DNA of 37,796 nt from NCBI RefSeq assembly GCF_000327285.1, contig NZ_HE998570.1, positions 1 through 37,796 on the forward strand. The letters are read 5' to 3'. Position 1 is the stretch's first letter, and every line of letters starts with the position of its first letter. The notes below the pieces were generated by a model. It saw only the letters and a list, made by a program, of their open reading frames with translations. It did no database searches and had not been told where the DNA came from. The stretch comes from Holdemania massiliensis AP2 (GTDB lineage Bacteria > Bacillota_I > Bacilli_A > Erysipelotrichales > Erysipelotrichaceae). Both the position numbers and the translations under genes were made by a program. Below are positions 1 through 37,796 of the stretch, piece after piece.

Positions 1-146
1 ATAATTACTGTATTTTGAAGCCTTTTAAAATATAGAAATATGACGAATTAATGGTGGCTAAAGGATCCTTGATGAGATACTAATATAAAATGGGAGATAA
101 TTATTTGTAAGTCTCCATATCTATATTTATTTGAATTTTTTGTTTG

Positions 147-974
147 CTATCTATCAAATATTGAGTGACGCGTATTTTCAATTCTTATTGAAATTTTAGT
201 AACATAATCTTCCTCATTAGATAAAGCAAATTCATTCATTCCCATCTCATACGCATAACCAGTCATCTCTAAATCATTCTTCTTCGCATATTTGATTAAT
301 TGATGATAAGCATGAGGCAGTGTGTCCCATTCTCCGCGATGATAATAAGTTATATATGTACCTTTGGGTTTATGAAAAATATTTTTCGCTGGGTTAGGGT
401 ACAATGCAGGTGTATAAATGCCGTCATATTTTGAAAAGTCGTTTTTTAAGACTTTATCAATAGAAATCATTCCACCTACCCCCATACGAATTTGTTCGAC
501 ACTCCATGATTTTGCCATAAAAGAAAAGGTATTTGAGATATCATCATCAAAATCATACGGAAGGATAAGTAATTTTTCTTCTTTACATTCATTTATTTCA
601 AATTTAGATATTTCTAATGATTGGCATAATTCTATTTGATTTTTCTTTTCATGAATTGTTTTTTTTATGAGTTTAAGGCGTTTTATTTGATTATTTATTT
701 CAACTTCTTTAGCCGTTGCAAGCCTGATAAAATTTTCTTCAGTCGGTCTTTTAATATATTCTTCAATATCATCAATACTCACATTTAATTCTCTTAACAT
801 GAGAATATATTCAAATTCAATGCTTTGTGACAAATCATAATATCTATATCCATTTTCTCCTTTTGTATTTGGAGAAAAAAGTCCAATGTTATCATAATAG
901 TGAAGCGTTCTTTTATTGACATTATGAAGTTTTGCAAATTGCGCAGTAGTTAATTTTATATTGCTTTTTTTCAT
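147..974 (-). CDS. MerR-family regulator with GyrI-like effector domain
   Basis: 275 aa. Residues about 8-75 form a MerR winged helix (AQFAKLHNVNKRTLHYYDNI, then GLFSP and GYRYYD), a coiled linker spans about 80-125, and the rest resembles a GyrI-like small-molecule-binding domain, the layout of BmrR-type activators. ATG 974 is preceded by AGGAGA. It is divergent from the acetyltransferase at 1053, with a MerR-type operator between them, so it probably regulates itself and that gene. It is clearly more AT-rich than the PTS genes, which suggests acquisition. The family call is firm; the ligand is unknown. Confidence 0.88.
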   Translation of the reverse strand: MKKSNIKLTTAQFAKLHNVNKRTLHYYDNIGLFSPNTKGENGYRYYDLSQSIEFEYILMLRELNVSIDDIEEYIKRPTEENFIRLATAKEVEINNQIKRLKLIKKTIHEKKNQIELCQSLEISKFEINECKEEKLLILPYDFDDDISNTFSFMAKSWSVEQIRMGVGGMISIDKVLKNDFSKYDGIYTPALYPNPAKNIFHKPKGTYITYYHRGEWDTLPHAYHQLIKYAKKNDLEMTGYAYEMGMNEFALSNEEDYVTKISIRIENTRHSIFDR

Positions 975-985
975 TTTATCTCCTG

Positions 986-1016
986 TTGACTTTACATTAA
1001 CTGTATAGTTTATTGT
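986..1016 (+). promoter_or_regulatory. MerR-type promoter/operator for the GNAT gene
   Basis: TTGACT (986-991), a 19-bp spacer and TATTGT (1011-1016) form the overlong-spacer promoter typical of MerR targets. Inside it lies the inverted repeat ACTTTACA-TTAAC-TGTATAGT (989-1009, one mismatch). The site is between the divergent merR-like and acetyltransferase genes, which supports control by the 275-aa regulator. Confidence 0.65.
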
Positions 1017-1052
1017 ATAAAATGCTCAAACAAAGTACAAGGAGGAACGAAT

Positions 1053-1673
1053 ATGAATATTACGTTGCGAGAGTATAAAAGAGAAGATTTTATTGTTTTG
1101 CAAAACATTATTAGAGAAACGTGGCATTATGATGACTTGAGCAGTCCCAAAACAGCTCAAAGACTAGCAGGAGTATTTTTAAGCAGCTGCTTAACCAATT
1201 ATACCTATTCCCGTGTAGCTCTTGATAATGGAAAACCAGTAGGAATTATACTTTTAAACAATAAGGCAAAACATAAATGTCCATTAGGTTTAAAATTTCA
1301 GCAAATAAGAGAAATTATATCTCTATATTTATCTAAAGAGGGAAGAAAGGTATCTAAGATATTTGAAAGTGTAAGTGATATTGATAAAAAGCTTTTAAAT
1401 GAATGTGATATAGAATATCCTGCAGAACTTGCTTTATTTGCAGTGAAACCATCTTACCGTGGGAAAGGAATAGGCAAACAGTTGTTTCAATCAGCACTTG
1501 ATTATATGAAAGAACAAAAGTTGAATACTTTCTATCTATTTACAGATACAAGTTGTAATTATGAATTTTATGAACATCAAGGAATGATACGAAAAGGCGA
1601 AAAAAAGCAAACATTAAATGTGAATGGTCAATCCGCTAAAATGAATTTCTTTATTTATGATTATTTGATTTAA
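1053..1673 (+). CDS. GNAT-family N-acetyltransferase
   Basis: 206 aa. The acetyl-CoA-binding motif A is visible as YRGKGIG (R136-G141) after the beta strand AELALFAVKPS, with a C-terminal YEFYEHQGM segment typical of GNAT folds. The start is ATG 1053 with an AGGAGG-type site just upstream. It would transfer an acetyl group from acetyl-CoA to an amine; the substrate is not predictable. The gene is AT-rich like the divergent MerR regulator, which probably controls it. The pair looks like a small, recently acquired response module, for example to a drug or toxic amine (inference). Confidence 0.85.
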   Translation: MNITLREYKREDFIVLQNIIRETWHYDDLSSPKTAQRLAGVFLSSCLTNYTYSRVALDNGKPVGIILLNNKAKHKCPLGLKFQQIREIISLYLSKEGRKVSKIFESVSDIDKKLLNECDIEYPAELALFAVKPSYRGKGIGKQLFQSALDYMKEQKLNTFYLFTDTSCNYEFYEHQGMIRKGEKKQTLNVNGQSAKMNFFIYDYLI

Positions 1674-1735
1674 ATACTTTTTGGTCTTTAACAACACAAT
1701 TAATGCACAGCTTGAAGTCTAGGAAGGTCATGCTT

Positions 1736-2017
1736 ATGAAATTCTTATAGATGATTTTCCTTGTCAGGGCGGATCAAGAAACTATCGATGAAGAATCGAA
1801 AACGAAAAATGAAGTCATGCCAACTCCAACCGTGCCTATACCTGTGACAGGAAAATCGAAAGCATCAAAGACAAGTTTGCTGCCTCAAACGCCACCGGAA
1901 GCAACCATCCAACCTCAGAAATCGACAAATCAGTCATCTTCTTGGATTCTTTGGGTAACTGTCCTTGGTATTGCAGTAATCGGCGGTGGTTTCTTCATCT
2001 TTAAGAAATTAAAATAG
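1736..2017 (+). pseudogene. Remnant of a C-terminally membrane-anchored surface protein
   Basis: A ribosome site (AGGAAGG) precedes ATG 1730 and ATG 1736, but the frame stops at once (M-K-F-L-TAG) and reopens in the same frame at ATG 1751. The 88 remaining codons encode a Thr/Pro/Ser-rich spacer, one membrane helix (about residues 65-84, WILWVTVLGIAVIGGGFFIF) and a KKLK tail, as at the C-terminus of a surface-anchored protein. LPQTP occurs but has no Gly and lies too far from the helix for a normal sortase site. It is probably a truncated gene with an in-frame stop; a small intact membrane protein starting at 1751 cannot be excluded. Confidence 0.4.
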
Positions 2018-2069
2018 AAGCAGGAAGGCATACCAATAAAAAGATACGCAAGAATCATTCTAAAAAATA

Positions 2070-2124
2070 AATAGGAAAAACGATAGGAAGCGCCAAAAAA
2101 TGCTTTCTATCGTTTTTCCTATTT
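2070..2124 (+). terminator. Strong intrinsic terminator
   Basis: A near-perfect 22-bp inverted repeat (2070-2091 with 2102-2123, one G-T pair) around a 10-nt loop contains the arms AAAAACGATAGGAAGC and GCTTTCTATCGTTTTT. The arms carry A and T runs, so it could work in both directions. It closes the remnant gene upstream. Confidence 0.85.
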
Positions 2125-2244
2125 TCTTAAAGCTGGTTTTGACGGATCCTTTAAAAAGGAAGTCCAAGGCTCTTTTTCATATGAAATAACGAGTTCAAAG
2201 TGTAGGTAAAAATCAAGAGAGTAACAGGGAGTGAATTCAGATTT

Positions 2245-2273
2245 CTGAAAGATTTCAATTACTTTCTTATAAT
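2245..2273 (+). promoter_or_regulatory. Candidate sigma-A promoter, upstream of the ABC operon
   Basis: CTGAAA (2245-2250), a 17-bp spacer and TATAAT (2268-2273). This would be the distal of two promoters for the ABC transporter pair. Confidence 0.5.
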
Positions 2274-2284
2274 GAATGTAATTT

Positions 2285-2318
2285 TTGAACTGGAAACTTA
2301 GCCAGAGACTGGTATAAT
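2285..2318 (+). promoter_or_regulatory. TTGAAC-N22-TATAAT promoter-like element, ABC operon
   Basis: TTGAAC (2285-2290) lies 22 bp before TATAAT (2313-2318), which also has an upstream TG (extended -10). A TGGAAA at 17 bp could serve as a weak conventional -35. The 22-bp layout recurs before other genes in the window. Confidence 0.5.
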
Positions 2319-2393
2319 GATAGAGAAAAGCTTAGCTTGCTAACAGTTGGTAAAGGAAACTAAGTGAGAATAAAGGGGGAATGAGAGTCAGTT

Positions 2394-4109
2394 ATGGAAC
2401 TTTTGAAGAAATATTTAAAACCGCTGCTGAAAGATATGTCGATCAGCTTCCTGATGAAGGCGCTGGGAGCGCTGGCGGTACTGCTGCTGCCGTATCTGCT
2501 GGCCTATGTCATCGATTCGATTGTACCCATGAGAGATGTTCAATTAATTGTAATCTATGGTGTGATCATGATCGTGGTTTCTGTGGCCGGTTGGATTTTT
2601 GATATCATGGCGAACCGGCTGGCGTCACGGGTAGCCCGTGATGCAACAATTCATATCCGGCATGATCTCTTTGAAAAAACAATTCGGCTGTCCTGCCGCA
2701 AGGGTGATGAATTTACCATCCCTTCGCTAGAAAGCCGGCTGACCAGCGATACGTACAATGTCCACCGGATGATCGGCATGATTCAGCGCATGGGCGTCCG
2801 CGCTCCGATCCTGCTGATCGGCGGCATGATCATCACCCTGATCATGGAGCCGGTGTTGGCCATGGTCATGCTGGCAACGCTGCCGTTTATCACCCATTTG
2901 GTTTACTCCAAAGCGACAAAAGGGATTCCAATGTTCACCAAGGTGCAGCAGGCCCAGGATCGGATGATTTCTGTTGTCCGAGAAAATGCTCAGGGCATTC
3001 GCGTGATCAAGGCCCTGTCCAAAGCGGATCATGAAAAAAAGCGCTATGAAAGCGTGAATATGGGATTAGCCAATGAGGAACTCAAAGCGAATACCCGAAT
3101 GGCGGCGATCAATCCGCTGATGAATCTGTTTATGAATTTAGGTTTAGTCGGGGTAATTCTGGTCGGCGCCTGGCGGGTCAACGGCGGCTTGAGTGAAACC
3201 GGGAAAATTATCGCGTTTACCAACTACTTTACGATTATCACCAATGCGATGATGTCGATCAGCCGAATTTTCGTGATGACTTCCAAGGGTATCGCAAGTG
3301 CGGATCGAATTGAGGAAGTCCTTAAAGCTCAGGATGAGATGGAAATCATCACCGATGATTCTCCTCTGAATGATAAGATTGTGGAATTTGATCATGTCAG
3401 TTTTTCCTATTTGGGAATTAAGGATAATGTGGAAGACATCACTTTCAGCCTGAAAAAGGGGCAGACATTGGGCATCATCGGGGCTACCGGATCTGGAAAA
3501 TCAACAATTTTACAGCTGTTGATGCGCTTCTATGATGCAGATACCGGCGTGATTCGGATTCATGGCCGGGATATCCGCAGCTATGATCCGAAAGATCTGC
3601 GTCAGGAATACGGCATTGTCATGCAAAATGACTTTATCTTCCAGGATTCAGTTCGGGAGAATATTGCTTTCGGCCGTCCGATTGACGATGAACTGTTGGA
3701 TGAAGCAACCCAGATTGCTCAGGCCCGTCCGTTCATTAAGAGTCTGACCGATGAATTTGATTATAAGCTGAATTCCAAAGGCACCAACCTTTCCGGCGGG
3801 CAACGGCAGCGGATTTTCCTGTCGCGGGCCTTTGTCAATAATCCGAAGATTCTGCTGCTCGACGATTCCAGTTCGGCGCTGGATTATGAAACCGACGCAC
3901 GGCTGCGCAAAGCGATCAACACACACTTTGCCGAAACGGCGAAGGTCATCGTGGCGCAGCGAGTTTCCAGCATCATGCATGCGGATGAGATTCTAGTTTT
4001 GGATCAAGGGAAAATCGTGGCACGCGGTACGCATGATGAGCTGATGCAGACCAGTGAAATTTATGCGTCGATCAGCGACAGTCAGATGGGAGGTGCGCTG
4101 CTTGAATAG
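2394..4109 (+). CDS. ABC exporter half-transporter, degenerate ATPase subunit
   Basis: 571 aa: six-helix exporter domain (about 1-310) followed by a nucleotide-binding domain. Walker A is GATGSGKS (363-370) and the signature LSGGQRQR is intact. The Walker B glutamate is Asp (D491 in LLDDSSSALD) and the switch histidine is Gln (Q522 in VAQRVSS). This is the known pattern of the degenerate-site subunit in heterodimeric exporters such as TM287/288 or BmrCD. ATG 2394 gives the usual N-terminus; GAGAG lies 7 bp upstream. The partner gene overlaps its end. Likely role: export of drugs, lipids or peptides from the cell. Confidence 0.92.
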   Translation: MELLKKYLKPLLKDMSISFLMKALGALAVLLLPYLLAYVIDSIVPMRDVQLIVIYGVIMIVVSVAGWIFDIMANRLASRVARDATIHIRHDLFEKTIRLSCRKGDEFTIPSLESRLTSDTYNVHRMIGMIQRMGVRAPILLIGGMIITLIMEPVLAMVMLATLPFITHLVYSKATKGIPMFTKVQQAQDRMISVVRENAQGIRVIKALSKADHEKKRYESVNMGLANEELKANTRMAAINPLMNLFMNLGLVGVILVGAWRVNGGLSETGKIIAFTNYFTIITNAMMSISRIFVMTSKGIASADRIEEVLKAQDEMEIITDDSPLNDKIVEFDHVSFSYLGIKDNVEDITFSLKKGQTLGIIGATGSGKSTILQLLMRFYDADTGVIRIHGRDIRSYDPKDLRQEYGIVMQNDFIFQDSVRENIAFGRPIDDELLDEATQIAQARPFIKSLTDEFDYKLNSKGTNLSGGQRQRIFLSRAFVNNPKILLLDDSSSALDYETDARLRKAINTHFAETAKVIVAQRVSSIMHADEILVLDQGKIVARGTHDELMQTSEIYASISDSQMGGALLE

Positions 4110-5838
4110 AAAAGCGACTATCCGGCGGTTGATCGGATATTTAAAGGAATCCAAGTTTTTGCTTCTTCTGGCCTGTATCACGACGATCGTTGCCAACGTG
4201 CTGGCTCTGTATGGCCCGAAACTGACCGGCATGGCGATTGATGCGATCGGCGGACCAAGTCAGGTCAATTTTGATCGGGTTCTCTATTACTGTATATTGA
4301 TGGTTATCTTCTATGTGGTTTCCAGCGTTTTAACTTACATCCTGCAGATCATTCTGCTGCAGGTATCCAAAAAGATCACACATCGGATGCGCAAGCAGGT
4401 TTTTGAACATCTGCTGGAACTGCCGGTTAGTTATTTTGACCGCAATCAGACCGGGGATATCGTATCAAAGATTTCCTATGATATCGACACGATCAATACT
4501 TCACTGTCGAGTGATATTCTTCAGCTGGTGACCGGCGTCATTACTGTCGTGGGCTCATTATTGATGATGTTGTCGATTGCACCGATCTTGGTTCTGGTCT
4601 TCGTTATCACGGTTCCGATTACCTTGGTCTTTGCCCGCTACCGAATGATCAAAGTAAAGCCTTTGTTTCGCCGGCGTTCACGAAAGCTGGGGGAACTGAA
4701 CGGATTTACTGAAGAGATGTTGTCGGGAAACAAAACGATTAAGGCCTATGGTCAGGAAGATACAATTATCACCAAATATGACGGCCGTAATGAGGATGCC
4801 AGTCAGGCTTATTATACGGCGGATTATGAAGGCAGCATCATGGGGCCTTCCGTCAACTTTGTCAACAATCTGTCGCTTTCTCTGATCAGTATGTTCGGAG
4901 CGATTCTGTTTCTGATGGGCAAAATTACAATCGGCAATATTTCCTCCTTTGTTATGTATTCCCGGAAGTTCTCGGGACCCATCAATGAAACGGCGAATAT
5001 TATCACTGAGCTGCAGACGGCTGCGGCTGCGGCGGAGCGGATCTTCCGACTGCTGGATGAACCGTCAGAGCTTCCGGATGAAGCGGATGCCAAGGTCTTG
5101 ATTGATACGCGGGGGATGGTCGATATTGATCATGTCAAATTCGGGTATACGCCGGAAAAAGAGATCATCCATGATCTGCGGCTGCATGCTGATCCCGGCC
5201 AGTTGGTGGCCATTGTCGGTCCAACCGGGGCAGGCAAGACGACGATCATTAATTTGCTGATGCGGTTCTATGATGTCAATGAAGGCGTGATTTCGGTTGA
5301 CGGTTATCCAATCCGCAATCTGACCCGCGACAGTCTGCGCAAGGCGTTTACGATGGTTCTGCAGGATACCTGGCTGTTTCAGGGGACGATTCAGGAAAAT
5401 GTCGCGTATGCCCGTGACGATGCCACTTTGGAAGAGGTCATCGATGTTTGCAAGAAGGCACATATCCATGATTTCGTAGAAACTCTGCCGCAGGGCTATC
5501 AGACTGTACTGACCGATGATGGCGTCAACATTTCCAAAGGTCAGAAGCAGCTGCTGACGATTGCGCGGGCGATGTTGTCGAATGCTAGAATGCTGATCTT
5601 GGATGAAGCTACCTCAAATGTTGATTCCCGGACAGAAATGGCGATCCAGGACGCAATGCTGGAACTGATGAAAGGCCGAACGTGCTTCGTTATTGCCCAT
5701 CGTCTTTCCACGATTAAAAATGCGGATGTGATTTTAGTTCTGAAGGAGGGCAATATCATTGAGTCCGGAACTCATGACGAACTGCTTCAAGCCCGTGGGT
5801 TCTATGCTAAACTGTTTAACAGTCAGTTTGAAAGTTAA
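4102..5838 (+). CDS. ABC exporter half-transporter, catalytic subunit
   Basis: 578 aa from TTG 4102. This start is chosen because GGGAGG (4088-4093) lies 8 bp upstream and because it gives a translationally coupled 8-bp overlap with the preceding gene. A longer in-frame ATG at 4054 has no such site. An N-terminal six-helix exporter domain precedes an ATPase domain with Walker A GPTGAGKT (373-380), Walker B LILDEATS (E502) and switch H533 (IAHRLST). The signature is ISKGQKQ, with Lys in place of the first Gly. It complements the upstream subunit: one composite ATP site is consensus-like and the other degenerate, as in heterodimeric multidrug exporters. Confidence 0.92.
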   Translation: MNRKATIRRLIGYLKESKFLLLLACITTIVANVLALYGPKLTGMAIDAIGGPSQVNFDRVLYYCILMVIFYVVSSVLTYILQIILLQVSKKITHRMRKQVFEHLLELPVSYFDRNQTGDIVSKISYDIDTINTSLSSDILQLVTGVITVVGSLLMMLSIAPILVLVFVITVPITLVFARYRMIKVKPLFRRRSRKLGELNGFTEEMLSGNKTIKAYGQEDTIITKYDGRNEDASQAYYTADYEGSIMGPSVNFVNNLSLSLISMFGAILFLMGKITIGNISSFVMYSRKFSGPINETANIITELQTAAAAAERIFRLLDEPSELPDEADAKVLIDTRGMVDIDHVKFGYTPEKEIIHDLRLHADPGQLVAIVGPTGAGKTTIINLLMRFYDVNEGVISVDGYPIRNLTRDSLRKAFTMVLQDTWLFQGTIQENVAYARDDATLEEVIDVCKKAHIHDFVETLPQGYQTVLTDDGVNISKGQKQLLTIARAMLSNARMLILDEATSNVDSRTEMAIQDAMLELMKGRTCFVIAHRLSTIKNADVILVLKEGNIIESGTHDELLQARGFYAKLFNSQFES

Positions 5839-5851
5839 TTCAAGATAAAAG

Positions 5852-5900
5852 AAACAGCTGCGACAAGCGGATAAACAATCCTGCTGCCTCAGCTGTTTTA
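5852..5900 (+). terminator. Terminator-like hairpin after the ABC operon
   Basis: AAACAGCTG pairs with CAGCTGTTT around a loop of about 30 nt, followed by TTATT. The stem is clear but the loop is long. Confidence 0.55.
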
Positions 5901-5955
5901 TTACGTTTAAATCGAAAGTGAGATCTTAAAGATAAAATGTGCATTATTGTTGTGA

Positions 5956-7404
5956 CTAAATCATGCTACGATAACCCTGTTTTTCGGCATGACCAAGCAG
6001 ATAAAGGAAAGCAAAGGCAGGAATACGAATTAAGTCTTTACCACTTTTCGTATGATGAACACCATAATCATCACTATTTTTAGTGACGATGATTGAAGCG
6101 GCTGCTTCTTTGCTTAATTCCACAATGGCGTCATTGTCTGGGATGGGAGCTCCCTCCCGATATTTAACTTCAATATGAATGTTTTTTTGATTGGAGCATT
6201 CAACTACAATATCAATCTCATTTCCCCGTTTTCCACCTCGGTAGTATCCGACGGAGGCTGCCTGTTGATAATAGAATGCAGCAACATGCTTATACACGGC
6301 TGTCTCAACGATTTTTCCCATTTCGATGGGATTGCTTAGAATGGTATCATCCATCAAGACTGCATTTCTGATTGCAGCGTCTGCAATGTAGATTTTAGGA
6401 CTCGCCTTTAAAACTTTTTTGCCAGCGATATTGACAGGCCAGCTTTGATATATCAAATGTGCGCTTTCAAGATATTGAATATAGTTTTCTACCGTGGGTC
6501 GGCTAACTCCATTTAATTCTCTCGAAATGGCATCAATCGAAACGATTTCTGAAGAAACGTTGCAAAGATAAATGAAGATTCTTTCTAATTCTGTCGCATT
6601 CCGAATTTTATAAATCGAGGGTAAATCGCGTTTTAAAACTTTATCGACAACATCATCCCGCATAATTTGTTGAGCAAGGACATCATTGTCAGCTAAGGCC
6701 AATTCCGGAAATCCACCCACTTGTAGATAACGAATAAAATAATTCTGAACTTTGGATAGCTGAAGCATAATTTGAGTACGTTCTTGCTGCGATTGATTTA
6801 ATAGCGGGGTAATTTTGAGATTTGCAGGTAACTCAGGCCGATCGACATTTAATAATTCACAATATTCGTAAAAAGACAGCGTGGGAACTTGAATAATTGT
6901 CCAACGACCTGCCCCACTTTCCTGATTTCCTTTTATTAGCGCCGGACTGGCTGAGCCTGTTGCAACAATTTGTGTGTCTGGCTGCATATCATAGATCGTT
7001 TTTAACCATTTATCCCAATTTTGAGCATATTGAATTTCATCAAAAAAATAATAGACATCATGATCAGGATATATATTTTCGTGATAACAATCCAAAATTT
7101 CATTCATTTCGCTTAATTTCAGCATCGGGTGATCCATGGAAATAAAAATAATTTTCTGTGGTAAAACCCCATTCTTCAAGAGTGTATCAATCATCTGATA
7201 TTGAATTGTGGTTTTTCCAACCCTGCGTGTTCCAGTTAAGAGAACAGTGCGTCTCAAAGTCGATTGATTCAACCATTTCATAGCTTCATAAAAAGCAAAA
7301 CGTTTATAAGATTTCATTAATTTCGGGTTGACTGCATCCATTTTCCACCATGGATTATAAGAGGATAATACCCGCAGTAAGGCTTCTTTGCTTATAATTG
7401 CCAA
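5956..7404 (-). CDS. AAA-type ATPase with C-terminal DUF4143 domain
   Basis: 482 aa from TTG 7404, chosen because GAGAGGTG lies 6 bp upstream; a GTG at 7413 overlaps that site. Residues about 50-200 hold an AAA_14 ATPase: Walker A GTRRVGKT and Walker B VYYFFDEIQ. The C-terminal half is a DUF4143/restriction-endonuclease-like domain (NEIDIVVE, then HIEVKYREG, matching the D...ExK pattern of nuclease folds). These proteins are common in Firmicutes and archaea but their role is not settled. The gene stands alone, is flanked by AT-rich DNA and has lower GC than its neighbours, consistent with transfer. Confidence 0.9.
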   Translation of the reverse strand: MAIISKEALLRVLSSYNPWWKMDAVNPKLMKSYKRFAFYEAMKWLNQSTLRRTVLLTGTRRVGKTTIQYQMIDTLLKNGVLPQKIIFISMDHPMLKLSEMNEILDCYHENIYPDHDVYYFFDEIQYAQNWDKWLKTIYDMQPDTQIVATGSASPALIKGNQESGAGRWTIIQVPTLSFYEYCELLNVDRPELPANLKITPLLNQSQQERTQIMLQLSKVQNYFIRYLQVGGFPELALADNDVLAQQIMRDDVVDKVLKRDLPSIYKIRNATELERIFIYLCNVSSEIVSIDAISRELNGVSRPTVENYIQYLESAHLIYQSWPVNIAGKKVLKASPKIYIADAAIRNAVLMDDTILSNPIEMGKIVETAVYKHVAAFYYQQAASVGYYRGGKRGNEIDIVVECSNQKNIHIEVKYREGAPIPDNDAIVELSKEAAASIIVTKNSDDYGVHHTKSGKDLIRIPAFAFLYLLGHAEKQGYRSMI

Positions 7405-7588
7405 ATAAAACACCTCTCTTTTGTATAATTTTAGCTCAAATATCCATATTTGTCATCAATTATTATAAATATACTTATAATCATTGATATAAATTTTGAA
7501 GATTTCATCGAATTTTATTAAATTATGAGTAGTTGAGTACAATCTTAGGAAAGTATGCGATAATAAAGATAAAGAAGAAGGCGAAAAA

Positions 7589-8158
7589 ATGACACGGGAA
7601 GAATGGAAGCAGGCATTCCGGAAGAATGTTTTTGGACGTTTTCGATTTTATCTAATTGCGGTGGGCATTGCCGTGCTGATCGCGGTGCTGGCTGTGATGC
7701 GTAGGCCTGGACAGATTATCGTAATGGGGCTGGCAGGTATAGTAGGGCTTGTTCTGCTTGGAATTCTGCTTTTATTAGCGATGGAATTTCGCGGTATTGA
7801 TCGAATGACTAAGATTTTGCCTGAATCCCTGGGGTTATTGTGTCAGTTAAATTATCTGTGGCTGGGGGAAGAGAAAGCCTATTATTGGTTCCGTCGTCAT
7901 GGATATACGATCTCCTTTAAGGAACTGGTTTCCTGCAGTATCGCACCTGTGTCGGAAACTCCATACGCAAGCGGAAGTGCTGACGATGGCATGCTGATCC
8001 TGGGATTAAAGGATCAGCGCAGCCTGAGCGTAAATCTCAAAGATAAGGATAACGCGGTCAAAGCGGCACAATACTTAAAGACAAAGAATCCGCGGTTGGT
8101 GCTGGCGGACATCAACGAAAAACAAGTTTCACTTGAAGAAATCCATAACGAAGGATAA
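7589..8158 (+). CDS. Hypothetical membrane protein, two N-terminal helices
   Basis: 189 aa, not recognised. Two hydrophobic helices (about residues 18-38 and 44-66) are followed by a soluble domain of about 120 residues with an aromatic core (YLWLGEEKAYYWF) and a predicted beta-rich C-terminus. The layout recalls YcxB-like or PH-like bacterial membrane proteins, but this is weak. GAAGAAGGCG sits before ATG 7589. The MazG-like gene begins 13 bp after its stop, so the two are probably cotranscribed. A TAATAA box lies 22 bp after TTGAGT upstream (7533-7566). Confidence 0.7.
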   Translation: MTREEWKQAFRKNVFGRFRFYLIAVGIAVLIAVLAVMRRPGQIIVMGLAGIVGLVLLGILLLLAMEFRGIDRMTKILPESLGLLCQLNYLWLGEEKAYYWFRRHGYTISFKELVSCSIAPVSETPYASGSADDGMLILGLKDQRSLSVNLKDKDNAVKAAQYLKTKNPRLVLADINEKQVSLEEIHNEG

Positions 8159-8171
8159 GGAGAGCGGCAAC

Positions 8172-8489
8172 GTGGACGGAAGAATTACGATTCAGTATTT
8201 GCAGGCGTACATCAAAGCGAAGGATCATCATCCCGAACGGGCAAAAGATTATCTTTTAAAGCTCGTGGAAGAAACCGGGGAATTGGCCAGAGCTATGCGC
8301 AAAGAACGCATACCCGCTTCACCAGATCAGATCAAAGGGACGATTGAAGAGGAAATCTGGGATATCCTGTATTATGCTCTGGCAGTCGCGAATTGTTATG
8401 ATATTGATGTTGAAACGTGGATTCCGATCAAGGAGAAATTGAATCAACAGAAATATCCCTCTGAAGCACAATTTGAACTGGATCGATAA
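8172..8489 (+). CDS. MazG-like nucleotide pyrophosphohydrolase
   Basis: 105 aa from GTG 8172; AAGGAGAG lies 7 bp upstream. A longer in-frame TTG at 8133 inside the preceding gene is unlikely. The all-alpha MazG fold is shown by LVEETGELARAM (E33, E34, E37) and EEEIWDILYYAL (E61, D64), which supply the Mg-binding ExxE...ExxD acid set. Its length fits single-domain MazG-like enzymes that hydrolyse nucleoside triphosphates to monophosphate plus pyrophosphate, often for housecleaning. It probably shares a transcript with the upstream membrane protein and ends at the hairpin at 8533. Confidence 0.85.
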   Translation: MDGRITIQYLQAYIKAKDHHPERAKDYLLKLVEETGELARAMRKERIPASPDQIKGTIEEEIWDILYYALAVANCYDIDVETWIPIKEKLNQQKYPSEAQFELDR

Positions 8490-8532
8490 ACGCAGTGGCT
8501 GAAGCTGGTCAATTAATTGACATAAAAATCAC

Positions 8533-8572
8533 AAATCGCAGGCATAATCATTGACAGCCCTGCGATTTTTTT
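8533..8572 (+). terminator. Intrinsic terminator after the MazG-like gene
   Basis: AAATCGCAGG (8533-8542) pairs with CCTGCGATTT (8559-8568) and runs into a T tract. Confidence 0.85.
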
Positions 8573-8755
8573 GGTATTTTATGAATGTAGATAGGAAGCT
8601 GGATTTTCAGCTTCAATGTTTCGGATTGATCCAGCCCCTCCATGATGGAAGAGTTCAGGAACCGAATTCTAATCAATGGAATAGACTAATGAGAAGCCAG
8701 ACTGTTCGACTTCTTTTTCCGTATTCTTAAGTAAAAACAAGCACAGACTAATAGA
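8573..8755. other. Gene-poor region with two small hairpins
   Basis: No convincing protein gene. GAAGCTG/CAGCTTC forms a perfect 7-bp hairpin (8594-8613). AGAAG (8692-8696) and CTTCT (8710-8714) form a weak hairpin followed by T residues. No strong promoter was found for the small ORF that follows. Confidence 0.4.
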
Positions 8756-8768
8756 AAGGTGATGATGA

Positions 8769-8822
8769 ATGTTTAAATTAGCGATGATCCTGGTTGCGTT
8801 CCTGTATTGGATTCTGCATTAA
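8769..8822 (+). CDS. Candidate 17-residue hydrophobic micropeptide
   Basis: The ORF reads MFKLAMILVAFLYWILH and stops at TAA 8820. AAAGGTG lies 7 bp before the ATG, an excellent ribosome site for such a short frame, and almost every residue is hydrophobic, as in a single membrane-inserting helix. It is followed at once by three hairpins ending in a terminator. It could be a leader peptide, a membrane micropeptide or a type I toxin-like peptide; chance is also possible at this length. No family is recognised. Confidence 0.35.
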   Translation: MFKLAMILVAFLYWILH

Positions 8823-8832
8823 AGTCACAGAG

Positions 8833-8935
8833 TGTTCAGTGAAAAGCGAGGGAGTTTTGACTGAACAGCCTGATAAAGGAAAAGGAAGCGTTTAGGCTTC
8901 AAATCAGGAACTGCCGGATTTCGGCAGTTTTTGTT
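8833..8935 (+). ncRNA. Candidate structured RNA: three consecutive hairpins
   Basis: Hairpin 1: TGTTCAGT (8833-8840) with ACTGAACA (8860-8867), extended by AAAA/TTTT, with a purine-rich loop GCGAGGGAG. Hairpin 2: CCTGAT (8869-8874) with ATCAGG (8903-8908) enclosing GAAGC/GCTTC (8885-8889, 8896-8900). Hairpin 3: AACTGCCG/CGGCAGTT (8909-8929) plus a T tract, a terminator. The helices abut one another with almost no unpaired bases. No known riboswitch motif was recognised. It may be an untranslated tail of the micropeptide transcript or a small RNA. Confidence 0.42.
8909..8935 (+). terminator. Intrinsic terminator of the micropeptide/RNA unit
   Basis: AACTGCCG-GATTT-CGGCAGTT followed by TTTGTTTT. 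Confidence 0.8.
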
Positions 8936-8979
8936 TTACCGAGTTCATTCAGCTCTTTTTCTGATGGAAGAGAAAAGGC

Positions 8980-9008
8980 TTGTGAGAGTGAATCAAGTAG
9001 GCTATAAT
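8980..9008 (+). promoter_or_regulatory. Sigma-A promoter of the first MATE gene
   Basis: TTGTGA (8980-8985), 17 bp, TATAAT (9003-9008). It places transcription start near 9015, which rules out an upstream ATG at 9007 as the start codon. Confidence 0.75.
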
Positions 9009-9042
9009 GTTCTGGATTTTGTTTTTGGAGAGGGGGAAACGA

Positions 9043-10380
9043 ATGCATAACCGAATGACGGAAGGCAGTCCGCTGAAACTAATTTTGATGTTTGCGATGC
9101 CAGTTTTATTGGGAAATGTCTTTCAGCAATTTTATAATATGGCGGATACGATGATGGTTGGCCGGATATTAGGGGTCGACGCTCTGGCTGCGATGGGAGC
9201 GACGGCTTCTGTTTCCGGATTGGTGCTGGGTCTGAACATCGGATTGGCGCAGGGGTTTGCGATCCCGATTGCCCAGTATGTCGGCGCTGGGGAAATGGAT
9301 AAGGTCAGAAAAGCGGTGGCCGGCACGCTGATGCTGGGGCTGATCTTCGTGATTGGAATTACGGTGATCGCGTTAGTGACCGGGATTCCGGTACTGAAGC
9401 TGTTAGGAACACCGGAAGAAATCATGGGCATGTCAATCGAGTATATCTTTATTATTTACGGCGGCTTGATCATCACGATGATGTATAACATGGCTGCCAG
9501 CATTCTGCGTTCCTACGGCGACAGCCGAACTCCGCTGTATTTTCTGATTCTGGCTTCATTGACAAATATTGTCCTGGATTATGTTTTTTTAAAGACCTTG
9601 CACATGGGCGTGGGCGGAGCAGCGATCGCAACGCTGATATCCCAAGGGTTGTCGGTCGTCCTCTGTGTTTTGTATATCAAGGAAAAGACCCGTTTTCTGA
9701 TTCCGGAGAAGGAAGATTTCCAATGGGACAGAGAAATGCTGAAAGCTCAGCTGTCGTTAGGCGTTTCAATGGGACTGATGAATTCGATCGTATCAATCGG
9801 TTCCGTGATTTTACAAAGCGCTGTCAACAAGCTGGGAGCGGTGATCATTGCTGGACATACCGCTTCGCGAAAGGTAATCGAAATGTTCATGCAGCCGCTA
9901 ATCAGCATCGGCGTCACCGCTACGACTTATGTATCGCAGAATCTGGGCGCAAACAAGCTTGAGCGTATTCGCAAAGGTCTGCACTGCTGCACCGCCATCA
10001 GCTTTGTCTGGTCAACATTCTGCATTCTGATTTCCTTTTGGGGAATTGACTTCATTCTGGCGCTGGTCGTGGATGCCAAAGAGGTGCAGGTCATTGCCAC
10101 GGCCCGGCAGTATTTTAAGATCAATGTCTTCTTCTTTTATGCTTTATCAGTCTTATTCATTTACCGCAATGCCTTGCAGGGATTGGGGAAAAGTCAGGCG
10201 CCGATTTTCTCAAGCTGTATTGAAATGATCGTTAAGATTTTGGCAACGCTGCTTTTGACGCCAAGTCTGGGTTATCTGGGCGTGTGTTATACTGAGCCGA
10301 TTGCCTGGATTTTAATGGCGGTGTTCCTGTTAGCCGCATTTTATCGTGACCCGCGTTTTATTCTTGGGAAAAAACGATGA
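9043..10380 (+). CDS. MATE-family efflux transporter
   Basis: 445 aa from ATG 9043, preceded by GGAGAGGGGG. Twelve hydrophobic helices in two homologous halves are visible. The N-terminal MTEGSPLKLILMFAMPVLLG and the FQQFYNMADTMMVGRILG segment are typical of the DinF/NorM-like MATE group. These are membrane antiporters that use Na+ or H+ to export organic cations or other small molecules. It is monocistronic, with its own promoter and terminator. It is more distant from the other two MATE proteins in the window than they are from each other. Confidence 0.92.
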   Translation: MHNRMTEGSPLKLILMFAMPVLLGNVFQQFYNMADTMMVGRILGVDALAAMGATASVSGLVLGLNIGLAQGFAIPIAQYVGAGEMDKVRKAVAGTLMLGLIFVIGITVIALVTGIPVLKLLGTPEEIMGMSIEYIFIIYGGLIITMMYNMAASILRSYGDSRTPLYFLILASLTNIVLDYVFLKTLHMGVGGAAIATLISQGLSVVLCVLYIKEKTRFLIPEKEDFQWDREMLKAQLSLGVSMGLMNSIVSIGSVILQSAVNKLGAVIIAGHTASRKVIEMFMQPLISIGVTATTYVSQNLGANKLERIRKGLHCCTAISFVWSTFCILISFWGIDFILALVVDAKEVQVIATARQYFKINVFFFYALSVLFIYRNALQGLGKSQAPIFSSCIEMIVKILATLLLTPSLGYLGVCYTEPIAWILMAVFLLAAFYRDPRFILGKKR

Positions 10381-10382
10381 GG

Positions 10383-10412
10383 CCCAATTGGAAATTCCAG
10401 TTGGGTTTTTCT
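10383..10412 (+). terminator. Intrinsic terminator after the MATE gene
   Basis: CCCAATTGG (10383-10391) pairs with CCAGTTGGG (10397-10405), followed by a long T tract. Confidence 0.88.
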
Positions 10413-10441
10413 TTTTTTCGAAATGAAAGTCAGGAAAAGAT

Positions 10442-10470
10442 TTGACGAAAAGACCGGACTCTGTTAATAT
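10442..10470 (+). promoter_or_regulatory. Sigma-A promoter of the GPP34 gene
   Basis: TTGACG (10442-10447), 17 bp, TAATAT (10465-10470). It is followed by a short run of AAGTA repeats (about 10479-10499) in the leader. Confidence 0.7.
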
Positions 10471-10526
10471 TAAATCATAAGTAGTAAGTAATAAGTAGAT
10501 AGTGCCGTTAGGCCAAGGAGGAAACG

Positions 10527-11177
10527 ATGAATAAAGAAGCGTTGACGATGGAATATTTGTTATGTGTGTTGGATGAGGAAGGAAAGCTTCCCACTTTCAG
10601 TACAGAAAAGGAAATTTGTTTCTATGCAGCGCAGCTGATTGAGCTGATCGATCTGGGCTGGGTTGTTCTGGAAGGAAAAAAACTTCAACTGACGGATAAA
10701 GGAAGTGAACCTCCAGTTTATCTGGAGCCGATGTTTGAGATTGTAAAGAAGTCCAAAGGGAAGAGAGTGGCAGATTTTGCAGGAAATCTGACCTTTACCC
10801 TGACCGGAAAACCGCGCAGGGAGATGCTGGAAGCCTGTCTGGAAGTTATGGAAGAAGCCAATCTGCTGGAAACGACAGTGAAAAAAGGCTTGCTGGGAAC
10901 AAAGGAATACCGCACGGTCAAAGCTGAAGAAAAAGATCGCGTCATTCAGAAAATTCGTGCTGAGTTTTTAGAAGAAGGTCAGATCAGTGAGGAAACAGTG
11001 CTGCTGGGCTGTCTTTTGGATAAGACCTCGCTTCTGAAAAAATATTTCTCTGCCTACGAGGCGAAAATGCTGAAGCAGCGGCTGAAAGAATTGCGGAAAG
11101 CCCCGGAGAACAAGCTGATCAACGAAATGATCGACTCGGTGGATACGCTGATTGCCGTGATTGCCGCTACGGCGTAA
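10527..11177 (+). CDS. GPP34-family (Golgi phosphoprotein 3-like) protein
   Basis: 216 aa. The all-helical pattern matches bacterial GPP34 proteins: YLLCVLDEEGKLP near the start, CFYAAQLIELIDLGWVVLEG, then VMEEANLLETTVKKGLLGTK with an EYRTV strand, and a C-terminal region of short helices (LLGCLLDKTSLLKKYF). Eukaryotic GOLPH3 binds phosphatidylinositol-4-phosphate; the bacterial role is not established. ATG 10527 has AAGGAGG upstream. The following small MerR-like gene begins 13 bp after its stop, so the two are likely cotranscribed. Confidence 0.75.
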   Translation: MNKEALTMEYLLCVLDEEGKLPTFSTEKEICFYAAQLIELIDLGWVVLEGKKLQLTDKGSEPPVYLEPMFEIVKKSKGKRVADFAGNLTFTLTGKPRREMLEACLEVMEEANLLETTVKKGLLGTKEYRTVKAEEKDRVIQKIRAEFLEEGQISEETVLLGCLLDKTSLLKKYFSAYEAKMLKQRLKELRKAPENKLINEMIDSVDTLIAVIAATA

Positions 11178-11190
11178 GGAGCGGCTGACC

Positions 11191-11460
11191 ATGGGCCGGC
11201 AAAGAAGCCTGGAAGTAATCCAGCAGGCGGAATGGGTGACGATCGGGGAATTGGTGCGGCTGACGAATGTTCGTTACAGCACGCTGAAATTTTATACCGA
11301 AGAAGGCATGATTCCGTTTGAACAGGCGGAGGAAAATCTGACGCGCCGCTACCGCCGCACGGAAGCCATCCAGCGGATTGAAGAGATCCGGCAGCTGCGG
11401 TTAGCCGGACATTCGATTCCGGAAATTGCGGAAATCTTAAGGGATAAACAGGATCGCTAG
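11191..11460 (+). CDS. Small MerR-like DNA-binding protein
   Basis: 89 aa from ATG 11191; AAGGAG overlaps the stop of the GPP34 gene and lies about 9 bp upstream. It holds only the MerR winged helix: VTIGELVRLTNVRYSTLKFY, then EEGMIPF, RYRR and a dimer-helix start (RQLRLAGHSIPEIAEIL). It has no effector domain, so it is either a stand-alone regulator or an accessory. Its close linkage suggests that it regulates the GPP34 operon (inference). Confidence 0.82.
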   Translation: MGRQRSLEVIQQAEWVTIGELVRLTNVRYSTLKFYTEEGMIPFEQAEENLTRRYRRTEAIQRIEEIRQLRLAGHSIPEIAEILRDKQDR

Positions 11461-11595
11461 TTTATCGCAAAGCATTGAGATCCCTTTGTTAAACGGTATG
11501 ACGGATCTTCAGGAAGCTTTCAGGATGTCACGAAATCGCTTCAATAACCAACCAGCGGAGAAAAACAAGAAAAACCTTGAAATTACCATAAATTT

Positions 11596-11626
11596 TTGTG
11601 CCGAATGGCAGTAACTGTGCTAAACT
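11596..11626 (+). promoter_or_regulatory. Possible promoter of purC
   Basis: TTGTGC (11596-11601) and TAAACT (11621-11626), 19 bp apart, with TGC before the -10 (extended -10 form). The match is weak. Confidence 0.35.
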
Positions 11627-11653
11627 AGTTCTGCATTATATGGAGGAAAAGGC

Positions 11654-12331
11654 ATGAATAAAGTTTACACAGGTAAGACAAAAGATGTTTATGCATTAGA
11701 CAACGGCAACTATCAGCTGAAGTTCAAGGATGACTGCACCGGAACTGACGGCGTATTCGATCCGGGAGCGAACACAGTTGGACTTCAGATCGAAGGCATT
11801 GGTCGTGAGAATCTGAAAGTTTCAGTTTATTTCTTCGAAATTCTGAAGAAGGCAGGCGTTAAAACGCACTATGTCAGCGCAGATATTGAGAATGCAACGA
11901 TGGAAGTCCTGCCGGCGGAAGTTTTCGGCAAGGGCTTGGAAGTGATCTGCCGCTATCGTGCGGTCGGAAGTTTTATCCGTCGCTACGGTGCTTACATGGA
12001 AAGCGGTACACCGTTAAACGCATATGTTGAAACCACATTGAAGGATGACGACCTGGGCGATCCGCTGATCACACCGGATGGTCTGGAAGCCATCGGCGTG
12101 ATGACTCTGGATCAGTATGCGGAAATGAAAGCCATGACGCAGAAAATTTCAGGGATTGTTAAAGAAACGCTGGCAGAAAAAGGTCTGGATCTTTATGATA
12201 TCAAGTTTGAGTTTGGTTATTACCAGGGTGAAGTCATCCTGATTGATGAAATCGCATCAGGCAATATGCGCGTTTATAAAGACGGTGAAATCGTAGAACC
12301 GACCGATCTGACGAAACTGATTTTAGGCTAA
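11654..12331 (+). CDS. purC: Phosphoribosylaminoimidazole-succinocarboxamide synthase
   Basis: 225 aa, slightly short of the usual 230-240. SAICAR synthetase motifs are visible: YTGKTKDVY at the N-terminus (ATP binding), [29 protein letters not shown] and [14 protein letters not shown] near the C-terminus. It joins CAIR and aspartate with ATP in purine biosynthesis in the cytosol. ATG 11654 follows GGAGG. It is monocistronic here and not part of a pur cluster, with its own terminator. Confidence 0.88.
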
Positions 12332-12356
12332 TCCGCTTTACGAAAACAAAATAATG

Positions 12357-12388
12357 AGAATGGGACGGCCGAAGTTCCATTCTTTTTC
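12357..12388 (+). terminator. Intrinsic terminator after purC
   Basis: AGAATGG (12357-12363) pairs with CCATTCT (12377-12383), followed by TTTTCTTTTT. Confidence 0.85.
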
Positions 12389-12416
12389 TTTTTCTGCCGG
12401 GTTTTCCTTTCAAATT

Positions 12417-12449
12417 TTGAAAAATTAAGAAAGTGGGAGACGGTATAAT
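12417..12449 (+). promoter_or_regulatory. Promoter-like region of PTS IIA 1, with shared element
   Basis: TTGAAA (12417-12422), two bases, then TTAAGAAAGTGG (12425-12436) and TATAAT (12444-12449). There is no good -35 at 17 bp. The first 20 bp match the region upstream of the MATE gene at 36266 in 18 positions. Confidence 0.6.
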
Positions 12450-12482
12450 AAAAAAGGATAAAACAAAGAGAGGAAGGATTTT

Positions 12483-12896
12483 ATGAAAGGAATATTATTG
12501 CTGAGTCATGGCGACATGGCGCAGGGCATGCTTCAGGCTTCTTCGATCTTTTTTGGCGAGAATCTGCCTCAGGTGCAGGCGTTGGGGTATCAGATGACCG
12601 ATGACAGCGAAGCCTTTGAAGAACAGATCGGACAGGCTGTTGCAAAGCTGGACAGCGGCGAGGGTGTTTTGATCTTAACGGATTTGTTTGCGGGGACACC
12701 AGCCCATAAAACCACACGGTATCTGAAGCCGGGACAGGTAGACGTCATCTGCGGCGTGAACTTACCGTTATTTCTGGAACTATTGGGCCTGCGGGAAAGC
12801 GGAGATCTTGATTTGAAGGCTTTGATGCAGACCGGGAAAGATGGGATTCGTCTGTGGGAAGTGATTCAGCCGCAAACGGATGAGGAATTCTTTTAA
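12483..12896 (+). CDS. PTS mannose-class EIIA component (system 1)
   Basis: 137 aa. The EIIA-man fold starts with MKGILLLSHGDMA, giving phosphorylatable H9, and later has GVLILTDLFAGTP and CGVNLPLFLELLGLR, which are family hallmarks. It accepts phosphate from HPr and passes it to the IIB below. Unusually, it has its own promoter region and is cut off from the IIB-IIC-IID genes by a terminator at 12928, so its dose can be set separately. GGAAGG precedes the ATG. Confidence 0.93.
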   Translation: MKGILLLSHGDMAQGMLQASSIFFGENLPQVQALGYQMTDDSEAFEEQIGQAVAKLDSGEGVLILTDLFAGTPAHKTTRYLKPGQVDVICGVNLPLFLELLGLRESGDLDLKALMQTGKDGIRLWEVIQPQTDEEFF

Positions 12897-12927
12897 ATTT
12901 CATTCTTGGGATCCAAGTTATTCACAT

Positions 12928-12951
12928 AGCCGGTGATTTACCGGCTTTTCT
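12928..12951 (+). terminator. Intrinsic terminator after PTS IIA 1
   Basis: AGCCGGT (12928-12934) pairs with ACCGGCT (12940-12946), followed by TTTCTT. Confidence 0.82.
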
Positions 12952-13027
12952 TATGGGAAGATCAACAGAGCAGCGACCTAAATTCCGCTTTAAAAAATCA
13001 CAAAAAGCAACCATAAATTATTACTTT

Positions 13028-13061
13028 TTGAAATTTTTGATGAAAGCGCTTTAAGTATAAT
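13028..13061 (+). promoter_or_regulatory. TTGAAA-N22-TATAAT element of PTS operon 1
   Basis: TTGAAA (13028-13033), 22 bp, TATAAT (13056-13061), with a cre-like site inside the spacer. No recognisable -35 lies at 16-18 bp. Confidence 0.55.
13041..13054 (+). promoter_or_regulatory. cre site (CcpA operator) of PTS operon 1
   Basis: TGAAAGCGCTTTAA differs from the cre consensus TGWAANCGNTNWCA by one base. It ends one base before the TATAAT box, where CcpA would block initiation. Confidence 0.75.
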
Positions 13062-13122
13062 GAGGATGTTGAAATCAGCGAGGATGCCCGCTGATGAAAA
13101 ATGAGGAGGAAAGGAAGACATT

Positions 13123-13605
13123 ATGATTGTTCAACTAAGAATTGACGAGCGCCTGATCCATGGACAAATCACTACGGCTTGGTCCCGCTTTCTGGATGTC
13201 AGCCGGATTGTGGTTGCCAGCGACAAACTGGCGAAAGATCCGCTGACCACGCAGACGCTACTGATGTCAGCGCCGGCTGGGAAGAAAGTCGCAGTCAAAA
13301 CGATTCCCGATGCGATTAAGCTGCTGTCGGATCCGCGTGTCGATACGGTCAGGGTTCTGATCATCGTCGACAATCCGAAGGATGCGGTCGCTTTAGTCAA
13401 AGCGCTGCCGATCAGCGAAGTGAACGTGGCCAACTACGTCAAAAAGAAATCTGCGAATAAGGTCAATCTGACACGGGGAGTCAATTCCGATCCGGAAGAT
13501 CTGGTTTATTTCAAAGAACTGGCTCAGATCGGGGGACATGTATTTTCTCAGCTGATCCCATCCAATCCGAGTGAAAATTTCGCTGAGATCGTTTCCAAAC
13601 TTTAA
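13123..13605 (+). CDS. PTS mannose/sorbose-class EIIB component (system 1)
   Basis: 160 aa. The N-terminus MIVQLRIDERLIHGQITTAW carries the phosphorylated histidine H13 in the DERLIHGQ motif; VNVANYVKKKS is a typical family segment in the middle. It takes phosphate from the IIA and passes it to the sugar in the IIC-IID channel. GAGGAAAGG precedes ATG 13123. It is the first gene of a three-gene operon (IIB-IIC-IID) with 18 bp to IIC. The cre site and promoter lie about 65 bp upstream. Confidence 0.94.
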   Translation: MIVQLRIDERLIHGQITTAWSRFLDVSRIVVASDKLAKDPLTTQTLLMSAPAGKKVAVKTIPDAIKLLSDPRVDTVRVLIIVDNPKDAVALVKALPISEVNVANYVKKKSANKVNLTRGVNSDPEDLVYFKELAQIGGHVFSQLIPSNPSENFAEIVSKL

Positions 13606-13623
13606 AGAAAGAGGGGGTTTCTC

Positions 13624-14418
13624 ATGACCAACGCATTATTGATTGCGTTTGCTTATCTGTTGTGGCAGGTTGCAGACAACTGGCTGGGATGGCAGACGTT
13701 TACCCGTCCGTTAGTTTTATGTACATTAACCGGTTTAATGTGCGGGGATATCACGACCGGCGTCATCATCGGCGCCGAACTGGAAGCTGTTTATATGGGA
13801 GTTTCCGCGATTGGCGGTGAAGCGCCGTCCAATTATCAGGCCGCTTCCGTCCTGGCTGTCGGCTTCGTTGTTCTTTCTGGTGCTGACCAGGGCGTCGGCT
13901 TAGCCTTAGCGGTAACCGTCGGGACGCTGATTAATGCGGTCAAGCCGTTCACACAGGCCATCGCCTTGGCGCTGCATCCATGGTTTATGAAAATTGCGGA
14001 AACCGGCAATGTTAGAAAATTCCGTATCGCAATGTGGCTGCAGGTCATCTTTGTTTCCCAGCTGCTGAATACGATTGTCGTCTTCTTAGTCGCTTTGGGC
14101 GGCGAAGCAGGACTTCAGGGTTTCATCTCGATCTGTCCGGCTTTCATCATCAACGGTTTGAATGCTTCCGCCAACATGCTGGTCGTTGTCGGCTTATGCT
14201 TAACAACACAGGCAATCTGGAATGGCGCAACAACTGTAATGTATGTCATTCTTGGCTTTGTTGCGGTTAAATACCTGGCATTGGGAACTTTGCCATTGGC
14301 CCTGATCGGCATTGTTATTGCCTTCGCGCATTTCCAGAACAGTTATAAGTTAGCGCAGAGCCGATCGGCATCCGCCATCGGCACGCAGACTCAGGAAGGG
14401 GATGATTTCTATGAATAA
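13624..14418 (+). CDS. PTS mannose/sorbose-class EIIC permease (system 1)
   Basis: 264 aa and highly hydrophobic, with about 7-8 membrane segments. Family signatures include GLMCGDITTGVIIGAELEAVYMG and SAIGGEAPSNYQAASVLAVG near the N-terminus and GLNASANMLVVVGLCLTTQA in the second half. With IID it forms the sugar channel in the cytoplasmic membrane. It starts at ATG 13624 after AGAGGGGG, and its end overlaps the IID start by 8 bp, which indicates translational coupling. Confidence 0.93.
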   Translation: MTNALLIAFAYLLWQVADNWLGWQTFTRPLVLCTLTGLMCGDITTGVIIGAELEAVYMGVSAIGGEAPSNYQAASVLAVGFVVLSGADQGVGLALAVTVGTLINAVKPFTQAIALALHPWFMKIAETGNVRKFRIAMWLQVIFVSQLLNTIVVFLVALGGEAGLQGFISICPAFIINGLNASANMLVVVGLCLTTQAIWNGATTVMYVILGFVAVKYLALGTLPLALIGIVIAFAHFQNSYKLAQSRSASAIGTQTQEGDDFYE

Positions 14419-15235
14419 GGCACCGAAGCTGACTCCGGAAGAAAGAAAAATGCTGAATAAATCGTTCTACTTCTCTCTAGGCACCAACATGGCCAGCAGT
14501 AAGGTTTCCCAGCAGTCCAAATGCTTTGCGATGGCCATGTATCCAGGACTGGAAATGTTCTATGACGATCCGGAAGACCGCAAAAAAGCCTTCTACCGCC
14601 ATGCCGGAGAATTCTTCAATACTCATCAGGTTTTCTTAGGCTTATTGGTCGGCATTGCTCTGGCCATGGAAAAACAACAGGCAGAACATCCGGAAGAGGA
14701 TATCACAGAAACGATTTCCACACTGAAAGCTTCTTTGATGGGGCCGACAGCCGGAATCGGCGACAGCTTCTTCTTCAACTGCTACCGCGTCATCATTGCC
14801 GGTTTGTGCATTGGTTTGTCAGCCAACGGCAGTCTGCTGGGCGTCATTCTGTTCGTGCTGTTGTATGGCGGACTGCTTCTGGTCTATAAATATATTTTCT
14901 TAACGGCCGGTTACCGCTATGGCACCAGCCTGATCACAGAAGCGTTTGAACGCGGCATCGTTCCGCTGATTACCGAAGCCGCGGGCATCCTCGGCGCGAT
15001 TATGGTCGGTGCGCTGATTGCCCAGAACGTTTCGATTAAGATTGCGTTGCAGCCGGTGATCGGCGGAGCAGCGATTGATTTCCAGGGCATGCTCGATTCG
15101 ATCATGCCGGGTCTGTTGTCACTGTTATTGTGGGGCTGGAGCTTCTCGCGGGTTCAGAAGGGCTGGTCACCGACCAAGCTGATCTTCTTGATCATGGGCG
15201 GCTGTATTGTCTTAGCTTTCTTCGGAATTCTCTAA
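14411..15235 (+). CDS. PTS mannose-class EIID component (system 1)
   Basis: 274 aa from ATG 14411, about 10 bp after AAGGGG; the ATG at 14402 is too close to that site. The EIID-AGA fold is shown by the MASSKVSQQSKCFAMAMYPG region, KAFYRHAGEFFNTHQVFLGL, KASLMGPTAGIGDSFFFN and C-terminal membrane helices. It forms the transport complex with IIC. It ends the operon at the hairpin at 15242, which also faces the convergent regulator 1. Confidence 0.93.
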   Translation: MNKAPKLTPEERKMLNKSFYFSLGTNMASSKVSQQSKCFAMAMYPGLEMFYDDPEDRKKAFYRHAGEFFNTHQVFLGLLVGIALAMEKQQAEHPEEDITETISTLKASLMGPTAGIGDSFFFNCYRVIIAGLCIGLSANGSLLGVILFVLLYGGLLLVYKYIFLTAGYRYGTSLITEAFERGIVPLITEAAGILGAIMVGALIAQNVSIKIALQPVIGGAAIDFQGMLDSIMPGLLSLLLWGWSFSRVQKGWSPTKLIFLIMGGCIVLAFFGIL

Positions 15236-15241
15236 ACTCAA

Positions 15242-15275
15242 GGCTGCTGCGCATTCCTGCGTAACAGCCCTTTTT
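15242..15275. terminator. Terminator between PTS operon 1 and regulator 1
   Basis: GGCTGCTGCGCA (15242-15253) pairs with TGCGTAACAGCC (15258-15269) around a TTCC loop, with one mismatch and one wobble. The CTTTTTC that follows serves the plus strand. Confidence 0.8.
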
Positions 15276-15276
15276 C

Positions 15277-17217
15277 TTAAAGCACTTGGAAAATGGAAAT
15301 GATATCTTTGTAGGATCGATCTGCCAGCGTATTGATAAACAGTTCGTTCTGATGAATAAATTGTTTCAGCAAATACGAGATGATCTGGACATTTTCCTGA
15401 CTGCCGTCGCCCTGTTGGTAAAAAATGAAGACGCTGGCTTTGGCATGTTCCCACAGCATCGGCTTCCGATTGATAAAGACCTCAAACACCGGATGAGATA
15501 AACGCAAGGCCAGGGGTGTAATCAAAACGATATTCTTCTGCTTTTCATAGCTGATGAAGCTGTTTCGCATCTTTAAATCATGGATGAAATGTTCGTGATC
15601 GCCAATTTCATTTTCGTACAGTTGGTAAATTGCGTCATAGACCTGCATCGGCGTTGTGAAATTGCCTTTGTGGAAATTCTTTTCCCGGAAGATCCGCTTG
15701 GCTTTCGCATTAAAACGCTGAATCAGGAAGGCAGACATCGAATTGGAGGCAGCGGGCAGAGAACGCAGTCGGCTGTCAATATAAGCTCCGGTGTAAGTCT
15801 TAGGCAGAATCTTCCGGTTGATATCCGTAATGACCGCATCGTATTGATTGAGATCCTGCTCAAAAATTTCGGTATATTCCAACACCTCAATCGACTGAAT
15901 ATAACGGCTGTACTGAACCCGCATCCGATCCGCCAGATTTTCACTGTAATATCGGCCATGTCGGGATACGACCGCAAACTTCATCTTATTATAATAGGTA
16001 TTATTCTTAAACAAGGCTGAATTGAAGATATAGTAAGCGTCAACCAGATCGACTTCCCGCAGGTACAGACCATGCTTTACCTTGTAATAAAGGGCAAACA
16101 GCGAGCTGATATCTGCGGAGATCAAACCAATACGGGTCGATTCCGGCAGCTTCTCCGCATCGGAAGCGAAATTGAATTCTTTTTTCAGATTCAGTCCATA
16201 GAGATAACAGGCAAAATCCTGATAGAAACGTTCGTCAAAAATATGCTGAAGGTCATAATATTTTCCGATAAAGGCTACGACTTCGCTGACTTCCCCCTTA
16301 ATTTGTTCCAGTGCTTCTGCCGGAATTTGCGAGGGATGCTTCAGCGTCATGCAGCAGGCGATCAGGGAAGCCAGGGACAGAATATCGGTTTCAGTGGCCC
16401 CTTCCTGAAAGTAAGCTGGCAGGCTGGCGTAAATCCGCCGGGCAATCGCATAGACCGGCAAAGGCAGCAGCTTCTTCTGAGCTTCGCTCAGCTGCAGCTG
16501 TTCAGCATAGGCGGAGCGGGTTTTTGCCAAGAGAATGTACTGCGCGATTTTAATGAAATGAATGTTCGGCACCGCAACCTCAGTTTGAGATCGGAAGACT
16601 TTCAGCACACAGTCGCGGACAAGATTTGGATAGTCGGTATGATTGAGAAACAGCGCGTTGAAAATTCCGGAACGCACCCGCTGCGGATTTTCGTGAACAA
16701 AGACTTTATGCATGAAAATCAGACAGATTCGCTTTGACCATTCATCGCCTTCCAGATAAAGACCGTAATTTCGTTTGTTTTTCAATTCCAGATGAAACTG
16801 GTCAAAAATCAGCTGAGTCTGATCCAGAGTCCGCAGAACGGTACTCTTGGAACAATACAGACTGTTGACCAGGGAATCAATCGAGGTGTAGGAAGCGGCT
16901 GTCAAAAGCTTCATCGCAATGGTGTACGCCGTTGAAAACTCGGAATAGTTCAGATAGCGGAACTGACGGAATTCTTTGAGAATCTGCGTCAGAAACGGTT
17001 TGGCCTGTTCCGGCTTGTCCAGGGTTAAAAAATAACCGGAAGCGATCTTGGTGTCGATGAAACAGCCATGATCCTCAAGGTAGTCGTTAATCAGATCGAT
17101 TTCTTTGCGAATGGTATTGATGGAAACATTGCAGATCTTACTCAATTCTTCGCTGCTGATGTAATCGTGACAGGCAGCAATTTGCTGCAAAAGCGTTTTT
17201 CCCAGTTCGTTAAGCAT
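15277..17217 (-). CDS. PRD/EII-domain transcriptional regulator 1
   Basis: 646 aa. An N-terminal helix-turn-helix (about 8-65, ISSEELSKICNVSINTIRKE) is followed by a long helical PRD-like region (about 70-400), an EIIB-like domain (about 412-500, MKFAVVSRHGRYYSEN) and a C-terminal EIIA-like domain (about 515-646). The overall layout resembles the MtlR/LicR activators. The EIIB-like part has no Cys at its loop, and the EIIA-like part lacks the IPH histidine (NSFISYEKQKN in its place), so phosphotransfer there is doubtful. It is convergent with PTS operon 1, its probable target. AGGAGA precedes ATG 17217 and a TATAAT lies at 17239-17244 on this strand. Confidence 0.82.
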   Translation of the reverse strand: MLNELGKTLLQQIAACHDYISSEELSKICNVSINTIRKEIDLINDYLEDHGCFIDTKIASGYFLTLDKPEQAKPFLTQILKEFRQFRYLNYSEFSTAYTIAMKLLTAASYTSIDSLVNSLYCSKSTVLRTLDQTQLIFDQFHLELKNKRNYGLYLEGDEWSKRICLIFMHKVFVHENPQRVRSGIFNALFLNHTDYPNLVRDCVLKVFRSQTEVAVPNIHFIKIAQYILLAKTRSAYAEQLQLSEAQKKLLPLPVYAIARRIYASLPAYFQEGATETDILSLASLIACCMTLKHPSQIPAEALEQIKGEVSEVVAFIGKYYDLQHIFDERFYQDFACYLYGLNLKKEFNFASDAEKLPESTRIGLISADISSLFALYYKVKHGLYLREVDLVDAYYIFNSALFKNNTYYNKMKFAVVSRHGRYYSENLADRMRVQYSRYIQSIEVLEYTEIFEQDLNQYDAVITDINRKILPKTYTGAYIDSRLRSLPAASNSMSAFLIQRFNAKAKRIFREKNFHKGNFTTPMQVYDAIYQLYENEIGDHEHFIHDLKMRNSFISYEKQKNIVLITPLALRLSHPVFEVFINRKPMLWEHAKASVFIFYQQGDGSQENVQIISYLLKQFIHQNELFINTLADRSYKDIISIFQVL

Positions 17218-17286
17218 ATTTTCTTTCTCCTGAACTCCATTATAAAGGATTTTCAGGAATCTTGCATGATTAAGGGAGGGTAATTG

Positions 17287-17973
17287 ATGACAGTCTCGCT
17301 CGTATTGTCCGTTTTTTTGATCCTAAGTGGTATTTGGGGATCGGCTAAAATAAAGAAAAGTTGGAATGCCCAACTGGAACAGGCTTTGATCGGTAAAGAT
17401 TATCAAGCCTATCGAAAACTGATTTACAGGCGGACCGCTTTGATCTTTTTGAATCCCAATCTGGTGCTTTTGCTGCGGGCTACAGATCAAATGAGTGCCG
17501 GTGATCTGGAAAAGGCAAGAAAAATATTGCCGGATATCCGCCCGGATCGCTTGAACCTTCCGCAGAAAATAGCCTATCTGCAGCTGTGCAGTCAGATTGC
17601 CGCACAGGATCGCGACGCCCGATTGTTCACAGTTGTCCAGCGGGAACTGGAAGCCATTGAAGAAGAATCGGTTCAGGATTTAGTTCAGGCACTGCATGAG
17701 GAAAATGCGATTAATCAAAAACTGATCTGTCAGTTTGACCGTTCGGTGGTTTCCCTTCTGGAGGACAAGGTTTCTCAGTCAGAAGGGACAGCCCGCGGAA
17801 AGCAGATGATGTCGTTAGCGAAAGCCTATTATTTGGATGATCAGCCGCAGAAGGCGATTCAGACGTTAACTCAAGCGCGCCGTCTGCTTCAGGGAACGCC
17901 ACTGGTTTATGCCGTGGAAGCAGCGTTGAAGGATCTCAGTCTGTTGTCAAATGAAAAGGAAGCTATGGAATGA
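17287..17973 (+). CDS. Hypothetical membrane-anchored helical (TPR-like) protein
   Basis: 228 aa from ATG 17287, 6 bp after GGAGGG. One N-terminal hydrophobic segment (about 3-18) is followed by alternating helices: LLRATDQMSAGDLEKARKIL, YLQLCSQIAAQDRDARLF and AKAYYLDDQPQKAIQTL resemble TPR repeats. No enzymatic motif is seen. It is divergent from regulator 1, about 70 bp away, and sits between PTS systems 1 and 2; membership of either system is uncertain. A CCGCTTT/AAAGCGG hairpin follows its stop. Confidence 0.65.
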   Translation: MTVSLVLSVFLILSGIWGSAKIKKSWNAQLEQALIGKDYQAYRKLIYRRTALIFLNPNLVLLLRATDQMSAGDLEKARKILPDIRPDRLNLPQKIAYLQLCSQIAAQDRDARLFTVVQRELEAIEEESVQDLVQALHEENAINQKLICQFDRSVVSLLEDKVSQSEGTARGKQMMSLAKAYYLDDQPQKAIQTLTQARRLLQGTPLVYAVEAALKDLSLLSNEKEAME

Positions 17974-18159
17974 TTCCGCTTTTCGAATAACGGAGAATGG
18001 GAAAGCGGATTGAGAAGCGCCATCCGAAAGTGCTATAACATTGAATTTTAAAACATTTTCTGATTACTTTTAAAAACAAAAACTCGTATTCCCTATTTGC
18101 GGAGTATATCTTTATGCTGCCTTTGACAGATCAAAAAATAGCTGATTAAAGATTAAAAC

Positions 18160-18193
18160 CTGAACAAGAAACCGCTTCCAGTTCCTTTACAAT
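18160..18193 (+). promoter_or_regulatory. CTGAAC-N22-TACAAT element of PTS operon 2
   Basis: CTGAAC (18160-18165), 22 bp, TACAAT (18188-18193). The layout is the same as upstream of PTS operon 1, again with a cre-like sequence in the spacer. Confidence 0.45.
18167..18180 (+). promoter_or_regulatory. cre-like site of PTS operon 2
   Basis: AGAAACCGCTTCCA matches the cre consensus TGWAANCGNTNWCA apart from its first base and a C in the late W position. It sits between the two promoter boxes. Confidence 0.5.
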
Positions 18194-18261
18194 AAATATA
18201 GATTCAGGGGAAAGCTTGAATGCCTGGCTTCAGCCAAGTTCGTCAGAAAGAGGTGTACTGT

Positions 18262-18750
18262 ATGATTGTTTTTATTCGCTGCGATGACCGTCTGATTCAT
18301 GGTCAATGTCAAACTAAAATTATTCCGCTCAACAAAATCACGCGGGTGATCGGTGTGGATGATGCCACAGCGACCAATCCGATGTTAAAACGTATTTTTG
18401 AAATGGCTGCGCCGCAGGGCGTGAAAGTAACTGTTCATACGTTTGACGATGCCTTAACGCCAATTCGCAAATGCATGATCAATGAGAAACGCACGCTGAT
18501 CATCACCCGCCGGCCATCCACCTTGTTAAAAATCTACCAGGCGGTTCCCGATCTGATGAAAACCGTCAATGTCGCCAACATTCCTAAGGAAAAGGATGGC
18601 TTCTGGGTACGCCGGGATATTTGGATTAATGAAGAAGAGCTTGCCGCATTAAAAGAACTGGATCAATTGGGGATTTCGATTCAGTTTCAACAGTTCCCGG
18701 GCGACGGCCAGCCGGAGCTGTATTTCAAGGACATTAAAGATCAGCATTAA
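18262..18750 (+). CDS. PTS mannose/sorbose-class EIIB component (system 2)
   Basis: 162 aa from ATG 18262; AGAGGTG lies about 6 bp upstream, so the in-frame ATG at 18220 is not used. MIVFIRCDDRLIHGQCQTK gives active-site H13. The TVNVANIPKEKDG segment corresponds to the conserved NVAN region of the family. It is the first gene of a seven-gene operon running to 23975. The substrate is unknown. The protein differs clearly from the IIB of system 1, so the two systems probably differ in specificity. Confidence 0.93.
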   Translation: MIVFIRCDDRLIHGQCQTKIIPLNKITRVIGVDDATATNPMLKRIFEMAAPQGVKVTVHTFDDALTPIRKCMINEKRTLIITRRPSTLLKIYQAVPDLMKTVNVANIPKEKDGFWVRRDIWINEEELAALKELDQLGISIQFQQFPGDGQPELYFKDIKDQH

Positions 18751-18789
18751 GTATTTTATTTCAATATAAGAGAAAGGGGAGAAAATACG

Positions 18790-19578
18790 ATGCAAATCAC
18801 CATTCTTCAAGCGATTCTGCTTGGACTCTTCTGCTTCCTGGTTTCAACCGGGATGTTCCCGCTAGGCTGGCTGAGCATGAATATCATGAGCAAGCCGCTG
18901 ATCCACTGTCTGATCATCGGCATGATCATGGGGGACATGAAAAACGCGATGATCATCGGCTGCGTTATTCAGGCGGCCTATATCGGTCAGATGTCGATCG
19001 GCGGGGTCGCGACCTTGCCCAAAATCAATATCGCGCTCTGGTTTGCTTTGCCGCTGACGTTGGTTTCGGGCGGTGACGCGGCAGAATGTCTGACGATTGC
19101 TCTGGCCTTTGCGGCCGTTCAGAACATTCTGGATACCGTGGGCAATCTGGTGAAAGTCGGTTTCCTGCATCGTCAGGACGCCTTGATTGAAAAGGGGAAA
19201 ATTAAACAAGCCTGGTGGTTCCCGGCAGCGGGACATATCTGGACAATGGTTTCCTGTCTGGTCATTGTTCCTGTATTCTGCTTAGCCGGCTCGGCTGTGA
19301 TCAGCAGCATCGTCAGCGCCCTGCCGCCGCAGATCAACGCGATCACATCGACCTTTACCGGCCTGCTTCCGGCGATTGGCTTTATGATCCTGATGGTCAC
19401 CTTGATTCATTCACCGTTCCAGTGGATTTATTTCCTGTTCGGCTTTGTCCTGGCCGCGGCTTTGGGCTGGGATACAATTTCAATTACAGTTGTGGGCTGC
19501 GTTATTGCTTATCTGATTTTCCAGTTCACTCCGGATAAAAAGATGGCTGCGGCCGGCGTTGAGGAGGATGACGACTGA
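18790..19578 (+). CDS. PTS mannose/sorbose-class EIIC permease (system 2)
   Basis: 262 aa and hydrophobic throughout, with about 7-8 membrane helices. Family features are LIHCLIIGMIMGDMKNAMIIG, AAYIGQMSIGGVATLPKIN and TFTGLLPAIGFMILMVTLI. It forms the sugar channel with the IID that follows. AAGGGGAG precedes ATG 18790. Its TGA overlaps the next ATG by one base, so the two are translated together. Confidence 0.93.
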   Translation: MQITILQAILLGLFCFLVSTGMFPLGWLSMNIMSKPLIHCLIIGMIMGDMKNAMIIGCVIQAAYIGQMSIGGVATLPKINIALWFALPLTLVSGGDAAECLTIALAFAAVQNILDTVGNLVKVGFLHRQDALIEKGKIKQAWWFPAAGHIWTMVSCLVIVPVFCLAGSAVISSIVSALPPQINAITSTFTGLLPAIGFMILMVTLIHSPFQWIYFLFGFVLAAALGWDTISITVVGCVIAYLIFQFTPDKKMAAAGVEEDDD

Positions 19579-20420
19579 TGACACAGAACACAGAACGCCT
19601 TCAGGCGTTAAAGAGCGATAAGAAATTTGTCAACAAAGCCTTCTGGGCTTACAACTGGTCAATCCCGATGAACTTTACGCGGGAACGAATGTTAGGCTGC
19701 TCGATGGTGAGTATGCTGGCGCGCGTCGCGGATGAAATTTATCCGGAAGATGTGGAAAAGCAGAAGGAACTGTGCCGCAACCATGAAGTTTTCTTCAACA
19801 CGCAGCAGGGGCTGGGCGCGGTCATTTATGGCATCGTTCTGGGTATGGAAGTGGAACGGGCCCATGATGACACGATCACCAACGAACTGATCCAGTCGAT
19901 CAAGCAGGCGCTGGCCGGACCGCTGGCGGGTTTGGGCGATTCGCTGATTCAGGCTCTGATCACGCCAATCCTGATTTCCATTGCGATCGGCTTAAGTACG
20001 GAAGGGTCCATCTTAGGTGCGCTGTTCTTATTTGCCGCCTATACGGTCATCAATGCGATTCTGTGCTTAACCTTATTCAAGACGGGTTATAAATACGGAA
20101 TTATCGGTGCGGAAACGTTAGTCAGCTCGAATATGAAGGAACGGGTTATTCCGGCTTTTGAAGCCTTGGGCATCACAGTGATCGGCGGTGTTTTGGCCGG
20201 CATCATGAATGTCAAAACCGGACTGGTCGCTTCCTTCGGCCAGACCAGCATCAACATCCAAACCGATGTTCTGGATGCCTTCTTTCCGAAGATTTTGACC
20301 CTGGTCATCTGCTTTATCGTGTACTATTTGGTAAAAGAAAAGAAATGGTCGGCAACCAAGATCATGTTGTGGATGATCCCGGTTGCGATTATCGGTTACA
20401 TGACAACGATTCTGGCTTAA
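19578..20420 (+). CDS. PTS mannose-class EIID component (system 2)
   Basis: 280 aa. EIID hallmarks: NKAFWAYNWSIPMNFTRER near the start, CRNHEVFFNTQQGLGAVIYG, KQALAGPLAGLGDSLIQAL and hydrophobic C-terminal helices (VIGGVLAGIM, LVICFIVYYLV). The ATG overlaps the IIC stop, with GAGGAGG upstream. It pairs with IIC in the membrane. The YcxB-like gene starts 19 bp downstream. Confidence 0.93.
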   Translation: MTQNTERLQALKSDKKFVNKAFWAYNWSIPMNFTRERMLGCSMVSMLARVADEIYPEDVEKQKELCRNHEVFFNTQQGLGAVIYGIVLGMEVERAHDDTITNELIQSIKQALAGPLAGLGDSLIQALITPILISIAIGLSTEGSILGALFLFAAYTVINAILCLTLFKTGYKYGIIGAETLVSSNMKERVIPAFEALGITVIGGVLAGIMNVKTGLVASFGQTSINIQTDVLDAFFPKILTLVICFIVYYLVKEKKWSATKIMLWMIPVAIIGYMTTILA

Positions 20421-20439
20421 GAAAGAGGAGGGAACGGTT

Positions 20440-20976
20440 ATGCTTCAGCTGCAATATCAATTTAGTCCTGAGGATGCACTGCGCTACTATGAAACTTTGC
20501 TGAGCTCCTCGCATCAGACGCGTCTGCCGCGGGGGATCGCCCTACTTTGGGGACCGGCGCTGTGCGCTGCGTTGATGATTGGTTTTCAATGGACACATTC
20601 GATAGGGGCCTGGGTGATTGCCGTTTCCTTTTCCTTGCTCTGGTTGTTTTATCTGGCGCCGCGGTTTTTCCGCAATTTATGCAGAAGTGCGGCGAAACGA
20701 AAACTGGCTTCTTCCCAGCTGAACTGGGAGGCGCTGCAAATTGAAGAACATGAAGGCTGCTTTAGAGTCAACGGCACGGAAAAAAAGCTCGCGGATTATT
20801 TCATCCTGAAAGATTTTCTGATCGTTGCTTTTGAAGATCAGACCCAGCTGGTGATCCCGGAGCAGGCTTTCGGTGAAAATGAGGAGCGGATGAAGCAGTG
20901 GCTGCTTCGTCTGACCCTTGCCGTTAACCGGAAACAAACAAAAAAACAGGAAGAAAAAGAGGAAATCGTCGAATGA
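20440..20976 (+). CDS. YcxB-like membrane protein in PTS operon 2
   Basis: 178 aa. Two adjacent membrane helices (about 30-70) are followed by a soluble C-terminal domain resembling YcxB-like proteins (QIEEHEGCFRVNG, then FILKDFLIVAFEDQTQLVIPEQAF). A charged K/E-rich tail closes it. GAGGAGGG precedes ATG 20440. Its place between IID and IIA is unusual and its role unknown; it could act on the permease or sense envelope state (speculative). A perfect hairpin overlaps its last codons. Confidence 0.68.
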   Translation: MLQLQYQFSPEDALRYYETLLSSSHQTRLPRGIALLWGPALCAALMIGFQWTHSIGAWVIAVSFSLLWLFYLAPRFFRNLCRSAAKRKLASSQLNWEALQIEEHEGCFRVNGTEKKLADYFILKDFLIVAFEDQTQLVIPEQAFGENEERMKQWLLRLTLAVNRKQTKKQEEKEEIVE

Positions 20977-20985
20977 CGATTTCCT
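20960..20985 (+). other. 11-bp stem-loop over the end of the YcxB-like gene
   Basis: AGGAAATCGTC (20960-20970) pairs perfectly with GACGATTTCCT (20975-20985) around GAAT. It covers the stop codon and ends 33 bp before the IIA start. Only a short TTG follows, so a processing, stability or partial attenuation site is more likely than a full terminator. Confidence 0.6.
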
Positions 20986-21018
20986 TTGTACAAGGAATCT
21001 CAAGAAGGAGGCAATAAA

Positions 21019-21441
21019 ATGGTAGGTCTGGTTTTAATCAGTCATGGTAAAATGGCAGAGGGCATCGCGGACTCTTTGTCGATGTTATTTGGTTCCCGGA
21101 TACCGCAGCTGGAAATCTGTTCGCTGCGTGAGAATCATTCACCGCAGGAATTTCATGATCAGCTGCTGCAGAAGGTTGCGGAGGTTGACCGCGGCGACGG
21201 CGTTCTGATCTTTGCCGATATGCTCGGCGGAACACCTTGCAATCAGGCTCTGACAATCGTCAGTGAAAAAATCCGTTTGATCGTCGGAATGAACCTGCCG
21301 ATGATTTTGGAACTATTGGGAATGCGGGAAAGTACAGATGTGGATGCGGCGACGATTGTGGAAAATGGCCGTCAGGCGATTCAGGATGCCGGAGCACTGT
21401 TGTTAGCCGGATCGGAGTCCTCACCGGATGATGATGACTAA
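21019..21441 (+). CDS. PTS mannose-class EIIA component (system 2)
   Basis: 140 aa from ATG 21019; AAGGAGG lies about 8 bp upstream. MVGLVLISHGKMAEG gives phosphorylatable H9, with GVLIFADMLGGTPCNQ and VGMNLPMILELLGMR as family motifs. The acidic tail (SSPDDDD) is unusual but short. It delivers phosphate from HPr to the system 2 IIB. It lies fifth in the operon, after the hairpin at 20960. Confidence 0.93.
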   Translation: MVGLVLISHGKMAEGIADSLSMLFGSRIPQLEICSLRENHSPQEFHDQLLQKVAEVDRGDGVLIFADMLGGTPCNQALTIVSEKIRLIVGMNLPMILELLGMRESTDVDAATIVENGRQAIQDAGALLLAGSESSPDDDD

Positions 21442-21481
21442 GCTGGATTCTCAAGGCCTGAAAAAAGGGGGCAGCCGGTAA

Positions 21482-22858
21482 ATGGAAGCCGCGGGAAAAC
21501 GCAGGCAGGTCGGCACGAACTTGACTGAAGGGCCGATCCTGACCACACTGCTGATCTTTGCGATTCCGATTGTTCTGACGAATATTGTCCAACAGCTGTA
21601 TTCGATGGTCGACTTATCGGTCATCGGTCAGTTTGTCGGCAACGTCGGAAGCATCGCCGTTAATACCGGCGGCGAGATGGCGGATCTGGTCAGTCCCGTC
21701 GCGATGGGCTTTGCCGGAGCAGGACAGATCTATATCGCTCAGCTGGCGGGATCCGGCATGGAAGATAAGATGAAAAAAACGGTCGGAACGCTTCTGACCT
21801 TTACGATCGTCTGTTCCCTGGTGTTAATGGGATTGGGTATTTTGTTCTGTCAGCCGATTCTGCAGCTGTTGAATTGTCCGCAGGTGGCGCTGTCGCAGGC
21901 GTCGCAGTACATGATCATCACGGCTTTGGGATATCCGTTTATCTTCGGCTACAACGCGGTTTGCGGTGTGCTGCGGGGCATGGGCGAATCCAAAAAGCCG
22001 CTGTTGTTTATTCTGGTAGCGGCCGCGGCCAACATTTTTCTGGATATCCTGCTGGTTGCCGTTTTCCACATGGGGGCTGCCGGAACGGCCATCGCTACGG
22101 TTGTTTCCCAGCTTTGTTCCTTTTTGGCGGCATTCCTCTACCTGTGGATTCAGCGTGAACACTTTGATTTTGAACTTAAACTGCGCTATTTCCAGATTGA
22201 TATGCCGATTTTGAAGGTGCTGGTTCGCCTGGGCATTCCGCAGGTTTTCCGTTCCCTCATGGTGCGGACGGGAATGCTTTGGGTTAATGCGTCGGCCAAT
22301 TCTTACGGCGTTGTGGTTTCCACAACCAACGGTGTGGGCAACAAGCTGCAGAAGTTCCTGGAGGTTTTCATCTCCGGCGTCGATACAGCGGCAGCCAGTA
22401 TGATCGGTCAGAATCTAGGTGCGCACAAGCCGGAGCGGGCCGGGAAAACAACCTGGGTCACAGCCGGCTGCTGCGTCGTGCTGGCAGGTCTCTCATCGCT
22501 GCTGTGCGTTTTGATTCCGCATGTCATCTTTGGCATCTTTACCCAGGATGCGGCTGTTATTGAAATGGGAACGACCTTTTTACGGATCTTTACCATTCAT
22601 TTCTTTGCCTCAGCGATCACGGGATCCTTCCAGGCGATGGTGACTGGCTGCGGATTTGTGGAGATGGGCTTTTTGCTTGGCCTTTTGGATGGCGTTATCT
22701 GTAAGATCGGCCTGAGTTTGATCTTCATCAACGTTTTTCACATGGGGTATGAAGGTCTGTGGTATGGCGTGGCTTGTTCCCGCATCGTCAACGGTGTGAT
22801 CTGCATCGCTTATTATCTCAGCGGCAAATGGAAAACCAGGAAGCTATTAACAGAATAG
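21482..22858 (+). CDS. MATE-family transporter in PTS operon 2
   Basis: 458 aa with twelve membrane helices. The TNLTEGPILTTLLIFAIPIV and VQQLYSMVDLSVIGQFVG segments identify the MATE family. It is closely related to the MATE at 36266 along its whole length, including the MVTGCGFVEMGF stretch and the KWKTRKLLTE end. AAGGGGGC precedes the ATG. It sits 40 bp after the IIA gene and before the hydrolase, so it belongs to the operon; exporting a product or by-product of the imported sugar is one possible reason. Confidence 0.91.
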   Translation: MEAAGKRRQVGTNLTEGPILTTLLIFAIPIVLTNIVQQLYSMVDLSVIGQFVGNVGSIAVNTGGEMADLVSPVAMGFAGAGQIYIAQLAGSGMEDKMKKTVGTLLTFTIVCSLVLMGLGILFCQPILQLLNCPQVALSQASQYMIITALGYPFIFGYNAVCGVLRGMGESKKPLLFILVAAAANIFLDILLVAVFHMGAAGTAIATVVSQLCSFLAAFLYLWIQREHFDFELKLRYFQIDMPILKVLVRLGIPQVFRSLMVRTGMLWVNASANSYGVVVSTTNGVGNKLQKFLEVFISGVDTAAASMIGQNLGAHKPERAGKTTWVTAGCCVVLAGLSSLLCVLIPHVIFGIFTQDAAVIEMGTTFLRIFTIHFFASAITGSFQAMVTGCGFVEMGFLLGLLDGVICKIGLSLIFINVFHMGYEGLWYGVACSRIVNGVICIAYYLSGKWKTRKLLTE

Positions 22859-22886
22859 AATTGGAAGAAAGACAGGAGGAAAATGT

Positions 22887-23975
22887 ATGCCGGGAAGTTT
22901 TAAGAAAAATACAGCCTTGGGCGCCGTTCCGCGTCTGATCCATTCCGATTTAAAGTCTAAACGAATCGTTTGGGAAACGGAACATCCAGTCCGCTGGTCC
23001 TTTATGAAGATTCTGCGGGAAACGAGCTCATTGAAACAGTTTTATCCAGAGATCAACCCGTATACCGAAGTTTATCAAGTCCGCGAAGGTGTGTATGCGT
23101 TGTATAACGACAGCTTCGATGGTGCCGGTGATGTTTGGATGTACTTGGTCGATGGCCCTGAAAAGGCGCTGTTGGTGGATACGTCATTTGGTGTGGGCGA
23201 TCTGAAAGGTTTAATCCGGCATTTGATCGGAGAAAAAGAACTGATCGTTGTCAATACGCATGCGCATTATGATCATTGCTACGGCAACGCGCAGTTTGAG
23301 CGGGTATACTGTCACAGAAACGAAGTTTTGGATCTGCAGACAAAGAACAATCCGGATATCTGGGATTATCTGTTTAACAATACCGATCAGCCGATTCAGG
23401 TCTGGGATGAGTGGATTCAGCCGGGTGAGCCGGTATATACCCATTTTGATAAGGAAGATATCATCATTGACCGTCACCACAAGGAGAACTATGTTCCGTA
23501 TGAGATTATCGGCATTGAAGATGGACATTTGTTTGATTTAGGCGATGGATATCTTGTTGAAGCTGTCCTGCTTCCGGGACATACTCCGGGACAATGTGGT
23601 TTCTATGATCATCATCATCACATTTTGTTCAGCGGCGATACAACGGGAATCGGCAGCCGTCCGAAGGGTACGGCTTACGGTGAGTTCTGCACTGTTGAAG
23701 CGCTGGGCGAGGCTTTGCGGAAGCTGCAGCCGCGGTTTGCGGAAATCAACGGTGTTTTCCCAGGGCATGGCGCTTGGGATCAATCCCCATTAATCCTGCA
23801 GTATTTATTGAATACGGTTGAACAGGTATTAAAGAATCCGGAAAATTCCGATGGTGAGCGGGTATTTGAGCGGGATGGCCAGCGGCATGTTTCCTGCACC
23901 AAGAACATTCATCAATGGACAGCACTGCGATACAGCCCAGATCGGGTTTATAAGCATCAGTTTACTGAAGAATAG
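22887..23975 (+). CDS. Metallo-beta-lactamase-fold hydrolase
   Basis: 362 aa. The di-metal site is complete: THAHYDH (H125, H127, D129, H130), PGHTPGQ (H232), FSGDTTG (D251) and FPGHG (H294). The first 60 or so residues form an N-terminal extension with no recognised motif. No signal peptide is seen, so it is probably cytosolic. The chemistry is hydrolytic but the substrate is unknown; the glyoxalase II, lactonase and phosphodiesterase families share these motifs. ATG 22887 follows AGGAGG. It is the last gene of PTS operon 2, ending at the terminator at 24001. Confidence 0.9.
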   Translation: MPGSFKKNTALGAVPRLIHSDLKSKRIVWETEHPVRWSFMKILRETSSLKQFYPEINPYTEVYQVREGVYALYNDSFDGAGDVWMYLVDGPEKALLVDTSFGVGDLKGLIRHLIGEKELIVVNTHAHYDHCYGNAQFERVYCHRNEVLDLQTKNNPDIWDYLFNNTDQPIQVWDEWIQPGEPVYTHFDKEDIIIDRHHKENYVPYEIIGIEDGHLFDLGDGYLVEAVLLPGHTPGQCGFYDHHHHILFSGDTTGIGSRPKGTAYGEFCTVEALGEALRKLQPRFAEINGVFPGHGAWDQSPLILQYLLNTVEQVLKNPENSDGERVFERDGQRHVSCTKNIHQWTALRYSPDRVYKHQFTEE

Positions 23976-24000
23976 AATTCAGAAATTATAGAATTTTATA

Positions 24001-24048
24001 AAAAAGATCTTCGATTCAGGGAACTCCCTGCGCTGAAGATCTTTTTGT
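24001..24048 (+). terminator. Terminator of PTS operon 2
   Basis: AAAAAGATCTTC (24001-24012) pairs perfectly with GAAGATCTTTTT (24035-24046), with an inner CAGGGA/TCCCTG helix. Confidence 0.9.
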
Positions 24049-24416
24049 GGTTTCTTCTTGAATCCAAAGTCATAACAGCCTCTCAAGCATTTATATACTT
24101 ATAAGTATTATACTCTAAAGTATATATTATCAATTAAGGGAATGCCTTTGCTTGGGTGACAGATATTTCTTATGATGATCCCTTATCAATAAGAGAAGAG
24201 TACACTTTTTAGGCAAGCTTAATAAGAAATATAACAAAACTCTCAGATAGTGGCAGTCTTGAGCGGTTCTAAAGCCCAGCCGATGAAATAAAGCTGCATA
24301 AGGCAGTGGTTTTCCTTAAAAAGGATACGGCGCAAAGCTGTAAAAAAATAGAAGAGGTAGTCTATAAAGAAACTTTCAATCTTCTATATTTCATATAATT
24401 TCAGCATGACTCCAGG
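24049..24416. other. Convergent intergenic region with tandem palindromes
   Basis: No protein gene was found. A block at 24095-24124 holds four ATACTT-type half-sites as two inverted repeats (ATACTTATAAGTAT and TATACT-CTAA-AGTATA). TAAGGGA (24135-24141) and TCCCTTA (24179-24185) could form a closing stem around 37 nt. Further small hairpins (CTGC/GCAG and TACGGC/GCTGTA) lie at about 24290-24350. Both flanking genes end here, so operators would not normally be expected. Confidence 0.4.
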
Positions 24417-26357
24417 CTAAAGAATATTAAAATTGGATAGGATATCTTCATAGCTTTGATCATAGAGCGTATTGAGAAACAAGGGATTCTGATGGATGAA
24501 CTGCTTTAACAGATGACTGATCTTCTGGACGTTTTCCCGGCGTCCGTTGCCATATTGATAGAAAATAAAGACGCGGGCCTTGTTTTGATTCCAAGAAATC
24601 GGCTTGCGGTTGACAAACACCTCAAAGCAGGGCTGCTGAGTACGCAGGGCAAGCGTGGTAATCAAGACCAAATCATGTTTCTTCTCATTGCTGATAAAGC
24701 TGCCGCGCAGCTCTAAATCGCGGAAGAATTCCTCTTGATCGCTGAATTGATTCTGAACTTGTTTATAAATCGCATGATAGACAGCCTGCTTATCAGAAAA
24801 ATGTGTCTTGTGGAAGTTCTGTTTTGGAAACAATGGGAGTGCTTTGCGGTTCAGATCGCAGACAAGGAACTGAGCTAAATCTTCAAAAACCGCATCGTTG
24901 GGATGATGGTTCAGTTCAATCACCGTTTTGGCACAGGCTGGCAGCGAACCGGGATACAGATCGGTCAGGATAGCATCATAATCCGTTTTGGAAGGATCAA
25001 ACAATTCCGTTACTTCCAGAATCTCGATCTGCCGCAGATAACGATTGGCCTGCATCATCAGCCGTACCGCAAAGCTTTCACTGTAGTAACGACCCTGCCG
25101 GGAAACAACCGCGACCTTCATCTTGTCAAAGGTATAATTCTGCTTATAGATTGCGGCGTTTAGAATGTAATAAGCCTCGGTCAGGTCTGTTTCATCCAGC
25201 TGAACCGCATACTTCAGTTTATAGAATAAAGCAAATAAGGAACACAGCTCGGCTGTCCATAAGCCGACTTTCGTGGAGGTTGTCAACTCTTCTGAATCCG
25301 TTGAGAAGTGAAACTCCTTTTTCAGATGCAGACAATAGAGGTAACAGGCAAAGGCATCATAAAAAGGATCGTCAAAACAACCGTCTAATTCATAATAATG
25401 AGATAGGAAAGCCAAGATTTCCTGCACTTCTGTCAGCATTGCCTGGCGCTGCGGCTCCGGTATGAAGGCAGTGCTTCTTAATGTCATGCAGCAGGCGATC
25501 ATCACAGCCAGGGACAGCCGGTCAGTTTCCTGCAGATTTTCCTGGAAATACGCCGGAAGCAAGCTGTATAGCTGACTGGCAGCCTGATAGGCCGGCAAGC
25601 TTTGGATTTTCTGACGCTGATCCGGGGAATAATCGATTTCATCCGCATGATAAGAGCGAGTCCGGGCTAGAAGAATATACTGAACAATCTTGATCAAATG
25701 GATATTGGGAATGGTGATGTCGGAATGATTGCCGAAATAAGTCTGAACCTGATCCATCAGCGTCTGCGGATAATCCGTCTGATTTAAAAACAAAGCGCCG
25801 AAGGTTCCTGAATAAATCTTCGGCTTGTTTTCATGGACGAAAACTTTATGCATGAAAATCAAACAAAGCCGCTTTGACCATTCGCTGCCCTGCAGGATTA
25901 AGCCGTAGTTGCGCCGGACTTTGACTTCCAGCTCAAACGGGGAGAGGATCGTCTGGACTTGCTCCAAAGTTCGCAAAATCGTACTGCGGGAACAGAATAA
26001 CGCGTCGACCAGCGATTCAATCGAGGTATAGGCGGAGGCGGTCAGAAGTTTCAAGGTAATTAGATAAGCTGTGGAATACTCAGCATAGTTCAAATAGTCA
26101 AAACGCCGGAATTCTTTCAGCGACTGCGTCAGAAAACTTGCGGCGATTTCCGGATCCTGAACGATCAAAGAATAGCCAACTGCGACTTTCGTTTCAATCG
26201 TACATCCTCTGTGAGTGAGTTCCTGATTGATCAATTCGATTTCCTTACGGATCGTATTGATCGAAACATTGCACAGTTTGCTTAATTCTTCCCCGCTGAC
26301 ATAACCCTCGCTGTAAGAGATGTGCTGTAAAATTTTTCTTTCGATTGCAGTAAGCAT
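24417..26357 (-). CDS. PRD/EII-domain transcriptional regulator 2
   Basis: 646 aa, the same length as regulator 1 and similar throughout: GEELSKLCNVSINTIRKE in the N-terminal helix-turn-helix (about 20-45), RLCLIFMHKVFVHEN, KMKVAVVSRQGRYYSES in the EIIB-like domain and FEVFVNRKPISWNQNKARVFI in the EIIA-like domain. The phosphorylatable Cys and His of true EIIB and EIIA are absent here too. It lies convergent to PTS operon 2, the likely target. AGAGGG precedes ATG 26357. A promoter with CTGCCA, 18 bp and TATAAT lies upstream. Confidence 0.82.
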   Translation of the reverse strand: MLTAIERKILQHISYSEGYVSGEELSKLCNVSINTIRKEIELINQELTHRGCTIETKVAVGYSLIVQDPEIAASFLTQSLKEFRRFDYLNYAEYSTAYLITLKLLTASAYTSIESLVDALFCSRSTILRTLEQVQTILSPFELEVKVRRNYGLILQGSEWSKRLCLIFMHKVFVHENKPKIYSGTFGALFLNQTDYPQTLMDQVQTYFGNHSDITIPNIHLIKIVQYILLARTRSYHADEIDYSPDQRQKIQSLPAYQAASQLYSLLPAYFQENLQETDRLSLAVMIACCMTLRSTAFIPEPQRQAMLTEVQEILAFLSHYYELDGCFDDPFYDAFACYLYCLHLKKEFHFSTDSEELTTSTKVGLWTAELCSLFALFYKLKYAVQLDETDLTEAYYILNAAIYKQNYTFDKMKVAVVSRQGRYYSESFAVRLMMQANRYLRQIEILEVTELFDPSKTDYDAILTDLYPGSLPACAKTVIELNHHPNDAVFEDLAQFLVCDLNRKALPLFPKQNFHKTHFSDKQAVYHAIYKQVQNQFSDQEEFFRDLELRGSFISNEKKHDLVLITTLALRTQQPCFEVFVNRKPISWNQNKARVFIFYQYGNGRRENVQKISHLLKQFIHQNPLFLNTLYDQSYEDILSNFNIL

Positions 26358-26379
26358 GATTGTTATCCCTCTGCCTCTT

Positions 26380-26409
26380 ATTATAAGCTTTTCCCGTTCG
26401 ATTTGGCAG
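26380..26409 (-). promoter_or_regulatory. Promoter of regulator 2
   Basis: On the minus strand, CTGCCA (26409-26404), 18 bp, TATAAT (26385-26380). Confidence 0.5.
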
Positions 26410-26447
26410 ACGAATCCAGGAAAATTCAGAGGCTGCGGAACAAAAAA

Positions 26448-27293
26448 TCAAGCTTTAGCGGAAAGAAGATAGTGAAACAAGTCTTGGGCCGGCAGAAAAG
26501 TAATCGGCAGCGGCTGTTGAATAACTTCCGGCAGCCATCGGGCCATGGCTTTCATTCCCAGCTCTTCACAGTTAAAATGTCCCATTTCCAACAAAACTTT
26601 GGATTCACCCTGGGCCGCGGCGTCCTTGACATATTGGGTTAAGGTATAATCGCAGATTTCAAAGGGGATGAGGGCGTCGGCCTGCTGAGCCCGCTGGATG
26701 ATCTCTTTGTCTTTAGCGGATCCCATCACATGTTCACAGAATAAGACCGTGGATACCTGACAATCGAGATTGCCGACAACCCGCAGTCCATTGAGCTGAA
26801 AACGGTCCATCAGAAAGTCGGCCAGCTGACGGGCGGAGATGGGGGCAATTTGATAAAGCAGCGGCTTCAGCGGATCATCCGCCACCTGATTTTCCCACCC
26901 CAGTTCCTTCATGATCCCGGTAAAAATGTAATCAGGATTGATGCGCTGAGGATGAAAGGGCTGTCCGTTGCCATGCAGCCGGTCATGATCACGCCAAACC
27001 ACAAGGCCGTGCTGTTCGGCAAATTGTTTCTTCTTTCTGGCGACTTCGTTGGACTGAAGCATGTCTTCGGTATTGCTGCTGCCGAAAAAGATCGATTCAT
27101 GACTGATGATCAGGTTGAGATGCTGCTGGACGGCCGCTTCCAGCACTTCATAAGTCGCGCAGACCGTCACACCGATTCCAGTGCATTCCTGAACCGGATC
27201 GCCAACTAATATTTGATCGCGGCTGCCGTGCGCGGAAGGTTCAAAAGGTTCATGCCAGGCCATAAGCTGAGTTAAAACTTCAGAAATTTTCAT
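26448..27293 (-). CDS. Nif3-like (DUF34) dinuclear metal-center protein
   Basis: 281 aa. Nif3 features: LIISHESIFFG (H65; most family members have HHP here), RDHDRLHG (D102, H103, H107) and LEMGHFNCEELG near the end (H239, E243). The family binds two metals and has been linked to GTP cyclohydrolase I-type folds; its true role is unresolved. ATG 27293 follows AGGAGG. Its own promoter-like element lies at 27324-27357, so it is likely transcribed separately from the PTS system 3 genes upstream. Confidence 0.85.
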   Translation of the reverse strand: MKISEVLTQLMAWHEPFEPSAHGSRDQILVGDPVQECTGIGVTVCATYEVLEAAVQQHLNLIISHESIFFGSSNTEDMLQSNEVARKKKQFAEQHGLVVWRDHDRLHGNGQPFHPQRINPDYIFTGIMKELGWENQVADDPLKPLLYQIAPISARQLADFLMDRFQLNGLRVVGNLDCQVSTVLFCEHVMGSAKDKEIIQRAQQADALIPFEICDYTLTQYVKDAAAQGESKVLLEMGHFNCEELGMKAMARWLPEVIQQPLPITFLPAQDLFHYLLSAKA

Positions 27294-27323
27294 TATTGTA
27301 TCCTCCTGATGGAACTCTTTATC

Positions 27324-27357
27324 AGTATAGAAGAAATCCAGGAGTCCAGCATTTCAA
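27324..27357 (-). promoter_or_regulatory. TTGAAA-N22-TATACT element of the Nif3-like gene
   Basis: On the minus strand, TTGAAA (27357-27352), 22 bp, TATACT (27329-27324). The spacing is the same as upstream of PTS operon 1. Confidence 0.5.
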
Positions 27358-27394
27358 AATTTGGTTTAATCTTAAGCGGATTCAGCTTCCCTTG

Positions 27395-27429
27395 CAAAGA
27401 AAAGACGCCATGCATTTCACACTGACGTC
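27395..27429 (-). terminator. Terminator of the HAD hydrolase gene
   Basis: On the minus strand, GACGTCA pairs with TGGCGTC (one G-T pair), followed by TTTTCTTT. Confidence 0.65.
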
Positions 27430-27444
27430 GATCCTAGCCAAAGC

Positions 27445-28320
27445 TTAAGCCTTGGCTGAAAACAAATTTTCTCTTTCCCGTTGTTCATTCTGATTGTAAG
27501 CGATACACCAGCGCATGGCCTGGGCTGCGGAATCGACGGTATGCGCCGCCAGCCGCTGCAGTTCTTCGCTGCCGCTTTTCATCGCAAAGGTATGCTGCGC
27601 TTCCGAAAACATTTCAGCATCGTTGAGGGAATCACCGATCACGGCCATTTCCTGGGGCTGCAGTTGATAGGTTTCTTTGAGATAGGCAAGAAAGAGGCCT
27701 TTGTGAGCTAAACAATTTCCGATTTCTAGCAGCCGGTCACCGCTTCGATGAATCAGACATTGATCATGGAATTGATGACTCAGCCGATGATAAACGGCCT
27801 GACAGGCGGCTGGGGAATTGAACTGAGCGGATAATTTGCCGGCAAGAAGACCCCGATCCCGTTCGAGATATTGATCCACCGTGAAATCCATGACCTGACC
27901 AATTCCTGTTTTGGTGCATTCCTGGCGATAGCGCAGGGCTGCGGGATGATCCAGGGAAGTAAAAATCCGTTCGGAATTCATTCCTTGAATCTGAAGCGTT
28001 TCCAACTGCGGGCATTCCGACCGTAAAAGCTGAATGATCTGACCGAGGGTTTCCCGCTTCAAAGCCCGCACAGCCACCCATTTTCCCTGATCATATCCGA
28101 CAGCCCCATTAAACCCAGCCGCGCGGATCTTGGAAAATCCATATTTTTTCATCAGGTGAATGCTGTAACCGATCATCCGTCCGCTGGCCGCGCTGAACTC
28201 AATTCCGGCCTGCTGAATTTCCCGCAGTGCCGCTTCATTCTCAGCGCTGAGATCCAGTACCGTTTCGCCATGCCCATCAAAAAGCGTTCCATCCAAATCA
28301 CTGACAATCCATTTAATCAT
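27445..28320 (-). CDS. HAD-superfamily hydrolase, Cof type
   Basis: 291 aa. Motif I is VSDLDGTLF (nucleophile D8, acid D10) and motif IV is IGDSLNDAEMF, with AFNGAV-like cap residues (RAAGFNGAVGYD) typical of Cof-type sugar- and cofactor-phosphate phosphatases. It acts in the cytosol on phosphorylated metabolites. It begins about 100 bp after the system 3 IIA gene on the same strand, so it may be read from the same transcript and dephosphorylate the imported sugar phosphate (inference). It ends at the hairpin at 27404-27429. Confidence 0.9.
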   Translation of the reverse strand: MIKWIVSDLDGTLFDGHGETVLDLSAENEAALREIQQAGIEFSAASGRMIGYSIHLMKKYGFSKIRAAGFNGAVGYDQGKWVAVRALKRETLGQIIQLLRSECPQLETLQIQGMNSERIFTSLDHPAALRYRQECTKTGIGQVMDFTVDQYLERDRGLLAGKLSAQFNSPAACQAVYHRLSHQFHDQCLIHRSGDRLLEIGNCLAHKGLFLAYLKETYQLQPQEMAVIGDSLNDAEMFSEAQHTFAMKSGSEELQRLAAHTVDSAAQAMRWCIAYNQNEQRERENLFSAKA

Positions 28321-28422
28321 AACCGATCCTACCTTTTTTTTATTTTAACTCAACAATTCAAGGAAATGACAGAAAGATTTGCCGTTAAGACCGCTTTCCT
28401 TTCCGCTTGCAAAGTTTGGGAT

Positions 28423-28833
28423 TTATTCGTCTTCTTCGTCAAACTGCGGAAACTGATAATCGTTCATGCAGACAACCGCTTCTTTTCCGACTTCTGCCAG
28501 GGCTTTGATCTGGGCTTCGGAAGCTTCTTCATCCAGACACATGAGCTGCAGCAGTAGTGGAAAATTGATGCCGGTAAACAAGTAGGTATGAGGACGGCTG
28601 AGATAAGGCACGGCCAGCTGGTTGACGCTGCCGCCTAAAATATCCGTACACAGAATTACCTGATCGGTTTCGCTGACTTCTGCGAAAAAACGCTCCAGTT
28701 CAGCTTTGGGATCACAGTCGTCCACATAAGCACTGATCGCCGTGACTGATTGTAAATCAGCTGTGAAGATGCTGAGGGTATTCAGAATGCCGTGCGCCAT
28801 TTGGCCGTGAGTCATAATTACAATTTTACGCAT
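28423..28833 (-). CDS. PTS mannose-class EIIA component (system 3)
   Basis: 136 aa. MRKIVIMTHGQMAHG gives H9 as the phosphate acceptor; VILCTDILGGSVNQ and FTGINFPLLLQLM correspond to the usual TDLxGGTP and GxNLPM motifs, with Ser-Val replacing Thr-Pro. AGGAAGG precedes ATG 28833. It lies last in the PTS operon, after regulator 3, and would feed phosphate to the system 3 IIB. Confidence 0.9.
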   Translation of the reverse strand: MRKIVIMTHGQMAHGILNTLSIFTADLQSVTAISAYVDDCDPKAELERFFAEVSETDQVILCTDILGGSVNQLAVPYLSRPHTYLFTGINFPLLLQLMCLDEEASEAQIKALAEVGKEAVVCMNDYQFPQFDEEDE

Positions 28834-28871
28834 AATTGAGTTTCCTTCCTTTTTTGGGACTTCTTTGCGAA

Positions 28872-30890
28872 TCAGCGGAAACTGCTGCCCAGTGTCAGTA
28901 CCGCAAGATGATTTTCCAGAATGACATCCATCAGATGCTCATAATCCGGATTTTTGACCAGCTCGTCGATCACCAGCCGGTCATGGAAAACAATTTCTAA
29001 AAGATGGGGAACATATTCATTTTCAAAGCGTTCTGCATCCTTGGCAATGTTGCCGCGATCCCAATACACGACAACCTGAGCTTTCTGCAGGCTGCGGTTC
29101 CAGGGAATGGGACGTTTCAGGACAAACACGGCGATCGTCACGCCCTGCGTATGCGAGTGCAGGCCGCTCAGGATGACAACATTGTCCTGCGGCTGGGAAG
29201 CCATGATTTGTTCGCAGGCAAGCAGATCCTCCTGCAGCAGCTGAGGGCTGTCGGTCAGGGGCGAGAGGGCTTCGCCGATCATCTTAAAACACGCTTCTTC
29301 ATTGCTTGCTTCAATCCCCGTGAAAATCTGCTGCGGACGCAGATCAGAGCGAATCTTGAAATTGCTGTGATGCGTACCGTTGACAAATAAACTGCGGATC
29401 GTCCGCTTGGTATTTTCATCAAAAAATAAATCAAGATGGAAGACAGTTAAGGTCTTTGGAACAAAATTCAATGTTTCCGCAGGATAAGAAGTAAAGAGGA
29501 TCTCATAAACACTCAAATCCGTTTCCTTTAATTCATAAAGCTCCAGCACATCGATCTGTTCCAGAAACCGGCCGAAATTGCGCATCAGCCGCTCTGCCAT
29601 ACCGCGCCCAACACTTTTATCAATGTTGGATACGCAGCAGGCCCGGATTTTTCTGAATTTCCAGGGAAACCGGCCGAAAACCGGATGAATCACCAGTGCC
29701 AGCCGAGTGATTTCTTCTTCACTGATTTCAATCTCATATTTCTCATGCAAATAAACCATCGCCTGCATCGCCATCTTTTTGGACATGAGGGAGCACTGCA
29801 CCTGAACCTCACTGGCAAACTGCGTAGTCCGCAGATGATAGCGGGAACGAGTGAACAGACCGTCGAGATGCAGCGCGATATCATCGACCAGCTTAATGTC
29901 TTTGTTGATGGAGCTGAACAGATTGGTCTGGGCCAGATGCTGAACTAGATCGAAAGCGATGTCTTTGCTTTCCAGAAAGCCGTCGCGGAACATTTCATCC
30001 GGACTCAGCGCGATCCGAAAGCCGACAAAGCCGATCGCCAGAAGAATGATATCCTCGCGGATAAAGCGGCATTGAAGCAGATCGGTACATTGATTCAGCA
30101 CCAGCTTGGCGACGTAGTAGGAATTGCGGTTGGTGAAGCGGATGATTGTGGATTCGGGATATTCAAGCGGATGTCCCTGCTTGCTGCGAAAGGCGGAGAG
30201 GATGATCAGGCGGCTGAGGGAGGCCAGTGAGGAGCTGGACAAATTGTAACTGATAAACATTTCCTGCAGGGATCGAATGATCAGCTCAATCTGCTGCTGA
30301 ATCTGCGGATCGAACGGATAAAGCCGGCCATATTCCTCAGGCTGTGCCGTGCGCACAGAGGTCGTTGCATAATTGCCGTATTCATAATTCAGACACAGCC
30401 GGATATCATGTTCCCTTCCGACAATTTTCATGCCGTGCCGGCTTTTGGATACAATTTTTAGATCAAACTGTCTGAGAATTTCCCGCGCCCGGTTCAGAAT
30501 CTGTTTGACGCTGGTCAAGTTCATAAAAAGCAGTTCTTCCAGTTCTTCAATGCGGGTATAACTGTCCCGGCAAAGCAGCGTGCGGATGACCAGGTGAGTT
30601 CGGTCTACCTGAACCGGATTGAGAATCTGCTGGCTGCTGCGCGTGGCCGTTCCCTGAGAAAAGCGTTCAAACTGCTGGCGGTCGCAGACAGTCAGCCAGT
30701 ACCCGCTTCCTGTTTTCGACTCGATCACCGCGCCGTTTTCGCTTAAAACCTCATTCAGCTGATTGAGATTCTTCCGGATTGTTTTGCTGGAAACGCCCAA
30801 ACTGTTCGCAAGGAATTGAGAGCTGACCGGTTCTTTGATACGGCTCAGCCGATCGAGCAGCTGGATTTGAATGGGAAGCAGTTTTTCCAT
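28872..30890 (-). CDS. PRD/EII-domain transcriptional regulator 3
   Basis: 672 aa. The N-terminal helix-turn-helix (about 15-65, SSQFLANSLGVSSKTIRKNL) is followed by a PRD-like helical middle, an EIIB-like domain (from about 410, KIRACCVSNIDKSVGRG) and an EIIA-like C-terminus (about 520-655, VFVLKRPIPWNRSLQKAQVV). It is only distantly similar to regulators 1 and 2. Unlike them it is encoded within the operon, between the DUF695-like gene and IIA, and it keeps Cys residues near the EIIB-like loop and a His-rich LHSHTQG loop in the EIIA-like part. AGGAGGTGATC precedes ATG 30890. It probably controls its own operon. Confidence 0.82.
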   Translation of the reverse strand: MEKLLPIQIQLLDRLSRIKEPVSSQFLANSLGVSSKTIRKNLNQLNEVLSENGAVIESKTGSGYWLTVCDRQQFERFSQGTATRSSQQILNPVQVDRTHLVIRTLLCRDSYTRIEELEELLFMNLTSVKQILNRAREILRQFDLKIVSKSRHGMKIVGREHDIRLCLNYEYGNYATTSVRTAQPEEYGRLYPFDPQIQQQIELIIRSLQEMFISYNLSSSSLASLSRLIILSAFRSKQGHPLEYPESTIIRFTNRNSYYVAKLVLNQCTDLLQCRFIREDIILLAIGFVGFRIALSPDEMFRDGFLESKDIAFDLVQHLAQTNLFSSINKDIKLVDDIALHLDGLFTRSRYHLRTTQFASEVQVQCSLMSKKMAMQAMVYLHEKYEIEISEEEITRLALVIHPVFGRFPWKFRKIRACCVSNIDKSVGRGMAERLMRNFGRFLEQIDVLELYELKETDLSVYEILFTSYPAETLNFVPKTLTVFHLDLFFDENTKRTIRSLFVNGTHHSNFKIRSDLRPQQIFTGIEASNEEACFKMIGEALSPLTDSPQLLQEDLLACEQIMASQPQDNVVILSGLHSHTQGVTIAVFVLKRPIPWNRSLQKAQVVVYWDRGNIAKDAERFENEYVPHLLEIVFHDRLVIDELVKNPDYEHLMDVILENHLAVLTLGSSFR

Positions 30891-30913
30891 AACCGATCAC
30901 CTCCTGTTGTCTG

Positions 30914-31960
30914 TTACTGCAGTTCAAGAACCTCCAGATGCGGATCCGTTTTCACCCAAGTTCGGATCGCTTCCAAAGTGGATTCATCAAAGACCAGAAA
31001 ATCGACGTATCCATGAGCGTTGCCCAGGGCAGCGTTGATCAGGATGCCGCTTTTCCGCTGACTGAGAATGCGGTTGACTTCCTTCTCTGCCTTTTCGCGC
31101 TGTTCCGTTTTTTCCGCTTTGGATAACGCCGGCGGGTAACTGACGACAACGCTGCAATACGCTGCCTGCACTGCGTTGACAAGAGCCGTCGAAGGTTTTT
31201 GGGAGGCGGATCGGCCTTCTTCGTTGAGCAGCGGCAGACAGAAGCTGACACCCTCGGTGATATCCTGCCGCAGCGTAAGCTTGCGGGTACGGTAGGTATA
31301 ATTCTTGGCGATGAAAACAATATCATCTGGATCGATCCAGCCGCGGTTATGACATTCCTGATGAAGCAGGGCTGCCAACTGATCCAGGCTTACCCGGGCC
31401 TTGCCGCGTGTTTTCCAGCGTTCGATGCCGTCCAGGAACTGCAGTGATCCCAGATAGGCTTCCACGGCCGTTTCGCCGATCGCATCCGAAAGCATGATAT
31501 ATAATATCATGAAGCAATCTTCCTCACGGAGTCCTTTAAATTTGGGATTCTTTTCCACCTTGAGATTCAGGCGGTGGCGCTTGTTGTCAAAGAAAGGCAG
31601 AACCTGGATCTCCGATGGATTCCAGGTCACGCCTTCATGGGTAAAGCTGCCGTTTAAGGCGGGATGGCTGTATTCAAAGCGCCATGTCTTTTTCAAAGGT
31701 TCCGGCAGCTGAGAACAGAAGTAAAATGCCAGAATACGCCGCAGTGGATCCAGCGTGGTCGTCAGCTCCAGCATATACTGAGGCTTTTCAGGTAAGCGAA
31801 CCAGCCGAAACGCAAAGCTGGGAAGGACGGGATCCATCAGTTTTAACAGGATCTGACTGGCCTGCTCGAATTGATTTTGTTCGATCAGGCTTTCCAGCTT
31901 GGAGTGCTGTTGGCTGAATTCGGCCATGAAGTTTTCAACATTGTTATGAAATCGGATCAT
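30914..31960 (-). CDS. DUF695-like protein in PTS operon 3
   Basis: 348 aa, soluble, with no signal peptide. The order of segments recalls the DUF695-like family: an N-terminal helix with FMAEFSQQHSKLE, a Pro-Ser-Phe-Ala-Phe strand followed by EKPQYMLELTTT, an LSDAIGETAVEAYLGSLQFL core and, near the end, SGILINAALGNAHGYVDFLV. The family's role is not established. AGGAGG lies 5 bp before ATG 31960. It stands between IID and regulator 3, 24 bp before the latter, so it is part of the operon. The assignment rests on pattern only. Confidence 0.6.
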   Translation of the reverse strand: MIRFHNNVENFMAEFSQQHSKLESLIEQNQFEQASQILLKLMDPVLPSFAFRLVRLPEKPQYMLELTTTLDPLRRILAFYFCSQLPEPLKKTWRFEYSHPALNGSFTHEGVTWNPSEIQVLPFFDNKRHRLNLKVEKNPKFKGLREEDCFMILYIMLSDAIGETAVEAYLGSLQFLDGIERWKTRGKARVSLDQLAALLHQECHNRGWIDPDDIVFIAKNYTYRTRKLTLRQDITEGVSFCLPLLNEEGRSASQKPSTALVNAVQAAYCSVVVSYPPALSKAEKTEQREKAEKEVNRILSQRKSGILINAALGNAHGYVDFLVFDESTLEAIRTWVKTDPHLEVLELQ

Positions 31961-31980
31961 ATCGGCCTCCTATGTGAAAG

Positions 31981-32007
31981 GAAGCACGCAAGAAACATGC
32001 GTGCTTC
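31981..32007 (-). other. Intercistronic 10-bp stem-loop after IID 3
   Basis: GAAGCACGCA (31981-31990) and TGCGTGCTTC (31998-32007) form a perfect stem with a 7-nt loop. Only CTTTC follows in the reading direction, so a stability or partial termination element is more likely than a full stop. It would keep the PTS genes in excess over the genes that follow. Confidence 0.6.
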
Positions 32008-32029
32008 GTAGGCATCCTCAATTTTCAGT

Positions 32030-32827
32030 TTAAGCCAGAACGCCGATCGCGGAGAGCAGGATCGCTGCGACTAAGACGAGCACAATCATCTTACCGGAAG
32101 TCATGTTCTTCCGGCCTAATCCCCAATAGATCAGAGCGACGGTCACGACGTTGCCGAAATGCGGAATGATGGAATCCAGCAGATCGTTGACCGGCTGAAC
32201 GACTTCGCCATAGCTCATCGTGATTCCGAACTTAACATTGACAGTCGAAGCCACCAGTGCGCCGACAACCGACAAACCCAGAACAGAAGCGGCTTCAGTG
32301 ATGTGCTGCAGCTGAGCGCTGCGGGTGGTTACGAAAGTGACGCCCTGTTCATAAGCGACAAAGAATAATTTGTAGAAAGCAAACCAGATGACCAGCTGAA
32401 TGACTTCCGCGATCACCCAGCCGACAATGCTGCCTTCCAAAGCCATGTAAGCAGCAATTGCGCCGAGGATCGTCATGAACATGATCCAAATGATCGCATC
32501 CCCGATCCCCGCCAGCGGACCCATCAGCGCTGTCCGCATTTCAACAGCCTGCTTGGTCGCATCCGGATCTTTGGTAGATTCGATGGCGATGCAGGCGCCG
32601 AGGATGATGTTGCCCATCCATGGGTGTGTATTGTAGAATTTGAAATGATCTTTGTATTTTTCCGCTAACAGATCCGCATCGCCGTCATAGATTTTTTCCA
32701 TGGCCGGATGAATGGAGTAAACCCAGCCGCCGGACTGCATCGTTTCATAGTTAAACGGTGACTGACGGGTGAAAATATAACGGTTCAAGCAACGCCGCAG
32801 ATCTTTTTTAGTCAGTACATTACTCAT
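32030..32827 (-). CDS. PTS mannose-class EIID component (system 3)
   Basis: 265 aa from ATG 32827, about 7 bp after GGAGGG; the in-frame ATG five codons earlier overlaps this site. EIID features are MQSGGWVYSIHPAMEKIY, DHFKFYNTHPWMGNIILG, RTALMGPLAGIGDAIIW and C-terminal helices (VVTVALIYWGL). The start overlaps the end of IIC by 8 bp. It forms the membrane transporter with IIC and ends before the hairpin at 31981. Confidence 0.93.
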   Translation of the reverse strand: MSNVLTKKDLRRCLNRYIFTRQSPFNYETMQSGGWVYSIHPAMEKIYDGDADLLAEKYKDHFKFYNTHPWMGNIILGACIAIESTKDPDATKQAVEMRTALMGPLAGIGDAIIWIMFMTILGAIAAYMALEGSIVGWVIAEVIQLVIWFAFYKLFFVAYEQGVTFVTTRSAQLQHITEAASVLGLSVVGALVASTVNVKFGITMSYGEVVQPVNDLLDSIIPHFGNVVTVALIYWGLGRKNMTSGKMIVLVLVAAILLSAIGVLA

Positions 32828-33596
32828 CGTAGTTCCCTCCATTCGCCGCAGCCGCAGAGGTATTGCCCTTCTCTAAGCCTTTATAAACCATATAGGCAGC
32901 GACAAAGGCAAACATGGAGATGGCCACCATCGACAAGCCCAGATAGGAAGCCGCCGCGAAGCCGAAGATCATGAAGACGCCGTATTCCCGGATCGGCAGG
33001 TATTTCATTAAGATCGCAAAACCGACTGCCGGCAGCATTCCGGCTGCGGTGTTGAGGCCCTTGGTCAGCCAGACCGGCATGTTCGCAAGCAGCGTGGTGA
33101 TGATGCCGGAACCGACGGTCATAACCAACAGAATCGGCAGGGTATATAAGGTAGCCCGGAAAATATTCCAGCCGTGAGCCCAGATCCCCATTTTATCGAA
33201 CTGATGCTTTTCAACGCAGTCCATCTGTTTGTGGATGAAGAAGGAACCGCACATTTTCGCAAGAATATCAAACTGGGTGCCCAGCGTGGCAACCGGAATC
33301 CCCGTCGCCAGTCCGGCTTCCACACCGCCGCCGGTCGCAATCGCGAAGACGGTGCCGACAACCGTACCCATGGCATAATCAGGAACGGAGGATCCGCCGT
33401 AGCCGCCGACGCCCAAACCCATCAGGCACAGCGTGCCTCCGACGGTCAAACCTGTAGCAACATCGCCCATGATTAAGCCGGTAACAAAACCATGCAGTAC
33501 CGCTACACCATAGCTGAAAAGCTGAACGCTCATTCCGATGACGGTGAATCCCCACATCCACGCGCAAACCAGAATGATTTGAATTGGAGTAAACAT
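32820..33596 (-). CDS. PTS mannose/sorbose-class EIIC permease (system 3)
   Basis: 258 aa and hydrophobic. VLHGFVTGLIMGDVATGLTVG, LMGLGVGGYGGSSVPDYAMG and NTAAGMLPAVGFAILMKYL are family hallmarks; about 7-8 membrane helices are expected. AAAGGAAG precedes ATG 33596. It is the second gene of the operon, 44 bp after IIB, and translationally coupled to IID. The Gly-rich GVGGYGGS loop differs from the equivalent parts of systems 1 and 2, hinting at another substrate (inference). Confidence 0.92.
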   Translation of the reverse strand: MFTPIQIILVCAWMWGFTVIGMSVQLFSYGVAVLHGFVTGLIMGDVATGLTVGGTLCLMGLGVGGYGGSSVPDYAMGTVVGTVFAIATGGGVEAGLATGIPVATLGTQFDILAKMCGSFFIHKQMDCVEKHQFDKMGIWAHGWNIFRATLYTLPILLVMTVGSGIITTLLANMPVWLTKGLNTAAGMLPAVGFAILMKYLPIREYGVFMIFGFAAASYLGLSMVAISMFAFVAAYMVYKGLEKGNTSAAAANGGNYDE

Positions 33597-33640
33597 TTTT
33601 CTCTTCCTTTCTTCCTTTTCTTATTGATTGAAGGAGCGGA

Positions 33641-34141
33641 TCAATCCAGAATATCCCGGCAGACTTTCACCGGATCATCGGTTCTGAACTGGCAGGTGAT
33701 CTGAATCCCAGCATCCCGCATTTCGCGAAGCATGGCCTTTTCCTCATTGTTCACCCGGACGGTTTTGTCCAGGATCAGCGTTTCGCCGGTATTCTGTGTT
33801 ACATTGCCGAGATTGATGCGGGCAAACTGAACGCCGGCTTTGTATAAAGCATAAACATCCTGAATTTCACGACCTACAATAAAGACCCGCTGGTCGGTAT
33901 AATTCCCATTTTTGATGTTGGCCGCAGCTTTTTCCGGCGCCAGCACAGATAAGCTGACCCCTGCCGGGACGGACATTTTCAACGTGCTGCGAATCACCTG
34001 ATTGTTAGAAGCGTCTTCATTGACAACCATAACCCGGGTGCAGTGATTCTCTGGAATCCACATGGTAGCAACGATGCCGTGAACCATTCGGTCATCAACC
34101 CGAACGTCAACCAGACCACTGCTCTGTAGATATTCGTTCAT
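33641..34141 (-). CDS. PTS mannose/sorbose-class EIIB component (system 3)
   Basis: 166 aa from ATG 34141; GGAGA lies about 8 bp upstream, so the in-frame start at 34168 is not needed. VDVRVDDRMVHGIVATMW holds the active-site histidine H21, eight residues later than in the other two IIBs because of an N-terminal extension. The FARINLGNVTQNTGE region matches the family's middle. It is the first gene of the minus-strand operon IIB-IIC-IID-DUF695-like-regulator-IIA. A cre-like site lies 55-68 bp upstream. Confidence 0.92.
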   Translation of the reverse strand: MNEYLQSSGLVDVRVDDRMVHGIVATMWIPENHCTRVMVVNEDASNNQVIRSTLKMSVPAGVSLSVLAPEKAAANIKNGNYTDQRVFIVGREIQDVYALYKAGVQFARINLGNVTQNTGETLILDKTVRVNNEEKAMLREMRDAGIQITCQFRTDDPVKVCRDILD

Positions 34142-34195
34142 AAAATAATCTCCTTTCGTATCAATCAAATATGCATATTTATCTGATAGGTTAAT

Positions 34196-34209
34196 TATAA
34201 ACGCTTACA
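34196..34209 (-). promoter_or_regulatory. cre-like site of PTS operon 3
   Basis: On the minus strand, TGTAAGCGTTTATA matches the cre consensus TGWAANCGNTNWCA except for T in place of C near the end. TATAAT boxes overlap its downstream end and lie about 20 bp upstream, but no good -35 was found for either. Confidence 0.65.
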
Positions 34210-34465
34210 TTTTGTTATTATAGGATATCTATTTCCACTAGAATTTTGCCTTTTCTATTCTTTTTTGACAGAGAATAGCGCCAAATAATGGAAATTATCC
34301 TCAGAAGGTCAAAAAGTTTCCACACCGTTAGCGTCTTTGAACGGACTGTATTATAAAAAAGGCTTTTCTGTCTGGATTTTCTTTTCCTTTCGTGATCTGA
34401 AAAGACCCGTTGGTTCCCTATAGATCAGGTACTCAAGGATGGAATTCGACGGTTTTAAGGCAAGC
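34210..34465. other. Intergenic region upstream of PTS operon 3
   Basis: AT-rich, with no coding potential seen. On the minus strand it holds TATAAT-like boxes (one just upstream of the cre site and one near 34350) without convincing -35 partners. It presumably contains the operon promoter. Confidence 0.4.
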
Positions 34466-34501
34466 ATATAAAAAAGTTCGGAAAGGATTACCCTTCCGAA
34501 C
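34466..34501 (-). terminator. Terminator of the ceramidase-like gene
   Basis: On the minus strand, GTTCGGAAGGG pairs with CCTTTCCGAAC (one mismatch), followed by six T residues. Confidence 0.85.
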
Positions 34502-34518
34502 GATGTGTGTTCTTGGAT

Positions 34519-35745
34519 TTAAAACAGATTCTGAATCAGTTTGGCAACATATTCCTCAGCCTGGCCGCGCTTGAGCTGAGTTGAGATTCCGTCATGTCCG
34601 CCGTTGAACTCGCTGGCTTCAACAACATAGGTGCTGCATCCGTTCGCATAACCCCAGACCAGACAGACCTTGGCATTGGAGCTGCGCTTGATCTGTTTGC
34701 CGAAGGCACTGGCTAATTCACAAGGAATGATGACCAGTTCCAGATCACCTAAGCGCAACACCGTACTGTTGAGGCAAACATGAACATGATCCTGAGCCAG
34801 CTTGCGGTGATAGCCGGAAATTTCTGAAAGCAGCCATTTGCGGGCATCAAATTCGGTAACGGTATTGAGCTGTTCTTCCAGTTTTGCCAACGCTTCGCTC
34901 AAGGCCGCTTTATCATTGTCATAATCCACTTCGAAAGCAACCGATCGGGCCTGAACCGGAGTTAAACAGAGGTTCTGACCGTCTTTGAAGCCGGCGATGT
35001 GAGCCGCGATGCCGGCGGTGACGCGCTTGAGCTCATTAAAATCATTGCCGTGACGGTACAGGCGGTTGGACATGTCCCCGGCATTGCCGTTGCTCATAAG
35101 CGGAACAATGCCTAAATATGGTGTCAGCTCACGCCGGACATTGCCCAGCATATCCGCGCTGAGTTGAGTTTCCAGAGGATTCATAATCGTAGAATGACAG
35201 GACATATTGACGAAGGCTGCGACAGTTTTTCCAGTTTCATCGCGGAATTCCAGATCGGTGATGACTTCATCGCCGGGCTTATCCAGTCCATTGCGGTTGC
35301 CGTAGAAGCCTTTGACTTCACCCTGCCGAACAATGACGTCGGTAAATGGAACAAACTGCTTTGAAGCTTCCAGAACGGCTTCCATCGTTTTGTCCAGCAC
35401 TTCGTTTTCATACTGCGTATCTGCTTCGGATTTAGATCCGGTGAAGGCCGACATACCAAAATAAGGTCCGGTGTGCGTGTGCGTAACACTGAACACTGTC
35501 AGCATCGGATCAATATCCAGAAGCTCATGGACGGTGTTTTTAACACGACTGACAAAATTGAAATCAGCGCCGATGACGTCGGCATTGATAAAACAGCAGC
35601 GTGTCCCCTCTAAATTTAAAAGCAGAACATGAACTTCCAGTTCATCATGGACGCCAGTTGAACTTTCTGTCCGCATCGCATGACCTGCGATAGGCACGGA
35701 ACCGGCGGGGGTGATAATACGGGAACTTTTTGCGACTTCAAGCAT
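34519..35745 (-). CDS. Neutral/alkaline ceramidase-like amidase
   Basis: 408 aa. Motifs shared with the neutral ceramidase superfamily are SVTHTHTGP (metal-binding histidines), SNGNAGDMSNRLYR (around the catalytic region) and WGYANGCSTYVVEASEFNGG near the C-terminus. Full ceramidases are larger (about 600-700 aa) and secreted; this one stops after the N-terminal-type catalytic domain and has no signal peptide, so it is probably cytosolic and may act on another amide or ester. GAAGGAGG precedes ATG 35745. It is monocistronic, ends at the hairpin at 34476-34501 and sits upstream of PTS system 3 on the same strand. Confidence 0.8.
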   Translation of the reverse strand: MLEVAKSSRIITPAGSVPIAGHAMRTESSTGVHDELEVHVLLLNLEGTRCCFINADVIGADFNFVSRVKNTVHELLDIDPMLTVFSVTHTHTGPYFGMSAFTGSKSEADTQYENEVLDKTMEAVLEASKQFVPFTDVIVRQGEVKGFYGNRNGLDKPGDEVITDLEFRDETGKTVAAFVNMSCHSTIMNPLETQLSADMLGNVRRELTPYLGIVPLMSNGNAGDMSNRLYRHGNDFNELKRVTAGIAAHIAGFKDGQNLCLTPVQARSVAFEVDYDNDKAALSEALAKLEEQLNTVTEFDARKWLLSEISGYHRKLAQDHVHVCLNSTVLRLGDLELVIIPCELASAFGKQIKRSSNAKVCLVWGYANGCSTYVVEASEFNGGHDGISTQLKRGQAEEYVAKLIQNLF

Positions 35746-36203
35746 GGTAAGAATCCTCCTTCTATAATAACGGTCAAGCCGTTTAATCCTGAATCCAACG
35801 GGGATGCGTCAAGATCCAAACTGAAAAATATGAGCCTGTTTCATCCGTTTCCTGATTTGTAAGAGCGCATAAATAGCATGCCGATCTTTCCGATAATCCT
35901 CGTTTCATCAACTGGATTGAAGATCAATCAGCGGTATTTTCCAGGACGGTGTTCTGTTTGTTATTTTCATTATAATCACTTTCCAAAGAGGATGAAATAC
36001 ACAATACTTCCGGAAGCTTATGGACCTGGAGTGATGATCTTGAAGTTTTCATGGACTTTTCCAGCGAACAAACACGGAAGAAAAAAGCGGGAAAATATCG
36101 CAAGACAATGACCTCAATGAGGAAAACAAGTCCAGATCAGAACAATCCCGCATTCCTGACGGTTTTGAAAATTTCTAATTTCGTGGTAATGATTGATTAC
36201 TTA
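35746..36203. other. Divergent intergenic region
   Basis: No convincing coding region was seen. The minus-strand promoter of the ceramidase-like gene must lie here. An AACGG-N5-CCGTT repeat is at 35769-35783, and a lone plus-strand TATAAT is near 35970. Confidence 0.4.
35769..35783 (-). promoter_or_regulatory. Inverted-repeat operator candidate, ceramidase-like gene
   Basis: AACGG-TCAAG-CCGTT, a perfect 5-bp inverted repeat, ends 24 bp upstream of the start codon and next to TATTAT on the minus strand. It could be a repressor site. Confidence 0.35.
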
Positions 36204-36237
36204 TTGAAATTTTAAGAAAGTGGAATCTTGATAAAAT
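36204..36237 (+). promoter_or_regulatory. TTGAAA-N22-TAAAAT element of the third MATE gene
   Basis: TTGAAA (36204-36209), two bases, TTAAGAAAGTGG (36212-36223), then TAAAAT (36232-36237) preceded by TG. It shares 18 of 20 bases with the region before PTS IIA 1 at 12417. Confidence 0.6.
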
Positions 36238-36265
36238 AGGCATGTTTATGGGAGGTGTTTCATTT

Positions 36266-37648
36266 GTGACACAGGCAGTAAAAAAAGCGAAAGTCGGAAT
36301 GAATCTGACGGAAGGATCCATTCTGCGATGTCTGTTAATTTTTGCGATTCCAATTGTTTTGACCAATCTTGTTCAGCAATTATATTCAATGGTGGATCTG
36401 GCCGTCATTGGGCAATATGTCGGGACTTTAGGTACAATCGGTGTCAACACCGGCGGTGAAATTGCCGATCTGGTTGCACCGGTTGCGATGGGATTTTCCA
36501 CGGCCGGCCAGATTTATATTTCACAGCTGTTCGGCGCAGGCGATGAGGGGAAGATCAAGAAAACCGTCGGCACGCTGCTGAGTTTTATGATTTTGATTTC
36601 AGTCGTATTGGCTGTCGTCGCGATTTTCTTCCACACGTCTATTTTAAATTTGATCAACTGTCCTCAGGAAGCCATGGATCAGGCAAGCGCCTACATGGTC
36701 ATAACGGCGATCGGCTTTCCTTTTATTTTCGGATATTATGCCGTCTGCGGTATTCTGCGGGGAATGGGGGAATCCAAGCGGCCATTGATCTTTATTCTTG
36801 TCGCGGCCGTGATTAATATCTTCCTGGATGTGGTGCTGGTTGCTGGATTCCATATGGAAGCGGCCGGGACCGCGATTGCGACAGTATTGGCGCAGTTAGG
36901 CTCCTTCGGTGCAGCGCTGATCTTCATGATCCGGAATCGAGAAAAATTCGATTTTGAACCGAAGCTGTCTTATTTTAAGTTGGATGGCGAGGTCATGCGC
37001 GTGATTATTAAGTTAGGCATTCCGCAGGTAGTCCGCAGTTTATTGGTACGGTTCTCGATGCTGTGGGTCAATTCAACGGCCAATTCTTACGGCGTGGTTG
37101 TTTCCAGCACAAACAGTATCGGCAACAAGCTGCAGAAATTCCTGGAAGTCTTTGTTCAGGGAGTCGATACCGCTTCCGCCTCCATGGTGGGACAAAATCT
37201 GGGCGCCCGGAAAGTGGAACGGGCCGGGAAAACAACAATCTATACGTTAGGCTGTACGTTGGTCTGCGCAGCGGTGACGAGCTTGCTTTGTCTGTTCTGC
37301 CCGAAACTAATCTTCGGTATCTTTACCAACGATCCGCAGGTTTTGGATCTGGGCGTTACCTTCTTACGTATCTTCATTCTTCACTTCATCGTTTCTGCGG
37401 TTATCGGGGCTTTTCAGGCGATGGTTACCGGATGCGGTTTTGTTGAACTCGGCTTTGCGATCGGCATCCTGGACGGTGTCGTTTGTAAAATCGGTCTGAG
37501 CCTGATCTTCGTCAATCTCTTTCAGATGGGTTATCAAGGTCTGTGGTGGGGTGTTGCCTGTTCCCGAATCATTCCTTGTCTGATCTGCATGGCATATTAT
37601 TTCAGCGGAAAGTGGAAAACCCGAAAATTATTAACCTCCGGTTCTTAA
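36266..37648 (+). CDS. MATE-family transporter, paralogue of the operon 2 MATE
   Basis: 460 aa from GTG 36266; GGGAGG lies about 10 bp upstream and covers the two in-frame ATG codons (36242, 36248), which therefore cannot use it. Twelve membrane helices. The MNLTEGSILRCLLIFAIPIV and VQQLYSMVDLAVIGQYVG segments and the KWKTRKLLTS end match the MATE at 21482 closely, pointing to a duplication. It is an efflux antiporter of unknown substrate. It is monocistronic, divergent from the ceramidase-like gene and followed by a hairpin at 37768. Confidence 0.91.
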   Translation: MTQAVKKAKVGMNLTEGSILRCLLIFAIPIVLTNLVQQLYSMVDLAVIGQYVGTLGTIGVNTGGEIADLVAPVAMGFSTAGQIYISQLFGAGDEGKIKKTVGTLLSFMILISVVLAVVAIFFHTSILNLINCPQEAMDQASAYMVITAIGFPFIFGYYAVCGILRGMGESKRPLIFILVAAVINIFLDVVLVAGFHMEAAGTAIATVLAQLGSFGAALIFMIRNREKFDFEPKLSYFKLDGEVMRVIIKLGIPQVVRSLLVRFSMLWVNSTANSYGVVVSSTNSIGNKLQKFLEVFVQGVDTASASMVGQNLGARKVERAGKTTIYTLGCTLVCAAVTSLLCLFCPKLIFGIFTNDPQVLDLGVTFLRIFILHFIVSAVIGAFQAMVTGCGFVELGFAIGILDGVVCKIGLSLIFVNLFQMGYQGLWWGVACSRIIPCLICMAYYFSGKWKTRKLLTSGS

Positions 37649-37767
37649 TGAACCCGTAAGCGGCCAGTTAAGGGATTTGCAGCGATCCTCCCTTTCGATA
37701 CAGATCCCGCACTGTCCGGCTGAAAACCAAATGGCGATGAAGTTCGTCAAAAAATAGAATGAAACAG

Positions 37768-37796
37768 AAACCGGTCAGCAGATCGGTTTTGTTTTT
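37768..37796 (+). terminator. Terminator at the window end
   Basis: AAACCGGT (37768-37775) pairs with ATCGGTTT (37782-37789, one G-T pair), then TGTTTTT. It is about 120 bp after the MATE stop. Confidence 0.65.

Follow-up and report, generated by a model that had tools for sequence, protein, structure and literature searches.

Does the short hydrophobic ORF upstream of a MATE transporter gene in Holdemania massiliensis AP2 serve that gene, or does it belong to an RNA gene in its own right? The locus lies in a stretch of 37,796 nucleotides (NZ_HE998570.1, positions 1 to 37,796; hereafter the window, to which all positions refer unless stated otherwise). A preliminary description, made from the letters alone, had delimited the interval 8756-8935 and offered for it a small RNA with a coding part, a type I toxin-like unit or a leader-peptide device for the MATE gene. 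Comparison with relatives bears out the ORF and part of the 3' structures of that interval but not its extent: the 5' end of the unit lies about 200 bases before it, and the portion overlooked includes a promoter that is conserved, a 5' hairpin with covariation and a 5' UTR of high conservation. The region from about 8551 to 8937 thus appears to be a free-standing transcription unit equipped with a strong promoter and a terminator of its own, and its predicted RNA of about 350 bases would start at about 8587. The features discussed below are:

8551-8580, plus strand: promoter of the unit, -35 TTGACA (8551-8556) and -10 TATTTT (8575-8580)
8595-8614, plus strand: 5' hairpin of the transcript, 8 pairs and a 4-base loop, with covariation
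8640-8768, plus strand: conserved 5' UTR up to the Shine-Dalgarno sequence (SD) GAAAGG, by window-relative identity
8678-8727, plus strand: local hairpin, outer helix GGAATA/TATTCT and inner helix GAGAAG/CTTCTT, in folds of the partial transcript
8710-8720, plus strand: 5' arm of the predicted long-range helix, CTTCTTTTTCC, invariant
8769-8822, plus strand: micropeptide ORF of 17 codons, MFKLAMILVAFLYWILH, then stop
8828-8872, plus strand: hairpin 1, with an invariant outer stem and a variable loop, GAGGGA unpaired in the window
8878-8888, plus strand: 3' arm of the predicted long-range helix, GGAAAAGGAAG, diverged in relatives with complementarity kept
8905-8937, plus strand: intrinsic terminator (hairpin 3), 12-pair stem (8905-8933) and U-rich tail
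8980-9008, plus strand: separate MATE promoter, TTGTGA, 17 bases, TATAAT, which bounds the unit and lies outside it

Conservation and limits of the transcription unit

The unit is found at the same place in three of the four genomes of the genus Holdemania, namely that of the window, Holdemania filiformis DSM 12042 (G078:C33) and Holdemania sp. Marseille-P2844 (G104:C16); lack of conservation in relatives, the first half of the refuting condition set with the preliminary description, is thus not what was observed. The fourth genome (G035) has neither the unit nor a close MATE orthologue (best 36%). TTGACA-17/18-TATTTT is the best plus-strand promoter of the unit in all three species, with invariant hexamers and a -10 that is TG-extended in the window only. 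Among 300 simulations of the unit for each species, 0, 1 and 4 reached its matrix score of 13.4-13.9.

The identity that the window shares with G104 and with G078, given in that order, rises and falls with the boundaries of the unit: it is 25 and 37% in the 5' flank (8490-8548), 71 and 71% at 8549-8586, only 50 and 48% in the first part of the 5' UTR (8587-8640), 81 and 76% at 8640-8660, 93 and 93% at 8660-8700, 80 and 80% at 8700-8740, 90 and 90% at 8740-8768, 82 and 84% in the ORF, 88 and 85% at 8823-8870, 53 and 53% (18/34) at 8871-8900, 72 and 72% at 8901-8935, and 31 and 36% in the 3' flank (8936-8978). Beyond 8978, at the MATE promoter, it returns to 79% in G078, and G104 has an insertion there. 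Between 8660 and 8768 the window matches each relative in 95 of 109 columns (87%), and the relatives match each other in 106 of 106. Four-fold degenerate sites of the MATE gene are 50.5-51.0% identical between the window and the relatives and 72.4% between the relatives, and those of the MATE, ABC transporter and purC genes together span 45-51% when the window is compared with the relatives. As identity across 8640-8870 is far above that of four-fold sites, this segment is under selection at the nucleotide level, with the 5' UTR no less constrained than the ORF (87% versus 82-84%).

As a control, we compared the 17 intergenic stretches of at least 80 bases in the window with 65 kb of G104 around the locus (plus strand, E <=1e-3). 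Only 4 of the 17 found a match, with aligned lengths of 141, 43 and 88 bases, and 400 for this unit. Gene-level synteny with G104 covers only about 2394-12896, so that 10 of the 13 unmatched stretches fall outside it and three, starting at 5839, 10381 and 12332, within it.

The surroundings of the unit differ among the three species. In G104 an insertion sequence of about 1.7 kb (L030, ~3550-5245) with an IS30-like transposase, as judged by eye, lies between the unit and the MATE gene and is flanked by repeated CATTTTGCGCCGCA. In G078 a gene for a serine recombinase (L031, 3017-4747; family assigned by eye) ends just 5' of the unit and appears to mark the border of an integrated element; other genes occupy this place in the window. 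Among the ORFs of at least 60 codons directly 5' of the unit in L010 and L011 none is listed that could be MazG. Thus, with an insertion sequence in G104, a recombinase in G078 and no MazG candidate, the unit has stayed whole amid rearrangement.

A hydrophobic micropeptide under probable coding constraint

The well-placed ribosome site and nearly all-hydrophobic 17-codon ORF of the preliminary description are upheld: the SD at 8754-8759 lies nine bases 5' of the ORF ATG, and 15 of the 17 residues are A, I, L, M, F, V, W or Y (GRAVY 1.89). Three ATG codons follow the SD, and the two upstream ones (8762 and 8765) open an overlapping mini-frame, ATGATGAATGTTTAA (8762-8776), which is invariant in the three species and could compete for, or be coupled to, initiation of the micropeptide. 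The SD, the three ATGs and the first five codons of the ORF are likewise invariant, and the versions of the peptide in the relatives are MFKLAILLIALLYWILH. The 8 columns of the ORF that vary among the three species all fall on codon positions 1 and 3, with 0 at position 2; the resulting exchanges are confined to I, L, V, M and F, there is no indel within the ORF, and the sole indel near it is at or after the stop. In simulations of random substitutions in codons 6-12 hydrophobicity was retained in 2.7% and 4.7% of trials. This substitution pattern is suggestive, not strong, evidence for protein-like constraint.

Under criteria fixed after the ORF had been seen (an ATG start, an SD, absence of D and E, an AILMFVWY share of at least 75% and a length of 14-30 codons), the 4,415 intergenic bases of the window contain no second ORF of its kind and the whole window contains one other; only 3 of 300 Markov simulations of intergenic sequence yielded at least one. 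The ORF is real and more than a product of chance. Genes of 17 codons of this kind are easily missed by annotation and are revealed by comparison of the flanking RNA. A Pfam search with the peptide and its read-through tail (two of the three species) recovered 0 families at E <=10, a weak test at such a length; Ibs toxin is the name of a Pfam family, and its profile too was unmatched by the peptide in that search.

RNA structure and a predicted long-range closure

The 5' hairpin is marked by covariation. When the sequences are cut to match its register, all 24 of 24 pair cells are kept and 4 of the 8 pairs have changed on both sides, and 3 of 500 shuffles were equally good; in an unfitted MAFFT alignment folded with RNAalifold 10 pairs are drawn, with 3 both-sided changes and 3 pairs broken in the window. 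Folded against shuffles, the hairpin has z-scores of -3.1, -3.8 and -3.7 in the three species.

Such a conserved leader could itself be the functional product, namely a dual-function or regulatory small RNA in which the 5' UTR (8640-8768) acts by pairing with other mRNAs or by binding a ligand or protein, the peptide being of lesser importance. The covarying hairpin would fit this, as would complete identity at 8660-8768 between species whose MATE four-fold sites are about 72% identical. We regard it as unlikely: the ORF is, weakly, under protein-like constraint, and no Rfam family matches at the gathering score anywhere in the window, in keeping with the preliminary description, which had recognised no riboswitch class. 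Five matches at E <=5 within 8480-9040 are all weak and far below the gathering threshold.

The 3' structures had been described as three abutting hairpins starting eleven bases past the stop, the first exposing a GAGGGAG loop and the last a terminator. The main stem of hairpin 1 indeed begins 11 bases after the ORF stop, and hairpin 1 (z -3.4, -5.4 and -3.9 against shuffles in the three species) and the terminator are conserved. Hairpin 2 (8885-8900), a 5-pair stem, is not kept, with at most a weak remnant in the relatives, and it overlaps and competes with the 3' arm of the long-range helix. The loop of hairpin 1 has GAGGGA unpaired in the window and is not conserved. The stem pairs of the terminator are kept in the relatives, and its six core pairs have probabilities of 0.79-1.0 in seven folded contexts in each of the three species. 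A pattern scan listed no plus-strand terminator, probably because the U-tract was counted into the stem, as judged by eye. Against shuffles the segment 8820-8945 folds at z -4.57 (0 of 200 as good), the larger segment 8700-8960 at z -1.86 (8 of 200) and the whole transcript at z -2.0 to -2.7 in the three species.

Beyond these local elements, the minimum-energy fold of the full-length RNA contains, in all three species, a helix between the invariant 5' arm and the 3' arm, with 11 pairs in the window. Its pair probabilities are 0.96-1.0 in the window and 0.86-0.96 in G104 and range over 0.17-1.0 in G078, where several pairs lie at 0.17-0.72 and the register is uncertain. Shuffled 3' segments paired with the 5' segment equally well in 29, 11 and 43 of 2000 cases (0.006-0.02), the segments having been chosen after the fold was seen and the three species including two that are related to each other. 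Two-sided covariation among the three species is absent from this helix and from the outer stem of hairpin 1, because the long-range 5' arm and that outer stem never vary. Taken together, support for the predicted long-range helix is modest.

In folds of four 5' prefixes of the transcript, the 5' arm of the long-range helix instead has a local partner, GAGAAG (8691-8696), and the inner helix of the local hairpin so formed is part of the minimum-energy fold of every prefix in each of the three species. The local hairpin (8678-8727) is hence a candidate metastable structure; folded alone it does not outperform shuffled sequences (z -0.3 and -1.2; the relatives have identical sequence here). The folds contain no consistent anti-SD: the SD is partly unpaired, and the partners of the SD and start codon differ among the three species.

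Relationship to the MATE gene

A leader-peptide reading draws on bmrB-bmrCD of Bacillus subtilis, where a small ORF and a terminator precede a drug transporter whose expression requires read-through, and where the leader ORF itself contains both terminator and antiterminator (described in PMC4191407). Our locus is like that system in having a small ORF and a terminator upstream of a drug-type transporter, and unlike it in that MATE has its own promoter and a plausible antiterminator is lacking. On this reading the unit would be a ribosome-sensing attenuator of MATE: the short ORF with its good SD, the hairpins and the terminator all lie 5' of the transporter, and CCTGAT (8869-8874) could pair with ATCAGG (8903-8908). 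However, MATE, which is downstream of the unit in all three species, has a promoter of its own 3' of the terminator in each of them (scored in the window and G078 (L011), and read in G104 behind the inserted insertion sequence); judged from sequence, it would not depend on read-through from the leader promoter. The terminator core pairs keep probabilities of at least 0.97 at six cut points that mimic ribosome positions in the three species (0.79-1.0 when uncut), a fold denied the terminator while the ribosome occupies the stop is 11.3-13.4 kcal/mol less favourable, and folds of the cut RNAs from the three species offer no plausible antiterminator. Because MATE has its own promoters, an insertion sequence separates it from the unit in G104, and the terminator is predicted to form at every cut, we consider a leader-peptide device of the kind first suggested highly improbable.

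A second way of linking the ORF to transport would be a non-toxic membrane micropeptide, encoded on its own structured mRNA, that assists or regulates a transporter, for instance the MATE or ABC pumps nearby. Membrane peptides that regulate transporters are well established, the peptide here is hydrophobic and conserved, and the downstream position of MATE in all three species agrees with such a role; against it, conservation of the 5' UTR at 87%, above the 82-84% of the ORF, and the long-range folding are left unexplained. Judged from sequence, moreover, the unit is not co-transcribed with MATE, given the promoter of MATE in each species and the insertion sequence in G104. This explanation is accordingly one to which we assign a low probability.

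Matches to the MATE protein of the window at E <=1e-20 number 18 in G000, 17 in G078, 15 in G104 and 8 in G035. In G000 a MATE-like stretch (G000:C1:449042-450334) contains five in-frame stop codons and is apparently a pseudogene.

Phyletic distribution

Searches with blastn of 195 genomes of the family gave matches in 20 genomes at E <=0.01. Beyond the three genus genomes these matches are 20-46 bases long, and the loci among them that we read (L012, L021, L022, L023 and L028) contain no such unit. The preliminary description had proposed a covariance search, and we carried one out with strict filters over 315 genomes of the order, using models of the 3' half (R1) and the 5' half (R2) and scoring as a rule 7 or 8 candidates per genome. 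The three species score 204-248 bits with R1 and 191-229 with R2, the next best scores are 23 and 26, and although 21 of the 315 genomes for R1 and 4 for R2 passed the limits set, no other of the 315 came near the scores of the three species. Among plus-strand ATG ORFs of 13-40 codons at 26 R1 loci (a list that leaves out L057, L058 and one hit without a locus, and the R2 locus L067) the peptide occurs only in the known copies, L033-L035; L036, L037 and L054 were read in addition.

A degenerate pattern of the peptide matched two Holdemania records and one of Pseudochryseolinea among genome contigs; the latter is taken for a chance match, its frame continuing upstream and its peptide end differing. 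Viral contigs gave no match to this pattern or to one of the 5' UTR, and phage and plasmid collections gave none. No convincing match outside the genus was recovered in the genomes and collections searched, and by these searches the genome of the window has one copy. The unit appears to be a genus-restricted, selected micropeptide RNA gene. In the literature searched the exact peptides are not mentioned, Holdemania combined with small RNA gives only apparently unrelated work, and the one paper retrieved for type I toxin-antitoxin in combination with Erysipelotrich is a ginseng review.

Comparison with type I toxin mRNAs

Type I toxins have the anatomy of a short, hydrophobic peptide encoded by a separate, folded mRNA. 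In sequence, a small hydrophobic ORF is indeed carried here on a predicted mRNA of its own, bracketed by promoter and terminator. The two remaining options of the preliminary description, a small RNA with a coding part and a type I toxin-like unit, both fit, and we merge them as one structured hydrophobic-micropeptide mRNA. The reading that we tentatively prefer, with a probability somewhat short of even, is a stand-alone mRNA of this kind, functioning in the manner of a type I toxin mRNA and held down by long-range folding. Points against it are the sample of three species, two of them close to each other, the low identity in the first part of the 5' UTR, a minus-strand promoter score at chance level and the inconsistent pairing of the SD. 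On this reading, the strong promoter would produce an RNA of some 350 bases, closed by the terminator of the unit, from which a hydrophobic peptide of 17 residues, putatively able to enter the membrane, would be made. The 5' UTR would fold locally while transcription proceeds; once the 3' end is made, the CTTCTTTTTCC stretch is predicted to re-pair with the segment shortly 5' of the terminator, and this switch to long-range pairing would close the RNA around the ORF, which would then be poorly translated. Release by processing or by some signal would lead to translation and then to putative membrane damage or stasis.

Comparison with known systems shows likenesses and differences on several points: 1) Ibs/Sib of E. 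coli consists of a tiny, mostly hydrophobic peptide on a short mRNA (PMC8309996, PMC4147584), with five copies in E. coli MG1655 (PMC4147584), and IbsC, of 19 residues, is still toxic when cut to 15 with at least 10 hydrophobic ones (PMC8309996). The present unit shares the tiny hydrophobic peptide (17 residues versus 19 in IbsC) and the short mRNA; unlike Ibs/Sib, it has one copy against the five of MG1655, no Pfam match and no antisense RNA found. 2) The aapA3 and hok mRNAs are silenced by a long-distance interaction and metastable hairpins (PMC6733600), and the present RNA is like hok/Sok and aapA/IsoA in its predicted long-range closure and local alternative hairpin in three species. In contrast to these systems it has no consistent anti-SD, no antisense RNA found and no 3' processing known, and its peptide of 17 residues is shorter than the 30 of AapA1 (PMC8309996). 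As toxicity is putative and the unit yielded no antisense RNA, we do not claim membership in type I.

Nested within the preferred reading, and not additional to it, is a classical type I toxin with a Sib-like cis antisense RNA from the opposite strand, which would add to the constraint on the 5' UTR and ORF. Two weak promoter-like sites on the minus strand recur in all three species, TTCTC[AT]-18-TAGAAT (8695 to 8666) and TTTTCA-16/18-TTTAAT (8845 to 8818), the latter positioned to read back across the ORF and SD. Both score at chance, the best minus-strand site within the unit being reached by 88, 124 and 157 of 300 simulations, and by eye there is no clear terminator for a minus-strand RNA; we hold this variant to be rather unlikely. 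More doubtful still is that the micropeptide mRNA is silenced by its own long-range fold alone, without an antisense antitoxin, as a self-gated toxin-like gene kept at a fixed locus in one gut genus while mobile elements broke in nearby. If the toxin-like reading were true, genes like type I toxins would extend to the family Erysipelotrichaceae, and the leader would offer a compact model of how a harmful ORF can be controlled mainly by the fold of its mRNA.

Other observations in the window

The window also encodes a GPP34 (Golgi phosphoprotein 3) family protein (10527-11460), in a Firmicute, and 3' of its gene lies a small ORF that by eye resembles a MerR-type regulator. The 87 bases immediately 5' of purC (11567-11653) are 88.6% identical to G104, which is high for intergenic sequence; they have no Rfam match in the window and may be a conserved promoter or leader.
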